NCBI GenBank assembly: GCA_023249405.1
Contig: JAHFCR010000010.1
Coordinates: 1-64,000 of the forward strand
From: Peptococcaceae bacterium
Lineage (GTDB): Bacteria; Bacillota; DSM-12270; Thermacetogeniales; Thermacetogeniaceae
Direction: 5' to 3'
Length of the DNA: 64,000 nucleotides
Shown: positions 1-64,000 of the stretch, in pieces
Layout: each line of letters opens with the position of its first letter
Position numbering within the stretch: the stretch's first letter is position 1
Notes under the pieces: generated by a model
Told to the model about the DNA's origin: nothing
What the model saw: the letters and a program-made list of their open reading frames with translations, nothing else
Databases searched by the model: none
Position numbers and translations under genes: made by a program

Positions 1-1347
1 TACTCCACCGACCGGTACTGGCTGGCGCCTCACTTCGAGAAGATGCTGTACGACAATGCCTTGCTGGCCCTGGCCTATCTGGAGGCCTGCCAGGCGACTC
101 GCAACTCCTTTTACGGCAAGGTCGCCGGCGAGATATTCACCTATGTGCTGCGAGGCATGACTGCTCCGGAGGGATGCTTTTACTCGGCAGAGGATGCGGA
201 CTCGGAGGGGGAAGAGGGTAAGTTCTATCTGTGGACGCCGGAGCAGGTGCGGCAGGTGCTGGGAGATGAGGAAGGCGGGTTCTTCTGCCAGCAGTATGAT
301 ATCAGTGACGCTGGCAACTTTGAGGGCTACAGCATCCCCAACCTGGTACATAGGCGGGCGAGGCTCTTTGACGCCGGCAACGGTTCTGACAATGGGGCCG
401 GAGGGGGGCTCGGCAGCAAGTCTCCTTGGGATGACGGGCGATTGCTGGAAGCGCGCCGGAGGCTGTTCGCCGCCCGATCATCCCGCATTCACCCCTATAA
501 GGATGACAAGGTGCTCGTCGCCTGGAATGGGTTGATGATCGTCGCCCTCGCCAGGGGGGCCTGGGTACTGGGTGAGGAAGAATACAGCCAGGCCGCGGCC
601 AGGGCAGCGAATTTTCTGCTAGAGCACTTGCGAGACAATAGCGGGCGCATCCTGGCCCGCTATCGGGACGGCCAGGCGGCCTACCCGGCCTATCTGGATG
701 ACTATGCCTTCCTGGTGTGGGGGTTGCTGGAGCTTTACCGTGCTACCTTCGACAGCAGGTACCTGGAACAGTCCCTGGCTCTGACCCGGCAAGCGGTGGA
801 CCTGTTCCATGACGGCCAGAATGGGGGCTTCTTCTTCACCGGCAGGGACGCCGAGCAATTGCCGGCTCGCACCAAGGAGATCTATGACGGCGCCATGCCA
901 TCGGGCAACTCGGTGACTGCCCTAAACTTGCTGTGCTTAGCGCGCCTGACCGGCGATCCCGCTCTGGAGAAACAGGGCATAGAGCAGTTAAAAACTTTTG
1001 CCGGAACAGTCTCCGGCTACCCGGCAGGCTATGCTTTCTACCTCTGCGCCCTGGAGTTCGCCCTGGGCGAGCCGTTGGAGATCGTCATCGCAGGAAAGCG
1101 GGACGCCGTCGATACCGGGGCACTGCTACAGGTGCTGCGGCAGTCATTCCTGCCCGGGGCGACCGTACTGTTGAAGCCCCCGGGAGAGGATGGAGGGCGC
1201 TTGGCGGCTATGGCGCCCTTTGTCACCGCCCAGGGGCCAGTCGACGCACCCGTTAACGGCTACCCGGCGGCAGCCTACGTCTGCCGCAACTACGCCTGCC
1301 AGGCGCCTGTGACTGATCCGCAGGCGCTAGCCATGCTCTTAGCCTGA
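1..1347 (+). CDS. YyaL/DUF255 (spermatogenesis-associated protein 20-like) protein, C-terminal part
   Basis: The reading frame is already open at base 1 and runs to the TGA ending at 1347, so the N-terminal part lies outside the window. About 448 residues are visible. The motif HFEKMLYDNA at the very start, then blocks such as FYSAEDADSEGEEGKFY, KVLVAWNGLM, YLDDYAFL and MPSGNSV, are hallmarks of the DUF255/YyaL family, in which an N-terminal thioredoxin-like domain is followed by a six-hairpin (alpha/alpha)6 barrel. Only the barrel is present here. The biochemical role of bacterial members is not settled; some resemble N-acylglucosamine epimerases. No signal peptide can be judged because the start is missing. 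Family assignment is strong, function is open. Confidence 0.9.
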   Translation, partial: YSTDRYWLAPHFEKMLYDNALLALAYLEACQATRNSFYGKVAGEIFTYVLRGMTAPEGCFYSAEDADSEGEEGKFYLWTPEQVRQVLGDEEGGFFCQQYDISDAGNFEGYSIPNLVHRRARLFDAGNGSDNGAGGGLGSKSPWDDGRLLEARRRLFAARSSRIHPYKDDKVLVAWNGLMIVALARGAWVLGEEEYSQAAARAANFLLEHLRDNSGRILARYRDGQAAYPAYLDDYAFLVWGLLELYRATFDSRYLEQSLALTRQAVDLFHDGQNGGFFFTGRDAEQLPARTKEIYDGAMPSGNSVTALNLLCLARLTGDPALEKQGIEQLKTFAGTVSGYPAGYAFYLCALEFALGEPLEIVIAGKRDAVDTGALLQVLRQSFLPGATVLLKPPGEDGGRLAAMAPFVTAQGPVDAPVNGYPAAAYVCRNYACQAPVTDPQALAMLLA

Positions 1348-1398
1348 CCAGCCGGTCAACCTGACAAGGGACGGTCCTCTCATCGGCTCATTCATGAC

Positions 1399-1461
1399 AT
1401 GGGGATGGTTCTTTGTCCAGATATTATGTGGTCATGGGGTTGCGCAAAGAACCATCCCCAT
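1399..1461. repeat. Long inverted repeat (17-bp arms) of a dispersed repeat family
   Basis: ATGGGGATGGTTCTTTG at 1399-1415 is perfectly complementary to 1445-1461, with a 29-nt loop. It lies between the YyaL end and the convergent zinc-ribbon gene. There is no T-tract directly after either arm, so it is not a classic terminator. The arm core GGGGATGGTTCT recurs in other intergenic places of this window (about 10980, 41250, 59600), which suggests a small mobile or REP-like repeat. Confidence 0.75.
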
Positions 1462-1497
1462 AATTTCCCCGTGGCAGGCCTGCTGCTTCGGGGGGCA

Positions 1498-1746
1498 TTA
1501 GCGTGTGTGCACGTTTTCCCAGGCAGGCAGCTTGGCCATGGCGCTCCGGGCAGCCGCGCAGGCTGCTTGCCGGTCCAGACCCTGGGCCCTCACGATAAAA
1601 GCGGTGTAGGAGGCCAGCTTTTCTTCGTAGGACTGCATCGAACCGTCAGGGCGGGCGCAATGGGCACAATAGTCCTTATTCGTGTCGCCATTGGGAAAAT
1701 CTGATTTCTCTTGCATCGGCATACCGCAGGCAATACAGACCTTCAC
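1498..1746 (-). CDS. Small zinc-ribbon protein (putative zinc ribbon domain)
   Basis: An 82-residue soluble protein. The N-terminus holds two Cys pairs, CIACGMPM at residues 4-11 and CAHC near residues 27-30, fitting the putative zinc-ribbon family in which C-x2-CGMPM is typical. The C-terminal half is alanine-rich and helical, with no recognised domain. I chose the GTG at 1746 because GAGGAG lies about 8 bases upstream; a GTG three codons earlier is also in frame but overlaps that site. The gene stands alone and converges on the YyaL gene. Members are often found beside regulators or acetyltransferases, but the role is unknown. The two Cys pairs make metal binding likely. Confidence 0.75.
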   Translation of the reverse strand: MKVCIACGMPMQEKSDFPNGDTNKDYCAHCARPDGSMQSYEEKLASYTAFIVRAQGLDRQAACAAARSAMAKLPAWENVHTR

Positions 1747-1817
1747 GCATACCACTCCTCATCATCGTTTTGAAAGAGTTCCATCGGGTTCGGTCTCATT
1801 TGAAACGCCTCCTTGGA

Positions 1818-2021
1818 TCAAAATATTTTTACGCCCAATCTCTGAAACTCCTGGCAACCCTTTTCCGTCAGTACATATACTGTCGATTTGCCCTCCTCGC
1901 GTAGCAACCACTCCAGTTCGACCAGCCGGGCAAACAGGAGTTCACCTAACTTGCCTCCGAGATGCCCGTAGCAAGACCGGCCCTTTATTTTGCTAACAGC
2001 GCACTCTTTTATATACCTCAC
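1818..2021 (-). pseudogene. C-terminal fragment of an ArsR-family winged-helix regulator
   Basis: A 67-residue frame containing SCYGHLGGKLGELL and then VYVLTEKGCQEFQRLGV. This matches the C-terminal half of a class of ArsR-type regulators, where the usual text is CYDHLAGRLG... followed by YxLTxxGxxxLxxLG. The whole N-terminal helix-turn-helix is missing, so it cannot bind DNA in the normal way. It lies 18 bases after the TetR stop on the same strand and has a GTG start with GGGG in front, so it may still be translated. I read it as a decayed remnant; an alternative is a genuine small effector-domain protein. Confidence 0.55.
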
Positions 2022-2039
2022 CCCCTTGCCATAACGCCA

Positions 2040-2630
2040 TTATCTTGCCTTGATCAGGGTCATGTAGTACTGGAGCAGTTCATGCCCATAGCGCTCCAGC
2101 ACTGATCCCCCCGGGGCGAACAGATCGCTGTTGGCCAGGTAATAATGAACCAGCCCGACCCAACCGTTGAAGACCAGGTGAACCGGCAGGGGCTGGATCG
2201 ATCCAGCCGTTATCTCCTTCTCTACTGCTTCACTTAGATGAAAGGATGCAGTCGACTGGATCATGATCAGAGTGTTCCTGGCCTCTTCGGGCAGCAGGCG
2301 GGCCTCGGTGATCATTCTCGTGTAGAAGGCTTCATGTTCGGTCAAACCCTTCAGATGAGCTGCCAGGACTTCCCGCACCCCGCCTCCGGCGCCGGCCAGC
2401 TCATGCAGGCGCTGGTTGATTCGCTTGCCGAACTCCTCGATGGCGGCTGACAGCAGTTCCTCCTGCGTCGAGAAGTGCGCAAAGACTGTTCCGTGCGCCA
2501 CGTGTGCCGCCTCGGCGATAGCGACGGTCGACGTAGTTGTCAGGCCCTGCTTGGCAAATTGCTCGATTGCCGCCTCCAGGATCCTGCTCCTGGTCTGTTT
2601 TTTTTGCTCCTGCCTCTTCGTTCCCGGCAT
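2040..2630 (-). CDS. TetR/AcrR family transcriptional regulator
   Basis: A 196-residue regulator. Residues about 10-58 form the TetR helix-turn-helix (RILEAAIEQFAKQGLTTTSTVAIAEAAHVAHGTVFAHF, seen in two stretches), with the family signature of a variable helix followed by GTVFxHFxxxEEL. The C-terminal ligand domain is not conserved enough to name the inducer. I chose ATG 2630, preceded by GCGAGG; a TTG two codons upstream is possible. The only gene on its strand behind it is the ArsR fragment, so its target is not obvious; autoregulation is suggested by an imperfect palindrome at 2702-2715 in its upstream region. No efflux pump gene lies next to it. Confidence 0.88.
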   Translation of the reverse strand: MPGTKRQEQKKQTRSRILEAAIEQFAKQGLTTTSTVAIAEAAHVAHGTVFAHFSTQEELLSAAIEEFGKRINQRLHELAGAGGGVREVLAAHLKGLTEHEAFYTRMITEARLLPEEARNTLIMIQSTASFHLSEAVEKEITAGSIQPLPVHLVFNGWVGLVHYYLANSDLFAPGGSVLERYGHELLQYYMTLIKAR

Positions 2631-3046
2631 CAGCAACGACCTCGCTTAAATCTCCGGATAGGCCACGCTCTGAGCACAATAATTATTGACTATAAACTCA
2701 TTGACTACTTACTCATTATAATAGGGGATCGGTTATCTGTCAATATTAATATTGGCGCCTTCTTCCTGCCGGCTGATATTGCCGACAGTATTTCCCGGCC
2801 ATGAAGAGATGCTGCCAGCTATTAGTTGGTGGATTGCTAAAGGGAGACTTGTCTCTGTGTTTTGCCCACGTTTTGTCCAAACCTGGCAAGATGACCGTCC
2901 CCGGCACGATTGTTTCGTCCCCGCGTATTGCCGTGTTTCGCTTGTCTCCACGATCCTCCAACAGTTATAATGATCTGGGAGGATGGACAAAATAATGGCA
3001 AGTACCAGGCGTCCCTCCTTGCCAAAAAGTGAAAGCAGGTGGTTTC
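2631..3046. other. Intergenic region between divergent tetR and UPF0182 genes
   Basis: About 415 bases with no convincing gene. It is AT-rich near tetR, with two TTGACT boxes and a TATAAT around 2686-2722 on the plus strand, but their spacing (25 and 10 bases) is poor for a promoter. Around 2885-2935 are degenerate copies of the CCGTCCCC repeat core seen elsewhere in the window. Short open frames on both strands lack ribosome binding sites and family resemblance. Confidence 0.6.
2702..2715. promoter_or_regulatory. Possible TetR operator
   Basis: TGACTACTTACTCA pairs with its own reverse complement at 10 of 14 positions (pattern TGAnTAnnTAnTCA). It lies about 70 bases upstream of the TetR start, where autoregulatory operators of this family usually sit. 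TTGACTA and ACTCATT are each repeated nearby. Assignment is by position and symmetry only. Confidence 0.35.
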
Positions 3047-5809
3047 TTGAAGATTGGCGGGCGTGTCTTTGCCTTGGCTGTGCTCTTTGTTCTGGTTGTT
3101 ATCCTGGCTGGGATCGCAGGCATCTGGTCGGACTTCATGTGGTTTGCGTCACATGCCTACGGCAGCGTCTACTGGACACTGCTGCTGACCCGTTATGGGG
3201 TTGGCCTGCCGATCCTGCTGATCGCTCTGCTCTTCTTTTTGGCGAACTTCTGGTATGCCCGGCGCAACCTGCCGCAAATCAGCCTGCAGGGCGGGGACAG
3301 CCGGGTGATCGAACTGGTGAAGAACCCCTTCCGCCAGCTGGCGGCATCCCGGGCCGGTTTCATCCTGGTGCTTGTCATCAGCGCTTTCTTTGCGCTGATC
3401 ATGGCGTCCCAGGCCGGCTCTCAGTGGGAACTGGTCCAGAAGTTTCTGCATGCCACTCCCTTTGGCCATACCGATCCGGTCTTTGGCCTGGACGTCGGCT
3501 TCTATATCTTCAAACTGCCGTTCTACGAGTTGATTCAGTCGCTGCTGTCCACCGCCCTGGTGGTGGCCCTGATCTTTAGCGGCATGATCTACTTTTTCCT
3601 GGCCGGGCATGAATTCATGCAGGGCGGCTGGCGGCATTTTTCGCCGGTCAAGCTGCATCTGGCCTTGCTGATAGCCGGTCTGTTGGTGCTGCAGGCCTGG
3701 ATTTACCGGCTGCGCACTTATCAACTGCTGTTCAACCAGCACCGGGTGTTCTGGGGAGCAGGCTACACCGACATCAACGTGATGCTGCCGGTGCTGAAGA
3801 TCATGATGGTGCTGGCGCTGGCTGCGGCCGCGGCGGTCTTCATCGGGATCATTCTCGGGAGGCTGCGACCGATCGCCATCGGGCTGGGCGCCCTGATCGT
3901 GGCATCCCTGCTGCTCGGCCTGATCTATCCGTGGTTTGTGCAGAAATTTTCGGTTGAGCCGAACGAGTTCAATATGGAGCAGCCTTACCTGCAGCGTAAT
4001 CTGATAGCCACCCGCACCGCCTACGACCTTGACAAGATCCAGATGCTGCCCTCGCTGCAGGAGATGGGAGACATGCAGCCGGGGCAGGTGAACCAGGTGG
4101 TGATCGACCAGCACAAGACTACCCTGACCAACCTGCGGCTCTGGGATTACCGCCCATTGACCCAGGTCTATACCCAGTTGCAGCAGCTGCGCCGCTATTA
4201 CAACTTCACCGACGTGGACATCGACCGCTACCAACTGGGGGCGAACTACCGTCAGGTGATGCTGTCGGTGCGGGAACTCGATCAGAACAGCCTGCCTGAC
4301 CAGGCCCAGACCTGGGTGAACAGGCGCCTGCAGTACACTCATGGCTACGGGGTGGTGATGAGTCCGGCCAACGAGATCGACCCGGCCGGTCTGCCCACCT
4401 TCCTGGTCAGCGACATTCCACCGACTTCGACCGACCCGGCCCTGAAGGTTACCCAGTCGGGGATCTATTATGGCCACCTGAACGTGAATCCGGTGGTGGT
4501 CAATTCCAAGGCCGGCGGCACCGGCGAGTTTGACTATCCGTCCGGTGACAAAAATGTCTACACCAATTACGAGGGGACCGGGGGCGTGCCGATGAGCAAC
4601 TGGTGGCGGCGCCTGGCCTATGCATTCCATTTTGGCGATATCCGCCTGCTGCTCAGCACCGATATCACCTCGGACAGCCGCATTCTCTACTACCGGACGA
4701 TTCAGGACATCCAGCGCCTGGCGCCGTACCTCCGGTATGACGCCGACCCCTATCCGGTGATCTCTGGCGGGCGCATCTACTGGATCCAGGATGCCTACAC
4801 CACGGCCGACCACTATCCCTACTCGGCTATGAGCGGCCAGCTGAACTACATCCGCAATTCGGTCAAGATTGTGATGAATGCCTATGATGGCAAGATCACC
4901 TTTTACATCAGCGACCCCGGCGATCCGATCATTCAGACCTACAGCAAGATCTTCCCCGGCCTGTATCAGCCCCTGGCCAGCATGCCGGCAGACCTGCGCG
5001 CCCATATCCGCTACCCGGTCGATTTCTTCAACACCCAGGCCGGCATCTATGCCAACTATCACGTGACCGACGCCCGGGTCTTCTACAACCAGGAGGATCT
5101 CTGGGCCTATCCGAACGAGAAGTTTTCGGGGACCACCGAGCGCATGGAGCCTTACTACGCCATCATGAAGCTGCCGGGCGGGACTAAGGAGGAGTTCGTG
5201 CTGGTGCTGCCCTTCACACCGAGCACCCGGGGCAACCTGGTGGGCTGGATGGCCGCCCGCTGCGACGGCGCCAACTACGGCCAGTTGGAGGTCTACGACT
5301 TCCCCAAGGATGCCAACATTTACGGCCCGGCGCAGGTGGAGGCCAGCATCGACCAGGACGCCGACATATCCCAGCAGATCACTCTGTGGGACCAGCACGG
5401 TTCCACGGTGATCCGGGGCAACCTGATCACCGTGCCCCTGGCGGGCAAGCTGCTGTACGTGGAGCCCCTGTTCCTGCAGGCCGACCAGAGCAGCCTGCCG
5501 GAATTGAAGCGGGTGATCGTCTTCTACGAGGGCAAGGCGGTCATGGAGAACACCCTGGGCGATGCCCTGAACCGGCTGTTCGGTCTCAACGGCACCCCGC
5601 AGACCGTCACGCCTGGACCGGCACAACCCGCGGTGCCAGGCGGGGTACCCGCTGGATTGCAGGACCTGGCAAGACGGGCGAACGAGTTATATACGTCAGC
5701 CCAGAACAGCCTGCGCGCCGGCGACTGGACCGGCTACGGCAAGGCGATCAACGACCTCGGCCAGGTGCTGCAGCAGATGACATCACCGACCGGCAAGGCT
5801 ACTCCCTGA
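3047..5809 (+). CDS. UPF0182 family large membrane protein
   Basis: A 920-residue protein of the UPF0182 (COG1615) family. The first roughly 300 residues contain about seven hydrophobic membrane segments, beginning with FALAVLFVLVVILAGIAGIW. The long remainder is hydrophilic and probably extracytoplasmic, with family blocks such as EPNEFNMEQPYLQRNI-like text near residue 310 and conserved YYAIMKLPGG and FVLVLPFTPS stretches further on. The C-terminal tail is low-complexity Pro/Gly/Gln. Length matches the family (about 900-1000). I prefer TTG 3047, with AGGTGG just upstream; the in-frame GTG at 3029 has no purine-rich site. A terminator follows at 5879. The function of the family is not known. 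Confidence 0.9.
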   Translation: MKIGGRVFALAVLFVLVVILAGIAGIWSDFMWFASHAYGSVYWTLLLTRYGVGLPILLIALLFFLANFWYARRNLPQISLQGGDSRVIELVKNPFRQLAASRAGFILVLVISAFFALIMASQAGSQWELVQKFLHATPFGHTDPVFGLDVGFYIFKLPFYELIQSLLSTALVVALIFSGMIYFFLAGHEFMQGGWRHFSPVKLHLALLIAGLLVLQAWIYRLRTYQLLFNQHRVFWGAGYTDINVMLPVLKIMMVLALAAAAAVFIGIILGRLRPIAIGLGALIVASLLLGLIYPWFVQKFSVEPNEFNMEQPYLQRNLIATRTAYDLDKIQMLPSLQEMGDMQPGQVNQVVIDQHKTTLTNLRLWDYRPLTQVYTQLQQLRRYYNFTDVDIDRYQLGANYRQVMLSVRELDQNSLPDQAQTWVNRRLQYTHGYGVVMSPANEIDPAGLPTFLVSDIPPTSTDPALKVTQSGIYYGHLNVNPVVVNSKAGGTGEFDYPSGDKNVYTNYEGTGGVPMSNWWRRLAYAFHFGDIRLLLSTDITSDSRILYYRTIQDIQRLAPYLRYDADPYPVISGGRIYWIQDAYTTADHYPYSAMSGQLNYIRNSVKIVMNAYDGKITFYISDPGDPIIQTYSKIFPGLYQPLASMPADLRAHIRYPVDFFNTQAGIYANYHVTDARVFYNQEDLWAYPNEKFSGTTERMEPYYAIMKLPGGTKEEFVLVLPFTPSTRGNLVGWMAARCDGANYGQLEVYDFPKDANIYGPAQVEASIDQDADISQQITLWDQHGSTVIRGNLITVPLAGKLLYVEPLFLQADQSSLPELKRVIVFYEGKAVMENTLGDALNRLFGLNGTPQTVTPGPAQPAVPGGVPAGLQDLARRANELYTSAQNSLRAGDWTGYGKAINDLGQVLQQMTSPTGKATP

Positions 5810-5878
5810 GTTGCCAGGAGCGTACTCGGAGAATATTATAAATAGCGACTTGAAAGAGTCTGCCAAAGAATCAACAAC

Positions 5879-5910
5879 AAGGCTGTCCCTATTAGCGGGG
5901 CGGCCTTTTT
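5879..5910 (+). terminator. Intrinsic terminator after the UPF0182 gene
   Basis: AAGGCTGTCCC pairs with GGGGCGGCCTT (with G-U pairs) across a 7-base loop and runs into TTTTT. It is 70 bases after the stop codon, the expected position and orientation. Confidence 0.8.
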
Positions 5911-6142
5911 GCTCAGATAGGCGATCGCATCGTGAGTATCCATGTAGGAGAAGGCCGCTTTCATGATTTCGCTCTATCAGATCTAACCGGTTGGTGCCTT
6001 ACGGATAATAGGCGGTACAAGCAATGTCTGGCGATGGCGTTAATGACTAAAACGCATCCGGTTTTTGGTCCTAAAAGGAAGGCGAATGTGCTCAGGACAA
6101 TAACTCGGTACGATCGGGCATAAGAAAAATATCAGATCAGTA

Positions 6143-6171
6143 TTGACAGCATTAACACTTGAAGATACTAT
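6143..6171 (+). promoter_or_regulatory. Sigma-A type promoter of the corrinoid operon
   Basis: TTGACA at 6143-6148 and TACTAT at 6166-6171 are separated by exactly 17 bases. The -35 box is perfect and the -10 box has one mismatch. Transcription would start near 6178 and read through the candidate operator at 6189. Confidence 0.75.
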
Positions 6172-6188
6172 TTATATAGTAACATGTA

Positions 6189-6204
6189 GGTACAAGTTGG
6201 TATA
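6189..6204. promoter_or_regulatory. Candidate GntR operator
   Basis: GGTACA and GGTATA lie as a direct repeat with 4 bases between them, just downstream of the predicted start of transcription, a blocking position. The same two hexamers occur at 10803-10824, across the start codon of the local GntR gene, with 10 bases between them. Shared sequence and position suggest a common repressor; the different spacing weakens the case. Confidence 0.35.
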
Positions 6205-6341
6205 AGATAATCATGAGGGGGTGACTATCTTCTAAAGCGGATGAACAATCCGTATCCACAGTCAGTGTGGCTAATTATTTTTGCAAGACTTATTGAAGTT
6301 GGCGCTCTTTACACTTTGAAACCAATGGGGAGGAACTGGCA

Positions 6342-6980
6342 ATGACCGATGTGAAGTTGGTCGCGCAGGCAATGGGCGAACTCGACGAGGATCGGGTTAT
6401 GGCGGCCTTGACAGAATTTGTCGCATCAAGTCCTAACGAAGCGGAAGCGCTGAGTGTGGTCAACGCCTGCCAGCAGGGAATGATAGTGATAGGAGAGCTA
6501 TTCGAAAAGGGCGAATATTTTGTTGGTGATCTGATCTATGCCGGTGAATTGATGGCCAAAGCAATTGATATGATCAAGCCGGTATTGAAAGGCACAGGCT
6601 CATCGAAGGTGGGAAAGATCGTGCTAGGCACGGTGCAGGGTGACATACACGATATCGGCAAGAACATCTTTAAAAGCTTGGTAGAATCTGCCGGTTTCGA
6701 GGTCTATGACCTGGGGACGGATACGCCTCCGGAGCGTTTCGTGGATAAGGTCAGAGAGGTTAAGGCTGATATAGTCGGGATGAGTGGCGTGCTGAACCTG
6801 GCCACCACGGCGATGAAGGAGACCATTGACAGATTGGCTGCTGCTGGTCTTAGAGACGACATCAAGGTCATCATCGGCGGAAACCCGGTCAATGGCGAGG
6901 TCTGTAAGCATGTGGGGGCAGATGCCTTCAGCACCAATGCTGCCCAAGGAGTAAAAATATGCCAGGGGTGGGTGAAATAG
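6342..6980 (+). CDS. Corrinoid protein of a methyltransferase system (MtbC/MttC type)
   Basis: A 212-residue cobalamin-binding protein. Residues about 1-85 are the helical cap domain (B12-binding 2), and 90-210 the Rossmann-type B12 domain. The DxHxxG motif is intact (D101-I-H103-D-I-G106), His103 being the expected lower ligand of cobalt; MSGVLNL near 147 and GGNPV near 187 line the nucleotide tail pocket. It should carry the methyl group between a substrate:corrinoid methyltransferase and a methyl acceptor enzyme. The stop codon directly precedes the ATG of the UroD-type gene, so the two are coupled. The nearest relatives by text are the corrinoid proteins of methylamine, methanol or O-demethylase systems. 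The substrate cannot be read from the sequence. Confidence 0.92.
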   Translation: MTDVKLVAQAMGELDEDRVMAALTEFVASSPNEAEALSVVNACQQGMIVIGELFEKGEYFVGDLIYAGELMAKAIDMIKPVLKGTGSSKVGKIVLGTVQGDIHDIGKNIFKSLVESAGFEVYDLGTDTPPERFVDKVREVKADIVGMSGVLNLATTAMKETIDRLAAAGLRDDIKVIIGGNPVNGEVCKHVGADAFSTNAAQGVKICQGWVK

Positions 6981-8168
6981 ATGAGCGATCCGGCGAGCTT
7001 GATGCGGGAAAGAGTGCAGCTATACAAGGATGCGGCGCGGCATAAGAAAACCAGCCGTGTGCTGAATGTGGCCAACATGTGGAATTGGATAGTCTATGAC
7101 TCTGGCTACAAGCTCAGCGAGGCCCTGTTCGATTACGGAAAAATGGAAGACGCTCTCTTCAAATTCCAGGAAAAATACCAGTTTGATTATTACAATGATT
7201 ACGGGATCAGAAACCCTCTGAGGGTGCAGAGCGCTCTGGGGCACACCGATTATATCGTAAACGACGAGGCCAACGCTCTCAATATCCAGGACATCAATTA
7301 TATGGAGCCCGAAGATTACGACGACATCCTCGAGAACTACTTTAAATTTCTCTGGACAAAATACATGCCTCGTAAATATCCCCAAGCAAATAGTTCCGAA
7401 TCCAAGGCGATGATGTTGAATGCCTGTCAGGAATTCGCCCAGTTTGGTCAATACGTTGGCAATATCAACCAGCAGTTTGTGGTCAAATACGGTGTACCGC
7501 CGGCGCTGGGCTTTGGTACGCCGGCATTCGTCGTCTTTTACGAAATACTGTTCAACTTCATTCGGGGCATTAGGGGCCTTTCTATCGATATCCGCCAGAG
7601 GCCTGAAAAAGTGAAAGCCGTATGCGATGCCTTGCGTACGGTGAGCATAGGGCCAGGCCCCACCTTTGCGGCTTTTAAAGCGGCGTCGCAGCATGGAACG
7701 GATATGAACAGGGGCCCCGATCTGTTCATGGTGTTTCTTGGACATACAATTTTGAGCAAGAAGCAATTCGAAGTCTACTACTGGCCTTACCTGAAAGAGG
7801 TGTTCGATTTTACGGAGCAGTATGACAAGATACTGCACATCTTTGCCGAAGGCGAGAACAGCAGGCTGTATGACTTCTATAAAGAGGCGCCCAAAGGCCA
7901 CGTGGTCATCCACCTGGAGATGGACGACATGTTCCGGGCGAAGAAGGAACTCGGGGACACCGTCTGCCTGTGCGGCGGCATGCCGGTTGATCTGCTCTAT
8001 CATGGCACCAGGCAGGAGAATATCGATTATGCCAAGCGCCTGATCGACGAACTGGCTGCCGACGGCGGCTTCATGTTTAGCCAGAACAAAATGGTGTCTT
8101 ACCCCAATGATTGCAAGGCCGAAAACCTGAAAGCCGTCAACGATTTTGTTAGGGGATACACACTATAA
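6981..8168 (+). CDS. Uroporphyrinogen-decarboxylase-family methyltransferase
   Basis: A 395-residue member of the UroD superfamily, which besides haem enzymes includes MtaA, CmuA and the vanillate-type MtvB methyltransferases. Its place directly behind a corrinoid protein and away from haem genes argues for methyl transfer, not decarboxylation. Visible blocks include GFGTPAFVVFYE, VVIHLEMDDMF and CLCGGMPVDLLYHGT; the last carries Cys residues and follows a His, as expected for zinc-type methyltransferases, though I cannot assign each ligand. Length is slightly above MtaA (about 340). It starts with ATG immediately after the previous stop. It may be the substrate:corrinoid or the corrinoid:acceptor enzyme; with a pterin-type partner downstream, the first is more likely. 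Confidence 0.85.
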   Translation: MSDPASLMRERVQLYKDAARHKKTSRVLNVANMWNWIVYDSGYKLSEALFDYGKMEDALFKFQEKYQFDYYNDYGIRNPLRVQSALGHTDYIVNDEANALNIQDINYMEPEDYDDILENYFKFLWTKYMPRKYPQANSSESKAMMLNACQEFAQFGQYVGNINQQFVVKYGVPPALGFGTPAFVVFYEILFNFIRGIRGLSIDIRQRPEKVKAVCDALRTVSIGPGPTFAAFKAASQHGTDMNRGPDLFMVFLGHTILSKKQFEVYYWPYLKEVFDFTEQYDKILHIFAEGENSRLYDFYKEAPKGHVVIHLEMDDMFRAKKELGDTVCLCGGMPVDLLYHGTRQENIDYAKRLIDELAADGGFMFSQNKMVSYPNDCKAENLKAVNDFVRGYTL

Positions 8169-8190
8169 AAGGTGATAAGGAGGCTTTTCC

Positions 8191-8316
8191 ATGACAGAGC
8201 AGACCCTATTTACCTATCCAGAGGGTTGGAATGAGTTGTTGGCTGCCCTTGATTTCCTGCCGGAGGAGCAGCGAAACGGTTTCTTGCAAGGTCTGTTGCA
8301 GACACTGCTGTTCTGA
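8191..8316 (+). CDS. 41-residue ORF inside the methyltransferase operon
   Basis: An ATG at 8191 preceded by AAGGAGG with a 7-base gap, one of the best ribosome binding sites in the window, opens a 41-codon frame ending at TGA 8316. The product starts MTEQTLFTYPEGWNEL, continues with an acidic helix and ends QGLLQTLLF. It has no Cys, no membrane segment and no resemblance I recognise. It lies 22 bases after the UroD-type gene and in the same direction. Its position suggests a small accessory or assembly partner, but that is only inference from context. It could instead be a leader peptide controlling the downstream gene, since a strong hairpin follows at 8371. Confidence 0.55.
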   Translation: MTEQTLFTYPEGWNELLAALDFLPEEQRNGFLQGLLQTLLF

Positions 8317-8370
8317 ATCGGTAAATTGACGAGTAATAACCGAGATGCCCTGCCATCGTTCGATGGAGAT

Positions 8371-8415
8371 TGAGACTGCGCCTTCTCCTCGTCAGGAAGA
8401 GAAGGCGCAGTCTTA
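8371..8415 (+). promoter_or_regulatory. Intercistronic hairpin, 14-bp perfect stem
   Basis: GACTGCGCCTTCTC at 8374-8387 pairs perfectly with 8399-8412, and flanking bases extend the stem by two or three pairs; the loop is 11 bases. Only TCTTAC follows, so termination would be weak. It lies between the 41-codon ORF and the pterin-type methyltransferase, where such stems often mark mRNA processing or partial attenuation. Confidence 0.6.
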
Positions 8416-8532
8416 CCAGGCTGGATGGTGTTGGTATAACCAGGGGTTCCGGCGGTGGAACTGTATCGGCAACGAAAAACCCATGTTGAAATCCAATTGC
8501 AACAGTTGTGGCGAGGGGAGGGTATTGCGTAG

Positions 8533-9339
8533 ATGATTATTATTGGTGAGAAGATCAATGGGGCGATCCCGGGTGTGAAAATGGCGATTGAGGAGCGGGA
8601 CAAAGAGTTTATCCGTGACCTGGCTGTCAAGCAGGCTGAGGCAGGGGCCGACTATATCGATGTCTGTGCCGGTACCGATCCAGCGATTGAGGCAGATGCG
8701 TTAAGATGGCTGATAGAAATCGTCCAGGAAGCCGTAACGGTGCCGCTGTGTATCGACAGCCCCAACCCGCGGGTGATCGAGCAGGTATTTTCGCTGGCCA
8801 AACGGCCCGGCATCGTCAACTCTGTTTCTGCTGAAAGAGACAAGTACGATATCATCTATCCGCTGATTCAGGGGACAGAGTGGCAGGTGATCGTGTTGAC
8901 CTGCGACAACAACGGCATTCCTGCCGATGTCAAGGACCGGGTAGGTATAGCGAAGCGCCTCGTGGAAGCGGCCGGCCAATTTGATATCGCTCCCGATCGG
9001 TTGCATATCGATCCGCTGGTGATCGCTCTCTCCACTGATAATCAGTCTCTGTTAAAGTTTATAGAGGCAGCCAGGGAGATCAAAAAAATATATCCATCGA
9101 TCAAGATCACGTCTGGCCTGAGCAACATCTCTTTCGGTATGCCCTTGAGGCGGGTTGTCAACCAGAGTTTTTTAACTCTGGCCATGTATGCCGGTATGGA
9201 CTCTGCGATCATGGATCCTTGCAACCAGGAGATGATGGCCGCCCTGCTGGCAACAGAGGCCTTGCTGGGCCGAGACAAGTTCTGTAGGAAATTCTCGAAT
9301 GCCTACCGCAAAGGCAACATTAGAGCGAAAAAGCAGTAG
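8533..9339 (+). CDS. Methyltetrahydrofolate:corrinoid methyltransferase (MtgA/AcsE-like, pterin-binding)
   Basis: A 268-residue TIM-barrel protein of the pterin-binding (dihydropteroate synthase-like) family. The start IIIGEKINGAIPG, then AGADYIDVCAG, PLCIDSPNP and KITSGLSNISFGMP are typical of methyltetrahydrofolate methyltransferases such as AcsE, MetH module and MtgA. It should move the methyl group from the corrinoid protein to tetrahydrofolate, feeding the Wood-Ljungdahl pathway. GGGGAGGG lies about 10 bases before the ATG. It closes the plus-strand operon and faces the second corrinoid gene. No acetyl-CoA synthase genes lie nearby, which favours the catabolic (MtgA/MtvA-like) reading over AcsE. 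Confidence 0.88.
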   Translation: MIIIGEKINGAIPGVKMAIEERDKEFIRDLAVKQAEAGADYIDVCAGTDPAIEADALRWLIEIVQEAVTVPLCIDSPNPRVIEQVFSLAKRPGIVNSVSAERDKYDIIYPLIQGTEWQVIVLTCDNNGIPADVKDRVGIAKRLVEAAGQFDIAPDRLHIDPLVIALSTDNQSLLKFIEAAREIKKIYPSIKITSGLSNISFGMPLRRVVNQSFLTLAMYAGMDSAIMDPCNQEMMAALLATEALLGRDKFCRKFSNAYRKGNIRAKKQ

Positions 9340-9400
9340 CCGCATGAATTGACACCCGGCAACTGCTTATGGTGTAATGTCCTATCTAACAGTTGCATGC

Positions 9401-9443
9401 TGATCGTAAAAGGGGACACCTAAAAATGGGTGCCCCCCGATCA
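9401..9443. terminator. Bidirectional terminator between convergent methyltransferase genes
   Basis: GGGG-a-CACC pairs with GGTG-CCCC around a TAAAAAT loop, flanked by an outer TGATCG/CGATCA stem. Read on the minus strand the inner stem is followed by TTTTA, giving a good terminator for the second corrinoid gene. On the plus strand the following bases are ATATAAAATTT, so it may also stop the plus operon. Confidence 0.7.
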
Positions 9444-9452
9444 TATAAAATT

Positions 9453-10085
9453 TCAAATTTTAATGCCGATCCAGTTATTACAGATGGCTACCCCTTCATC
9501 CGCATAATTGGTAAAGGCATCCGCCCTGATATATTTGAAGGAGTCTCTGTTCACCGGGTTGCCTCCAACCAATATCCACACATGGTTCCTTAATCCGGCC
9601 CTGGCTATGGCATCGACAGTTTTTTTCATGCTCTCCACCGCCAGGGTCAGCACGCCGCTCATTGCCAGAATCTGCGGCTTTAGCTCCACGGCATTATCCA
9701 CAAAGGCTTCTGGCGGCACGTCTATTCCAAGGTCGATCACCTCGAAACCGTCTGCCTCGATCATGCTGGCAAAAATATTCTTGCCTATATCGTGCAGGTC
9801 CCCCTGGACGGTGCCCAGCAGGACTTTGCCCTTCTTCGAGGTCTGCTGATTTTCGGGCTTGAAGAGGATCAATTTCAGTGCATTCTTGCAAATTTCTCCA
9901 GCCATGATCAGGTCGGCAATGAAATATTCTCCCTTTTCATAGAGAATGCCGACCTTGATCATTCCCAGGCGGATCTGCTCCTGCAGGTAGGCAGGATCCT
10001 TCCCTGCCTGCAGCCTTTGCTTGACCAGTTTCAACACTTTATCTTCGTTCAACTGCTCCACTGCTGTTGTCAAGCGATCATCCAT
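9453..10085 (-). CDS. Second corrinoid (cobalamin-binding) methyltransferase protein
   Basis: A 210-residue corrinoid protein with the same two-domain plan as the gene at 6342 but clearly diverged. It keeps D96-L-H98-D-I-G101 for cobalt coordination, MSGVLTL near 142 and VGGNPVNRDSF near 178. It lies 20 bases behind the GntR gene on the minus strand and is probably co-transcribed with it, while its paralogue belongs to the opposing operon. AGGGGGAG precedes the ATG. Two corrinoid proteins in one locus may serve two substrates or two methyl donors sharing the pterin-type enzyme. No reductive activator (RamA/RACE type) is visible in the window, so it must be encoded elsewhere. Confidence 0.92.
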   Translation of the reverse strand: MDDRLTTAVEQLNEDKVLKLVKQRLQAGKDPAYLQEQIRLGMIKVGILYEKGEYFIADLIMAGEICKNALKLILFKPENQQTSKKGKVLLGTVQGDLHDIGKNIFASMIEADGFEVIDLGIDVPPEAFVDNAVELKPQILAMSGVLTLAVESMKKTVDAIARAGLRNHVWILVGGNPVNRDSFKYIRADAFTNYADEGVAICNNWIGIKI

Positions 10086-10105
10086 CAGGCTCTCCCCCTA
10101 TGACA

Positions 10106-10816
10106 CTATTGTGTTTGACGGTAGGATGATACGGCCACCAGGTTGCAGTATTCGCCTTTCATATATAATTGACCGAAGCCGATCAGCTTGTCCTGGGCAT
10201 TTAAGAATTTCTGTTCCACCAGGATGATGGGCTCATCGCTGCCCAGATCCAACAGTTTCTTAAGCTCCGGGGTGGCTTTGGGGGCGCTGATCCGGAGCGT
10301 TTTCTTGATCGAAAACAGCGACTGATGTTTGGCTACCATCTCGGGAATGGTGGCATAGTGGATCTCCCTTTCTACAATCGGCTTTCCTCTGTCATAGGGG
10401 AGGTACTTGACGTCGTAGGCGACCGGTTTTTTATTGGAGTAGATCAGCCATCTGATCATGACGAAGCTTTTCTTGGTATCTCTAAGCTGCTGGATGAGTT
10501 TATCCGGAGGGGCCAGTTTAACCTCCAACAGCCTGATCTCATCCGTATAGTTTTCGATGCAGCTTCTCTCGTTGAAATAGAGGGTATAGCTGTCTATTTC
10601 CGGTTCTTTGACAAAATATCCCTTGCCGGGAACGGGGTTGATGAAGCCTTCGGAAAAGAGGATGGACAGCCCCTTGCGGACAGTCGTCCGGCTGGCGTTG
10701 TATTCCACTGCCAGTTCATGCTCCGAAGGCAGCATATCGCCTGGTTTGAGCGTCCTATGGTTGATCTTTTCCTTGATCTGGTTAGCCAGATGCATGTAAA
10801 GCGGTACACCGATCAC
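10106..10816 (-). CDS. GntR family regulator with UTRA ligand domain (HutC subfamily)
   Basis: A 236-residue regulator. Residues about 5-70 form the GntR winged helix (YMHLANQIKEKI, PGDMLPSEHELA, SRTTVRKGLSILFSEGF, then the GKGYFV wing). Residues 90-230 form a UTRA effector domain with the usual ending that names a ligand-stabilised fold (DEPIILVEQKFLNAQ, GFGQLYMKGEY). HutC-type members usually sense a small metabolite and repress the adjacent catabolic genes, here most likely a methylated substrate or a derivative. GTG 10816 is preceded by AAGGAG with a 9-base gap. The hexamers GGTACA and GGTATA straddle this start and recur after the promoter of the 6342 operon, suggesting auto- and cross-regulation. 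Confidence 0.9.
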   Translation of the reverse strand: MIGVPLYMHLANQIKEKINHRTLKPGDMLPSEHELAVEYNASRTTVRKGLSILFSEGFINPVPGKGYFVKEPEIDSYTLYFNERSCIENYTDEIRLLEVKLAPPDKLIQQLRDTKKSFVMIRWLIYSNKKPVAYDVKYLPYDRGKPIVEREIHYATIPEMVAKHQSLFSIKKTLRISAPKATPELKKLLDLGSDEPIILVEQKFLNAQDKLIGFGQLYMKGEYCNLVAVSSYRQTQ

Positions 10817-10970
10817 TTGGTATAACTCCTTGTTGATTGCTCTCGCCCTATTTGAATTTAAGCCCTATATGGTGGCAGGTAGTATTACTGCCTTGATTGT
10901 AGCTTATCCTGCTATCCCGGTAAAGGATTGCCCAAAATACAGCGTTTTCGCTCTCCGAATGGATTTCAAT

Positions 10971-10997
10971 GAAACGCGAGAACCATCCCCGTGTTTC
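10971..10997. repeat. Dispersed palindromic repeat, copy with GAAAC...GTTTC ends
   Basis: The unit starts GAAACGCGAGAACC, continues with ATCCCCGTG and ends TTTC, so the outer GAAAC and GTTTC are inverted. A near-identical unit occurs at 59588-59614, differing at three positions. Both lie in non-coding DNA. The central GAACCATCCCC is the same core as in the long inverted repeat at 1399-1461. Confidence 0.65.
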
Positions 10998-10999
10998 GT

Positions 11000-11146
11000 T
11001 TACTTGATCTCGATGCCGCCCAGGATGGCCGTGGCTTTGATGGCCAGTTTTCTCTTCGATGGCAGGTTACCTTTACGCAAAACCTTGCGGTTCATGATAA
11101 TGCCCCCCGCTTCCTCGTGGAAGAAGGTAATTCCGCCCGGGATCAC
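11000..11146 (-). pseudogene. Short gene remnant ending AILGGIEIK
   Basis: A 48-residue frame from GTG 11146 to TAA 11000. The product reads VIPGGITFFHEEAGGIIMNRK, then LRKGNLPSKRKLAIKATAILGGIEIK. Such LGGIEIK endings are typical of beta-rich C-termini, as in LiaF-like or cell-wall-stress response proteins, but the match is too short to name. Upstream the frame runs through the 24-base palindrome to a TGA at about 11205 with no good start. It is probably the tail of a decayed gene. A start at ATG 11095 would leave only 31 residues. Confidence 0.3.
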
Positions 11147-11159
11147 GGCTCCTTCGCCC

Positions 11160-11183
11160 CCCGCCTCCGGGCCCGGAGGCGGG
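11160..11183. repeat. Perfect 24-base GC-rich palindrome
   Basis: CCCGCCTCCGGG is followed immediately by its exact reverse complement. No T-tract follows on either strand. It lies inside the frame of the short minus-strand remnant and could have arisen by small insertion, or could be a protein site or a cruciform-prone repeat. Confidence 0.6.
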
Positions 11184-11304
11184 CTGGTGGCCCTCCTTAT
11201 ATCCTCTCAGACTCCAATATTTAGTATACTCCGGAAATATATGAAATACATATAGGGAATGTCATGGTAATTATGAGGGCTGGTGGGTTTGCTTGCTGAG
11301 GCGT

Positions 11305-11390
11305 CCGGTTTTACAACCGGAGGCCACATCTGTTAGACTAGATGGAGCATGTGGCCTGACGGGCAATAATAGCGGGCAATTCCCGTTTTT
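11305..11390 (+). promoter_or_regulatory. Three consecutive hairpins ending in a T-tract, upstream of radA
   Basis: CCGGTT/AACCGG (11305-11320), AGGCCACAT/ATGTGGCCT (11321-11357) and CGGG/CCCG followed by TTTTT (11373-11390) lie in a row. The nearest plus-strand gene upstream is 2 kb away behind a terminator, so this could be a small stand-alone RNA or a leader with a terminator. It matches no riboswitch class I know. Confidence 0.35.
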
Positions 11391-11446
11391 ATTCGATTGG
11401 TAAAATGATATAATAATGGTTAAGTTTTGAGGGGAGAGAAAAAATC

Positions 11447-12802
11447 TTGGCGCGGGAGCGAATCAGCTTTTTCTGCAGCAGTTGCGGGCACGAGACGGGC
11501 AAGTGGCTCGGACGCTGCCCCGGTTGCGGTGGCTGGAACACCTTCCAGGAAGCCCCGGTCAAAACCAAGGGCGCCAGGACCTCTTCGGCAGCGGCGGAGC
11601 ACCCTCCGGAACCACTCATCGGGGCCACTTTCACCGAGGAGCGGCGGTTGCCCACTCATTCGACGGAGATGGACCGGGTATTAGGCGGTGGCATCGTGCC
11701 CGGATCGGTAATCCTGTTGGGCGGTGACCCGGGGATCGGTAAGTCCACCCTGCTGCTGCAATTGGCTGCCGCAGTGGGGGAGCAGTCGGGGATCGTGCTC
11801 TACGTCTCCGGTGAGGAATCACGCCAGCAGGTGCAGATGCGTGCCCAGCGCCTGGGCATCTGCGGCGATCGTCTCTTCTTCAGCAGCGAGGCTGACCTGG
11901 GCCGCCTGCGCAACGCTCTGGAGACGGTGAAACCGGCGCTGGCGATCATCGACTCCATCCAGACCATGTCGCACCCGGATCTCCAGGTGCCGCCCGGCAG
12001 CATCGGGCAGTTGCGCGAGTGCACTGCTGAACTGGTGCGGCTGGCCAAGTTCCAGAACTTCAGCTGCTTTCTGATCGGCCACGTCACCAAGGATGGTTCC
12101 CTGGCGGGCCCCCGGGTGCTGGAGCACATGGTGGACACCGTGCTCTCCTTCGAGGGAGAGCGGCATCAGAACTTTCGACTGTTGCGGGCGGTGAAAAACC
12201 GCTTCGGGGCCACCAACGAGATCGCTGTCTTCACCATGGGAGAGGCGGGCCTGGCGGAGGTGGCCAATCCCTCGGCCCTGTTTCTAGACGGTCGGGCAGC
12301 CGATATCCCCGGGTCTGTGGTAGTGGCTGCCTTGGAGGGAACCAGGCCGGTGCTGGTGGAGGTCCAGGCCCTGGTCTGTCCTACGGTCTTCGGGTCGCCC
12401 CGGCGGGCGACCACCGGTGTCGACTACAATCGGGTGGTGTTGACCGCGGCGGTGCTGGAGAAGCGGGTAGGCTTGAATCTGGCCAATCAGGACATCTACG
12501 TGAGCGTGGTGGGGGGGCTGAAGGTGATCGAACCGGCGGTGGACCTGGGGGTTGCCTTGGCTCTGGCTTCTAACTTCCGTAACATTCCGGTGGATGCGGG
12601 CACGGTAGCCCTGGGCGAGATCGGCCTGACAGGCGAGGTGCGGGCCTGCGGCCAGGTCGAACAGCGCCTTCGGGAGGCGGTGCGCCTAGGGTTCCGGCGA
12701 TTTGTCATTCCGGAACGCAATATAGAGATCAGGGAGCGCTATCCGGACCTGGAGCTGATCGGTGTCAAGACTGTCCGTGAGGCTCTGGACCGGTCATTAT
12801 GA
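11447..12802 (+). CDS. radA: DNA repair protein RadA
   Basis: A 451-residue RadA/Sms. It begins with a four-Cys zinc finger (CSSCG at residues 10-14 and CPGCGGW near 25), then the RecA-like ATPase with Walker A GDPGIGKST near residue 95, Walker B LAIIDSIQTM, the RadA-specific KNRFG motif near 248, and a C-terminal Lon-protease-like domain (DLGVALALAS, ALGEIGLTGEVR). RadA is a helicase that drives branch migration in recombination repair. The start is TTG 11447 with GAGGGGAG about 10 bases upstream, and TATAAT lies at 11409. It is followed 41 bases later by disA, the conserved Firmicute order. Confidence 0.97.
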   Translation: MARERISFFCSSCGHETGKWLGRCPGCGGWNTFQEAPVKTKGARTSSAAAEHPPEPLIGATFTEERRLPTHSTEMDRVLGGGIVPGSVILLGGDPGIGKSTLLLQLAAAVGEQSGIVLYVSGEESRQQVQMRAQRLGICGDRLFFSSEADLGRLRNALETVKPALAIIDSIQTMSHPDLQVPPGSIGQLRECTAELVRLAKFQNFSCFLIGHVTKDGSLAGPRVLEHMVDTVLSFEGERHQNFRLLRAVKNRFGATNEIAVFTMGEAGLAEVANPSALFLDGRAADIPGSVVVAALEGTRPVLVEVQALVCPTVFGSPRRATTGVDYNRVVLTAAVLEKRVGLNLANQDIYVSVVGGLKVIEPAVDLGVALALASNFRNIPVDAGTVALGEIGLTGEVRACGQVEQRLREAVRLGFRRFVIPERNIEIRERYPDLELIGVKTVREALDRSL

Positions 12803-12843
12803 CCGATTGTGCTCTCCTAACTTATTGATGGAGGAAGAGGGTA

Positions 12844-14418
12844 TTGAAAGAAGATCTGCAGCAGGAGGAAAAAACCAGAGAGGAACGGGCGCCGAAGGGG
12901 CGCGGTTCCAGGGATGCGGCGCGGGAGAAGGAGCCGGCATCAGATGCCGCCGGCCGCGTCCGGTCCACCGCGTCACAGGCGGCGCCGGCTACAACTGTCG
13001 TAACGGGTGCATCAGAAACCGGCTTCAGTGGTGAGCGGGAGCGAACGTCGGGGGTGCCCGAAGGGCGAAAAAAGGCAGAGAAGCAAGAGGCCAAGAAAGA
13101 GAGCCTGACAGCCGATCTCCGGCATCCGGTCTCCGATTCAACTGGCTCTGAGGCTACCGGATACTCTCTGGGGGGGGCGGGCAGTCCACCTGCGCACAGG
13201 GAGCCGGCTGGCCGGGAGCAGCGGGACCTGCCTGCCAGGGAGATCCGCGATTTTCGAGAGGTCAGGGAAGCCCGTGAGCAGAAGGAGTCACGGGAGGAGC
13301 GACCCGAAAAGTTGAAGGAAGCCCGGGATGATCGGCCAGAGAAGCGGGAATTCCGTGACGAGAAGGAAGAAATGCTAAGGGCCTTGAAGATGCTGGCTCC
13401 GGGTGCGCCTCTGCGGGAGGGGTTGGAAAGTATCCTGCGGGCGAAGATGGGCGCCCTGATCATCCTTGGTGACAGCCCGGAGATTCTGGAACTGGTGGAG
13501 GGGGGGTTCCGGATCGATACCGAATTTACGCCCCCGAACATCTACGAACTGTCCAAGATGGACGGCGCTATCATCCTGAGCCAGGATGCCCAGCGCATTC
13601 TCTACGCCAACACCCAGTTGGTGCCAGACCCCCTGATCCCCTCGGAGGAGACCGGGATCAGGCACCGCACTGCCCAACGGTTCGCCTGTCAGACTGGCAC
13701 GATCGTGATCGCTATTTCCCATCGGCGGGGCGTGATCACTCTTTACAAGGGGTCATCCCGCTACATTTTCAAGGAGATCGGGGCGATCCTATCCAAGGCC
13801 AACCAGGCAATTCAGACCCTGGAGCGGTACAAGCGGGTGCTCGACAAGGCCCTGGTCAACTTGACAGCCCTGGAATTCGAAGAACTGGTGACTGTCTTTG
13901 ATGTCGCCAAGGTAGTACAGCGGGGCGAGATGGTGCTGCGGATTGTCCGGGAGCTGGAGGGCTACATCGTCGAGCTGGGGGTTGAAGGCCGCCTGGTGAC
14001 CATGCAGGCGGAAGAACTGGTGGCCAATGTGGAGGATGAAATCTTCTACGTCGTTCAGGATTACCATGCTACCAGCGACAAATCGGTTAGCGAGATCAAA
14101 CAGTACCTGAGCAACTGTTCCTCTGAAGAGTTGCTGGAACTGTCCAACTTCAGCCGCGCCCTGGGCTATGGGGCCGCCTCCGGCATTCTGGACCTGGCGG
14201 TGTTTCCCCGCGGCTACCGGATCCTCCACAAGATACCCAAGTTGCCGACTCTGATCATCGAAAACCTGGTCCAGGCTTTTGTCAGGCTCCAAAATATTGT
14301 CAAGGCTTCCATCGAGGAACTGGACGCAGTGGAGGGGATTGGCGAGGCCCGGGCCCGGGCAATCAAGAACGGTATGCGCCGTTTGCAGGAACAGGTAATG
14401 CTTGACCGCTACATGTAG
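12844..14418 (+). CDS. disA: DNA integrity scanning diadenylate cyclase DisA with N-terminal extension
   Basis: A 524-residue frame whose residues 177-524 are a complete DisA: the DAC domain with the DGA motif (KMDGAIILS) and RHRTA, the central helical spine, and a C-terminal helix-hairpin-helix (AVEGIGEARARAIKNG). DisA makes c-di-AMP and scans DNA for branched structures. Residues 1-176 are an extension rich in Arg, Glu, Lys, Ala and Ser with repeated RE/EK pairs, surely disordered and absent from the usual protein of about 355 residues. The TTG start at 12844 has GGAGGAAGAGGG in front. An internal ATG at 13372, with AAGGAAG just upstream, would give exactly the standard protein. Either or both may be used. 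Confidence 0.93.
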   Translation: MKEDLQQEEKTREERAPKGRGSRDAAREKEPASDAAGRVRSTASQAAPATTVVTGASETGFSGERERTSGVPEGRKKAEKQEAKKESLTADLRHPVSDSTGSEATGYSLGGAGSPPAHREPAGREQRDLPAREIRDFREVREAREQKESREERPEKLKEARDDRPEKREFRDEKEEMLRALKMLAPGAPLREGLESILRAKMGALIILGDSPEILELVEGGFRIDTEFTPPNIYELSKMDGAIILSQDAQRILYANTQLVPDPLIPSEETGIRHRTAQRFACQTGTIVIAISHRRGVITLYKGSSRYIFKEIGAILSKANQAIQTLERYKRVLDKALVNLTALEFEELVTVFDVAKVVQRGEMVLRIVRELEGYIVELGVEGRLVTMQAEELVANVEDEIFYVVQDYHATSDKSVSEIKQYLSNCSSEELLELSNFSRALGYGAASGILDLAVFPRGYRILHKIPKLPTLIIENLVQAFVRLQNIVKASIEELDAVEGIGEARARAIKNGMRRLQEQVMLDRYM

Positions 14419-14496
14419 CAACGAACATGGCTCAAAGACGAACTGCCGACAGGTGAAGCTTTGTCAGGAGCTATCGGCCCTGGCCCGGTCATCGAT

Positions 14497-14892
14497 TCAG
14501 GTAAGGTTGAAGACCCGAAGAGTGGTGCAGGTTTTGTGTTCCTTGAGAAAGATGTCGTAGAGGTTGAGGTCGAGGAGGTTGCAGAGAGCGGTCAGGTAGA
14601 AGAGGGTTCGCCCGATCTCGGTTTCGACGATCTCCCGGCAGTTGGGGCAGAGTTCGCCCAGCAGGTGGCTTTCGAAGTAATCCTTGAGGTCGAGGAGCGT
14701 CACTTCAGGGGGAATCTGTTTCTTCTTGGCTTCCACCTGGATGCAGCCACACCCGGTAACCGATTTGACGGTAGCCCTATTGGTGCGGGCCGCAGCTTCC
14801 TGAAGTTTCGAGAGGACGTCCAGAATACTGTGGTGGCGCATCAGCAGTTCGGATACTGTATTCTGGAATTCATCACATATCAGATCCTTCAT
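14497..14892 (-). CDS. Conserved DUF1573-like cytosolic protein
   Basis: A 131-residue soluble protein beginning MKDLICDEFQNTVSELLMRH. It has an all-helical N-terminus with SILDVLSKLQEAAAR, then a GCGCIQVEA segment with two Cys residues near 50, and CPNCREIVETEIGRTLFYLTALCNLL near the end. Proteins with this text are found beside disA in related Clostridia and some are labelled DUF1573, but I am not certain of that label and no function is known. I chose ATG 14892 because GGGGAGG lies 11 bases upstream; a TTG ten codons earlier overlaps that site. A good promoter lies at 14934-14963. The clustered Cys residues hint at metal binding. Confidence 0.75.
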   Translation of the reverse strand: MKDLICDEFQNTVSELLMRHHSILDVLSKLQEAAARTNRATVKSVTGCGCIQVEAKKKQIPPEVTLLDLKDYFESHLLGELCPNCREIVETEIGRTLFYLTALCNLLDLNLYDIFLKEHKTCTTLRVFNLT

Positions 14893-14933
14893 TGGCGCCC
14901 AGGCCTCCCCACGGTTGATCAATCATTGAGTTC

Positions 14934-14963
14934 ATTATAGGGTCATGTCTCGGGCGTTGTCAA
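14934..14963 (-). promoter_or_regulatory. Sigma-A type promoter for the gene at 14497-14892
   Basis: On the minus strand TTGACA (14963-14958) and TATAAT (14939-14934) are both perfect consensus and 18 bases apart. The start of transcription would fall about 35 bases before the chosen ATG. Confidence 0.8.
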
Positions 14964-15069
14964 TTCTGTCTTGACCGCCGTCATGGCGTTGGCGGCGGAT
15001 AAAGAGCGCTCCTTATCTCTCACGGAGATTTAGGGGTGGTTAGCTCCTGGATGACTTGAGGGCTCACGC

Positions 15070-15098
15070 TTGCGGTTGTTACGCATCTTACGTATAAT
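15070..15098 (+). promoter_or_regulatory. Sigma-A type promoter for the yacL-ispDF operon
   Basis: TTGCGG and a perfect TATAAT are separated by 17 bases. The predicted start is about 50 bases upstream of the YacL-like ATG. Confidence 0.65.
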
Positions 15099-15157
15099 GG
15101 AGTCAGAGTTTATCCAGAATAAGGGTATAACAGTAATTATGGAAGGGAGGTGAAAAA

Positions 15158-16288
15158 ATGGCACAGCGTATTACTCAGATTATATTAGCTTTGATCGGGG
15201 GAGGAATTGGATTCTCGATAAGCTATCTGCTCAGGGGTCTCGACTTCATGAGGAGCCTCATGATGACGACCGGCTACGGCTGGTATATCATCGTCTCGGC
15301 GATCGTGCTGTTGTTCGCAGCAATCACTTTCGTGATTGCCCCCTGGTTGATCCGGATTGTGCTGCAGATGGTCAGATTTTTTGAAAACGCCCTTCAGCGT
15401 ACCCCGATGCAAGATCTCATTGGCAGCGCTTTTGGAATCATCGTAGGTCTTGTGATCGCCAACCTGTTAGGAGCTTCCCTGAGCCGCATTCCCGTAGTTG
15501 GCTCGTACGTAACCGTGGTGGCCAGCCTATTGTTGGGTTATCTGGGATTAAGCGTGGGTTTGAAAAAGAAAGACGACATGGCGAACCTATTTGCCTTTTT
15601 CCGTATGGGCAAGACAAAGACCGACAGCGGTAAGGGAAATTTTAAGATCCTCGACACCAACGTCATCATCGATGGGCGAATTGCCGATATCTGCCGCAGT
15701 GGCTTCCTGGAAGGGACGCTGATCGTTCCCCGCATTGTTCTGGAAGAATTGCAGCACATTGCGGATTCTTCCGACTTGCTAAGACGCAATAAGGGGCGCC
15801 GCGGCCTGGATATTCTCAACAAGATGCGCAAGGAACAAATAATTAGAATTGACGTGCGGGACTTTGAGAATCTGGAAGGCAGCGAGGTTGACGCCAGGCT
15901 GCTGAAGATAGCCAAGCGCTTGGATGCTCCCATTGTCACCAATGATTACAACCTGAACAAGGTGGCGGAACTGGAGGGCGTGAAGGTGCTGAACATCAAC
16001 GAACTGGCCAACGCGGTCAAGCCACTCTACCTGCCCGGCGAGGAGATCGGGGCGGTGGACGTGATCCGGGACGGCAAGGAAGTTGGCCAGGGGATCGCCT
16101 ATCTGGAAGATGGTACCATGATCGTGATCGAGAATGGCAAGCGGTATGTCGGACAGAACATTCCGGTGGTTGTCACCAGCGTGCTGCAGACCTCGGCGGG
16201 GCGAATGATCTTTGCCAAGCCGAAGCTGGCGGCCAAGGATGCCTCTTCGCATCCTCGCCGCTATCATGAGGTGAAAGTGATTGGATAA
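15158..16288 (+). CDS. PIN/TRAM domain membrane protein (YacL family)
   Basis: A 376-residue protein. Residues 1-140 hold four hydrophobic helices, about 165-290 a PIN nuclease domain starting LDTNVIIDGRIADI with further acidic residues in VPRIVLEELQ and TNDYNLNK, and 300-360 a TRAM domain (EVGQGIAYLEDGTMIVIENG). It is the usual neighbour of ispD in Firmicutes, where carD normally precedes it; here carD is absent. The PIN acidic residues suggest RNase activity, though the role of YacL is not well established. GGGAGGTG precedes the ATG. The end overlaps the ispDF start by 8 bases, so translation is coupled. Confidence 0.93.
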   Translation: MAQRITQIILALIGGGIGFSISYLLRGLDFMRSLMMTTGYGWYIIVSAIVLLFAAITFVIAPWLIRIVLQMVRFFENALQRTPMQDLIGSAFGIIVGLVIANLLGASLSRIPVVGSYVTVVASLLLGYLGLSVGLKKKDDMANLFAFFRMGKTKTDSGKGNFKILDTNVIIDGRIADICRSGFLEGTLIVPRIVLEELQHIADSSDLLRRNKGRRGLDILNKMRKEQIIRIDVRDFENLEGSEVDARLLKIAKRLDAPIVTNDYNLNKVAELEGVKVLNINELANAVKPLYLPGEEIGAVDVIRDGKEVGQGIAYLEDGTMIVIENGKRYVGQNIPVVVTSVLQTSAGRMIFAKPKLAAKDASSHPRRYHEVKVIG

Positions 16289-17582
16289 GGTCGGCGGCGT
16301 GATCGTGGCGGCCGGTCGGGGTGAGAGGATGGGCGCTCCCATCAACAAGGCGTTCCTTCCTCTCGGCGGCCGGCCGTTATTTTTGCATAGTGTCCTCACT
16401 TTTGAGGCTGCACCTGCGGTGGATACCTATGTGGTGGTCTCGCACCCGGAGGATGCAGCCTTCTGTCGCGCCCTGTTGGCCCCCTATGGTTTGCGAAAAT
16501 TGGTTGCCGTGGTTGATGGAGGGGCGATACGGCAGGAGTCCGCGGCAGCGGGCGTGAGATCGCTGCCGGATGTCTGCTGCCTGGTAGCCGTACATGACGC
16601 CGCCAGGCCGCTGTTGTCCCTGGAGCTATTGCAGGGGGCGGTGGAGCGCGCACGTGACGGCTCCCGGTCCAGTAGTCCGGGCACGGGCCCGGCAACGCTG
16701 GGCGCAGCCCTGGTGGTGGCGGTGCCGGCCAAGGAAACCATCAAGCTGGTGGACGAGTCCGGACAGGTCAGGGACACACCGGACCGCCGCAGGCTGTGGG
16801 CCGCGCAGACTCCACAGATCTTCCGGCGCGACCTGTTATTGAGGGCCTATGCCGAGGCGGAGCGTGACGGCTTCGTAGGCACGGATGACGCCTCCCTGGT
16901 GGAGCGACTGGGAGCGCCGGTTGAGGTCTACCAGGGGGAGTACGGCAACATCAAGGTGACCACTCCGGAGGATTGGCGCATGGCACAGGCCCTGCTGGAG
17001 CAGAGGGCGCTGGTGGTGCCTGTATCTGCGGAGCGTGGGTTCGTGCCGGCAGCAGCTGCCGTGGCGGCGCCAGGCTCAGTTGCCTCTGGTCTGGCCAGGC
17101 CGGCATCGGTGCGCGTAGGGATCGGCTACGACGTCCACCCCTTTGACTCCGGACGGCCACTGTTCTTGGGAGGAGTGGAGATTCCGGAAGGCCCTGGCCT
17201 GGCCGGCCACTCGGATGCGGATGTCGCCCTGCATGCGTTGATGGACGCCTGCCTGGGCGCCGCCGGGCTGCGGGATATCGGCCAGCACTTTCCTCCTGGA
17301 GACCCCCGCTGGAAGGATGCTCCTAGCCTGGCCCTGCTGGCATCTGTCCGGAGCATGCTTGAAGCGGCGGGATATACAGTCAATCAGGTCGATCTGGCTA
17401 TTGCCGCCGAGACTCCCCGTCTGGCGCCCTACGTTGAACGGATGCAGCAGCGGATCGGTGTGGTGCTGGGCATTCCGCCAGGCAATGTGGGAATCAAAGC
17501 GACCACCTCCGAGGGTCTGGGATTTGTCGGCCGCAAGGAGGGCATCGCCGTCTGGGCAATCGCCACCGTTGTTAACGGTTGA
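16281..17582 (+). CDS. ispDF: Bifunctional IspD-IspF isoprenoid enzyme
   Basis: A 433-residue fusion. Residues 1-240 are IspD (cytidylyltransferase), with VIVAAGRGERMGAPINKAF, VAVHDAARPL and FVGTDDASLVERLG. A linker of about 35 residues, rich in Ala and Val, leads to IspF (MECDP synthase) from about residue 277, with GIGYDVHPF (Asp and His metal ligands), LAGHSDADVALHA and NVGIKATTSEGLGFVG. The two act at the third and fifth steps of the MEP pathway. Most Firmicutes have two separate adjacent genes; fusions are best known from Proteobacteria. The linker and intact motifs show a working fusion rather than a missed stop. TTG 16281 overlaps the YacL gene; GAGGTGAA is the probable binding site. 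Confidence 0.95.
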   Translation: MDKVGGVIVAAGRGERMGAPINKAFLPLGGRPLFLHSVLTFEAAPAVDTYVVVSHPEDAAFCRALLAPYGLRKLVAVVDGGAIRQESAAAGVRSLPDVCCLVAVHDAARPLLSLELLQGAVERARDGSRSSSPGTGPATLGAALVVAVPAKETIKLVDESGQVRDTPDRRRLWAAQTPQIFRRDLLLRAYAEAERDGFVGTDDASLVERLGAPVEVYQGEYGNIKVTTPEDWRMAQALLEQRALVVPVSAERGFVPAAAAVAAPGSVASGLARPASVRVGIGYDVHPFDSGRPLFLGGVEIPEGPGLAGHSDADVALHALMDACLGAAGLRDIGQHFPPGDPRWKDAPSLALLASVRSMLEAAGYTVNQVDLAIAAETPRLAPYVERMQQRIGVVLGIPPGNVGIKATTSEGLGFVGRKEGIAVWAIATVVNG

Positions 17583-17917
17583 TCTCGTGCTCCAGCTCTT
17601 CCAGGTAGGCCAGCCGGTGTTTGAGAGAGGGATGGGTGGAGAACAGCTCGGTGATGGTCTCTCCGGCGCTCTGGGCGGAGGGGATGATCAGGAAGGCGCT
17701 GATCGCATTTCCCTGTCCCTGCCCCAGTCCTTGGGCCCGGGTCAATTGGGAGCCGCTGATCTTGATCAGGGCGCTGCGCAAATTTGCCGGGGCGCCGGTC
17801 AGGTAAGCGGAGCCGCGGTCGGCGGACCCAAATGAACAGCAGGTAGAGGGCGGCCAACAGGAACATGGTAAAGAACATTCTGGCGGTCAGCCCGGGATCT
17901 CTGGGAACCTGTCGCAT
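17572..17917 (-). pseudogene. Internally deleted HtpX-type membrane metalloprotease
   Basis: From ATG 17917 (with GGAAGGTG in front) the product begins with a hydrophobic helix, MFFTMFLLAALYLLFIWV. The next text in a different frame, ADRGSAYLTGAPANLRSALIKISG, then FSTHPSLKHRLAYLEELEHEINR, is the C-terminal third of HtpX/M48 proteases. The middle, including the HExxH zinc site and most membrane helices (about 180 residues), is gone and the junction shifts frame. So the gene is dead. It converges on ispDF and its end overlaps the last 11 bases of that gene. A functional htpX may exist elsewhere. Confidence 0.75.
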
Positions 17918-18085
17918 GTTTTCACCTTCCTAATATATACCAATGGCACCTTCAGACAGACTTCGCGCTGTATTCTAAGCCTCATCGGGCGGTGTGTCAA
18001 TTGCGGCTTTACCTGCTAGCAGAATCCTGCAGCCGGTAGCCGGAGTATCGAGTTTTAATTAAGGTAACATTAGTGAGAATAAGGG

Positions 18086-18712
18086 TTAACGGGGGATAGA
18101 GCCGCTCATAAAGGCGGCGATTGCCACAATGATGGCGACAAGTATGCCGATGATGATCGCCAGCACGAAGAAAGAGGCGATAGTGACCAGCAGCACGCCG
18201 ATCGCCGGGCCGGTGTCGAGTTGCTGGCTCTCCCTGATCGCCAGCACGTTCAACGCCAGGATCCAAATACCGGCCACAAATCCGGCCACACTGCCCACCA
18301 GCGAGGCGGTCGTCTGGCCGAGCAGCAGCGCCAGGGCGGAGAGGGGAACGCTCAGCAGGTACGGAGTCATAGCGAAACCGAGGGCAGCCAGCATGCCTGC
18401 CAGGGTGCCCGTTCCCTTGAACAGCTTGCTGAATCCGTAGTAGATGGCTCCGGAAAGGAACCATGACAGAGCAGCAGCCACCAGTATAAAAGGAAGGAAA
18501 ACAGCAGGATTGCTCAGACTGGTCAGAACCTTGGCCAACTCCGGGTCTGATAGATTGGCGTTCGACGCATTGGCGGTTGCCAGGCTTACGGCTCCGTTCA
18601 ATAGCGCCAGCACCACTACCAGGAGCAGGCCCTCTTTCCATAGCTTTTTTTCGGCAACCTCCCGCAGTGCCCGTCCCGGCTCTGCGATCACGCCAACCAG
18701 ATACTCCCACAT
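18086..18712 (-). CDS. Yip1-family integral membrane protein
   Basis: A 208-residue protein with five hydrophobic segments, starting MWEYLVGVIAEPGRALREVAEKK, the typical Yip1-domain entry where a short amphipathic stretch containing a P-x-x-x-x-x-I/V block precedes the helices. Bacterial Yip1 proteins have no firm function; some affect membrane organisation or export. It starts 14 bases after the sppA stop on the same strand, with AGGGGAGG in front, so the two form an operon. Nothing recognisable lies in the 170 bases between its end and the htpX remnant. Confidence 0.8.
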   Translation of the reverse strand: MWEYLVGVIAEPGRALREVAEKKLWKEGLLLVVVLALLNGAVSLATANASNANLSDPELAKVLTSLSNPAVFLPFILVAAALSWFLSGAIYYGFSKLFKGTGTLAGMLAALGFAMTPYLLSVPLSALALLLGQTTASLVGSVAGFVAGIWILALNVLAIRESQQLDTGPAIGVLLVTIASFFVLAIIIGILVAIIVAIAAFMSGSIPR

Positions 18713-18726
18713 TCCAGCAGCCTCCC

Positions 18727-19677
18727 CTAATATTTTAAGGTGGTATAGGCAGGCGGCAGTTGCTGCGGGGCATAACCCTGCAGCAGGCTGGCCGCAGCCA
18801 TCAGGTCCGGTACGTTCCCCAATGCGCCCAGGCCCCTGAAGATGTCTGTCAGGCCGGGTTTATGATATGCCACCGCCTGCGGCGAGGCTATCCCGGCCAG
18901 TTTGCCGGCCAGAGCCACCGATTCATGCAGGCCTCCCAGCTCATCCACCAGCCCGAGTTGTTTTGCCTGGGTCCCGGTGTATACCCGCCCGTCTGCCAGC
19001 TTCCGGACCTGGTCCTCGGGCAGGTTGCGGCCCTGGGCCACGGCTTGCACGAACTGTTCGTAGGTGTCGTCGATGATCCCCTGCATGATGGCTGCCTCTT
19101 CGGGAGTGATCGGGCGGTCTGGTGAGAGCATATCCTTGTGGGGGCCGCTCTTGAAAACCTGCTCCTTGTAACCGATCTTGCCGTAGAGGTCCTGCAGGTT
19201 GGGGACGGTGGAGATCACTCCGATGCTCCCGGTGAGGGTGGACGGGTCGGCCACGATCTTGTCCGCAGCCACCGCCACGTAGTAACCGCCCGAAGCGGCG
19301 GTATCACCGCAGGAAACGACCACCTTCTTGCCGGATTCCCTTAGACGTTTCAACTGGCTGTTTAGTTCCTGGGAAGCTGATGGGCTGCCCCCGGGTGAGT
19401 CGATCCGCAGCACCACCGCTTTTAGGCCCTGGTCATTGGTGGCCCGCTCCAGGTCCTGCATCGCCTGATCGGAGCCGGAGCCGCCGGTGAGCGAGGATGG
19501 ACTGCCAAAGCCGATCGTTCCCATCAGGTAGATCACCGCCACCGTGTTGCCGCTGCTGGTGCGGGCCTTCGTTCCCTGCGCCTGCTGTGGCGCTCTGGCA
19601 TAGGAGACCGCCACGGCGATCAGGGTGACGGCTATGGCTGCGATAAAGATGATCAGTCCGGTATGTTTGGAGCTCAA
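18727..19677 (-). CDS. sppA: Signal peptide peptidase SppA
   Basis: A 316-residue membrane-anchored serine protease. One N-terminal helix (GLIIFIAAIAVTLIAVAVS) is followed by a ClpP-like S49 domain. The catalytic Ser129 sits in AASGGYYVA and Lys181 in SGPHKDM, with RIDSPGGSP and TGSIGVI around the active site. It is the short, single-domain SppA of Firmicutes, which degrades cleaved signal peptides in the membrane. TTG 19677 is the first in-frame start after GGGGGTG. The Yip1 gene follows at 14 bases. Its C-terminal 60 residues are not conserved in other families I know. Confidence 0.92.
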   Translation of the reverse strand: MSSKHTGLIIFIAAIAVTLIAVAVSYARAPQQAQGTKARTSSGNTVAVIYLMGTIGFGSPSSLTGGSGSDQAMQDLERATNDQGLKAVVLRIDSPGGSPSASQELNSQLKRLRESGKKVVVSCGDTAASGGYYVAVAADKIVADPSTLTGSIGVISTVPNLQDLYGKIGYKEQVFKSGPHKDMLSPDRPITPEEAAIMQGIIDDTYEQFVQAVAQGRNLPEDQVRKLADGRVYTGTQAKQLGLVDELGGLHESVALAGKLAGIASPQAVAYHKPGLTDIFRGLGALGNVPDLMAAASLLQGYAPQQLPPAYTTLKY

Positions 19678-19828
19678 GCTAAAGCACCCCCATCATTCTT
19701 TGCGATAGCACCGGAGTGTTTGGACGGTTCTCCCGGTGTGTTCCTCTGTCTGTAAATAGTATGAGCCGGCCGGGTTGCCGAATACTAGCTGAAATATTCC
19801 CAGTTCAGTCCGGCGGCCTCCTGGACAG

Positions 19829-20443
19829 TCAGGAGTTCCCTGCCGGCGGCTGGGAGGGGTCGGGCAGGTAATCGTGCAGCAGTTTGGCCCGGGAGATCCA
19901 GATGAACTTGGAAGTAAGCTCCTGGTGCCCCTGCCGGAAACGGTAAATGCCCGACGGATGATAGACGGCCAGCAGCAACTGCTGTCCGACCATGTACAGC
20001 CATTGCAGCACCGGGTTACCAAACTCCCTGACCTCAAAACCCAGCGACCGCATGCCCTGATGAAAGAGAGTGATCGCATAATAAGCCTTGACGCTGGGCG
20101 TATTCTGCCCGGCTGCCACCAGGGCGGCCAGATAGGCCAGATCGCCCCCCAGCCCCTTTTTGATAGCTATGGTCGCCTTGACCCGGCTGCTGTATTTGAG
20201 TTGCAGCTTCAAGGCAGACCGGTTGGACAGGTGCAGTTCGCCCAATAGATCGCCCGGCCTGATCTGCGTGCCGTCCTGCAGTTCCAGGCCCGGCCCGCGA
20301 TAATGATGGGCGTTCAGGCGGAACAGGCCTCCGGGTTGGATCTCCTGAATCTGATAGAAAAAGGCGAAGGCCTTCTCCCAGAGATCCCACACCGACAGCA
20401 GCAAGCTCCGCCAGAATGATTCTTCCATACTATCTAGTGACAC
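19829..20443 (-). CDS. YkoP-like protein
   Basis: A 204-residue soluble protein. Residues 25-75 contain FYQIQEIQPGGLFRLNAHHYRGPGLELQDG and then GDLLGELHL, the core signature of the YkoP-type domain found in Bacillus and relatives, sometimes joined to polysaccharide deacetylases. No catalytic residues are known for this family. There is no signal peptide or strong membrane helix, though the C-terminal half is hydrophobic around PVLQWLYMVGQQLLLAVY. GTG 20443 is taken as start; an ATG five codons later is an alternative. It is followed by 150 bases without features before sppA and stands as its own unit. Function is unknown. Confidence 0.7.
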   Translation of the reverse strand: MSLDSMEESFWRSLLLSVWDLWEKAFAFFYQIQEIQPGGLFRLNAHHYRGPGLELQDGTQIRPGDLLGELHLSNRSALKLQLKYSSRVKATIAIKKGLGGDLAYLAALVAAGQNTPSVKAYYAITLFHQGMRSLGFEVREFGNPVLQWLYMVGQQLLLAVYHPSGIYRFRQGHQELTSKFIWISRAKLLHDYLPDPSQPPAGNS

Positions 20444-20517
20444 CTACCCTGTATTTGGCGATGATCATCTAAAAGTGCCATCTTCTGCTGCATTTTGTAG
20501 TTTTTCTGTACTTCGTT

Positions 20518-20631
20518 GCCGTCCGGTTAAAATCCTGCTTATTACAACGGGCGCATGTTGAGTTGCTGTAAATATTGCCAATGCCAGCGCCGGGAGATCC
20601 CCTGTTAGTGTTGCACGCCGTCCGGTTAAAA
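20518..20631. repeat. Two direct copies of a 15-base repeat
   Basis: GCCGTCCGGTTAAAA occurs at 20518-20532 and again at 20617-20631, 99 bases apart, both just upstream of a 51-codon ORF. No open frame lies between them. They may be regulator sites or the ends of a small excised element. Confidence 0.6.
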
Positions 20632-20677
20632 ATTAGTTCGGGGGAGAAACCTAACATGCAGGAGGAGGTGATTTTGA

Positions 20678-20833
20678 ATGATCATGCTGATTGATGATTA
20701 TACCCTTGACCTGGTTGATATGGAGGCGACCGAAGAGGCCTCCCAGGATTACCTGCGGCTTCCTGCCGCGGAGGATTTCGCCAGCACCTGGTCACGCAGC
20801 TTTCCAGTCCAGTATCCGGCGCAGGGCCGATAG
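20678..20833 (+). CDS. 51-residue ORF with a strong ribosome binding site
   Basis: ATG 20678 is preceded by AGGAGGAGGTG about 8 bases upstream, and the frame runs 51 codons to TAG 20833. The product starts MIMLIDDYTLDLVDMEATEE, is strongly acidic in its first half and ends FPVQYPAQGR. It has no membrane segment or Cys and resembles nothing I recognise. The quality of the binding site and the clean upstream region, with two copies of a 15-base repeat, argue for real expression. It is the last feature before the composition changes at about 20.85 kb. Confidence 0.5.
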   Translation: MIMLIDDYTLDLVDMEATEEASQDYLRLPAAEDFASTWSRSFPVQYPAQGR

Positions 20834-21318
20834 GCCGGCGGGCAGAAAATAAAAAACACGGCCCCACATTCATAGGGACATATTGTGAACAAAGTCTGTA
20901 TGTATGAGGCGGACGGCGAAAGTCGTTCGCCTCATGCGCTTTCTATGCAATGTTTTCTTCGTCTGTATTTTCTCTTCGACCGGCTCCACGCTGTCCATCA
21001 CGCCCACGTCGCGGTAGATGATGCGGATGCTCTGTAATTCTGTATTTGATTTGCAATCTGCCATGCCAGCCGGAAGCCGTGAATAAAGCTGTCCGCTTTC
21101 AGTATGTCGTTCACATGCTTCGCCTCCCTTCAACGACACAGAATACCATCAATTTCAGCCAATAGCTATCACTCTTTTAAATATATCTCCCAATTTCTCA
21201 GGCGTGATCTATTTTTTGAAGATTGTCATAAATCGTTGTATGCTGACGACATAAAGAATTTTAAATTTCAGACGATATATATTTACTGGCCCTAATCCCG
21301 CAGGAAGGAGGAACGCCA
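20834..21318. other. AT-rich left boundary of the accessory block
   Basis: About 485 bases between the 51-codon ORF and the LuxR-type gene. It holds an imperfect hairpin (ATGAGGCG.ACG paired with CGT.CGCCTCAT, about 20903-20937), a short minus-strand gene remnant (20998-21114), and an AT-rich stretch before the activator start. No integrase, tRNA or clear target duplication is visible. Confidence 0.55.
20998..21114 (-). pseudogene. Small remnant resembling DUF6809-type proteins
   Basis: A 38-codon frame from GTG 21114 (GGGAGG 7 bases upstream) to TGA 20998. It reads NDILKADSFIHGFRLAWQIA, close to the C-terminal block FxxGFRLGARLM of the small clostridial DUF6809 proteins, and then runs out. 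The N-terminal two thirds are missing. It is probably debris from an accessory element. The similarity is short, so the label is tentative. Confidence 0.3.
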
Positions 21319-23790
21319 ATGAAAAAGCTCAAAGCTCTAAAACGCGACCGCGTCAACCGCGCGCTCGAGAGTATATTCGACTATCCGCTGACCATCATAG
21401 AAGCCCCCATCGGTTACGGCAAGACCACGGCGGTCAGGGAATTCCTCGCGTTAAAGGACATTCCTGTCGTATGGACCTCCTTTTTATCCGAAGACGAATC
21501 TGCGGCGTCATTTTGGGACAGGCTTGCCGCCGAAGCCAGCAAATTTGACCAGGCGGCGGGGAGCAGGCTCAAAAGCCTCGGCTTCCCCTCCGACGCGCCG
21601 CAGACAACAACTATTATAACGATTCTAAACGAATCGGATTACAAAGCAAATACCACGCTTGTCATCGATGATTTCCACCTTGCTAAGAGCATGCGGGTCA
21701 CCGCGCTTTTCAGGCGATTTGTCATGGAAATACCGGACGATTTTCATATTGTCTTCATCACCAGAGATACGACAAACCTTGACATAGCGGAGCTTTCCGC
21801 CAAGGGGCGGTGTAACCTTCTGCCCCAGCAGACGCTCAGATTTACCGACAAAGAGGTGCACGACTACTGTGTGTTCATGGGCTTTACGCTTTCTGAGAAC
21901 GAAGTGAAAAAGCTCTGCGAATATACGGGCGGCTGGATATCGCTCATTTATCTCATCATGCTGGGCACTCAGCGGGGGATACCGATGGGATATAACAGCG
22001 CCATCGACTCCCTGATTGAAAATGTCCTCTACAACGCCTATGACGAGCGCATCCAAAGTTTTCTGCTCCGGCTTTCCATTATGGACAGCTTTACTGTGGA
22101 GCAGGCGCTGTTCGTGACGCAGGAGCCTAAATCGGAGGAGTTCCTCAAAAAGCTCAGACGGGAAAACGCCTTTATCACCCTTGATGAGGCATCGGGAGAA
22201 TATAAAATCCACGACGTGCTGCGGGATTTCCTTAGGGCAAAGCAGAAGGACGAAAAAGAGCGCCTGTCGCGCTATCGGCTGCTCGGCGAGTGGCACCTGA
22301 CGCATAAAGCGTATAAAACGGCTTACGAAAACTTAAACCGCGCCCGCGATACGGAACGCATCCTCGAGATTTTAGATAATCCGGACAGCGTGACCAACTA
22401 CTTCGCGGAATTTGAAGGCTCTTTTGAAATGTTTGCCGCGATATCCCGCGAGCTGCTGTATCAATACCCGCTGGCATATCTGCAATACATAGGCCTGCTT
22501 CTGACGAGCGGCGACCCGGAAGCCGCCGCCGAAGGCGCTATTCGTCTTGACGAGCTCCAGGCAGTTTATGAGAGAATGGAAAACATCCCTCCCGAAAGAA
22601 AAAACCGCGTTCTCGCGGAGGTGAGCGGCATACGCATCTTCGCCGTGTTCAACGACACGGAGAAAATTGTTGCCTGCGCAAACGAGGCGCTTGCACTCCT
22701 GGACGGCGGTTCGTCGGTCCTGTTCAAGCACGAAAACGAATTTACCTTCGGCACCCCGCATTTCCTGTATTCATATTACCGCGAACCAGGTCGGCTCAAG
22801 GAAACGGCGGACTTCATCGCCGACAGGTTTCCGGGCGTCGGACTGCTGACAAACGGTTTAGGCGCCGGCTGCGATTATTTAACGCTGGCCGAATACGCGC
22901 TTGAAACAGGCGGCGAAACGGCTGCGGAGCTAAACGCCTTCAAGGCCATCTACAAGGCAAAGACCAGGGAGCAGACCAGTATCGGTATCTGCGCGAACTT
23001 CACGCTGATCCGGCTATATATCTATCAGGGCAAAATCAATGAGGCGCGGGAGCAGTTCAGGCAGCTTGAAGGGGATGTATCAAAGGAAAACAACGCCATC
23101 TATAACACCGCCCTTGAGCTGATAAAGGGGTACGCCGCCGCCTGCCTCGGCCGGCCGGACAGCATCCCTGCATGGTTGCAAACGGGCGACATGTCTCCGG
23201 CGCATTTCATGTACCAGGGCCTTGCCTTCAACTATATTGTCCACGGCAAGGCAGTGCTGCTCTCGAAGGACTATATCCGGCTCGAAATGCTGGCCGAGGA
23301 ATGCGGGCAGTATTTCTCCATCCTCAGTAACCAGCTCGGCTTCCTGCACAACCGGATATTAAGGGCGGCGGCAAAATACCGGCTGTACGGCATGGATGCG
23401 GGAAGCATTGAGCTGCGCGGAGCCCTCGATGAAGCGCGTGAGGATCATATCGTCCTGCCCTTCGCCGAATACGCGCCGGATATCCTTGATATGGTAAGGC
23501 GCATCGCACATTCGGATTCAAGGGATACATACATACAGGATGTGCTCCGTTCCTGCGAGCGGTATATGGAGAGCCTCAAAAGCGCGTCGCAGATCGAAGT
23601 GCCCCTGTCGGCCAGGGAAACAGAAATCCTCGCCCTTGCCGCCGAGGGCTTAAAGCGCGACGAGATCGCCGGGCGGCTCCATGTGACCGCCGGCACCGTA
23701 CAGGTTCATCTGCATAACATCTACGGCAAGCTGGAGGTAAACGGCAGGGCGGCGGCCATAAAAAAGGCTCAAAAAATGAAACTTCTTTGA
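21319..23790 (+). CDS. Large MalT-type LuxR family transcriptional activator (STAND ATPase)
   Basis: An 823-residue protein. It starts with a STAND/NB-ARC type ATPase (IEAPIGYGKTTAVREF, P-loop at residues 29-38; LVIDDFHLA near 115; IVFITRD near 147), followed by a long TPR-like helical sensor region (about 320-750), and ends with a LuxR helix-turn-helix (LSARETEILALAAEGLKRDE, then VTAGTVQVHLHNIYGKL). Such activators oligomerise with ATP and an inducer, as MalT does with maltotriose. AGGAGG precedes the ATG at 21319. A terminator follows at 23840, and the three genes behind are in the same direction, so they are plausible targets. Codon choice and style differ from the flanking housekeeping genes, suggesting transfer. 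Confidence 0.92.
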   Translation: MKKLKALKRDRVNRALESIFDYPLTIIEAPIGYGKTTAVREFLALKDIPVVWTSFLSEDESAASFWDRLAAEASKFDQAAGSRLKSLGFPSDAPQTTTIITILNESDYKANTTLVIDDFHLAKSMRVTALFRRFVMEIPDDFHIVFITRDTTNLDIAELSAKGRCNLLPQQTLRFTDKEVHDYCVFMGFTLSENEVKKLCEYTGGWISLIYLIMLGTQRGIPMGYNSAIDSLIENVLYNAYDERIQSFLLRLSIMDSFTVEQALFVTQEPKSEEFLKKLRRENAFITLDEASGEYKIHDVLRDFLRAKQKDEKERLSRYRLLGEWHLTHKAYKTAYENLNRARDTERILEILDNPDSVTNYFAEFEGSFEMFAAISRELLYQYPLAYLQYIGLLLTSGDPEAAAEGAIRLDELQAVYERMENIPPERKNRVLAEVSGIRIFAVFNDTEKIVACANEALALLDGGSSVLFKHENEFTFGTPHFLYSYYREPGRLKETADFIADRFPGVGLLTNGLGAGCDYLTLAEYALETGGETAAELNAFKAIYKAKTREQTSIGICANFTLIRLYIYQGKINEAREQFRQLEGDVSKENNAIYNTALELIKGYAAACLGRPDSIPAWLQTGDMSPAHFMYQGLAFNYIVHGKAVLLSKDYIRLEMLAEECGQYFSILSNQLGFLHNRILRAAAKYRLYGMDAGSIELRGALDEAREDHIVLPFAEYAPDILDMVRRIAHSDSRDTYIQDVLRSCERYMESLKSASQIEVPLSARETEILALAAEGLKRDEIAGRLHVTAGTVQVHLHNIYGKLEVNGRAAAIKKAQKMKLL

Positions 23791-23805
23791 TTTTCTGATC
23801 AAAAG

Positions 23806-23823
23806 ATATACCGAACGGTATAT
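23806..23823. promoter_or_regulatory. Perfect 18-base palindrome of TetR-operator type
   Basis: ATATACCG-AA-CGGTATAT lies 16 bases after the LuxR-type stop codon. The TACCG..CGGTA form is common for TetR-family operators in Clostridia, yet no TetR gene lies nearby. It may be left over from a lost neighbour. Confidence 0.4.
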
Positions 23824-23839
23824 TCTCAAATAAAAAAAG

Positions 23840-23872
23840 TCCTCTATACTTTTTCAGTATGGAGGATTTTTT
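23840..23872 (+). terminator. Intrinsic terminator after the LuxR-type gene
   Basis: TCCTCTATACT pairs with AGTATGGAGGA around TTTTC and is followed by TTTTTT. It separates the activator from the DUF2442 and secreted protein genes, so those need their own promoter. Confidence 0.85.
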
Positions 23873-23950
23873 ATTTCTCCAGGCTGCATGGGCGAGCGGA
23901 TGATGCAGTCATCGACCAGCCCGCTCTCGCTCAAAGGAGGAATTTACGCG

Positions 23951-24208
23951 ATGAGTAAGATGCTGAAGGTCACACCCAATGACGACTATACCCTGCTCGT
24001 CGAATTCGAGCACGGCAATAAAATTATTTTCAATATGCGGGAGCATATCAAGACCCTGCCTTTCAGCAGCTTGGAGGATCTAAGCCGCTTTAAGGATATC
24101 ACGCTGGAGGAAAAGGCCATCCGCTGGCCCGAGCCGATACCGGGTGAGAAAAGCATATATCCCCCGCGCATTACGGTGGACAACATGCTGTTCACCATAC
24201 GGGAATAA
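23951..24208 (+). CDS. DUF2442 domain protein
   Basis: An 85-residue soluble protein with the DUF2442 pattern: a short beta-sheet beginning LKVTPNDDYTLLVEFEHG, a central phenylalanine block, and the end IRWPEPIPGEKSIYPPRITVDNML. The family often accompanies DUF4160 proteins in toxin-antitoxin-like pairs, but no partner is present here. I chose ATG 23951 because AAAGGAGG is 9 bases upstream; the frame is open earlier. It lies 15 bases before the large secreted protein gene and is probably co-transcribed with it. Its role in this setting is unknown. Confidence 0.8.
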   Translation: MSKMLKVTPNDDYTLLVEFEHGNKIIFNMREHIKTLPFSSLEDLSRFKDITLEEKAIRWPEPIPGEKSIYPPRITVDNMLFTIRE

Positions 24209-24223
24209 AAAGGAGGAAACGAT

Positions 24224-27200
24224 ATGAAAGCAAAACGATTTTTAAGTGCAATACTGTGTACCTTATTAATGTTGACGCTGCTGCCCGTGACGGCACAGGC
24301 TGCCAGCCTGGCAGACCTCCTGAATAAACTCCCGGAAAGCCAGCCCGGTAATTTTACAGTTAGATGGTATAGTGCAAAAAGGTACCTACACAAGCCCGGA
24401 TCGGGGCCAACTTTTGATTTTACTAGTGGATCGGTTGATAAAAATGCATCGGACGCCGCCTTACAAAGTTGGGGCACTTCTGTTCCCCTGGGGCAAGAAC
24501 AGATACCTGATTTAACCTTCGATATGACCAAGTGGCAGCCGGATCCTGAGTATCAGACATTTTATATCGGACAAACACCAGGGCCGAAATACAACTGGAA
24601 TTGGTGTGAAGTGGAAGGGTTTATTAAACTGCCCGACCTCTACTATATAAAATGGTCCCCTGTTGGTATTGATCCTTTACAGCACAGTGATGTTACCTTT
24701 GACCTGGAAATTCCAGATAACGGAAGAAATCTTTCCCCCGGTACGTTCGTGCCCTTCCGCTTGCACATCAAATGTTATGAACCCGATCAAAGCAAATTGA
24801 ATGCTCCGCTTTCCATTGCGTTCAATTATACTTGGTCGGTTGGGGGGGATAAAACAACGATACCGGCAGAAAACATTTTTGGAACCCTGGAGTTAAAGGA
24901 TATGCAGCCCTTTTTTCAGCTGGATGCCCAAAAATATACCCTGACCCTGGATCCAAAATACAGCTCTTTCAATGTTGATGCTTACGAATATGGCCTTGCC
25001 GGCGGGACGGATTTTCGGCCCCTGTCGTTTGGAACAAATCGTCTTGAACCGGGCAGCGGGGAGGTAATTGTGCGTTATAAGAATCTGATTATTGCTCACC
25101 CGTCTATCACCATCGGTGCCATCACTATGCCTGCCGAGGGCAGTTTACTGGTCACCGGGCGCACCCCCGCCACAGCTTTCCTGGCATGGTTCGCCCCGCC
25201 CGGGGACACGGCGCCGGCTTCATATGATATTTACCGTCAAAAAGTCGATGTGGCGCAAGGGTTCACTCCTTACCTGGCAATTGCAACGATTAATGTGTAT
25301 GATAAGGCACTGAAGATAGGATCGACCTCCGGCCTGACCTTCACGGACCAGGGATTGAGCTACGACGCTGTTTATACCTATTATGTCATAGCCAATTATT
25401 CAGCCGGTTATTCCACCGCATCCAATACTGTGCGGACGGATTCCGTGCCCATGGAGGGCCTGCCGTCCATACCGGATAATCTGGAAATCCAGCTGGCCAA
25501 TCAATCCTCGAAAGCCGATCTGAAACTGAGCTGGACGGCTTCCGATTCCCCGGCGGGCATCAAGGAATATGTCGTTTACCGGAATATAACCAGGGCTTCG
25601 GCAGCAACCCAGATACCGAATGGTACTATCGTTCTTGGCGGTATCGATCTGACGGCAGAGCTCGGGCGGACCTCTGACTTGAGCTTTATTGACTGCGGCC
25701 TGAATTATACCGATAAATGCGAGTACTCTGTGCAGGCACTCGACAAAAACGGAGTTCCTTCCTATATAAGCGCCCCCCTGGAGGTGTCGCTCCAGGATTT
25801 CGTTCCGAATTTAAAGCTGTATCCGAACAGCTTGGGTATCTGCAACGGTGATACGTCCAATCTTACCGTGTTCTTCGACAGCAGCTATACAGGTGAAACG
25901 TCCGGGATGTGGACGGTCGCCGACAGCAGCGTCGCTTCCGTGGAAGGATACAGCACCAAGCCCATAGAGATCAACCCGAAGCATACCATACCCGGCAATA
26001 CCGGGGCGAAGGTGACCGGCCTCAAGCCCGGCGCCACCACAGTGACCTTTACCAATACCACAACCGGCGCACACGGGGATTGCACCGTCACGGTCAAACC
26101 GACGTTTGCGATTGCTCCGGATCCGATTACGGTGTATGAAGCCGAGACGGGAAGCCTGTCCATAAATTATGACGACGGCTATACGGGCTCAAAAGCAGGC
26201 AGGTGGAGCGTTGACGATCAAGCCGTCGCGTCGATAGACCAGAACGGCGTCGTGACCGGCATAAAGGCCGGAACAGCCATCGCGGCGTATGCCATCCGTC
26301 CCACAGCAGCCCCCGAAACCCGAGCCGGCGAATCGGCAGGGGCAGCCAACGGCGCCCTCGTCGTCACCCCGATGTCCGCATCGCCTGCTGACAATTTCGT
26401 CCGGACCGTGCCTGTCGTGGTGAAGCCGGCAAATTACACAGTATCCTTTGACGCGCGGGTCGGCAGCCTGACGCCGAAAGGCGTCACCGTTAAGCACGAT
26501 ACCGCCGTCGCGAGGCCGGATAACCCTTCTTACAATAATTTTCTTTTCCTCGGCTGGTACACCGCCTCAGATGGAGGTTCCATGTGGAATTTCACAGACG
26601 ATAAGGTGACCAAGGACATGACGCTTTACGCACAGTGGGCCGTACCGGTGATGCCATCAAATTCTGGGTCCGGCGGCCACAGATCTGTATATATCGCGCC
26701 GACCATTACCGGGCCGGATAGCATCGACCTTACTGCCGGCTACCCAAGCGCCGATCAGGCGTATACCGTGAGCGGCAATCCCGCGCCGGCGCTGGCTATC
26801 ACGGCGAACACGGCGGGCGCGACGCTGTCCGGCAAGACTTTGACCATCCCGGCGGGACTTGGAGCCGGTTCGTATTCCGTCACTCTCGAAGCAAGCAGTT
26901 CGACCGGAACGGCGACAAAGACCGTTTTGGTAAATGTCGCCGCCGCGCCGACCGCGCCGACCATTACCGGGCCGGATTCAATCGTACTTCCGCCCGCATA
27001 TACGAGTGGCATTTATCCGTACTCAGTGGCCGGCTCCCCAACTGCGTACGGCATCGCTAACGTTTCGTCGCATTCCGAATTCTTCAGCTTCGATGGGGCA
27101 AACCTGTCGATCACGTCAAGCCTGGCTACAGGCGATTCGCCTTATACCTTGACGCTGACGGCGACGAACTCCGCCGGCACGGCGACAAAGAACGTCACGG

Positions 27201-27487
27201 TATATGTGATTTCGCTCGAACCTGCGTCGCTCGGCGTCGATGAAGGGCAAACGGATGATGAAACGCTTTTAGTATACGGTGCGGGATTGCTCGGAACGTA
27301 TACTTTACAGCTCGGTCCGGGCCATCCGGGCTGGGTCACGCTTTCGGGCAATACGCTTACCGCCGCGCCGCCGGCGGAGACCGCAACAAGCGGCTTATCC
27401 GAGGATTTCATGGTGGACGTTGTGATTACGGTCGCGGACGGAAGTTCGATCACAACATCGGTAAATATATCGGTAAGCGTACCTTGA
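24224..27487 (+). CDS. Large secreted multi-domain protein (FN3, Ig-like, InlB-type repeats)
   Basis: A 1087-residue protein with a clear signal peptide (MKAKRFLSAILCTLLMLTLL, cleavage after AQA near residue 26). A unique N-terminal region of about 280 residues is followed by two fibronectin-III-like domains (about 300-530), two bacterial Ig-like Big_2 domains (about 530-690), one InlB B-repeat (FLGWYTASDGGSMWNF, about 735-805), then two Ig-like modules that each start PTITGPDSI and a C-terminal beta domain. There is no LPxTG motif, S-layer domain or membrane anchor, so it is probably released or held by other means. AAGGAGG precedes the ATG. It lies between DUF2442 and the RCC1 gene, all close together. 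Such modules serve adhesion or scaffold roles. Confidence 0.88.
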   Translation: MKAKRFLSAILCTLLMLTLLPVTAQAASLADLLNKLPESQPGNFTVRWYSAKRYLHKPGSGPTFDFTSGSVDKNASDAALQSWGTSVPLGQEQIPDLTFDMTKWQPDPEYQTFYIGQTPGPKYNWNWCEVEGFIKLPDLYYIKWSPVGIDPLQHSDVTFDLEIPDNGRNLSPGTFVPFRLHIKCYEPDQSKLNAPLSIAFNYTWSVGGDKTTIPAENIFGTLELKDMQPFFQLDAQKYTLTLDPKYSSFNVDAYEYGLAGGTDFRPLSFGTNRLEPGSGEVIVRYKNLIIAHPSITIGAITMPAEGSLLVTGRTPATAFLAWFAPPGDTAPASYDIYRQKVDVAQGFTPYLAIATINVYDKALKIGSTSGLTFTDQGLSYDAVYTYYVIANYSAGYSTASNTVRTDSVPMEGLPSIPDNLEIQLANQSSKADLKLSWTASDSPAGIKEYVVYRNITRASAATQIPNGTIVLGGIDLTAELGRTSDLSFIDCGLNYTDKCEYSVQALDKNGVPSYISAPLEVSLQDFVPNLKLYPNSLGICNGDTSNLTVFFDSSYTGETSGMWTVADSSVASVEGYSTKPIEINPKHTIPGNTGAKVTGLKPGATTVTFTNTTTGAHGDCTVTVKPTFAIAPDPITVYEAETGSLSINYDDGYTGSKAGRWSVDDQAVASIDQNGVVTGIKAGTAIAAYAIRPTAAPETRAGESAGAANGALVVTPMSASPADNFVRTVPVVVKPANYTVSFDARVGSLTPKGVTVKHDTAVARPDNPSYNNFLFLGWYTASDGGSMWNFTDDKVTKDMTLYAQWAVPVMPSNSGSGGHRSVYIAPTITGPDSIDLTAGYPSADQAYTVSGNPAPALAITANTAGATLSGKTLTIPAGLGAGSYSVTLEASSSTGTATKTVLVNVAAAPTAPTITGPDSIVLPPAYTSGIYPYSVAGSPTAYGIANVSSHSEFFSFDGANLSITSSLATGDSPYTLTLTATNSAGTATKNVTVYVISLEPASLGVDEGQTDDETLLVYGAGLLGTYTLQLGPGHPGWVTLSGNTLTAAPPAETATSGLSEDFMVDVVITVADGSSITTSVNISVSVP

Positions 27488-27506
27488 GCTAAGGAGATGA
27501 AGGACG

Positions 27507-29069
27507 ATGAAAACGAAGACTAAAATAAAAGCGCTCTCGGTGATTTTATCGGTGGCGACGGCAGTCACGCTGATGTCCGCAGCGGCTTATGCGTCCGTTC
27601 CCGCAAGAATCATCCCCGTTTCAACAAGCGGAGACGGACAAAACCTTGCGATAACGCAGGACGGTGTGCTTTGGGGCTGGGGCAGCAACAAGCTGTATCA
27701 GCCCGGCAACGGAACAAGCGGCGACGCTGCCGCGCCTTCTAAAATCATGGAACATGTGATATCCGCAGCTGCGGGGCCGATGCACAGCCTGGCTGTAACG
27801 TCCGACGGGAGCCTCTGGGGATGGGGAAGCAATAAATACGGACAGCTTGGCATAAGCAGAGACGGCCGGATCGCGGAAAGTGGGCCGTTTTATAGCGATA
27901 CGCCCGTGAAGATAATGGACGGCGCGGCCTTGGCCGAGGTAAACGGAGCGTATTCCTATGTCATAAAAAAGGACGGAACGCTTTGGGCCTTCGGGGGCGA
28001 CGAAAACAGCGGAGAATACCTGATAGGCGACGGCACGGCGGCGCAGCCAGAGCCTGTGATGGTACTCGATAACGTCGCGCTGGTTTCGGCCGGCGGCTCC
28101 AACGTGTTGGCCTTGAAGACCGACGGCAGCCTCTTTATATGGGGCGACAACGCCTCCGGCGAAATCGGCGACGGGACGGCAATCATCCGCCCGAAGCCCG
28201 TTAAGGTTATGGGCGGCGTTGCGGCGGCCGCGATGGGCACGTTTCACACGCTTGCGGTTAAAAAAGACGGAACGCTCTGGGTCTGGGGCTCAAACTACGG
28301 CGGCGCGTTGGGTGACGGAACCGACAAGGACAGCACCGTACCTGTGAAAATTATGGACGACGTGGCTTCGGTCGCCGCAGGGACCTGCCACAGTCTTGCC
28401 GTTAAAAAGGATGGCAGCCTTTGGTCATGGGGGCAGGGCGTTACCGGCTATGCGGGAAACAAAGGATATAATCTCACTCCCGAAAAGATACTGGAAGACG
28501 CCGTTTATGTCTGCGCGAAGCAGAGCACCAATTTCGCCGTGAAAACCGACGGAAGCCTGTGGGCATGGGGCGATTCTGTCAATCTGGGCAATATATATTC
28601 GACGCCCTTCCCGAGAGAAGCATTAAGCGGCATCCAGACGCCGGGCGCAGTCGCTTTGCCCTCCTCCGCCAAGGCTTCGGTCAACGGAAAAGCAATTTTG
28701 CTTGAGGCGTACAGCATCAGCGATTACAATTACTTTAAGCTGCGGGATATCGCCTCCGTGTTGAACGGCACGGAGAAACAATTTGAAGTCAGCTGGGACA
28801 GCGAAACAAATGCGATAAACCTGACAACAAACAAGCCGTATACGTCTGTGGGCGGAGAACTGAAACTCTCAGGAAAAAATGACGCGCAGAAGGCGACCGT
28901 CGCCGTGTCGGACATATATCTGGACGGCGTGGAACTCCACATTTCCGCTTATAACATCGGCGGCAGCAATTACATAAAGCTGCGCGATTTAGCTGAAGTC
29001 CTTAATTTCAGCGTTACGTGGGAGGAAAATACAAGCACGGTATGGATAGATACTTCAAAAACATATTAA
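27507..29069 (+). CDS. Secreted RCC1-repeat protein with copper-amine-oxidase-N-like stalk
   Basis: A 520-residue protein with a signal peptide ending at AYA (residue 29). Residues about 35-375 contain seven RCC1-type blades marked by GVLWGWGSNKLYQ, GSLWGWGSNKYGQLG, GTLWVWGSNYGGALGDG and similar lines, which should form a seven-bladed propeller. The last 130 residues hold two copies of the KLRDIA/KLRDLA motif (YFKLRDIASVLNG and YIKLRDLAEVLNF), typical of copper amine oxidase N-terminal-like domains in clostridial surface proteins. Start ATG 27507, 20 bases after the previous gene, with AAGGAGATG in front. It is likely a binding protein acting with the Ig-repeat protein. The substrate is not known. 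Confidence 0.9.
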   Translation: MKTKTKIKALSVILSVATAVTLMSAAAYASVPARIIPVSTSGDGQNLAITQDGVLWGWGSNKLYQPGNGTSGDAAAPSKIMEHVISAAAGPMHSLAVTSDGSLWGWGSNKYGQLGISRDGRIAESGPFYSDTPVKIMDGAALAEVNGAYSYVIKKDGTLWAFGGDENSGEYLIGDGTAAQPEPVMVLDNVALVSAGGSNVLALKTDGSLFIWGDNASGEIGDGTAIIRPKPVKVMGGVAAAAMGTFHTLAVKKDGTLWVWGSNYGGALGDGTDKDSTVPVKIMDDVASVAAGTCHSLAVKKDGSLWSWGQGVTGYAGNKGYNLTPEKILEDAVYVCAKQSTNFAVKTDGSLWAWGDSVNLGNIYSTPFPREALSGIQTPGAVALPSSAKASVNGKAILLEAYSISDYNYFKLRDIASVLNGTEKQFEVSWDSETNAINLTTNKPYTSVGGELKLSGKNDAQKATVAVSDIYLDGVELHISAYNIGGSNYIKLRDLAEVLNFSVTWEENTSTVWIDTSKTY

Positions 29070-29148
29070 AGAAGAACCCAGGCGGAGATGGCGCAGGCGA
29101 TGTATAATCTGCCGGGGAAATAACGAATTAATTTAGTGTCAATCAAAC

Positions 29149-29190
29149 AACCAGAAAACCAGTCACGATTATGTGACTGGTTTTCTGGTT
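29149..29190. terminator. Bidirectional terminator, 18-bp perfect stem
   Basis: AACCAGAAAACCAGTCAC pairs perfectly with 29173-29190 around a 6-base loop. It lies between the convergent RCC1 and slipin genes. The stem itself ends in TTTTCTGGTT, and on either strand it can stop transcription. It marks the right edge of the accessory block. Confidence 0.75.
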
Positions 29191-29294
29191 TTCCTGTAAT
29201 TCCGTACCGGTTACCCCTCGGTTCAGTAATTGTACCTGTGAGTGATAACCCTTTATGGCCGGTGTTTTTTGTTGGATGCTGGGTATCTATACTG

Positions 29295-30113
29295 CTACTG
29301 CTGCTTGATTTCGGTCTGTGCCTGTTCCTGGAGCTGCGCCAGATCCTGCTGTTCCTGTTTTGCCTTGGCGCCACTGTTATTCATGACCTCCAGGAAGGGG
29401 GCGATCAGGTCGAGCGGCAGTGGGAAGACGATGGTGCTCGACTGGTCGATGGCGATCTCCCGCAGGGTCTGCAGGTAGCGCAGTTGCATGGTGCCCGGCT
29501 GAGTGGCGATGACCCCGGCTGCCTGCGCCAGTTTTGCCGAGGCCTGAAACTCGCCCTCGGCGTGGATCAGCTTTGCCCGGCGCTCCCGTTCCGCCTCGGC
29601 CTGGGCGGCCATGGCCCGCTGCATGGTGGGCGGCAGTTCGGCATCCTTCACTTCCACCAGGCTGACCTTGATCCCCCAAGGTTCGGTGCCCTCGTCGATG
29701 ATCTGCTGCAGCCGGTGGTTGATCTCGTCCCGGTTGGAGAGCAGGGCATCCAGGTCTGACTGGCCCAGCACGCTCCGCAGTGTGGTCTGGGACAGCTGGG
29801 AGGTGGCCCGGATGTGATCGAGCACTATGATCACTGCGTCCACCGGGTTGACCACACGGAAGTAGACCACGGCGTTGACCTTGACGGTGACGTTGTCCTT
29901 GGTGATGATCTCCTGGGTGGGAATGTCCATGGTGATCACCCGCAGGTCAACCTTCTGCATGCGTTCGATGCCCGGGATCAGGATGATCAGGCCGGGCCCG
30001 CGGGCGCCCACGCAGCGTCCCAGGCGGAAGATGACACCCCGTTCATACTCCTGCACGATTCTGACGGAGGCTGCTACTAGAATCAGAATAATGACCACAA
30101 TCGGAAGCCACAT
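29295..30113 (-). CDS. Slipin family (SPFH/stomatin) membrane protein
   Basis: A 272-residue protein with one N-terminal membrane helix ([17 protein letters not shown]) and an SPFH domain: [55 protein letters not shown] coiled region rich in [17 protein letters not shown] follows, as in slipins. It probably organises membrane microdomains and assists the NfeD protease encoded just upstream; slipin-NfeD pairs are widespread and co-transcribed. GAGAGGGG precedes the ATG. The two genes are 146 bases apart on the minus strand. No oddities. Confidence 0.93.
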
Positions 30114-30259
30114 GTTATATGCCCCTCTCTCTTGCTGATTTTACTTGTTATTATTGCCAGGTTCGGTTCTGTCAATCATCCCTGCCGTCCGGTTTCCGGG
30201 GCCGGCAGCGCGACCTGACGCGGCATTGCCACCCGGAAGCGCCTTTTTGATGAAAGCGC

Positions 30260-31747
30260 TCACTCCCGGCGCACTCGCAATGTCAGCCCGACGATGCCAG
30301 TGATTACCACCCTCTCTCCTTCAAGAATGTTGCCCGACTCGGAAACGGCATTCCACAACTCGCCATCGACGAAGACCGTGCCTGACGGATCGAGCGCCGT
30401 CCTGGAGATTGCGCTCTGACCGGGCAGGCTTTCCTTGCCGGTTTTGATGGGCTGGCGCTGCCCCCGCATCACCAGGGCGACCAGCAATGCCAGCAACATG
30501 GTAAAGCACAGGGCAGTGAGGATGATCAGCCAGACACTCACCCTGGGCCCGTTGGGCTGGTTGCTGAATAACAGCAGCGAGCCAATGATCAGCGAGATCA
30601 CGCCTCCCGCGCCCAGGGCGCCGTGTGTGAAGGTAAAGGCCTCGGCGATGAAGAAACCGAAGGCCAGAATGATCAGCATGATGCCTCCCCAGTAGGCGTC
30701 CAGGGTTCCCAGCGCATACAGCCCCAGCAGCATGCTGATGCCGCCCACCACCCCCGGCAGGATCAGGCCCGGGTGATAGATCTCCGCCATCAGTCCGGCC
30801 ATCCCGGCGATCAGCAGGATATAGGCCAGGTTGGGGTCGCAGAGTGCCAGCAGGAACTTTTCCAGGTCGCTCATGGGCAGGTTGACCACCGGGGCGTCCA
30901 GCGTCTGCAGCCGGACCTGGCTGCCGCTGCTGAGGGTCACCGTGCGGCCCTGCAGCTGTTGCAACAGATCGGGCAGGTCCTTGGCCCGCAAGTCGATCAG
31001 GTGCTGATCAAGGGCCTCGGTATCGGAGTATGACCTGCTCTCCCGCACTGCCTGCTCCGCCGCCAACTGGTTGCGTCCGTGGGTCTGGGCCAGTGAACGC
31101 ACCCAGGCCGAGGCGTCCTCGGTGATCTTCTGATAGTAGATGCTCTGAGTGGTGTCCGGCTGCCCGCTACTTGTGTTTTGGTCCGACTGGCCCTGGATGG
31201 GGTTGCCCTCGATAACCGGGTGAGCGGCCCCAATACGGCTGCCGGGCGCCATGGCTGCCACGTTGGCGGACAGCGTGATGAAGGTGCCGGCGGAAGCCGC
31301 CCAGCCGCCGGCAGGGGCTACGAACACCACCACCGGCACCCGGGAGTTGGAGATGGTGGTGACGATCTCCTGGGTGGCGTTATAATCCCCACCGGGGGTA
31401 TCCAATATGATCACCACGGCGCTGCTCCGGCGATCCTCGGCGCTCCCGATCACCCGGGCGCAGTAACGGGCGGTGACGGGGGCGATCTGACCGGTTATAC
31501 CGGCCACATATATTGGGGCTGGCTGCGTATCTGCTGTCTGCTCGGATGTGGCTGCTTCTGCGGGAGATGTTCCTGTAACTGCCGGGCCGGACCGTAAATA
31601 AAACCATGGAAAGATCAGAATGGCGCCCAGCAGCATGGCTGCCAGGATCGATCCCCGGCGAATTCCAGCCCTGCTGCTGCGGCCATGTTCGACACCGGTT
31701 CTGTTGCAATGTCGGTGCCCCGCGCTAAAGAAACGCTTCCTGATCAT
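30260..31747 (-). CDS. NfeD family membrane-bound serine protease
   Basis: A 495-residue long-form NfeD. One N-terminal helix (residues 33-50) anchors a ClpP-class S49-like protease domain (about 78-260) with the nucleophile Ser152 in WAASAGTF and DTPGGDYNATQ before it. Four more helices (about 300-430) and a C-terminal OB-fold NfeD domain (GTVFVDGELWNAVSESG, VVITGIVGLTLRV) follow. The partner slipin lies downstream. The pair is thought to handle membrane protein quality. GGAGAGG is 6 bases before ATG 31747. The first 30 residues are Arg-rich and unusual, so a later start is possible. Confidence 0.93.
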   Translation of the reverse strand: MIRKRFFSAGHRHCNRTGVEHGRSSRAGIRRGSILAAMLLGAILIFPWFYLRSGPAVTGTSPAEAATSEQTADTQPAPIYVAGITGQIAPVTARYCARVIGSAEDRRSSAVVIILDTPGGDYNATQEIVTTISNSRVPVVVFVAPAGGWAASAGTFITLSANVAAMAPGSRIGAAHPVIEGNPIQGQSDQNTSSGQPDTTQSIYYQKITEDASAWVRSLAQTHGRNQLAAEQAVRESRSYSDTEALDQHLIDLRAKDLPDLLQQLQGRTVTLSSGSQVRLQTLDAPVVNLPMSDLEKFLLALCDPNLAYILLIAGMAGLMAEIYHPGLILPGVVGGISMLLGLYALGTLDAYWGGIMLIILAFGFFIAEAFTFTHGALGAGGVISLIIGSLLLFSNQPNGPRVSVWLIILTALCFTMLLALLVALVMRGQRQPIKTGKESLPGQSAISRTALDPSGTVFVDGELWNAVSESGNILEGERVVITGIVGLTLRVRRE

Positions 31748-31854
31748 GTTCAGCCTCTCCGCCTCTCCGGTGCTGCAGCTGTTGCTCTAGCCATGGTTGC
31801 TCCGGGTTGCCGCGACTTGAGCGGTGACCTATGACTCGAAGAATAAAGATCCGC

Positions 31855-31885
31855 TAAATAAATACCCGCCGGACTGACGGCGGGT
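31855..31885 (-). terminator. Intrinsic terminator after tatA
   Basis: ACCCGCCG pairs with CGGCGGGT (31864-31871 with 31878-31885). On the minus strand ATTTATTTA follows. It is about 25 bases after the TatA stop. Confidence 0.65.
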
Positions 31886-31909
31886 CATCATACCTGGGCA
31901 TAAATGTTG

Positions 31910-32137
31910 TTAGCTGGTCTTGACGGGGACTTCCTGCTTTTCTGACGCTTGCGCAACCTGTCCCTCGACCGGCTTGGCTTTATCCTGCAGATCATCCATG
32001 GTGGTGCTTGATGCCTGCCGGAATTCTTTGATGGTTTTTCCCATAGCTTTCCCGATATCAGGCAGTTTACCGGGGCCGAAGATGATCAGAACGATGGCGA
32101 GAATGATAATCAGATGCCAGGGCTCTATCAAACCCAT
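31910..32137 (-). CDS. tatA: Sec-independent translocase protein TatA/TatE
   Basis: A 75-residue TatA-type protein: one membrane helix (WHLIIILAIVLIIFGPGKLP), the conserved FGPGKLPDIGKAMGKTIKEFR hinge and amphipathic helix (shown here in overlapping parts), and a charged cytoplasmic tail. TatA forms the pore of the twin-arginine export pathway. No tatC is seen in the window, so the system is split. The ATG is preceded by a GGGGGG run, and TATAAT with an upstream TG (extended -10) lies near 32175 on the minus strand. A terminator follows at 31864. Confidence 0.93.
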   Translation of the reverse strand: MGLIEPWHLIIILAIVLIIFGPGKLPDIGKAMGKTIKEFRQASSTTMDDLQDKAKPVEGQVAQASEKQEVPVKTS

Positions 32138-32304
32138 GGTTGCTACCCCCCCTTATTGCAGTCTTACTGTGATTATAGCACAAGTTGTCCACAACAGCCA
32201 GCAACAAATTGGGGCATACTTTCATATCAGTTCTCAGGGCGGGGATCGTTGTATAAAATCGTGTCATTTACCACAAAATAGAAGCAACAAGGAGGTAATG
32301 CCGT

Positions 32305-32508
32305 ATGGAACTTAGCGCACGCAACCAACTGCAGGTCAGGATCAAACAGATCAAATCGAACGACCTCTCTGCCGAGGTGATCATGGAAATCGGCGGGCAG
32401 GAGATGTGTGCCAGCGTGACCGCTGACTCGGTTAAAAGACTGGGCCTGAAGAATGGCGACAATGCTAAAGCAGTGGTCAAAGCCAGTTCGGTCATGCTGA
32501 TGAAGTAG
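32305..32508 (+). CDS. Molybdopterin-binding (Mop/TOBE domain) protein
   Basis: A 67-residue single TOBE domain, with SARNQLQVRIKQIKSNDLSAEV and TADSVKRLGLKNGDNAKAVVKASSVML, the classic molbindin fold that binds molybdate or tungstate as a storage or buffer protein. AAGGAGG lies 10 bases before the ATG. No molybdate transporter is adjacent. It is followed 41 bases later by a small lipoprotein ORF, likely on the same transcript, and then by a terminator. Confidence 0.92.
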   Translation: MELSARNQLQVRIKQIKSNDLSAEVIMEIGGQEMCASVTADSVKRLGLKNGDNAKAVVKASSVMLMK

Positions 32509-32549
32509 CCTGGCGCCTGAAGCAGTACTGGTATTTAAGGAGAATCCTT

Positions 32550-32702
32550 ATGGAACAAGGTTGGCGGCGGTCTTTGGTCCTGCCCCTGGCGGCGGCCCTG
32601 ATCCTGTCAATGGCCCTACTACAAGGTTGCCAAAGCAGGAAGGCCATGCCCGTAACTCCGAAGATAACACCTCCGGTGACAATCACCGATCACACCGGTT
32701 AA
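32550..32702 (+). CDS. 50-residue putative lipoprotein
   Basis: ATG 32550 is preceded by AAGGAG with an 8-base gap. The product has an Arg-Arg start, a hydrophobic stretch (SLVLPLAAALILSMALLQGC) with a lipobox-like LQGC at residues 24-27, and a 23-residue polar tail rich in Pro and Thr. This is the plan of a small lipid-anchored protein. It lies between the molbindin gene and a terminator. No family is recognised; a role with molybdate binding would be speculative. Confidence 0.55.
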   Translation: MEQGWRRSLVLPLAAALILSMALLQGCQSRKAMPVTPKITPPVTITDHTG

Positions 32703-32727
32703 AATCCCCTTTTGCTGCCTGTAGAAA

Positions 32728-32759
32728 AACCTGATGGCCGTAGTGCTATCAGGTTTTTT
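32728..32759 (+). terminator. Intrinsic terminator after the small lipoprotein gene
   Basis: AACCTGAT pairs with ATCAGGTT around a 14-base loop and runs into TTTTTT. It closes the molbindin-lipoprotein unit. Confidence 0.8.
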
Positions 32760-32841
32760 AGCATGGGCCGCATCCTGGTTCTGTAGGCAATATCACGCCA
32801 GAATTTAAGAAGATACGTGTTCTGCCATGCCTATTGTTGTT

Positions 32842-32871
32842 AAAAAGCCTCCCGGCCAGAGGCCGGGAGGC
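32842..32871 (-). terminator. Intrinsic terminator of groESL
   Basis: GCCTCCCGGCC pairs perfectly with 32861-32871 around three bases, and on the minus strand TTTTTAACAAC follows. It is about 30 bases after the groEL stop. Confidence 0.88.
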
Positions 32872-32899
32872 TGCGAGAGGCATTTGAGGCGTTTTAGTT

Positions 32900-34534
<1,635 letters not shown>

Positions 34535-34593
34535 TTAGCCTCCTTGGTTTAGGTTTAGTCGGTGGTTTGGGTTTTAGTCAGGTTTAGGGATAG

Positions 34594-34878
34594 CTACTCT
34601 TTGATGGCGAGAATGTCGGTCTCACGCAAAATCAGATACTCGTCGCTGTCGAGCTTGATCTCGGACCCGCCGTATTTGGCGTAAATTACCTGGTCTCCGA
34701 CCTTGACCTCTGGTTGGACCCGGGTTCCGTTGTCAAGGAGCCGGCCAGGCCCCACCGCGATCACTTCTCCGGCTTGGGGCTTTTCCTTGGCGGTGTCGGG
34801 AAGGATGATCCCTCCGACGGTTTTTTCCTCCTTGGACAGGGGCTTTACCAGCACGTGGTCACCTAGTGGTTTGAGCAT
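34594..34878 (-). CDS. groES: Co-chaperonin GroES (10 kDa)
   Basis: A 94-residue GroES with the mobile-loop region [19 protein letters not shown] and the C-terminal [12 protein letters not shown]. It caps the GroEL ring. I chose ATG 34878 with GGAGGG 9 bases upstream (a TTG three codons earlier is possible). It is the first gene of groESL and directly follows CIRCE, so HrcA repression is expected, although hrcA is not in the window. Confidence 0.98.
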
Positions 34879-34918
34879 TTGCAACAACCCTCCTCAGAAT
34901 GGTAAAAACTGAAATCTA

Positions 34919-34945
34919 TTAGCACTCAACCATGACGAGTGCTAA
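34919..34945. promoter_or_regulatory. CIRCE element (HrcA operator)
   Basis: TTAGCACTC at 34919-34927, nine bases, then GAGTGCTAA at 34937-34945 is an exact match to the CIRCE consensus. It lies between the groESL promoter and the groES start. Confidence 0.97.
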
Positions 34946-34958
34946 TAACCTATTGATA

Positions 34959-34987
34959 AATATACAAATAAAGGCACTGATTGTCAA
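34959..34987 (-). promoter_or_regulatory. Sigma-A type promoter of groESL
   Basis: On the minus strand TTGACA (34987-34982) and TATATT (34964-34959) are 17 bases apart, immediately upstream of CIRCE, the usual arrangement for HrcA-controlled operons. Confidence 0.88.
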
Positions 34988-35144
34988 TACCTATTTCCCG
35001 CCTTAACACAAGTTTAACCAATTACTTTGTAAAATAACGATGTTTTTGGCTGCTTCAGGGGCTGCCAGAAAAAAATATCCAGCTTGCTTCCGGCGGCAGG
35101 TTGGAGGCGGGGTCGTGCAGGCTGACGATCAGGGTGTTGGCCCA

Positions 35145-35654
35145 TCAGGTTTGTTGGGACTCCAGGTGGGCGAAGATCACTGTCTGGGTGCCCTTATCCT
35201 TGCTGCAGGCGGGGCAGGTGGCCAGGCACAGGTACAGGTCCCGCACCTTGCGCCCCCTCTTTTTTAAATCTCGGGTCAGTTTGTCAACCACGGCGCCCAT
35301 CTTGAAGGGCGGGGCGTCGGTGACTACTGTGTAGAAGGCGCCCTGCAGTTTGCGGAAGGAGGCGCCATCGCCCTGCTCCCGGCACTCGGCCGTATCCCTG
35401 GGCGGGTTGATCTCCAGGAAGATCTCGCCCCGGAAGAGACCGCTCTTTAGCAGGATCAGGGGGCTCGCCTTGATGATGAAGCCCTTGGTCTTGGCTTCCA
35501 TCATCGCTCTGTCGATGTCTTCAGCATAGGTGATGGGACTGTGGAGGGCCATCCTGGCGGTGACGCGGTAAAAATAGCGAGGCTGTTCCCAGAAGCTCTC
35601 TTGTTCATGGCAGTTCTCACGGATCATCGGCTGGCAGTAGCAGCCCGTGGACAT
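35145..35654 (-). CDS. Conserved hypothetical protein with N- and C-terminal Cys motifs
   Basis: A 169-residue soluble protein starting MSTGCYCQPMIRENCHEQES. The middle has a beta-rich stretch (RGEIFLEINPPRDTAECREQ and FRKLQGAFYTVVTDAPPF) and the end contains LCLATCPACSKDKGTQTV. The CYC, C and CPAC groups could form a metal site or disulfide relay. I chose ATG 35654 with AGGTGATG just upstream; the longer frame starts 12 codons earlier. It is read away from the PdaB-type gene. I recognise no named family. Confidence 0.65.
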   Translation of the reverse strand: MSTGCYCQPMIRENCHEQESFWEQPRYFYRVTARMALHSPITYAEDIDRAMMEAKTKGFIIKASPLILLKSGLFRGEIFLEINPPRDTAECREQGDGASFRKLQGAFYTVVTDAPPFKMGAVVDKLTRDLKKRGRKVRDLYLCLATCPACSKDKGTQTVIFAHLESQQT

Positions 35655-35788
35655 AGTTCCATCACCTAGCCTATTTTGCGAATAATTCAATTATACTGCA
35701 GATGCCTTATCCTGCATATATATTCTCGTGTATGAAGCATGATGACCGGGAATACAATATTGGTAGCAAAAAGATGGAGGTGCTGGCC

Positions 35789-36622
35789 GTGCGCTGGATC
35801 GTGATCAGGCGGCACGAGCTGTTCAGGTGGGGGCTGTTCATAGTGATTTTAGGCGCCGGGCTGCTGTTGGCCACCGGCTTGGCGGGGGAGGTGGGCAGGG
35901 TCTCCGCGGGGCAGCAGCGGGACGTGCCGATCTACGCGGTGGACACTGGAGAGAAGAAGGTGGCCATCTCCTTTGACGCGGCCTGGGGGGCCGATGACAC
36001 TCCCAAGCTGCTGGAGATTTTAAAGCAGCATCACGTGAAGACCACCTTTTTCCTGACCGGGATCTGGGTCAAGAGGTACCCGGAGATGGTGAAAGCCATC
36101 GCTGCCGAGGGGCACGAGATCGGCAACCACAGCCTGACCCATCCGCACTGCAACTCGCTGTCGGGGACGGAGATCAGGAAGGAGTTGGTGGAGAACGATG
36201 CCCTGATCTACAACCTGACGGGCAAGCATGCCACTTTGTTCCGGCCGCCCTTCGGCGAGTACAACAACCTGGTGCTGCAGACCGCCCGCAGCAATGGCTT
36301 CGAGGCGATCCAGTGGAGCGTGGACTCCCTGGACTGGCAGGATATCGGCAAGGAGGCGATCGCCGAGCGGGTGTTGAAAAATATCAAGCCCGGAGCGATC
36401 GTGCTCTTCCACAACAATGCCAAGTATACCCCGGAGGCCCTGCCGGTGATCCTGGACGCCCTGCAACAACAGGGCTACCAGATCGTTCCGGTCTCCGGCC
36501 TGCTGTTCAAGGAGAACTACTACATCGAGCGGAGCAGCGGTATTCAGAGGCGTAAAGGGGCGTCTACGCCGCAGGCCAAGCCCAGCCTGAAGACTGTGAC
36601 GCCAGAGCTGATCCCCCAGTAG
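35789..36622 (+). CDS. Polysaccharide deacetylase (PdaB-like)
   Basis: A 277-residue protein with an N-terminal membrane helix (FRWGLFIVILGAGLLLATGL) and a NodB-type deacetylase domain from about residue 60. The catalytic features are intact: the acidic pair in SFDAAWGADDT, the metal-binding HxxxH in NHSLTHPHC, RPPFGEYNN and DSLDWQD. It removes acetyl groups from peptidoglycan; PdaB-type enzymes act in spore cortex or sporangium wall. I chose GTG 35789 with GGAGGTG 8 bases upstream. The C-terminal tail is Lys/Pro-rich. It converges on the pyruvate-kinase-like gene with one base between. Confidence 0.9.
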   Translation: MRWIVIRRHELFRWGLFIVILGAGLLLATGLAGEVGRVSAGQQRDVPIYAVDTGEKKVAISFDAAWGADDTPKLLEILKQHHVKTTFFLTGIWVKRYPEMVKAIAAEGHEIGNHSLTHPHCNSLSGTEIRKELVENDALIYNLTGKHATLFRPPFGEYNNLVLQTARSNGFEAIQWSVDSLDWQDIGKEAIAERVLKNIKPGAIVLFHNNAKYTPEALPVILDALQQQGYQIVPVSGLLFKENYYIERSSGIQRRKGASTPQAKPSLKTVTPELIPQ

Positions 36623-36623
36623 A

Positions 36624-37169
36624 TCAGATTTCTCGGGGCTTGCAGATGATCTCCTTGACCTTGGTGTCGAAGAACTGGTTGGAATGGGCCGGTACGATCA
36701 CCACGGCGGTGTCGGCGCCGGTGGCAGAGCCGGCCACGGCGATGACCTCTGCTCCGTAGGGGATGAGGCCGGCGTCCAGGGCCATGCCGGCGATCTCCAC
36801 ACAGACCTTGACCCCCTGGCCGAGCATCCGCAGCGACTGGGCGATGATCTCCGCCGGGTAGAGACCGCCGAACTTGTTGCGCACCGCCCGGTCGACCCCG
36901 GCCAGGAGGTGGGTGGTGGTCAGCACCCTGGCTCCCTGCTCGGCCAGTCTCAGCCGCACCTGGGGCGGCATCTCATCCTCGCCCGGGCTCATGAAGCCGA
37001 TGTGGTGGGTGACGCAGATCAGATCGACACCCTTGTTCAGAAAGTGTTCCGCGGCATAGCCGCTGTTGGAGGCCACCACGATCTGCCTGATCCCCAATTC
37101 CTTCGCCCGCTTCAGGGCCAGCTCCGCAGTGGCTGCGGTGTTGGCCTTTCCCTTCTGTTCCCAGTGCAC
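36624..37169 (-). CDS. Pyruvate kinase alpha/beta-domain-like protein
   Basis: A 181-residue protein homologous only to the C-terminal (alpha/beta) domain of pyruvate kinase: ELGIRQIVVASNSGYAAEHF, VDLICVTHHIGFMSPGEDEM, AVRNKFGGLYPAEI, then a glycine-rich AVAGSATGADTAVVIVPAHS. The TIM-barrel catalytic domain is absent, so it is not a kinase; stand-alone forms are common in anaerobes and their ligand is unknown. GTG 37169 is chosen with AGGAGGGG 7 bases upstream. It is not next to any glycolytic gene. Confidence 0.85.
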   Translation of the reverse strand: MHWEQKGKANTAATAELALKRAKELGIRQIVVASNSGYAAEHFLNKGVDLICVTHHIGFMSPGEDEMPPQVRLRLAEQGARVLTTTHLLAGVDRAVRNKFGGLYPAEIIAQSLRMLGQGVKVCVEIAGMALDAGLIPYGAEVIAVAGSATGADTAVVIVPAHSNQFFDTKVKEIICKPREI

Positions 37170-37726
37170 GATCTTACCCCTCCTCTTTTTACCAATACAG
37201 GATTTCCCTTGCTTCTGATCATAGTATAGACAATTATTACCGGTCAGCAACTATTATGGATATTGGTATTTTTAGAGGTTTAGAGGACACTTATAAAGAA
37301 TAATAGTATCCAATGCTGTTATATAAAGGAGGCTGAGGCAAAAATGAGGATGATACCAACGCTAGCCTTCTACTGGAAGAAGAAATGGCAGAGGTGAGCG
37401 TCAAAACGCCTAGCTGCGGCAGCAGCATAACAATTTGCAGTTTTTGTTGGCGCAATACGAGGATCGGGTGACAGCCCTGGAATGGGCACAGCGGACAGAG
37501 AGGGCCCTGCGCCAGAGCGAGGAACGTTTCCACGCCCTGTTTGATAATGCGCCGGTGGGCATTTCCTTATATAGTGACGACGGGCAGGTGCTGCTTGCCA
37601 ACCAGGCCCTGGCGGTCATGACTGGCGAGTAAAAATGCGGCGGATGTTCAACATAGACAGGACAAGTGCGCTGCCGGACCCTTCTCATGTATTGATTATT
37701 AGGGGGTTAGCGGGAGGGGAGGATTA
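37170..37726. other. Intergenic region holding a PAS remnant
   Basis: About 555 bases. Apart from the PAS-domain fragment at 37414-37632 I see no intact gene. A GGAGG-containing stretch at about 37328 precedes an ATG that gives only 17 codons, probably the old start of the sensor gene, now out of frame. The last 90 bases are the upstream region of the gene at 37727. Confidence 0.55.
37414..37632 (+). pseudogene. PAS-domain sensor fragment
   Basis: The frame after the TAG at about 37411 reads NNLQFLLAQYEDRVTAL, then RALRQSEERFHALFDNAPVG and ISLYSDDGQVLLANQALAVMTGE, ending at TAA 37632. This is a coiled-coil linker plus the first half of a PAS domain, as in histidine kinases or diguanylate cyclases. 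The rest of the PAS domain and any output domain are missing, and upstream frames are broken. It is a truncated remnant of a signalling gene. Confidence 0.65.
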
Positions 37727-38698
37727 ATGTTGAGGGAACGGATAGCCAGGTACCGGTGGATCATTCTGTTCTGGGTGGTGTTCGCCCTCTTCTGGGGGGT
37801 GACGGTCTACTTCTACTTCCAGCACCGGGTGGTGGTCTACAGCTATCCGGTGAATATGGCTGCAGACCTCGGAGACCTGCATGTCCTGGTCAAAGGGGCG
37901 ACGCTGGAGAATTTCGGCTTCAACTTTGATATGTTTCTTTCGCCATGGACTGTCTGGACGATCAATCATGCGCCGGAGCGGCTCCGGCAGCCGCTCATGG
38001 AAGCATTGGCTTTCTATAGGCGGCCGTATGTCTTTTACCCGGACAAGGGTGTCTTGAGTGTCCGGGGATGGATTGCCGGCACGGCGCCGGGTTTCGACCG
38101 CATGGATCATGCGGAGCGCGAGAACATGGTCGCCGTGGACGTGAGGAACTACCACCGGCACTCGTGGGGGGCTAGTTCCTACAGCGTGAGCAATATCTTC
38201 TGCTTTAAAACCGAGTCCTATGCTCCTTTGCAACTGCGGGGCTTCGACATCACTATCACCGACAGGCGCACCGGGCAGGTGGCGGTTATTCCGGTTACTG
38301 CGAACCGGGAGCGGACAGTCTATACCTTTGGCAACTCCCAGTCTAACAACCCTGATTTCGGCACGAAAGAAATCATGTTGCAGTTTATAAACCTGATACG
38401 GCAAAACCGGCTGGACGCTGCCGCAGCCTACGTGCTCCCGGAGCGCCGGCAGTCATTCCCGTGGCCCGGCCCGGCGCACGGCTACTGGAAGCTTGCCGGC
38501 GACAGCTATTTTCCCTGGTATGAGGGGCGCTATCAGGGATACGATAATGTCTATTCCTACAGCATCGACTCTACAGATGATCCAGATGCGGGAATGCCGA
38601 TCACCCGCCAGAAGATCTATTTCATCGACAAAGACGGCAGGTGGCAGATCATCGACGCCGCTCCTGGTGCAGCGCCACAAGCGCCACCAGGCTCTTAA
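37727..38698 (+). CDS. Membrane-anchored hypothetical protein with extracytoplasmic domain
   Basis: A 323-residue protein with one N-terminal helix (YRWIILFWVVFALFWGVTVYFYF) and a large, aromatic-rich extracytoplasmic part containing two regions, about 30-210 and 225-310. The second, with ITRQKIYFIDKDGRWQIID at its end, has the look of a cystatin/NTF2-like fold, but I cannot name a family. GGGAGGGGAGG precedes ATG 37727. A second small membrane protein follows at 38834 in the same direction. Function unknown. Confidence 0.65.
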   Translation: MLRERIARYRWIILFWVVFALFWGVTVYFYFQHRVVVYSYPVNMAADLGDLHVLVKGATLENFGFNFDMFLSPWTVWTINHAPERLRQPLMEALAFYRRPYVFYPDKGVLSVRGWIAGTAPGFDRMDHAERENMVAVDVRNYHRHSWGASSYSVSNIFCFKTESYAPLQLRGFDITITDRRTGQVAVIPVTANRERTVYTFGNSQSNNPDFGTKEIMLQFINLIRQNRLDAAAAYVLPERRQSFPWPGPAHGYWKLAGDSYFPWYEGRYQGYDNVYSYSIDSTDDPDAGMPITRQKIYFIDKDGRWQIIDAAPGAAPQAPPGS

Positions 38699-38833
38699 GC
38701 TGCCGCCTGCCTGCGCCCAGGTAAATGGAGTTCTGCCTTAAGCGGCTAGAATAGGTCTACATAAAAATTGCTATTGATATATGAGAGGCGCAGGTTTGCT
38801 TTAGCGACTGCATGATTACAGGAGGCGTGAGTC

Positions 38834-39451
38834 ATGACCAGGCAAGAGATCGGGGCGTTTGCCTGCAGGATTCTGGCGGTGTTGGCCTTTATTCAGGCGC
38901 TGAGCCTGCTTCAGGTGTCCGTACCCTCGGCCATGTCCTATTTGCTTGTTTCTACTCCTGGCACGGATACGACCGGCAAATTGCTGGTTCCGCTGATCGC
39001 CGTCCTGACGGTTCTTATTTTCATCTGCCTCGGGGTGCTGCTGCTGGTTTTTGCAGAGCCGTGGGGGGCGTATCTGGTGGGTAAGGGGCGTCGAGACGCC
39101 TCCGATTCGGGCACGGCGCCGGTTAGGGTGGCCATCACAGCCGGGGAGATCCAGGCGGTCGGTTTTGCCATCGTCGGGCTGTGTGTGCTGGCACTGGCCA
39201 TTCCGAGGCTGGTGCAGGCGATCGGCCAGTTCTTGCTCAATCAACAGCTGCAAGGCAGCTACCCGCCATATGTCGCCAGGATGAACATGGTCCAGTTGGC
39301 CGCGCCGCTGGTACAGTTCCTGATCGGACTCTGTCTGTTTTTGGGCGCCCGCGGCCTATCGGGGTTGTGGCAGTCACTGCGCCGCAACAGCATCAAACTC
39401 TGGCAGTCGTATGGCTTTGAGCCGGATGATGGGGAAGATGGCTCGGATTAG
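38834..39451 (+). CDS. Hypothetical four-helix membrane protein
   Basis: A 205-residue integral membrane protein with about four hydrophobic segments (ILAVLAFIQALSLLQVS; LLVPLIAVLTVLIFICLGVL; a third around AVGFAIVGLCVLALAIP; and LVQFLIGLCLFLGARGL). The last 30 residues are charged and cytoplasmic. AGGAGG lies upstream of ATG 38834. No motif is recognised. It lies 135 bases after the preceding membrane-anchored protein and converges on the HepT gene. Confidence 0.65.
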   Translation: MTRQEIGAFACRILAVLAFIQALSLLQVSVPSAMSYLLVSTPGTDTTGKLLVPLIAVLTVLIFICLGVLLLVFAEPWGAYLVGKGRRDASDSGTAPVRVAITAGEIQAVGFAIVGLCVLALAIPRLVQAIGQFLLNQQLQGSYPPYVARMNMVQLAAPLVQFLIGLCLFLGARGLSGLWQSLRRNSIKLWQSYGFEPDDGEDGSD

Positions 39452-39480
39452 ACAGTTCCAGGCTCTGCTGCAGCAGGATA

Positions 39481-39900
39481 TCAAGCGATTATTGCGGATA
39501 ATGCGGCCAGAAATCTCTTCAGATCTTTGAAATGTTGCTGAAGGATTTCGTAGATCATCTGATCGTCGATGTCCCAATAAATGTGAACCAGGCGGTTTCT
39601 AAACTTTGTCATATTGAGCAGATCGGGCAACAGTTCCTTGGAAAAAACCCCTGCTTCCACGAGAATGCGAAATACATCACCATAGTCTTCCGGGACGCGC
39701 AGATTGTTTTTGGCGATCAGGTGCTGGCAAATGTCAATCTCGGCCTCAATAGCCACTATCAAGTGGTATTTGGCACTGGCGATCTTATCCGGATCAGATA
39801 TGAACTGTTGCTGGTTTAATGCGGCTAGCCGCTCCAGTTGGGTCATGGCGAGCTTGCATGATGAAACTAGTTTGGTTATCTTCAGGGGGTCAAAAATCAA
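39481..39900 (-). CDS. hepT: HepT-like ribonuclease toxin (HEPN family, DUF86)
   Basis: A 139-residue all-helical HEPN protein. The active site motif Rx4-6H is present as FRNRLVHIYWDID near residue 102, including the HxY that is the target of AMPylation in HepT. It should cleave RNA when free. The TTG start at 39900 overlaps the stop of the nucleotidyltransferase gene, so the two are translationally coupled. The pair is a type VII toxin-antitoxin system, in which MntA adds AMP to the HepT tyrosine. Order antitoxin then toxin on the minus strand. Confidence 0.85.
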   Translation of the reverse strand: MIFDPLKITKLVSSCKLAMTQLERLAALNQQQFISDPDKIASAKYHLIVAIEAEIDICQHLIAKNNLRVPEDYGDVFRILVEAGVFSKELLPDLLNMTKFRNRLVHIYWDIDDQMIYEILQQHFKDLKRFLAALSAIIA

Positions 39901-40319
39901 GGTGTCAGCGCCTCCTTCAGGTATCGTTCCCGAAGTGGCGCAAAATCGTAGTACCTGGATAGCGTACGTTCCTGAAAGGAAGATCGCAGATCGTCATCTT
40001 TTTCAAAAAGTCTGATTCCGTTGCGTAGAACAGAGTATTTAAAGGACAGGGGGGCGTTGTTTAAGAGACGGAGATCGGCGGGTAAATGAATCAGTTCTTC
40101 GATCGCATTTTCCAGGGCAAATTCGTAATAGATACCAATTCCCTCCGGTAAAGGATCAAGATAGAGCGCAAGATCTACGTCTCCAAAGGCATCTTGTTCT
40201 ATAAAGGATCCGTGAACATAGGCAAAACTTATCTCCGGCTGGGCAATGAGCAATTCACGGATCTGATTGAGATACTCTTTTTTTTGCCTCTGCGTTAAAT
40301 AGCATCTTTTCTTTAACAT
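39897..40319 (-). CDS. mntA: MntA-like nucleotidyltransferase antitoxin
   Basis: A 140-residue minimal nucleotidyltransferase with the motif AYVHGSFIEQDAFGDVDLALY, a G-S followed by D-x-D, and the third acidic residue later in ADLRLL. This is the MNT domain that AMPylates HepT. I chose ATG 40319 with AGGAG 7 bases upstream; two codons earlier a GTG is possible. It is directly followed by, and overlaps, hepT. The set is complete, so a working module is likely. Confidence 0.85.
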   Translation of the reverse strand: MLKKRCYLTQRQKKEYLNQIRELLIAQPEISFAYVHGSFIEQDAFGDVDLALYLDPLPEGIGIYYEFALENAIEELIHLPADLRLLNNAPLSFKYSVLRNGIRLFEKDDDLRSSFQERTLSRYYDFAPLRERYLKEALTP

Positions 40320-40516
40320 GACCACGCTCCTGGGATTTCCTGCTATAATTCTATCACAATAAAATGTAATTTAAAAATAGCCGTTCTGAAAAACCCATGC
40401 ATACTCCTTCCTTGCTACGCTCATTATTGAGAGAAAGTTTTTCGGGTATTTCTCCAATGAATTACTGCCTCTGATAGTTCTGCTTCGAGTATGGCTGGAC
40501 CTGATACTGCAAATGG

Positions 40517-40522
40517 TATAAT
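40517..40522 (+). promoter_or_regulatory. Extended -10 promoter element before the PAP2 gene
   Basis: TGGTATAAT (TG-N-TATAAT) is an extended -10 box 27 bases upstream of the PAP2 start. No good -35 is visible, as is usual for this class. Confidence 0.4.
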
Positions 40523-40548
40523 CAAAAGAATCCTATGAAACAGGGGGT

Positions 40549-41247
40549 GTGGTCTTTATCAAGCTGATCCGGTTTTCGTATAAAGATGATGCCCCTGGCT
40601 TCGCCGGGCTAAAGCTGCCCATGTTTGCTGGTGCTTTTGTCTGCATCCTGGCCTTCGCCCTTCTGGCCCGGCAGCTGCAGGCAGGTGGCCTGGCTGCCTT
40701 CGACAATGCGGTAACCACCTGGGTGCGGGCGTTCATGAGCCCGTGCCTGACCGGCTGGATGCTGCTGATCACAGACCTGGGATCACTGCCCCTGGTGACC
40801 GCTCTGACTATTTTCACCGTTATCTACCTGTATGCCCGCCGAGAATGGTGGGATGGCCTGGGAATTACGGTGGCGTCCCTGGGCTCGTGGTGGTTGGAAT
40901 TCCGGCTGAAGCTGGTCTTCCAGCGACCCCGTCCGCACCTGCCGCACTTGACCCCGGCCACGGGCTACAGCTTTCCCAGCGGACACGCCCTGGTAACTTC
41001 GGCCCTCTTCTTCACCCTGGCCCTGGTTTACTATCGTCACTCCGCCTCCCGTGCCGGCAGGGCGCTGGTGTTGGCTGGCGCTGTATTGCTGGTGCTGCTG
41101 GTGGGAATCAGCCGGGTCTACCTGGGGGTGCACTACCCCAGCGATGTGGTGGCCGGTTGGGCAGTGGGCGGTTTCTGGACCCTGCTGATCGGCATTCTGC
41201 TGCCTCCGGCAAAACTCCGGGACGGTTCTTGGGTTTCGCCGAGGTAA
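40549..41247 (+). CDS. PAP2-family membrane phosphatase
   Basis: A 232-residue integral membrane protein with about six helices and the full PAP2 triad: KLVFQRPRP (Kx6RP), YSFPSGHALVTS (PSGH) and SRVYLGVHYPSD (SRx5H). Members hydrolyse lipid phosphates such as undecaprenyl pyrophosphate or phosphatidylglycerol phosphate. The start is GTG 40549, though the AGGGGG site is very close. The last codons (GSWVSPR) overlap a copy of the dispersed repeat, so the tail may have been reshaped by repeat insertion. It precedes hflX. Confidence 0.9.
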   Translation: MVFIKLIRFSYKDDAPGFAGLKLPMFAGAFVCILAFALLARQLQAGGLAAFDNAVTTWVRAFMSPCLTGWMLLITDLGSLPLVTALTIFTVIYLYARREWWDGLGITVASLGSWWLEFRLKLVFQRPRPHLPHLTPATGYSFPSGHALVTSALFFTLALVYYRHSASRAGRALVLAGAVLLVLLVGISRVYLGVHYPSDVVAGWAVGGFWTLLIGILLPPAKLRDGSWVSPR

Positions 41248-41270
41248 AACATGGAGACGGTTCTTTTGTG
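41217..41270. repeat. Dispersed repeat, degenerate tandem copy
   Basis: GGGACGGTTCTTGGGTTTCG overlaps the 3' end of the PAP2 gene, and ATGGAGACGGTTCTTTTGTG lies at 41251-41270. Both contain the GACGGTTCTT core of the repeat family; the second resembles an arm of the inverted repeat at 1399. Confidence 0.55.
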
Positions 41271-41417
41271 CATCGTTCGTGTCGAGTTGGGCGGCCGTTG
41301 ATACTGCCTGGTTCTGCAAATAATATAGTAGGACTGGCCGGGGACGCCGAGCTGCCGTGGGCTTGCAAATACGTCAATGGCCCGGTCCCCGGTCCTTATT
41401 TCTAACAGTGAGTGGTG

Positions 41418-42659
41418 ATGATTTTGAAGCGAGGCCTGATCTGTTACCTGGCACAGCACGAAGACGAAGAGGCGATCGCCTACGACGTGGCGGAGTTGAA
41501 GGAACTGCTGGTCAACGTCGATATCGAGGCGGCGGGTGTGGTGGTGCAACGCCGCCGGCCTGACGTCAAATACCTGTTCGGAAAGGGGAAGATCGAGGAG
41601 ATCGGGCAGCAGGCGGCGTCAGAGCAGATTGCCGCGGTGGTCTTCAACCGGGAACTGTCGCCCCGGCAGGTGAAAAACCTGGAGGACTTGTTCGAGGATG
41701 TGGAGATCTGGGACCGTACCCAGGTCGTGCTGGAGATCTTCAATCGCCGCGCCCGCTCCCGGGAGGGGAAGATCCAGGTCGACTTGGCCAGTCTCTCCTA
41801 TCTCTACCCGCGCATGCTGGGATTGGGCGGTATACTTTCTCGCCTGGGGGGTGGCATTGGCACCCGGGGCCCCGGCGAGACCAAGTTGGAGGTACTCCGC
41901 CGGGCGGTGCGCGATCAGATCCATGAACTGAAAGAGGAGATGGGAGAGGTGCGCCAGAACCGGACGGTACTGCGGCAGCAGCGCCAGAGCGCCGGGATTC
42001 CGGTGGTCTCCCTGGTTGGCTATACCAACGCCGGCAAGTCCACTTTGCTTAATGCCCTCTCCCAGAGCAGCCAGCAGGCCCTGGCCGAGGACCGGCTGTT
42101 TGCCACCCTCGATCCGCTCAGCCGCAGGATTCACCTGCCATCAGGCCGGACAGCGCTGTTGACCGATACCGTGGGCTTCATCCATGACCTGCCAAAGAAA
42201 CTGAAGGAAGCCTTTGCGGCCACCCTGGAGGAACTGCAGGAGGCAGATCTGCTGCTGCATGTGATCGACCTGACCAGCCCTTACTGGGAACAACAGGTGG
42301 CGGCGGTGGAGGATATTCTGGGAGAGCTGGCCCTGGACGACCACCCGCTGTTAAAGGTCTACAACAAGCTGGATGCCTTTGAAGGGGATCCGCCATTCGG
42401 CGGGGTGGCGATATCGGCGCGGTCCGGCGCCAACCTGGACCTGCTGCGTCAACTGGTCGATGAGGCGCTGTTCCCGGAGCAGGAACTGGAGATCCTGGTG
42501 CCCTATAACCGGCTGAACGAGGTGGGCCGTCTGCGGGATTACCTGAAGGTGGTGACCGAGGAGTACCTGGGGGATGGTGTGCGTTTCACCGTGCGCGGCC
42601 GGTTGCAGGACCTGGAGCGGCTGCGGTCCCGCCTGTCGGCGGCGGAGGTCGAAGCGTAA
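41418..42659 (+). CDS. hflX: GTPase HflX
   Basis: A 413-residue ribosome-associated GTPase. The N-terminal nucleotide-binding domain (GLICYLAQHEDEEAIAYDVA, VQRRRPDVKYLFGKGKIEEI) is followed by GGIGTRGPGETKLEV and a coiled linker, then the G domain with G1 GYTNAGKST, G3 DTVGF and G4 NKLD. HflX splits stalled 70S ribosomes, for example after heat or antibiotics. ATG 41418 is one of three close in-frame starts. It converges on typA; a 10-bp hairpin lies between. Confidence 0.95.
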   Translation: MILKRGLICYLAQHEDEEAIAYDVAELKELLVNVDIEAAGVVVQRRRPDVKYLFGKGKIEEIGQQAASEQIAAVVFNRELSPRQVKNLEDLFEDVEIWDRTQVVLEIFNRRARSREGKIQVDLASLSYLYPRMLGLGGILSRLGGGIGTRGPGETKLEVLRRAVRDQIHELKEEMGEVRQNRTVLRQQRQSAGIPVVSLVGYTNAGKSTLLNALSQSSQQALAEDRLFATLDPLSRRIHLPSGRTALLTDTVGFIHDLPKKLKEAFAATLEELQEADLLLHVIDLTSPYWEQQVAAVEDILGELALDDHPLLKVYNKLDAFEGDPPFGGVAISARSGANLDLLRQLVDEALFPEQELEILVPYNRLNEVGRLRDYLKVVTEEYLGDGVRFTVRGRLQDLERLRSRLSAAEVEA

Positions 42660-42712
42660 CGTTACGTTGGTCATGCTTTCTGCGGCTGGGCTATCCAGAT
42701 AACCTTGTTTGA

Positions 42713-42753
42713 CTGCCGCAAGGAGCCGCTTTACTGGCTGCTGCTTGCGGCAG
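42713..42753. terminator. Hairpin between convergent hflX and typA
   Basis: CTGCCGCAAG and CTTGCGGCAG form a perfect 10-bp stem with a 21-base loop, ending two bases from the typA stop. No T-tract follows on either side, so it may be a weak or Rho-assisted stop for either gene. Confidence 0.45.
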
Positions 42754-42754
42754 G

Positions 42755-44551
42755 TTAGGGACGGGGATTGTAAGGTTGCTGTTGCTTGCGCATGCGCAGG
42801 GATTTGGGGGTGACCTCGAGCAGTTCGTCATCGGCGATGAACTCCAGGCACTGCTCCAGACTCATCAGCCGGTGCGGGGTCAATTTGATTCCCAGGTCGG
42901 CGGTGGAACTGCGCATGTTGGTCAGGCGCTTCTTTTTGCAGACATTGATGGCCAGGTCGTCGGGGCGTGAGTTTTCACCGACGATCATCCCGGCATAGAT
43001 CGGCACACCTACCCCAACAAACAGTTCGCCACGTTCCTGGGCGTTTTCCAGCCCGTAGCCGGTGCTCTCACCGCTCTCGAAGGCCACCAGCGACCCCCGC
43101 AGGCGCGTCTGGATCTCGCCGGCCAGGGGGGCGTAGTGGTGAAAGGACTGGTACATGACACCGGTGCCCTTAGTGTCGGTCAGGAAATCAGAGCGGAAAC
43201 CGAACAGGGCGCGAGTGGGGACGTGGAACTCCAGGCGCACCTGGCCATTGGCATCCGGTTGCATGTTCATCAGGGTGCTCTTGCGGGGTCCCAGGTGCTC
43301 CATCACGATGCCGACATAGGCCTCCGGCACCTCGATCGCTACCTCTTCCACCGGCTCGCAGATCACTCCATTGATCTCCCGCTCGATCACCCGCGGCCGG
43401 GAGACCTCGAGTTCGTACCCCTCCCGCCGCATCGTCTCGATCAGGATCGACAGGTGCAATTCGCCCCGTCCGGAGACCAGGAAGGCATCTGGTGTGTCGG
43501 TGGGCTGCACCCGCAGGCTGACATCAGATTCCAATTCCCGCAGCAAACGCTCGCCGAGCTTGCGCGAGGTGGCGAAATCACCTTCCCGGCCGGCAAAAGG
43601 ACTCTTGTTGACCAGGAAAGTGACGGCCACGGTCGGCTCGTCGATCTGCACAAAGCTGAGCGAGATGGGGTTCTCCAGGTCAGCGATCGTCTCGCCGACG
43701 TTAATCTCCTCCAGCCCCACGACCACCACGATCTCTCCGGCGGCGGCCTCTTCCGCCGGCACTTTTTTCAGGCCGTCGAAGACAAATAGCCCGGCCAGCC
43801 GTTGATGGCGCGGTGTGCCGTCTGACCCCAGCACCGCCACCTCCTGCTTGTTGCGGATGGTGCCCTGGTGGATGCGTCCCACTGCCTGGCGCCCGACATA
43901 GGTATCATAGTCGATCAGGGTCACCCCGAGCTGCAGGTGAGCCTGGGGGTCGCCTGCAGGGGCGGGGATGGTGGAGACGATCAGGTCGAACAGCGGCTTC
44001 AGGTTGGATCCCGGCTGGCCTGGCTCCAGGGTGGCCGTACCTGCCTTGGCATTAGTGTAGACCACCGGGAAATCCAGCTGGGCACTGCTGGCGCCCAGGT
44101 CGATGAACAGATCCAGCACCTCGTCCAGCACCTCGGTGAGACGGGCGTTGGGACGGTCGATCTTGTTGATCACCACGATCGGCACCAGCCCGGATTCCAG
44201 TGCCTTGCGCAGCACGAAGCGGGTCTGGGGCATCGGCCCCTCTGAGGCGTCCACTAGCAACAGGACGCCGTCGACCATCTGCACGATCCGTTCCACCTCA
44301 CCGCCGAAGTCGGCGTGGCCGGGGGTGTCCACGATGTTCAGCTTATAGCCCTGGTACATGACGGCGGTGTTCTTGGCCATGATGGTGATACCGCGTTCCC
44401 GCTCCAGATCGTTGCGGTCCATGACGCGATCCTCCACGGTCTGCCGTTCGTGGAAGACCCCGCTCTGTTTCAACATGCCGTCCACCAGTGTGGTCTTGCC
44501 ATGGTCGACGTGGGCGATGATCGCCAGATTGCGAATGTGCTCTTGTTGCAT
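42755..44551 (-). CDS. typA: Translational GTPase TypA/BipA
   Basis: A 598-residue GTPase of standard length with [15 protein letters not shown] (G1), the RGITIMAKN switch, [14 protein letters not shown] (G3), NKIDRPNAR (G4), EF-G-like domains 2, 3 and 5 and a BipA-specific C-terminus. It binds ribosomes and supports 50S assembly and stress adaptation. GAGGAGC precedes the ATG. A strong promoter lies at 44713-44742, giving a leader of about 150 bases that includes a hairpin (44637-44668). Confidence 0.97.
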
Positions 44552-44862
44552 AGTTGCTCCTCTATAAAAAATGTTTTAGGTAATAGACAGTAAGCAATCT
44601 TAGTATTAGCGTAACATTTTAGTCCGATACCGCGGAAAAGCCGTCTCACATTCCTGGCATGAGGCGGCTCACTGGTATCACCGACAAGGATCAGACTGCA
44701 AGCAGCACTATTATTATATTAATTTCCCCACACTATTGTCAATCTTAACCTTGCAACCTTAAACTCATTGCCGGTTGGTTACAACTCCGCAGGCGCTGTC
44801 CTTATGGTTCCAGGGTATTATATCTGCAAGGAGATGCGAAAAACAACGTTATTCCGCAACAA
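44552..44862 (-). other. Leader and upstream region of typA
   Basis: About 310 bases. It holds the typA promoter (44713-44742), an imperfect hairpin in its leader (AGCCGTCTCA paired with TGAGGCGGCT, 44637-44668), and past the promoter a stretch with no features before the csp terminator. No ORF with a binding site is seen. Confidence 0.55.
44713..44742 (-). promoter_or_regulatory. Sigma-A type promoter of typA
   Basis: On the minus strand a perfect TTGACA (44742-44737) and a perfect TATAAT (44718-44713) are separated by 18 bases. Confidence 0.85.
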
Positions 44863-44898
44863 AAGAACTCCCGCCAATGTGAGTTGGCGGGAGTTCTT
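44863..44898 (-). terminator. Terminator of the cold-shock gene
   Basis: AAGAACTCCCGCCAA pairs perfectly (15 bp) with 44884-44898. On the minus strand TTTTGTTG follows. It is 12 bases after the csp stop. Confidence 0.85.
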
Positions 44899-44910
44899 CT
44901 CGGTCAAACT

Positions 44911-45108
44911 TTACAGGCGTTCAACGTTGCTTGCCTGGGGTCCGCGGTTGCCCTGGACCACATCAAATCTCACCTTTTCATTCTCATCGAGCGACTTATA
45001 GCCTTCACCCTGAATTGCGGAGAAGTGAACGAACACATCGCCACCGTCTTCCTTCTCGATGAAGCCAAAGCCCTTCTCGGCATTAAACCACTTTACTTTA
45101 CCTTCCAT
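44911..45108 (-). CDS. Cold-shock protein (CspA family)
   Basis: A 65-residue single cold-shock domain with RNP1 [10 protein letters not shown] and RNP2 VFVHFSAI, ending QASNVERL. It binds single-stranded RNA and prevents structure at low temperature. The ATG at 45108 has AAGGAGG about 10 bases upstream. The promoter at 45238-45266 gives a leader of about 125 bases, as is usual for csp genes whose mRNA senses temperature. A good terminator follows. Confidence 0.95.
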
Positions 45109-45237
45109 TCTGTATGCGCCTCCTTCCATCATAGTTCATGCAAAAGCGGAATTGCCTTCAAGTACCTTTGTCCATACTAAAAACAGGAGGGCGCAAGAAC
45201 TTTTCAGTTATTCCTTGCTCTTTAACATGTCTGAACA

Positions 45238-45266
45238 AGTATAACATATTAAAATTGCAATGGCAA
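45238..45266 (-). promoter_or_regulatory. Sigma-A type promoter of the cold-shock gene
   Basis: On the minus strand TTGCCA (45266-45261) and TATACT (45243-45238) are 17 bases apart. The start of transcription falls near 45231. Confidence 0.75.
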
Positions 45267-45387
45267 GAAATAAATTCCATTATTTATCTACCCTGTTTAC
45301 CTGAGCGGGATTGGCGCAACCAAGCATCTAACCCCTGTGATGTAAGTTTTTTTATGAAGGATGAGCAGGGTGCCAATGGGGGACGGT

Positions 45388-45416
45388 TTGACTTGCTCTC
45401 CAGCTTGTCATATAAT
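45388..45416 (+). promoter_or_regulatory. Sigma-A type promoter of the DUF2087 gene
   Basis: TTGACT and a perfect TATAAT (45411-45416) are 17 bases apart, about 50 bases upstream of the GTG start. The -35 lies inside a repeat-like stretch. Confidence 0.7.
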
Positions 45417-45473
45417 AAACATTATAACACGATGTCTATTATATTGACAAACAGATAGGGGTAGTGTTGTCTG

Positions 45474-46229
45474 GTGGGTCTCTCAGAGCTGTTCTGGAAC
45501 GCCTCCCTGGAGGAGCTTAAAAGCGGTTATGTCGAACAGGGGGATCGCTATCTCTGCCTGCTCTGCGGCAGACAGGCAGAAAAGGGGATCATCAACTCCG
45601 AGGATGGGGTTCTCTACGAGGCAGAGAGATACATGCGCAGCCATATCGAGCGGGCCCATCAGTCGGTGTTTGCCTACCTGCTCGATCTGGATAAGAAGCT
45701 CACCGGTCTGACCGAGCATCAGAAGAGTCTGCTCAGACTCTTTTACCAGGGCCGTAGCGATCGCCAGGTGCAGGCCGAACTGGGTATCGGCAGCCCCTCG
45801 ACCATCCGAAATCATCGCTTCGTGTTGAGGGAGCGAGAACGTCAGGCCAGGCTGTTTCTGGCGATGATGGAACTATTGAAGGAAAGGGACCGGTATGCCC
45901 CGGGATTTGTAGATCCCCATCAAACTGCCAGGATGATGGATGGTCGCTATAATGTCACCGAGGATGAAAGGGAAGAGATATTGAGGAAGTTCTTTCCCGA
46001 GGGCGTGAACGGGCCCCTGAAGAGCTTCCCCCCAAAGGAGAAGCAGAGGCTAGTCCTGCTGCGGGAGATTGCCGGGCGGTTGGAGAGGGGCCGGCATTAT
46101 CGGGAACAGGAAATCAACCAGATCTTGCAGGCGGTGTATCATGATCACGTCACCCTGCGCCGGTTTCTGATCGAATACGGCTTTCTGGACCGGAAACCCG
46201 ACGGCGGCCGGTATTGGCTGAAGATATGA
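45474..46229 (+). CDS. DUF2087 domain transcriptional regulator
   Basis: A 251-residue protein. The N-terminus has a Cys pair (YLCLLCGRQ) and CGRQAEKGII, a His pair near residue 58 (HIERAH) suggestive of a C2H2-like finger, then a helix-turn-helix of LuxR-like form (LTEHQKSLLRLFYQGRSDRQ, IGSPSTIRNHRFVLRERERQ). The C-terminal half is a DUF2087 domain (EILRKFFPEGVNGPLKSFPP, KEKQRLVLLREIAGRLERG, YGFLDRKPDGGRYWL). Such proteins are probable DNA-binding regulators. A GIY-YIG gene follows 31 bases later in the same direction, an arrangement found in related Firmicutes. Confidence 0.85.
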   Translation: MGLSELFWNASLEELKSGYVEQGDRYLCLLCGRQAEKGIINSEDGVLYEAERYMRSHIERAHQSVFAYLLDLDKKLTGLTEHQKSLLRLFYQGRSDRQVQAELGIGSPSTIRNHRFVLRERERQARLFLAMMELLKERDRYAPGFVDPHQTARMMDGRYNVTEDEREEILRKFFPEGVNGPLKSFPPKEKQRLVLLREIAGRLERGRHYREQEINQILQAVYHDHVTLRRFLIEYGFLDRKPDGGRYWLKI

Positions 46230-46260
46230 GAAGGCAGAAGCGGTACGAGGAGCGAGAGAG

Positions 46261-46629
46261 ATGGATCGCAAGAAAGAGTTGAAACAATTATATAAGGAAG
46301 CGGAGATCCCGGCGGGGGTCTACCAGATCAAAAACACCAGCAACCAGAAGGTCTTTATAGGAAGCAGCATGAACCTGAACGGCATGAACGGCCAGCGTTT
46401 TCAGCTGGAAATGGGTTCTCACCGCAATAAAAAGCTTCAGCAGGAGTGGCAGGAATTTGGGGCGGAGGCCTTTGTCTTTGAAGTATTGGAGACCCTCAAG
46501 AAGAAAGAGGAAGGATATTTTGACGCCCGGGGGGTCCTGAAAAAGCTCGAGGCCAAATGGCTGGATCAGCTGCAGCCGTTTGGCGACCGCGGGTACAACG
46601 AACAGAAACTAAAACCCGGGGATCGTTGA
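46261..46629 (+). CDS. GIY-YIG nuclease family protein
   Basis: A 122-residue protein whose residues 15-105 match the GIY-YIG fold: AGVYQIKNTSNQKVFIGSS (the GIY-YIG motif appears as GVY and VFIG), then NKKLQQEWQEFGAEAFVFEV and a final LEAKWLDQL. The family includes UvrC and homing nucleases; small stand-alone forms may be inactive, and the typical YIG tyrosine is a Phe here. GAGGAGCGAGAG precedes the ATG. It follows the DUF2087 regulator, with which it is likely co-transcribed. Confidence 0.85.
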   Translation: MDRKKELKQLYKEAEIPAGVYQIKNTSNQKVFIGSSMNLNGMNGQRFQLEMGSHRNKKLQQEWQEFGAEAFVFEVLETLKKKEEGYFDARGVLKKLEAKWLDQLQPFGDRGYNEQKLKPGDR

Positions 46630-46852
46630 TGCCGGCACTCCAGCCATATGCCAGATGCATATAGAATATTCGGCGCCAGGCTGACTTCAGCGATGGCAGT
46701 AAACTTCAAAGCGAAATAGCAGTATCTGGAATAATGTGTTATGCTGGAAATAAATGAGACCGCATTAAACAAAGGTTCTATTGCAGCATAAAGGTGGTGG
46801 CCTTCGTCCGGCAGAGGCTTTAGCCCTGGTGAGTGCAGAGGGAGTGAGCGGG

Positions 46853-47194
46853 GTGTCGACCGGCACCGGAACATCGAATGCCGACCTCGATCGGCTAATC
46901 CAGGATCTGGCGATCATATACCAGCCGGAGAGGGTTATCCTGTTCGGCTTGAGGGCCAGGGGAGATGCCAGGGCCTCCAGCGATATCGACCTGCTGATCG
47001 TGAAAGAGACCGATCAGCGCTTCGTGGAGCGGATCGTCGAGGTGTTCCGGCTGCTAAAACCGAAGATTGCTCTGGATATATTGGTCTACACCCCTGCCGA
47101 ATTTGCCATGCTCAAAGAGAGCAATTCCTTCGTGAAACAGGCTGTCCGTGAGGGCAAGGAAATATACACGAGCAGGACCGCCTCGAAGCGTTAG
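46853..47194 (+). CDS. Minimal nucleotidyltransferase with altered GS motif
   Basis: A 113-residue MNT-type protein: ERVILFGLRARGDARASSDI, then DLLIVKE, with D-x-D intact and further acidic text KIALDILVY. In the family the line is FGSxARG; here the Ser is replaced by Leu (FGLRARG), so nucleotide transfer may be lost. No HEPN partner follows. GTG 46853 has GGAG 8 bases upstream; starts at 46829 and 46781 are possible. The 3' end of the gene forms one arm of a terminator. It may be a decaying antitoxin of a lost pair. Confidence 0.75.
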   Translation: MSTGTGTSNADLDRLIQDLAIIYQPERVILFGLRARGDARASSDIDLLIVKETDQRFVERIVEVFRLLKPKIALDILVYTPAEFAMLKESNSFVKQAVREGKEIYTSRTASKR

Positions 47195-47211
47195 CATCGA
47201 GGCGGTCCTTT
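47175..47211 (+). terminator. Terminator embedded in the end of the nucleotidyltransferase gene
   Basis: GGACCGCCTCGA pairs perfectly (12 bp) with TCGAGGCGGTCC, followed by TTT. The stop codon lies in the 10-base loop, so the last codons form the left arm. Confidence 0.8.
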
Positions 47212-47626
47212 GGTTATTGATGCAAATATTAATGATGCAAGCATGGCGATGGTTCGCATCTCGTAGTGTTTGATAATCTGGATGCTGCCATCGTTGAACT
47301 GGATGGCAGGAGCCAATCACTGGTTTCGTATTCGGGAGCGCTAAAAGATACTGGCAAGAGGATGGCGTATTCAGTGCTTATTGAGAAAACAGCGCTTTGA
47401 AGTGTCGCTGGCCCGTGGCAGGGTGAACGCGAATCAACCATCTGGCTAAAACTGGTTCTTTGCTATTTGTAGCAAATGCTACAGACATTTCTCTCAAATA
47501 TTTTTACAATTAGAGTTGTTCGGTTGGTTGATGGTGGGATGTTGACAGCATGCCCCTGATCCATCAACTAATCATTAAGATTATCCAACAGTATCCTACA
47601 AATGCGGACAACCGGAAGGTGATCCC
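47195..47626. other. Upstream region of the Crp/Fnr-type gene
   Basis: About 430 bases without a supported gene. After the terminator (to 47211) the sequence has short frames on both strands with no binding site. Near its right end are a 16-base palindrome (47468-47483) and an AT-rich stretch (47488-47515) that probably carries the regulator's promoter. Confidence 0.55.
47468..47483. promoter_or_regulatory. Palindrome upstream of the Crp/Fnr gene
   Basis: TGTAGC-AAAT-GCTACA is a perfect palindrome with a 4-base spacer, about 150 bases before the regulator start. The half-site differs from the FNR (TTGAT) and CRP (TGTGA) consensus, so its binder is uncertain; autoregulation is possible. Confidence 0.35.
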
Positions 47627-48331
47627 GTGGCAAGGTGTTCATTGTGTAAAGGGCTGACAGAGACGCACTCTCTCGATCCGGCCTGCATCGCCGACTTCTG
47701 GATTTTTCAAAACCTGGAACAGGCTGATATAGAGGCGCTGATTCGGCATACCCAGGCGGAAAGTTTCTCCTCGGGCCAGATGATTTTCAAACAGGGTGAG
47801 ACCACCAACCGGATTCTGATCATTAAATCCGGCAGGATCCGGCTCTGGAAGGTGACGGAAGAGGGCAATGAGATCACTCTTGACATCCGCAAGTCTGGAG
47901 ATATTCTTGGAGAGAGCGTTTTCAGCCATGATGGCTTCATTCCGGTCAATGCGACCTGTCTGGAGGAAACTTACACCTGTGGACTGACCAGAGGCGGGTT
48001 TGAAAAGCTGGTTCTGAGCAATCCTAATATCGGCTTGCAGGTGATCAAAAACCTCAGCCAGCGCATAGATTGGCTCACCAGCCGTGTCGGAGATATGAGC
48101 TACTCCAATCTGGAGGAACGCCTGTACCGGATCCTCGCGGCTGTGGCACAGGAGCATGGAATGAAGAGCGACAAGGGGCTCATCCTTCCCATGCCGCTTA
48201 CTCATGAGGACCTCTCGTTCCTGGTGGGCGCCCATCGGGTGAGCATTAGCCGTGCGATGAAAGCACTGCACAACTCCGGGCAAGTGATCAGGGATGGAAA
48301 GTTTCTGATCGTTCGCCAGGGTGTCATATAG
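47627..48331 (+). CDS. Crp/Fnr family regulator with N-terminal cysteine cluster
   Basis: A 234-residue regulator. It starts MARCSLCKGLTETHSLDPAC, so Cys4, Cys7 and Cys20 lie before the cyclic-nucleotide-type beta barrel (about 25-140), and Cys111 and Cys118 follow in it. FNR uses three N-terminal Cys plus one central Cys to hold a 4Fe-4S cluster, with about 93 residues between the third and the fourth; here Cys20 to Cys111 is 91. A winged helix (LTHEDLSFLVGAHRVSISRA) ends the protein. Oxygen or iron-sulfur sensing is a good inference. nifS, iscU and a flavoprotein follow in the same direction, so it may control Fe-S assembly. Confidence 0.88.
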   Translation: MARCSLCKGLTETHSLDPACIADFWIFQNLEQADIEALIRHTQAESFSSGQMIFKQGETTNRILIIKSGRIRLWKVTEEGNEITLDIRKSGDILGESVFSHDGFIPVNATCLEETYTCGLTRGGFEKLVLSNPNIGLQVIKNLSQRIDWLTSRVGDMSYSNLEERLYRILAAVAQEHGMKSDKGLILPMPLTHEDLSFLVGAHRVSISRAMKALHNSGQVIRDGKFLIVRQGVI

Positions 48332-48412
48332 GCGATCCTGGATTAATCCCAACCACACCCATGTCTCGATAGGGCAAGATCGAATGCCATGAAATATGAA
48401 AGGGTGAAAAAA

Positions 48413-49603
48413 ATGAGTGGCAGGAGCGTATATCTGGATTATGCGGCAACTACCTATGTAAAACCGGAAGTTTTGCAGGAGATGCTCCCATACTTCAATG
48501 TTAATTTTGGCAATCCGTCATCCTTATATTCAATATCGAGTGTGACTCAGAGGGCCATAGACAGATCCAGAGAAAGAGTGGCCGGGGCCATCAACGCGGA
48601 GAGGGAAGAGATCTATTTCACCGGGTGCGGCTCCGAGGCTGACAACTGGGCCTTGAAAGGAGTGGCCTTCGCCAACAGGCGCCGGGGAAATCATATCATC
48701 ACTACAAAAATAGAACATCATGCAATACTGCATGCCTGTGAGTTTTTAGAGAGCAATGGGTTCGAGGTTACCTATCTTCCCGTTGATCAGTATGGCTTTG
48801 TCGATCCAGATGAGCTGGAGCGGGCGATCAATGAAAGAACCATTCTGGTCTCAGTAATGTTTGCCAATAATGAGATCGGCACGATCGAACCGATCAGGGA
48901 GATTGGGGCCATCTGCCGCAACCGGAAAATACTTTTTCACACCGACGCTGTGCAGGCGGTAGGCCACGTGCCGGTAGATGTCAAGGATATGAATATCGAC
49001 TTGCTCTCTCTGGCTGCCCATAAATTTTATGGCCCCAAGGGAGTGGGAGCGCTTTACATAAAGAAAGGCATAAAAATCGACAATCTCATTCATGGCGGTG
49101 GGCAGGAAAGAGGAAAAAGAGCGGGCACTGAAAATGTGGCGGGAATAGTTGGCCTGGGTAAAGCCATCGAGCTGGCGGTATCAGAGATGGAGTTAGAAAA
49201 CCTGAGGCTCTCGGGGTTGAGGGACAGGCTGATAACAGGGCTTATGAAAATACCGCACAGCAGATTGAACGGCCCCAAAGGATTCAGCAGATTGCCGGGC
49301 AATGTGAATGTATGCCTCAGATTCATCGAGGGAGAGTCCATAATTTTATTGCTTGACAGTATGGGGGTATGTGCCTCCAGCGGCAGCGCCTGCACCTCGG
49401 GCTCGCTGGATCCCTCTCATGTATTGCTGGCCATCGGGCTGCCGCATGAGATTGTGCACGGCTCGCTGAGACTTACCATGGGAAGCGGTACGACCGATGA
49501 GGACGTCGATTATGTATTGGAAGTACTCCCGGGAATTGTTGACAGGCTCAGAGAGATGTCACCTTTGTGGAAAGAATATCTGAGGGAGGAGATAAAAGTA
49601 TGA
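48413..49603 (+). CDS. Cysteine desulfurase (NifS/IscS family)
   Basis: A 396-residue PLP enzyme. It opens with VYLDYAATTYVKPEVL, has EADNWALKG, the PLP lysine in AAHKFYGPKGVG, GGGQERGKRAGTENV and the catalytic cysteine in CASSGSACTSG. It takes sulfur from cysteine for Fe-S clusters. The ATG at 48413 has AAAGGGTG a few bases upstream; an earlier in-frame ATG is at 48389. The stop overlaps the iscU start (ATGA), so translation is coupled. It is 80 bases downstream of the Crp/Fnr-type gene. Confidence 0.95.
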   Translation: MSGRSVYLDYAATTYVKPEVLQEMLPYFNVNFGNPSSLYSISSVTQRAIDRSRERVAGAINAEREEIYFTGCGSEADNWALKGVAFANRRRGNHIITTKIEHHAILHACEFLESNGFEVTYLPVDQYGFVDPDELERAINERTILVSVMFANNEIGTIEPIREIGAICRNRKILFHTDAVQAVGHVPVDVKDMNIDLLSLAAHKFYGPKGVGALYIKKGIKIDNLIHGGGQERGKRAGTENVAGIVGLGKAIELAVSEMELENLRLSGLRDRLITGLMKIPHSRLNGPKGFSRLPGNVNVCLRFIEGESIILLLDSMGVCASSGSACTSGSLDPSHVLLAIGLPHEIVHGSLRLTMGSGTTDEDVDYVLEVLPGIVDRLREMSPLWKEYLREEIKV

Positions 49604-50028
49604 TGTACAGTGAAAAGGTGATGGACCACTTTATGCACCCCAGAAATGTCGGCGAGATCCCGGATGCCAATGGCATTGGCGAGGTGGGAAATCCAGTCTG
49701 CGGCGATATCATGAAGATCTATTTGAAGGTTGAGGAGAATATAGTCAAGGACGTGAAGTTCAATACATTCGGCTGTGGTTCCGCCATAGCCTCATCCAGC
49801 ATGGCTACGGAGCTGATCAAGGGCCGGACGCTTGAGGATGCCTGGACGCTCACCAACAAGGCGGTCGCCGAGGCGCTCGACGGACTGCCTCCGATCAAGA
49901 TGCACTGTTCCGTGCTCGCCGAAGAGGCAGTGCATAAGGCGATCAACGATTACCGGGTCTCTGCGGGTCTTCAGCTGTGGGATTACAAGGAGCACGATGA
50001 CATACATGCTCAGGTACACGGCAATTGA
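49600..50028 (+). CDS. Fe-S cluster scaffold protein IscU/NifU N-terminal type
   Basis: A 142-residue scaffold with the three cluster-binding Cys: C34 in NPVCGDIM, C59 in FGCGSAIASSS and C103 in KMHCSVLAE, plus Asp36. It receives sulfur from the desulfurase and assembles 2Fe-2S or 4Fe-4S clusters. GGGAGGAG precedes its ATG, which overlaps the NifS stop codon. The pair resembles the minimal nifS-iscU operons of clostridia. No iscA, hscBA or ferredoxin is adjacent. Confidence 0.95.
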   Translation: MMYSEKVMDHFMHPRNVGEIPDANGIGEVGNPVCGDIMKIYLKVEENIVKDVKFNTFGCGSAIASSSMATELIKGRTLEDAWTLTNKAVAEALDGLPPIKMHCSVLAEEAVHKAINDYRVSAGLQLWDYKEHDDIHAQVHGN

Positions 50029-50112
50029 GACAAAAGGAGTTTCTTTTGCGCGCTTCAATAACCTAAATATCAGGCGTATCTATTTTCAAATGAGACCAGG
50101 GAGGATTGGCCA

Positions 50113-50754
50113 ATGAAGGTATTAGCGATCAACGGGAGCCCCAGAAAGAAGTGGAACACGGCCACCCTGCTGGGCAAGGCGCTCGAAGGGGCGGCCTCGC
50201 AGGGGGCGGAGACAGAACTGATACATCTTTACGACCTCGATTACAAGGGGTGCATCAGCTGTTTTTCCTGTAAATTGAAAGACGGTAAGAGCTACGGCAG
50301 GTGTGCCGTCAAGGACGACCTGGCGCCGGTTCTCGAAAGGATCGAGTCAACCGATGCCTTCATCCTGGGCTCGCCGATCTACCTGGGGGCGGCTACCGGC
50401 CAGATGAGGTCCTTCCTGGAGCGGCTGGTCTTTCCGTATCTGGTCTATGACCTGGAACGGTCCACTCTCTGCCGGCGGCGAATCAGGACCGGTTTCATCT
50501 ATACCTTGGGTGCGGATGAGGATCAAATGAAGCAGATGGGTTTCGACCAGCCACTCAAGCTCACCGAGATGATGCTGAAAGGGATCTTTGGCGCCTCGGA
50601 AACGCTGCTGGTCAATGACACCTACCAGTTTGACGATTATTCCAAGTATGTCACCCCCAGGTTCGATCCTGAGCAGAAAGCCAGAAGGCGAGCGGATGTA
50701 TTTCCACAGGATTGCCAGAAAGCCTTCGAGATGGGGGCCAGATTAGCCCGATAA
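50113..50754 (+). CDS. Iron-sulfur flavoprotein (NADPH-dependent FMN reductase family)
   Basis: A 213-residue flavodoxin-like protein. KVLAINGSPRKKWNTATLL binds the FMN phosphate, and the compact motif Cys47-x2-Cys50-x2-Cys53-x10-Cys64 (DYKGCISCFSCKL and GRC) fits the 4Fe-4S site of iron-sulfur flavoproteins, with a somewhat longer last gap. ILGSPIYLGAATGQMRSFLE is also typical. It probably transfers electrons or reduces small oxidants. GGGAGG lies before ATG 50113. It is 84 bases after iscU in the same direction, consistent with one Fe-S related operon. Confidence 0.9.
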   Translation: MKVLAINGSPRKKWNTATLLGKALEGAASQGAETELIHLYDLDYKGCISCFSCKLKDGKSYGRCAVKDDLAPVLERIESTDAFILGSPIYLGAATGQMRSFLERLVFPYLVYDLERSTLCRRRIRTGFIYTLGADEDQMKQMGFDQPLKLTEMMLKGIFGASETLLVNDTYQFDDYSKYVTPRFDPEQKARRRADVFPQDCQKAFEMGARLAR

Positions 50755-50951
50755 AATCACTGGCAAAGGATTCTTTTGCCTCAGGGTCTCCGGCGACAGG
50801 GAGCTTCAGGGCATGAAACCCATTGTGTTCGGCCCTCTGGCTTTTGATCGCCCTGACACTGTGTTGAGCGCCATATCATCAGGGTCATTGCGGCAGATGC
50901 TTGAGCCCCCTGTCTGTTAGCTGCTCAGCGCGTCAGTCGGCGCCGCCGGAT

Positions 50952-52463
50952 TTAAAAAGCGAGCGTCTTGATGACCAGCGGCACCGTTCCCGCCTGACTC
51001 AGGGGTGTGCCGATATCCAGATAGTCTCCGTCGTCCAGGGCCACCTGATCGAGGCAGATGAGATCCGCTGCCTTGGTGTCCATGGCCGCCATCTTGGCGA
51101 CCACCGTCTGCCCCAGGACCAGGCCGAAATCCTGCTCGACCGCGATGATCAGGGTGCGGCCGGCTGCCAGGTAATTTCTCAAGCCGCTGATCAGGGCATC
51201 GGCCAGCGCCCCGACATCCCGGAACGTCGGCGAGGACGGCCCGTGTATGGCCACAGCCAGCGCCTGGCCGTCATCCCCGTGCCTGGTCAGCAATTCCATG
51301 ATGCTGCCCGGGAGATCATCGCTATAATCCATCTTATTGCCGATGCGCGGCTTGATCACCGGCACATTACGCAACGGAAGGGCCGTCAGGCTCCCCCGGC
51401 CCAGGTAAACTGTACTGCCGCTCAGGCTGAGGCTGTGGATGCCGGCCCCGAGCACTGTCGCCCGGATCGTCTCTGCCGGGCAAACCAGCCGCCAGCCCGT
51501 TACCGCTATCGCCTCTTTCACCGCTGCACCCAGCAGCGGGCCGATATCGCCGTAACAGAAAGGCTCTGCTGCCGGATCAGGCTCGCCCAGGTCGATGCGA
51601 TCGCACTGGCCGGCATGATCATAGATGAACCGCGACACGCCTCCGGAAAACATCACTGCGTCAAGCGGGTACTTTTGCTTGAGCGGGGCGGTTGTTAGCA
51701 ATGCTGACAACATACCGGAATCATTTGTTCCATTCAGCGCCTCCAGCAGGATGTCCGCCATACTCGCAGTAACGGACTGCAGTGCCGGCAGGTCTGCCCG
51801 GTCTCCATCCCGCAAGCGAATATTGTTCCGGTTCAGCAGTTGGCGCAACGGATCGCCGATCCAGGTGATCTGCTGCGCCTGAGGGGCTATCTCCACCAGT
51901 CTACCGCCTATTCTCAGGCAACAGGCGTCGATAACCAGGCCATTCTGAAAAATGGCGATGTTGGAGGTCCCGCCCCCGATATCGACATTGGCAACCGTGC
52001 TCGCCCACTTCCTTGAGTAGGAGGCGGCGCCAGAACCCTTGCCGGCCAGGATTCCCTCCAGCAGGGGGCCGGCCGTGGCTCCCACCAGACTGCCGGCGTA
52101 TCCGGCAATGCTGTCCAGCACTGCCTCCGCATTCTGCTTCCTGGCTGTCTCCCCGGTGATGATGACCGCCCCGGTGTCCACCTGAGCGGGGGTGCAGCCT
52201 GCATCCGTATACTCTGCGGCAACAAGCTTGGAAAAGGCTTCAGCATCGATGAATTGGCGGTCCATGAGGGGGGTGAAATGGATCCGGCTGCGATACAGCA
52301 CCTCCTTACCGGCGATCTCCGGCCTGGCCATTGTTCCCGCTCCGGAGGCGCTGTTCAGGTAGAGCCTGCTGAATACCATCTGAGTGGTGGTGGTGCCGAC
52401 ATCGATCCCCACGCTGATCAGCGTGCCGGGTCTCTTGCCCATGGTTGCCGCTCTCATCTTCAT
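50952..52463 (-). CDS. eutA: Ethanolamine ammonia-lyase reactivating factor EutA
   Basis: A 503-residue protein with the actin-like ATPase signature at its start (LISVGIDVGTTTTQMVFSRL), VDIGGGTSNIAIF near residue 170 and PLLGAAVKEAI near the end. EutA removes damaged cobalamin from ethanolamine ammonia-lyase using ATP. The ATG at 52463 overlaps the stop codon of the eutBC fusion (ATGA), so it is co-translated. It is the last gene of the operon; I see no clear terminator after it. Length is a little above the E. coli protein (467). Confidence 0.93.
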   Translation of the reverse strand: MKMRAATMGKRPGTLISVGIDVGTTTTQMVFSRLYLNSASGAGTMARPEIAGKEVLYRSRIHFTPLMDRQFIDAEAFSKLVAAEYTDAGCTPAQVDTGAVIITGETARKQNAEAVLDSIAGYAGSLVGATAGPLLEGILAGKGSGAASYSRKWASTVANVDIGGGTSNIAIFQNGLVIDACCLRIGGRLVEIAPQAQQITWIGDPLRQLLNRNNIRLRDGDRADLPALQSVTASMADILLEALNGTNDSGMLSALLTTAPLKQKYPLDAVMFSGGVSRFIYDHAGQCDRIDLGEPDPAAEPFCYGDIGPLLGAAVKEAIAVTGWRLVCPAETIRATVLGAGIHSLSLSGSTVYLGRGSLTALPLRNVPVIKPRIGNKMDYSDDLPGSIMELLTRHGDDGQALAVAIHGPSSPTFRDVGALADALISGLRNYLAAGRTLIIAVEQDFGLVLGQTVVAKMAAMDTKAADLICLDQVALDDGDYLDIGTPLSQAGTVPLVIKTLAF

Positions 52464-54550
52464 CCCGCCGTTTTCAGCTTGAGGGCGATGCCGCAGGCCT
52501 GATTCTCGATCACCTGGCACACCAGGTGGGCGACGTAGGCCCCGGCCTCAGCAGGGGGCGTGCCGTTGCAGTGAATGTTGGAGACCACCAGCCAGTCCGC
52601 CTCGGTAGTGGCTGCGGTTGGCCGGTATGCCAGGTAGGCGCTCATGCTGCCAGGCGTCCGCAGGCCGGGGCGCTCGCCGATCAGGATCACTACCACCTCT
52701 GTGTTCAGCATTCGCCCGATCTCGTTGATCAGGCCGACCCGGCCGAAACGGACGAAGACAGCCTGGCCGGTCGTGAGACCATTCAATTTTAAGCCCTGCT
52801 CGAGGGCGGGCAGAAATTCCTCCACGTTATCATCGATCGCCCTGGCGCTCAGTCCGTCGGAGATCACAACCTGTACCTGGCGCCGATCGGGACAGATCTC
52901 CTGCAGCCTGGTAGCGCTGTCCTCTGACAGGTGGCGTCCCAGGTGGGGCATCAGGATATACTCATCCCTGTCCCGCGCCCTGCTCTGCAGAACCGGCAAC
53001 CGCAGGCGCTGCAGCAAGCCCGGGGCGATCTCGCCGGCCACGGCATCGCGGGCTGCCGCATGGTCCTCTCGAAACGACAGCAGGCTTTCCATTGTCGGAC
53101 GCGGCCCGCTACGCCCGACGCCGATCCTGGCGGGAGTGGTCTGTAGCAGGGCGGTGAGGGGAGGCCTTTCCGGCCGGCAGTCCAGTCCGGCGGTGAAGAC
53201 CAGCGGGTCGCCGGCCTGGCCGGTGAGGCGCTGGTCTTTCATGATTCCCATCTCCTCCAGCCAGGCCTCAAACTCGGGCAGCGGCCTGAGGCCGAGCAGC
53301 AGGCGCAATGAGGCGATGTCGTGATAGCTGGTGCTCTGGTAGCCGAGCATCACGTCGTCTCCCATCGGTATGCCCATCAGGTAGTTGACCCCGGCGGCGC
53401 CCAGCAGTACCGCCATTCCCTCCAGGTCGTTCTGGTCGACCTGCATGTGGTTGGTGTAGCAGATGTCCGCCCCCATCGGGACGCCGGTCAGCTTGCCCAT
53501 GAAGTGGTCTTCGAGGGCGGCACGGGTCACCTGCTTGCTGTCAGCCAGGTATTCGGGACCGATGAAACCGACCACCGTGTTCACCAGAAACGGGGAGAAT
53601 GCCCTGGCCAGGCCATAGCAGCGGGCCTCCAGGGTGACCTGGTCGGCCAGGTGATGGCTGTTCGAGGATAGCTCGGAACCCTGGCCGGTTTCAAAATACA
53701 TGACGTTGGGGCCGGAGGCGGTGCCTCTGGCTAAGGCCAGTTCCCTGGCCTCGAAGAGCATCCCGGCATTGATGCCGAAGGCTCTGTTGCCGCTCTCTGT
53801 TCCGGCCAGGCTCTGAAAAACCAGGTCGCAGGGAGCGCCCTGCCTGAGCGCCTCCATCTGGGTGGTGACGTGCGCCAGGACGCAGCACTGGGTCGGAATC
53901 CGCCAGCGTGAGACGAAATCGTGCAGGGCATCGAGCAGCCTGCTGACGCTGACGACATCGTCCCGTACCGGATTGATCCCGATCACGGCGTCACCGCAGC
54001 CGTAAGAGAGCCCCTCCCGCACCGACGCCAGCACACCCTCGATATCATCTGCGGGGTGGTTGGGCTGGAGGCGGGCAGCCAGGGTGCCCGGCAGCCCGAT
54101 GGTGGTATTCGCCCGCGCCTCGACCCTGATCTTCCTGGCGCCCAGGATGAGGTCGAGGTTGGACATCAACTTGGTCACGGCGGCCACCATCTCGCTGGTG
54201 AGGCCGCGGCTGAGGCGCTGCAGATCATTGCCGGCTGTATGGTCGTCCAGGATGTAGGCGCGCAGTTGGCCGACGGTCCAGCCTCTGATCGGCCGGAAGA
54301 CCGATTCATCCACGGCGTCCTGGATGATCCGTGTCACCTCATCCGCTTCATAGTCCACCACCGGATGATGGCGGAGTTCCTCGAGTGGTAACTCGCTCAA
54401 CACCCGCTTTGCCGCCACACGCTCCTGGTCCGAAGCGGCGGCGATGCCGGCCAGGCGGTCACCCGACTTCTCCTCGTTCGCCTTGGCCAGAACGTCTTTG
54501 ATGTCCTTGAAGCTGTAGTTGGCGCCAGACAAATTAGCTGACAGGTTCAT
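52460..54550 (-). CDS. eutBC: Fused ethanolamine ammonia-lyase, large and small subunits (EutB-EutC)
   Basis: A 696-residue single protein joining both subunits. Residues 1-450 are EutB, with FQSLAGTESGNRAFGI near 245, YFETGQGSELSSNSHH near 285, GFIGPEYLADSKQ near 328 and YTNHMQVDQND near 365. After a linker of about 20 residues, 473-696 are EutC, beginning ARIGVGRSGPRP and ending with NIHCNGTPPAEAGAYVAHL. It cleaves ethanolamine to acetaldehyde and ammonia with coenzyme B12. The subunits are usually separate genes. All conserved blocks are intact, so this is a true fusion. ATG 54550 has GAGG upstream and lies 20 bases after the permease. Confidence 0.95.
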   Translation of the reverse strand: MNLSANLSGANYSFKDIKDVLAKANEEKSGDRLAGIAAASDQERVAAKRVLSELPLEELRHHPVVDYEADEVTRIIQDAVDESVFRPIRGWTVGQLRAYILDDHTAGNDLQRLSRGLTSEMVAAVTKLMSNLDLILGARKIRVEARANTTIGLPGTLAARLQPNHPADDIEGVLASVREGLSYGCGDAVIGINPVRDDVVSVSRLLDALHDFVSRWRIPTQCCVLAHVTTQMEALRQGAPCDLVFQSLAGTESGNRAFGINAGMLFEARELALARGTASGPNVMYFETGQGSELSSNSHHLADQVTLEARCYGLARAFSPFLVNTVVGFIGPEYLADSKQVTRAALEDHFMGKLTGVPMGADICYTNHMQVDQNDLEGMAVLLGAAGVNYLMGIPMGDDVMLGYQSTSYHDIASLRLLLGLRPLPEFEAWLEEMGIMKDQRLTGQAGDPLVFTAGLDCRPERPPLTALLQTTPARIGVGRSGPRPTMESLLSFREDHAAARDAVAGEIAPGLLQRLRLPVLQSRARDRDEYILMPHLGRHLSEDSATRLQEICPDRRQVQVVISDGLSARAIDDNVEEFLPALEQGLKLNGLTTGQAVFVRFGRVGLINEIGRMLNTEVVVILIGERPGLRTPGSMSAYLAYRPTAATTEADWLVVSNIHCNGTPPAEAGAYVAHLVCQVIENQACGIALKLKTAG

Positions 54551-54570
54551 GCTGATTGGCCTCGTTTCGT

Positions 54571-56004
54571 CTAGCTGTTCTGTATGAATGACGGCCCCTT
54601 GAACCATCTCCTGACGCTGGCCAGGTAATAGATGATCAATAGGATCAGGGCGCCCAGGATCGTATAGCCGGTCAACTGGTTGGGCGGAATCACGAACAGC
54701 ACGCAGATGAAGACGATCCATACCAGGGCCGTGGCATTTACAGCCGTGCTCCACTTACCCAGGCTCCAGGGTCCGTTGTTCTCCGGTTTCCAGATGCCCG
54801 CCCGCACCGCTCTCAGCTTCAAAAAGAGCGGGATGCCATAGGAGACGTAGAGGGCGATGGTGCTGATGGAGACGATGACGGAATAGCCCCCGCTGTATAC
54901 GGCAGACAGGAAAGCGACCACTGCCGAGAGCCAGATGGCGGCTACCGGGGTCATGAACCTGCTGCTGATCCCGGACCAGATCTTCGCTCCGGGCATTCCC
55001 CCGTCCCTGGCAAAGGCGTAGATCATGCGGGAGTTGGATGTGACAGAAGACAGTCCGCAGAACCACATGGCAATCACTACCACCCATAGGGTGGCCCGCC
55101 CGGCTGCGCCTCCGAGAGCATTTTCAATAATATAGATAAATGGGTTGGCGGCGGCGGCCACTGCAGCGTTATCCTTGGCCGCCATGGTCACGGCGAAGAG
55201 CATGAGATAGCCTACCGCTGCTGAAACCAGCACTGACAGGTAGACCCCCCAGGCAGCCTTGACCCGGGGGTTGACCGTCTCTTCGGTGATATGGGCGGAG
55301 GCGTCATATCCGGTGTAGGTCCACTGGGCCTGCAGCAGGCCCAGCATGAAGGCCAACCAGTATGGGTACTTGCCGGTCGTGAACCCGAATTGGAAGATAT
55401 GGGCGACACTCTGCTTGGGTCCGAAGATGAGCAGGGCGGAGATCAGGATCGCCACCCCGATAATGTGATAGATGGCGCTGATATCATTCAGCCTGGCCAC
55501 CAGCCTGATGCCAAAATGATTCAGCAGGGCATGGCTCAGCAGGAGTATGCCGTAGAGGACCAGGAAGTTACCCCAGCTCTCCTTGATGCCCAGCAGGGGC
55601 GCCAGAAAAGTTGCGGCCCCGAAGTCGATCCCGGCAGTGATGGTAAACTGGCCGAGCAGGTTGAACCAGGCTGTGAACCAGCCCCATCCCCTTCCCCCGA
55701 GAGCGGTGGCCCAGTGATAGAGCGCACCCGAGGTGGGAATGGCGGATGCCAGTTCGGCCATCCCGGCGGCTACCAGTAACGTGAAAATGGTTACCAGCGG
55801 CCAGCCGATGCTGTTGATGGCGGGACCTGCCATGCCGTAGCCATAGCCGTAGAGGGTCACGGCGCCGGTCAGGATCGAGATAATCGAGAACGAGATGGCA
55901 AAGTTGGAGAAGCCTCCCATATCCCTGAATAACTGCTGTACGTAACCGAACCGCTGCAGATCGGCAATATCCGCCCTGATCTGAACATTCTTCAAATCCT
56001 CCAT
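54571..56004 (-). CDS. APC-family permease, probable ethanolamine transporter
   Basis: A 477-residue integral membrane protein with about 12 helices, of the amino acid/polyamine/organocation superfamily. FSNFAISFSIISILTGAVTLYGYG and SGALYHWATALGG at the front, and GYDASAHITEETVNPR in the middle, match the yeast-type GABA/choline permease group. Its place before eutBC makes ethanolamine or a close amine the likely substrate. GGGAGG is 7 bases before ATG 56004. It is preceded by a small membrane protein gene 23 bases upstream. Confidence 0.9.
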   Translation of the reverse strand: MEDLKNVQIRADIADLQRFGYVQQLFRDMGGFSNFAISFSIISILTGAVTLYGYGYGMAGPAINSIGWPLVTIFTLLVAAGMAELASAIPTSGALYHWATALGGRGWGWFTAWFNLLGQFTITAGIDFGAATFLAPLLGIKESWGNFLVLYGILLLSHALLNHFGIRLVARLNDISAIYHIIGVAILISALLIFGPKQSVAHIFQFGFTTGKYPYWLAFMLGLLQAQWTYTGYDASAHITEETVNPRVKAAWGVYLSVLVSAAVGYLMLFAVTMAAKDNAAVAAAANPFIYIIENALGGAAGRATLWVVVIAMWFCGLSSVTSNSRMIYAFARDGGMPGAKIWSGISSRFMTPVAAIWLSAVVAFLSAVYSGGYSVIVSISTIALYVSYGIPLFLKLRAVRAGIWKPENNGPWSLGKWSTAVNATALVWIVFICVLFVIPPNQLTGYTILGALILLIIYYLASVRRWFKGPSFIQNS

Positions 56005-56027
56005 TCCTGATGCCTCCCTCGATGTGT

Positions 56028-56249
56028 TCAAGCCTCCTGGGTTCCTATCTTGGCTGCTGCCGCTGGAGCGTTAGCCGGTGCCTGATACCCTTTTTCTATC
56101 GGCATGCGGGTGTTTTTGTATTGCTGGTCGATAAAGTTTATATACTTGTCTGGCTGGAAATTCTGGACACTCTTATTCGCAATGAGCATGATCGAGGCGC
56201 CGAGAGCGATAGCCACAGCGATCACTACCAAACCGATGATCATTGACAT
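56028..56249 (-). CDS. Small single-span membrane protein, first gene of the ethanolamine operon
   Basis: A 73-residue protein with one helix (MSMIIGLVVIAVAIALGASI) and a polar tail containing QNFQPDKYINFIDQQYKNTR, ending in an Ala/Pro stretch. GGGAGGTG lies just before the ATG, a strong binding site. It is 23 bases upstream of the permease, on the same strand, and behind a leader with terminators. Small subunits of this size occur with some amine or solute permeases, so a partner role is a fair inference. No family is recognised. Confidence 0.7.
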   Translation of the reverse strand: MSMIIGLVVIAVAIALGASIMLIANKSVQNFQPDKYINFIDQQYKNTRMPIEKGYQAPANAPAAAAKIGTQEA

Positions 56250-56350
56250 CCTTGTTCACCTCCCGTCTTGTATACGAATGAATAAGCAAGACAGCATGAT
56301 CGCCGGCTCGACTTATTTCCAGCAAAATTCCTCTTTCGGTGAAAATAGAA

Positions 56351-56394
56351 AAGCCCTGTTTGAAGAGAACTGCGCTGTTCTTCAAACAGGGCTT
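56351..56394 (-). terminator. Leader hairpin/terminator before the ethanolamine genes
   Basis: AAGCCCTGTTTGAAGA pairs perfectly (16 bp) with 56379-56394. On the minus strand TTTTCTATTTTC follows, so it is a terminator placed 100 bases before the first gene. In the RNA the tip can form AAC-AGCGCA-GTT, a six-base loop with A at position 1 and G at position 4, as in ANTAR-protein targets. Confidence 0.7.
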
Positions 56395-56480
56395 CATTGC
56401 CTTGTCTGTCGGTTTTCGCTGCCGTGTGGTTTCGGCATAGAACTTACTATTCAGTTTAAAAATACCAATATAAAAAAACA

Positions 56481-56506
56481 AAATCCCCCTATCGTTCGGG
56501 GACTTC
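56481..56506 (-). terminator. First terminator-like hairpin in the ethanolamine leader
   Basis: On the minus strand TCCCC pairs with GGGGGA around eight bases and is followed by TTTTGTTTTTTT. It is about 40 bases after the predicted start of transcription. Confidence 0.55.
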
Positions 56507-56549
56507 CTTATCCCAGGCCGGCAACCTTGCCAGAACTCTATTTAAAAAA

Positions 56550-56579
56550 ATTATAATGCTTACGAAATGTCAAATGCAA
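56550..56579 (-). promoter_or_regulatory. Possible promoter of the ethanolamine operon
   Basis: On the minus strand TTGCAT (56579-56574) and a perfect TATAAT (56555-56550) are 18 bases apart. A TTGACA lies between them but with only 12 bases to the -10 box. Confidence 0.55.
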
Positions 56580-56783
56580 CTTGCTTTGTTCATGTATCTT
56601 GTATACATCTCTTATGGGCAGCCTGTATCTAGGCAATGCCCCCGCTCATACCGGTTTGGCTGGCTTCGATGCAGGCGGTGGCTTGGAGATCGCCGGTTAT
56701 TATCATCTCGATTGTCAAGACATAGTTATCGTTCCCCGTCTGCGACCGGGAGATCATAGACAGTTAATTAATGTCAGTGAATG

Positions 56784-56822
56784 AAAAACCGCCCCGAGGC
56801 TGTAGGGCCGAAGCGGTTTTTA
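56784..56822 (-). terminator. Terminator of clpB
   Basis: AAAAACCGC and GCGGTTTTT flank an inner GC-rich stretch, so on the minus strand the stem ends in TTTTTC. It is about 35 bases after the clpB stop. It could also stop plus-strand transcripts. Confidence 0.75.
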
Positions 56823-56856
56823 TATTTGAGCATTGTTTTGCCGGGAACCCCTGTTT

Positions 56857-59478
56857 TCAGGCGACCTCGAAGAAGAGTCCGTCCGGGGTGCTCTTCAGGG
56901 TAACAGTGTCCCCCGGTTTGACCTCCCCGGCGATGATCTTGCGGGAGAGCGGGGTCTCCACCTCCTGCTGGATCACTCGCTTCAGCGGCCTGGCGCCGAA
57001 GCTCGGGTCGTAGCCCTTCTTGGCCAGGTAGGATGCCGCATCCTGGTCCCACCGCAGAGTGCTGCGCTGGTTCTGCTGCACCCGCGCCGCCAACCGCTGC
57101 AGCAGCAGCCCGGCGATCTCCCGGATCTCCTGTTGCTCCAGGGCGTGGAAGACAATGATCTCGTCCACCCGGTTCAGGAACTCCGGCCGGAAGTGCTGCC
57201 GCAGCAGCCCCAGCACCGCCTCCTTCATCCGGTCGTAGTTGCCGCGCCCACCATTCTGGTGGGCACCCGGCTCATCTGCTTGGAAACCCAGGATCTCCTG
57301 ACTGCCGATGTTGGAGGTCATGATCACGATACTGTTCTTGAAATTGACTACCCGGCCCTGGCCGTCGGTCAACCGTCCGTCGTCCAGTATCTGCAGCAGG
57401 GCGTTGAACACGTCCGGGTGCGCCTTTTCGATCTCATCGAACAGGATCACTGAGTAGGGTTTGCGCCGTACCGCCTCGGTCAACTGCCCGCCCTCCTCAT
57501 AGCCCACGTAGCCGGGGGGCGCTCCGATCAGCCGGGCGACCGTGTGCTTCTCCATATACTCGGACATATCCAGCCGGATCATGCTGCGCTCGTCGTCGAA
57601 CATGGCTTCTGCCAGCGCCCGGCACAGCTCGGTCTTGCCGACACCGGTCGGCCCCAGGAAGATAAAACTGCCCACCGGACGGTTGGGGTCCTTGAGACCG
57701 CTGCGCGACCGCAGCACTGCATCAGCCACAGCGTGCACCGCCTCGCTCTGGCCGATCACCCGCTGGTGCAGGATCTCCTCCAGGTGGAACAGTTTCTCCC
57801 GCTCTCCCTCCATCAGGCGGCTCACCGGGATGCCGGTCCAGCGGCTGACCACACTGGCGATATCCTGCTCGTCGACCTCTTCCTTGAGTAGTGTGTCGCC
57901 CTTCTGCTTGCCGGCCATCTGCTCCTCTTCAACCTTGAGCCGGCGCTCCAACTCGTTCAGCCGCCCATACTTCAACTCGGCTGCCTTGTTCAGGTCGTAT
58001 TGGCGCTCCGCCCGCTCGATCTCCGTGCGCACCGCCTCGATCTCCTTCTTGATCTCCCGCAGGCGCGTGATCCCCTGTTTCTCCTCCTGCCACTGGGCCT
58101 TCATGGCATCGGACTGGCCTTGCAGATTGGACAACTCCTTCTGGAGATCCCCCAAACGTTCCTGAGATGCCTGGTCGTGCTCCTTCTTCAGCGCCGCCTC
58201 CTCGATCTCCAACTGCATCACCCGGCGGGTGATCTCGTCCAGGGCGGTGGGCATGCTGTCGATCTCCGTGCGCAGACGGGCGCCGGCCTCGTCCATCAGG
58301 TCAATCGCCTTATCAGGCAGGAAACGGTCGGAGATATAGCGGTCGGATAACACTGCCGCCGCCACCAGGGCGGCATCCTGGATGCGCACCCCGTGGTGCA
58401 CCTCATAGCGTTCCTTGAGACCGCGCAGGATAGAGACGGTGTCTTCCACTGACGGCGGGTTGACCAGCACCGGCTGGAAGCGGCGCTCCAGGGCGGCATC
58501 CTTCTCGATGTGCTTACGATATTCGTCCAGGGTGGTGGCGCCGATCGCCCGCAGTTCACCCCGGGCCAGCATCGGCTTGAGGAGATTGCTGGCGTCCATG
58601 GCGCCCTCAGCTGCTCCGGCGCCTACCACCGTGTGCAACTCATCGATGAACAGGACGATGTGGCCCTCAGCATCGGCGACATCCTTCAGGACTGCCTTCA
58701 GGCGTTCCTCAAACTCTCCCCGGTACTTGGCGCCGGCCACCAGTGAGCCCATGTCCAGAGCGATGATCCGTTTCTCTTTCAAGCCCTCGGGCACGTCCTT
58801 GGCCACGATACGCCGGGCCAGGCCCTCCACAATGGCGGTCTTGCCGACCCCCGGTTCGCCGATCAACACCGGGTTGTTCTTGGTGCGACGCGACAGGATC
58901 TCCATCACGCGCCGGATCTCCTCGTCCCGCCCGATCACCGGGTCGAGCTTGCCGTCGGCTGCCAGCTTGGTCAGGTCGCGGCCATAACGCTCCAGGGCCT
59001 CGTAGGTGACCTCGGGGTTCTCGCTGGTAACCCGCTGCGAGCCCCGGATCTCTTTCAAGGCATTCAATAGTGTATTCCGGTTAACCCCTTGCCGGCGCAG
59101 CAACTGCTTAACATCATCCTCGCCGTCCTCGATCAGGGCCAGTAATAAGTGCTCCACGCTGAGGTACTCGTCTTTCAAGGATTCCGTTTCTTTCTCCGCC
59201 CGGGCCAACACCCGGGCCAATCCAGCGCCTAGATGCAACTGGTCCTCGGAACCATAGACCGCCGGTATCTTGCGCAGCAATTCCTCCAGCCCGTTTTGCA
59301 GGGCAGGCAGGTCTGCTCCGGCCCTGGTCAGGAAACGACCCGCCAGGCCGTCATCTTGCCTGATCAGGGCAGCCAGCAGGTGCCTGGAAGATACATCCTG
59401 GTGATGTCTTTCGGCGGCCAACTGCTGGGCGGCTGCCAGGCCCTCCCGGGCCTTTTGGGTAAACTTGTTCGGATCCAT
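56857..59478 (-). CDS. clpB: ATP-dependent chaperone ClpB
   Basis: An 873-residue disaggregase. Two Clp-N repeats (residues 1-140) are followed by AAA-1 with [15 protein letters not shown], the coiled-coil middle domain (about 400-530, rich in [15 protein letters not shown]), AAA-2 with [14 protein letters not shown] and the C-terminal domain. With DnaK it rescues aggregated proteins. ATG 59478 is preceded by GCGAGGTG. It lies about 135 bases after cbpM, with a copy of the dispersed repeat in between. The order dnaK, dnaJ-like, cbpM, clpB resembles the dnaK-dnaJ-hspR-clpB clusters of Actinobacteria and Thermus. Confidence 0.97.
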
Positions 59479-59587
59479 ATATTTCACCTCGCAGAAAAGC
59501 TTTACGTATATTCAGAATTAGGAGATCACATGCGGGACAATACCATCCAGCCCAACGAAAACAGGCCGGTGGAAACAAATGAATAAT

Positions 59588-59614
59588 GAAACGCGAGAAG
59601 CGTCCCCGTGTTCC
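59588..59614. repeat. Dispersed palindromic repeat, second close copy
   Basis: Starts GAAACGCGAGAAGC and ends TCCCCGTGTTCC, differing from the unit at 10971-10997 at three positions. It lies between cbpM and clpB, so it is probably transcribed. Confidence 0.65.
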
Positions 59615-59615
59615 G

Positions 59616-59894
59616 TCAATGGCTGCTCAGGCGGTCGATCTCTGACTGCAAGTCCTCGATCCGTTCGAGCAGGTCGAGGATGATCGCCGCGCCGGGCAGG
59701 TTGACGCCTGTCTGCTTCAGCCGCAGCAGCCTGTAAACTCGCTGCAGTTGCCGGGGGAGGATGGTCTCCTCCCGGATCTCGATGATGCCCAGTTCCTCCA
59801 GTATCTGCAGCAGGTCCGGGTGAATATCCAGTTCGCGGAGTGGCAGCCGTTCGTCCTCTTCATCATCGTGGCGATACCGGTATATGATGCTCAT
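59616..59894 (-). CDS. cbpM: Chaperone modulator CbpM-like (MerR-type) protein
   Basis: A 92-residue protein. LPLRELDIHPDLLQILEELGI resembles the CbpM/HspR-type helix-turn-helix entry, followed by RQLQRVYRLLRLKQTGVNLPGAAIILDLLERI and a coiled coil. CbpM binds the J domain of CbpA and blocks its activity. The ATG is 7 bases after the stop of the DnaJ-like gene, whose last codons (AAAGGG) supply the binding site, so translation is coupled. HspR-like DNA binding cannot be excluded, but no HAIR element was found. Confidence 0.85.
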   Translation of the reverse strand: MSIIYRYRHDDEEDERLPLRELDIHPDLLQILEELGIIEIREETILPRQLQRVYRLLRLKQTGVNLPGAAIILDLLERIEDLQSEIDRLSSH

Positions 59895-59901
59895 GGCGAT
59901 C

Positions 59902-60978
59902 CTACCCTTTCCTCAGTTCTTTCAGCTGGCGGTAAAGCTGCTTTTCCTCCTCACTCAGGGAGGAGGGGAGGTCGATCACCAGCCGGACATATTCATGGCC
60001 CCGCTCGCCGCCCTTTTCGGGCAGACCCTTGCCGCGCAGCCGCAGCCTGGTTCCGGCACGGCTGTCCGGGGGCACGGTCATGATCACCGGCCCGTCCAGG
60101 GTGGGCACCTGTACCTTGTCGCCTAGGGCTGCCTGCTCCGGGAACAGCTTAAGTTCGGTCTCCAGGTCATTTCCCTTGACCGTATATATAGGATGGGGCA
60201 GCAATCTTGCTTTTAAATAGAGGTCGCCTTTGGGACCGCCGTTCAGTCCATCCCCGCCCTGGCCGCGCAACCGGATGCGTCCGCCGTCCCGAATGCCTGC
60301 CGGAATCATGACCTCCAGAGTCTTCGTCTCCGGGACCTGGCCGGTGCCGCCGCAGCGTGAGCAGAAGCCCCGGTTCTTGGTGCCGGTGCCGCCGCACTCG
60401 TCGCAGATCGCTCCGGTGGACAGCTGGAGTGTTTTGCTGACGCCATGATAGGCTTCCTCAAGGGGCAGTTCGATCTCCGTCTCCACATCCTGGCCGCGCT
60501 GCGGCCCCCGGGCGCGTCCGCGCCCAGAGGGCGCCCGGGGGCCACCCGACCGCGTTGTGCCGGTGCCAGTCGCGGTTTGGCCGCCTTGAGTGAAACCGCC
60601 GCCGAACAGGGTCTCGAAGAAGTCGCTGAAACCCCCGGCGCCTTCCTGGAAGCCACCGCCGGGCGGGTGCCCATTGGGCGCGCCGCTGTTGTAGAAACGC
60701 ACGCTATCGCCCCAGTCGGGCGGAGGCTGAAAGTCCTGGCCATTACGCCAGTTGCTGCCCAACCGGTCGTATTTCGACCGTTTTTCCGCGTCACTTAGCA
60801 CCTCGTAGGCCTCGTTGATCTTCTTGAACTTCTCCTCAGCCTCTGTCTTCTGCTTGCCGGTATGCAGATCGGGATGCCACTTGCGCGCCAGCTTGCGGTA
60901 GGCGCTCTTGATCTCCTTCTCCGTAGCATCCCGTTTGACGCCCAAGATCTCGTAGTAATCCTGAAAAGTTACCGCCAT
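59902..60978 (-). CDS. DnaJ/CbpA-like co-chaperone with half zinc finger
   Basis: A 358-residue J protein: J domain (1-70) with HPD at residues 35-37, a Gly-rich segment with [14 protein letters not shown], a basic Arg/Gly stretch, and C-terminal beta domains. Between about 195 and 222 are only two CxxCxGxG units, CDECGGTG and CSRCGGTG, enough for one zinc site instead of the two in DnaJ; CbpA has none. It stimulates DnaK ATPase and delivers substrates. It lies between dnaK and cbpM in the same direction. The binding site is weak (GGGGG 12 bases upstream). grpE is not here. Confidence 0.92.
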
Positions 60979-61015
60979 CTACTTTAAAACCCCCAATTTC
61001 CTCTGTTTCCAGATC

Positions 61016-61068
61016 GAGGCGGTTCTCCTGAACTGCCGATCCGTTGGGGCGTTCAGGAGAACCGCCTC
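61016..61068 (-). promoter_or_regulatory. Intercistronic hairpin between dnaK and the DnaJ-like gene
   Basis: GAGGCGGTTCTCCTGAAC (61016-61033) pairs perfectly with 61051-61068 around a 17-base loop. No T-tract follows on the minus strand, so it is not a classic terminator; it more likely lowers or stabilises the downstream part of the message. Confidence 0.65.
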
Positions 61069-61078
61069 CTGGACCCCC

Positions 61079-62998
61079 TTATTTCTCTTCGTATTCGGCA
61101 TCCACCACGTCCGGTCCGCCCGGCTGTCCCTGAGCGTCGCCATGCGGGGCGCTGCCGTAACCCTCGTCGGGGCCGCCCGGCTGTCCGCCAGCCGCCTGAG
61201 TTTTCTTGTAGGCGGCTTCGGACAGGGAGTAGGCGGCCTGCTGCAGGTCGTCTTTCAGAGAACGGATCTTGTCGACCGGGTCATTTTCCTTCAGAGCCGC
61301 CTTAAGGTCCGCAGCCAGTTGCTCCACCCGGGCCTTCTCGTGCACCGGCACCTGGTCGCCCAGGTCTTTCAGCTGACGCTCCACCTGGTAGGCCAGGCTG
61401 TCAGCCTCGTTGCGGATCTCGATCTCCTGCCGCCGCTTCTTATCCGCCTCGGCGTTGGCCTGGGCGTCGCTCACCATGCGGTCGATCTCCCCCTTGTCCA
61501 GGTTGCCGGAGCCGCTGATGGTGACGGTCTGTTCCTTTCCCGACGCCTTGTCCTTGGCGCTCACCTTCAAGATGCCGTTGGCGTCGATATCGAAGGTCAC
61601 CTCCACCTGCGGGATGCCCCGCGGTGCCGGTGGAATGCCGTCCAGTTTGAACTGCCCCAGGGTCCGGTTGTCCCGGGCCATCTCCCGCTCACCCTGCAGC
61701 ACGTTGATATCGACGGCCGGCTGGTTGTCCTCGGCGGTGGAGAAGATCTGGCTGCGCCGCACCGGGATGGTGGTGTTGCGCTCGACGACCCTGGTCATCA
61801 CGCCGCCCATGGTCTCCACGCCCAGCGACAGCGGGGTGACGTCCAGCAGCACCACGTCCTTGACCTCGCCGGCCAGCACCCCGGCCTGGATGGCTGCGCC
61901 GATGGCCACCACCTCATCCGGGTTGACGCTCATGTTCGGCGCCTTGCCGGTCAGATCCCGCACCAGCTTCTGCACGGCGGGAATCCTGGTCGAGCCGCCG
62001 ACCAGGATCACCTCGTCGAGTTCCTTCTCGCTCAGCTTAGCGTCAGCCAGGGCGGCCTTGACCGGCCCCCGGCAGCGTTCCACCAACTGGGCGGTCAGGT
62101 CGTCGAACTTTGCCCGGGTCAGCTTGATGTCCAGGTGTTTGGGGCCTGTGGCGTCGGCGGTGATGAAGGGCAGGCTGATCTGGGTCTCCACCGTGGCGGA
62201 GAGTTCGATCTTGGCCTTCTCCGCCGCTTCGATCAGACGCTGCAGAGCCTGCTTGTCGGTACGCAGGTCGATTCCGTATTCCTTCTTGAACTCACCCGCC
62301 AGCCAATCGACGATCTCTTTATCAAAGTTGTCGCCGCCCAGATGGGTATCGCCGTTGGTGCTCTTGACCTCGAATACACCGTCGCCGACATCCAAGATCG
62401 ATACGTCGAAGGTGCCGCCACCCAAGTCGAAGACCAGGATGGTCTCGTTAGCCTTCTTGTCGAGTCCGTAAGCCAGGGCGGCCGCCGTGGGCTCGTTGAT
62501 GATCCGCAGCACGTTCAGGCCGGCGATCTTGCCGGCATCCTTGGTGGCCTGACGCTGGGCGTCGTTGAAGTAGGCAGGCACCGTGATCACGGCGTCGCTC
62601 ACCTTCTCGCCCAGGTATTTGCCGGCATCCTCCGCCAGCTTCTTCAAGATCTGGGCGGAGATCTCCTCCGGGGCATACTTGTTGTCCCGCGCCTGGAAGC
62701 GCACGGCGTCATCGGGCCCCGCCACCACCTTGTAGGGGACGAGCTTGCGCTCTTCGGCCACCTCGGCGAAACGGCGGCCGACGAATCTCTTCACCGAAAA
62801 CAGGGTGTTCTCGGGGTTCAGGGCTGCCTGCCGCTTGGCGATCTGGCCGACCAGACGCTCCCCGGATTCCTTGAAGGCCACTACCGAGGGGGTCAGGCGA
62901 GACCCCTCGGCGCTCAGGATCACCTCGGGCTTGCCGCCCTCCATCACCGCTACCACCGAGTTGGTGGTTCCCAGGTCGATGCCCACTGATTTTGCCAT
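61079..62998 (-). CDS. dnaK: Molecular chaperone DnaK (Hsp70)
   Basis: A 639-residue Hsp70 of standard length. It starts [20 protein letters not shown], has [35 protein letters not shown] and [18 protein letters not shown], then the substrate domain and a Gly/Gln-rich C-terminal tail ending DAEYEEK. AAGGAGG lies before the ATG. The promoter is at 63118-63146. Unlike groESL there is no CIRCE upstream, so it is controlled differently. grpE and hrcA, which usually come first, are absent. Confidence 0.98.
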
Positions 62999-63394
62999 AA
63001 TGCAACCCTCCTTAATTAGTGTTAAACACAGAAATTTTTTAATCTCACTTAAAGCAAGAGGCAGTCTAAAGTGACTTATGAAATAGGTTGAAACTCAGTC
63101 ATTCCGGTATTAGTCAAATAATATCAAACATAAATGAAAAATGCAATATCTTAGTTGTATTGTCAATAGTCTTCCTATGAAATTATAAAAATATTTTATT
63201 CCGGGGTTGAGCAGGAACTGGAGAATTGGTTAGAAGTTTGCGTGATAACGGTTGGCATATGGCGGTGAAAATGCAGGCATGCGCGATCGGAATTGTTCAT
63301 CCGGCGCTGGCCCGGAAAAAGTGAACTCTGGTGAGCCGCAGGGCCTGTAGGGAGAAAAACGCATCCGACCGGCATGGAGAATGATTCTTCTTTA
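62999..63394. other. Upstream region of dnaK and gap to the radical SAM gene
   Basis: About 395 bases. The part near dnaK is AT-rich and holds its promoter. I looked for CIRCE and for HAIR (CTTGAGT-N7-ACTCAAG) and found neither. The region 63200-63394 has no supported gene; a 71-codon minus frame there lacks a binding site. Confidence 0.6.
63118..63146 (-). promoter_or_regulatory. Sigma-A type promoter of dnaK
   Basis: On the minus strand TTGCAT (63146-63141) and TATTAT (63123-63118) are 17 bases apart. This gives a leader of about 110 bases. Confidence 0.6.
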
Positions 63395-64000
63395 TTAGAT
63401 ATCGCCCTCAAGGCGGGGCATGTCCCGGAAGATCTTGCGGAAATGGTAACCGTAGACTGAGAAGATCACTGCTTCCGGCAGGAAGCGCGGGTAGCGGAAC
63501 ATGGTTTTGGCCAGGAGTTTCCAGTAATAGCGCCGGCCCCTATTCAAGATGCCCAGGTAGAACATCGCCTGGATCAGGGCCTTGATGTAAACCAGGTGGA
63601 AACCGTCGGCGCGCTTGATCCGGGGAGGCTTGAACTCGTTGAAGAACTTGAACACCCGCTCGTAGAAGGCTCGTGGCTCATAGATGGTGGTGACGATCTT
63701 CTGATAGCCCTCCACCAGTTTCTGGGGGTTCATCTTGGGGATGAAGTTCAAGGAGAAGTCGGTGTTGTTGCCGGTAAACTCGGAGAGCAACCGTTTTTCA
63801 TCCTCCAGGCGCTTGAACAGCCGCGTTCCCCTGGGGGCGCTCAGCAACCCCACCATGGCGGTGACGATGCCGCTCTGCTGGATGAAGCTGATCTGGCGTT
63901 CAAAGATGGATGGAGTATCGCTGTCAAAGCCGACGATAAAGCCAGCGCTCACCTCCATGCCGATGTTCTGGATCTTCCGCACCGAGTCGATCAGGTTCCG
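63395..64000 (-). CDS. B12-binding radical SAM protein with DUF4070, C-terminal part
   Basis: The frame is open through base 64000, so the N-terminal B12-binding and radical SAM core (with the CxxxCxxC motif) lie outside. About 201 residues are seen. IGMEVSAGFIVGFDSDTPSI is the end of the SAM barrel (GFIVGFDSD is typical), GLLSAPRGTRLFKRLEDE starts DUF4070, and YEPRAFYERVFKFFNEFKPP is its core. Members with DUF4070 include hopanoid-type methylases and many uncharacterised lipid or natural-product enzymes. The downstream end is 395 bases from the dnaK start. Confidence 0.85.
   Translation of the reverse strand, partial: RNLIDSVRKIQNIGMEVSAGFIVGFDSDTPSIFERQISFIQQSGIVTAMVGLLSAPRGTRLFKRLEDEKRLLSEFTGNNTDFSLNFIPKMNPQKLVEGYQKIVTTIYEPRAFYERVFKFFNEFKPPRIKRADGFHLVYIKALIQAMFYLGILNRGRRYYWKLLAKTMFRYPRFLPEAVIFSVYGYHFRKIFRDMPRLEGDI

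Follow-up and report, generated by a model that had tools for sequence, protein, structure and literature searches.

A compact eut operon in the window, the whole 64-kb stretch of DNA that we analyzed (contig C113 of a 3.57-Mb genome in 168 contigs, 98.8% complete), encodes both subunits of ethanolamine ammonia-lyase (EAL) in one chain, and its sequence supports such a single-chain enzyme, with the catalytic residues intact. We consider it rather probable that the operon is a short locus, free of microcompartment (BMC) genes, whose single-chain enzyme would work in the cytosol, mainly for nitrogen, beside a BMC locus for carbon in the same genome. The most useful corrections to the first-pass annotation are that BMC locus, on contig C109, a targeting peptide lost where the two subunits are joined, and a small protein–permease pair that recurs in other genomes.

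A probable short eut locus and a microcompartment locus in one genome

The first-pass annotation had described four genes, encoding a small membrane protein, a permease, a fused EutB-EutC enzyme, and an overlapping EutA, and all four are where it put them, on the minus strand (Table 1). The eutA start and the eutBC stop share 4 nt (ATGA), and eutA may alternatively start at an in-frame GTG upstream (to 52520). The EutA match to PF06277 spans residues 14–503 of 503; like the EutA encoded on C109, the protein misses the NCBIfam equivalog cut-offs.

Table 1. Features of the eut operon and its leader (window positions)
Feature	Positions	Strand	Basis
eutA, EAL-reactivating factor, 503 aa	50952..52463	-	Pfam EutA (PF06277), 513 bits
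eutBC, fused EAL, 696 aa	52460..54550	-	Pfam EutB + EutC
EutB-EutC linker, codons 453-462	53165..53194	-	codon listing; third-position GC 0.80
APC-superfamily permease, 477 aa, probable ethanolamine importer	54571..56004	-	PF13520, 182 bits
Single-TM small protein, 73 aa, probable permease partner	56028..56249	-	without Pfam or NCBIfam match
Leader with strong hairpin (about 56344-56396) and terminator-like hairpin (56485-56502)	56344..56502	-	folding vs shuffles; terminator scan

A domain search of the whole genome returned zero BMC-domain or EutN matches in the window, in agreement with the earlier remark that shell genes are absent nearby; all such matches of the genome sit on another contig. 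The operon has the makeup by which we recognize a short (BMC-free) eut locus, in which genes for an EAL and a permease stand together with no shell genes among them. The set that marks a long (BMC) locus, shell genes along with EutE and EAL, is found on C109 and not in the window operon.

Mapping of shell genes over the genome overturned the idea of a compartment-free organism, as the first-pass annotation had itself said that eut shell genes elsewhere in the genome would. Contig C109 holds a complete Eut microcompartment locus with seven BMC-domain matches and two EALs. Its shell-type genes encode EutL, EutM-like, EutN-like, and EutK/PduT-like proteins and one further BMC-domain protein, and they are accompanied by genes for EutE, EutT-like, RnfC-like, EutQ, and EutA proteins and an Eat-type permease (TIGR00908, 472 bits). 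Both EALs are unfused pairs, EutB1/EutC1 and EutB2/EutC2, with a catalytic-site change (D362A) in EutB1. The tetranucleotide correlation of C109 with parts of the window is 0.90–0.94 for most and 0.88 for one third, against at most 0.86 for other genomes; this agreement in composition makes mis-binning unlikely.

In Salmonella, residues 1–19 of EutC are the signal that brings cargo into Eut shells (PMC3299773). Shell-linked EutCs usually have ∼55–80 residues before the core, targeting peptide included, and the two C109 EutCs have 67 and 71. In eutBC, this stretch is 14 residues, so the fusion occupies the targeting peptide’s place. Across the compared loci, shell genes were absent in 17 of the 19 cases with a EutC N-terminal extension below 50 residues and present in 74 of the 79 with a longer one (Fisher p = 9e-13, a value overstated by the relatedness of the rows and by some short contigs). 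The exceptions include the second-copy EutCs L097 and L098, which have short extensions despite shells in the locus. The eutBC chain falls with the short loci, its EutC half being without an N-terminal shell-targeting extension. An EAL that functions without a metabolosome, and from which the targeting peptide is absent, has been described in A. baumannii (PMC9426561). We infer, fairly strongly, that the fused EAL is cytosolic and acts outside the compartment. Activity outside a compartment had been proposed before; the missing targeting extension favors that proposal, but the organism does have a microcompartment.

It is unlikely, in our judgment, that the fused EAL is instead cargo of the C109 microcompartment, entering for example through mixed oligomers with the targeting-peptide-bearing EutB and EutC of C109. 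Such a role would fit the presence of a full shell locus elsewhere in the genome, the BMC linkage of the closest relatives, and a window operon without acetaldehyde dehydrogenase, the sole EutE-family match over cut-off in the genome being at C109. However, the fused chain has no EutC targeting extension, is just 58–66% (EutB) and 44–47% (EutC) identical to the C109 subunits, and comes with its own permease and EutA, all of which argue against such a role. AOR was sought as an acetaldehyde sink as well and was not found in the genome; with neither AOR nor a EutE outside C109, acetaldehyde from the fused EAL may still need the BMC enzymes.

The single-chain enzyme

The eutBC product matches Pfam EutB (PF06751) over residues 12–443 with 706.6 bits and EutC (PF05985) over residues 465–691 with 251 bits, and it passes both NCBIfam subunit models (NF011649 and NF003971) above cut-off. 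In a PDB sequence search, the matching halves find the solved EAL subunits 2qez, 3abo, and 3any. We divide the chain into EutB (about residues 1–452, closing with the family end GDPLVF at residue 452), a linker (about 453–462), and EutC (about 463–696, with its core starting at ∼463–467). An AlphaFold monomer model (pLDDT 89.5, pTM 0.90) shows, as a prediction, that both halves can pack together within one chain; pLDDT falls below 50 at residues 456–461 only. The model bears on the fold of one chain and is no proof of activity or of the (EutB-EutC)6 assembly of EALs. The two subunits were thus rightly read as one chain, but the linker, taken at first to be about 20 residues, is nearer 10–14 by the family ends and the low-pLDDT stretch.

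A fixed 1:1 subunit ratio, as first supposed, is likely but not certain, given a GGAGG-like stretch before an in-frame ATG at codon 437. An internal start at this ATG would also yield EutC on its own, at about 260 aa, with fused and free forms coexisting. The motif, GGAGGAG, lies about 8–10 nt 5′ of the ATG, a spacing that speaks for such initiation, but the residues encoded here, LEEMGIM, are part of the conserved EutB C terminus, and the motif may be incidental. We regard the coexistence of two forms as distinctly unlikely and keep the fused chain as the product of the gene.

The frame has no internal stop over 696 aa, and all invariant family columns are kept (62 of 62 in EutB and 17 of 17 in EutC), so that the unbroken frame and conserved blocks first noted are both confirmed. 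Also retained are R160, Q162, N193, E287, F329, and D362, which we take to be the catalytic positions of the E. coli and Salmonella enzyme. With three EAL paralogues, the genome offers room for specialization, and C109 EutB1 carries D362A; one might therefore suppose that the fused enzyme has shifted its main activity from ethanolamine to a different amino alcohol. Retention of every checked catalytic position and every invariant column, together with a permease type that is eut-linked in other genomes, makes this shift improbable, and an ethanolamine lyase remains our reading.

At the sequence level, the EutB-EutC fusion looks real. Between codons 437 and 487, all three frames are free of ATG, GTG, and TTG, and the EutC core begins at ∼463; one missed stop, therefore, cannot conceal two genes. 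Third-position GC is 0.80 in the linker and 0.83 and 0.80 in the flanking domains, and coding periodicity is continuous across the linker. An assembly or consensus error that merged two separate genes might be suspected from a 168-contig draft and from a fusion that no near relative shares, but it is very improbable, as a lost stop would not by itself give back a separate EutC, the periodicity crosses the linker, and zero conserved residues are lost.

Precedents and relatives

Single-chain EALs are rare but already known. Across 399 genomes of the phylum, we found 43 EutC matches in 33 genomes; of these, the window’s alone lies in a long frame, and none of the 42 other matches is fused. Among named species genomes, 0 of the 80 best loci carry a fusion. 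Fused EutBC1 and EutBC2 of Pelobacter carbinolicus (Pcar_0491 and Pcar_0467) were described in 2012 (PMC3543383); compared by description, they resemble the window’s enzyme in having both EAL subunits in one chain. Unlike the window’s gene, they are present as two copies in a 43-gene cluster with cobalamin genes, and the P. carbinolicus genome has AOR and no eutA (PMC3543383), whereas the window’s genome has eutA and no AOR. Sinorhizobium meliloti pSymA (L100:2788-5136) likewise joins PF06751 and PF05985 in one chain, of 782 aa. That protein differs in its Tat-like N terminus and is about 30% identical to the window’s; no eutA lies within the 8 kb read there, in contrast to the window operon.

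Trees built from EutB, from EutC, and from the two combined give eutBC a branch of its own among canonical EALs, with no sister relationship to the remaining EAL copies of its genome; the trees were quick and contain several long branches, and the exact placement is uncertain. An origin of eutBC by duplication within its own genome was considered, and these trees give it no support. The top identities to the window’s enzyme are 62% for both domains together and 68% for EutB alone. The nearest relatives of both enzyme and permease lie in BMC loci.

The operon of genome G233 (L136), eutA-eutB-eutC-small ORF-permease, has the gene content of the window’s operon, including the small TM ORF and the permease type; its EutC is 236 aa, and no shell genes lie within the 18 kb read. 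It differs in having separate eutB and eutC, whose products are 60% and 50% identical to the window’s. Short loci of haloarchaea (eutB-eutC-eutA) and of Secundilactobacillus (eutA-eutB-eutC and a permease) also share features with the window: both have eutA, a short EutC extension, and no shell genes seen nearby. Their subunits, unlike the window’s, are separate, with eutB and eutC often in the same frame or overlapping.

Permease, proposed role, and leader

With a score of 54.9 for TIGR00908 (ethanolamine permease), against a cut-off of 381.75, the permease falls outside the Eat type that was looked for as a mark of short eut loci; the Eat-type ethanolamine permease of the genome is the one on C109. 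EutC is present in 8 of 9 other genomes with the window’s permease vs. 24 of the remaining 389 (p = 6e-9), and relatives of the permease and EutC are often on one contig. At L064, a homologue with 76% identity is encoded immediately upstream of eutB-eutC. The protein is, then, a probable ethanolamine importer. A clear homologue of the 73-aa protein is encoded immediately upstream of the permease in the BMC operon of G295 (E = 5e-9), and look-alikes occupy the same position in G187 and G233. The simplest reading is that this small single-TM protein would be a subunit of the permease. By eye, it also resembles the extension at the N terminus of the Secundilactobacillus permease, a match that we discarded: 1 of 900 composition-matched shuffles equalled the best real score, and two of the three real sequences did not stand out from shuffles.

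We propose that ethanolamine would enter through the permease, whose probable partner is the small TM protein, that the fused adenosylcobalamin-dependent EAL would cleave it in the cytosol, yielding ammonia and acetaldehyde, and that EutA would renew damaged cofactor on the EAL. The short locus would probably serve chiefly to supply nitrogen in the form of ammonia, and the C109 locus would handle ethanolamine as carbon and energy; we assign the nitrogen role to the short locus because the same genome has the complete Eut microcompartment locus. K. pneumoniae uses its short locus chiefly to obtain nitrogen and needs its long BMC locus for carbon (PMC11101070). That genome, like the one here, combines BMC-free and BMC eut loci, but its subunits are unfused, its permease is of the Eat type, and the nitrogen/carbon split was shown there (PMC11101070), whereas here we infer it. 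By this analogy, nitrogen scavenging by the window operon is a more tentative proposal than cytosolic localization, and its EAL activity and division of labor are likewise putative.

A broader account, which we hold with somewhat more doubt than belief, is that an independent fusion with loss of the targeting peptide created a cytosolic ethanolamine-nitrogen route beside two compartmented EALs and that the permease is a two-part transporter whose small single-TM subunit belongs to a previously unnamed family. EAL chemistry is usually discussed as requiring a compartment to contain acetaldehyde. A genome in which a compartmented EAL coexists with an untargeted one of distinct structure would let the purpose of the compartment be asked. 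Moreover, a natural single-chain EAL would be a convenient reagent, as one gene fixes subunit pairing, and a small TM permease partner may correct the annotation and expression of such transporters.

No regulator gene was identified in the operon, and we found no regulator tying it to nitrogen. The twin hairpin required for ANTAR/EutV control was not seen by eye in the leader, and the single ANTAR protein of the genome adjoins an apparent glutamine synthetase and is not an identified EutVW pair. A B12 riboswitch or other known leader RNA was rejected, with no Rfam match in the window and leader matches at chance level. The leader folds 4.75 sd below shuffles, and an AxxGxx hexaloop is one way to draw the loop of the strong hairpin.

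EutB sequences lacking the catalytic aspartate

In trees and an alignment of the compared EutB sequences, ten form a clade with Ala in place of the catalytic Asp362 (E. coli/Salmonella numbering). One of the three EutBs in the window's own genome falls here: EutB1 (L005:2478-3857), from the contig that carries the complete Eut microcompartment (BMC) locus. Among its nine relatives are the second EutBs in BMC loci of Geosporobacter, Alkaliphilus, and Petrocella as well as a EutB of Brevibacillus panacihumi. Members of the clade may act on a different substrate or may be noncatalytic. Two tandem eutB genes followed by one eutC were found in several clostridial Eut BMC loci (L040, L065, L069, L093, and L094). 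Separately, Sinorhizobium meliloti pSymA encodes a distant EutB-EutC fusion (L100:2788-5136) with a twin-arginine-like N terminus, which would put a B12-type enzyme outside the cytoplasm.

Leader and small membrane protein of the window operon

Ahead of the operon's first gene, the leader (56344-56502) contains two hairpins, one long and near-perfect and the other terminator-like, and its folding lies 4.75 SD below that of shuffled sequences. It matched no known RNA family; attenuation is possible. The single-TM proteins encoded beside the permeases of these eut loci share a posthelix motif resembling N-x-S-(V/I)-(R/Q)-(N/E)-F and are perhaps permease subunits.

Unnamed single-TM proteins encoded beside APC-superfamily permeases in eut loci
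Locus	Coordinates	Strand	Context
Window	56028-56249	-	Directly upstream of permease
L122	6562-6720		Directly upstream of same permease type
L135	8164-8352		Directly upstream of same permease type
L136	8732-8944		Directly upstream of same permease type

Genomic setting

The 3.57-Mb genome encodes three EutCs, whereas EutC is absent from the only two further members of its genus compared, which are 1.5-1.8 Mb in size and 71-84% complete, and from most genomes in the family. This distribution may reflect recent acquisition of the eut genes or their patchy loss. The BMC-bearing contig also yielded an 89-bit match to Rfam PYLIS_3 (pyrrolysine insertion, mttB) at L004:8208-8307 (G000:C109:38208-38307). 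Because the two ORFs flanking it resemble a single mttB split by an amber codon, pyrrolysine may be in use in this genome.
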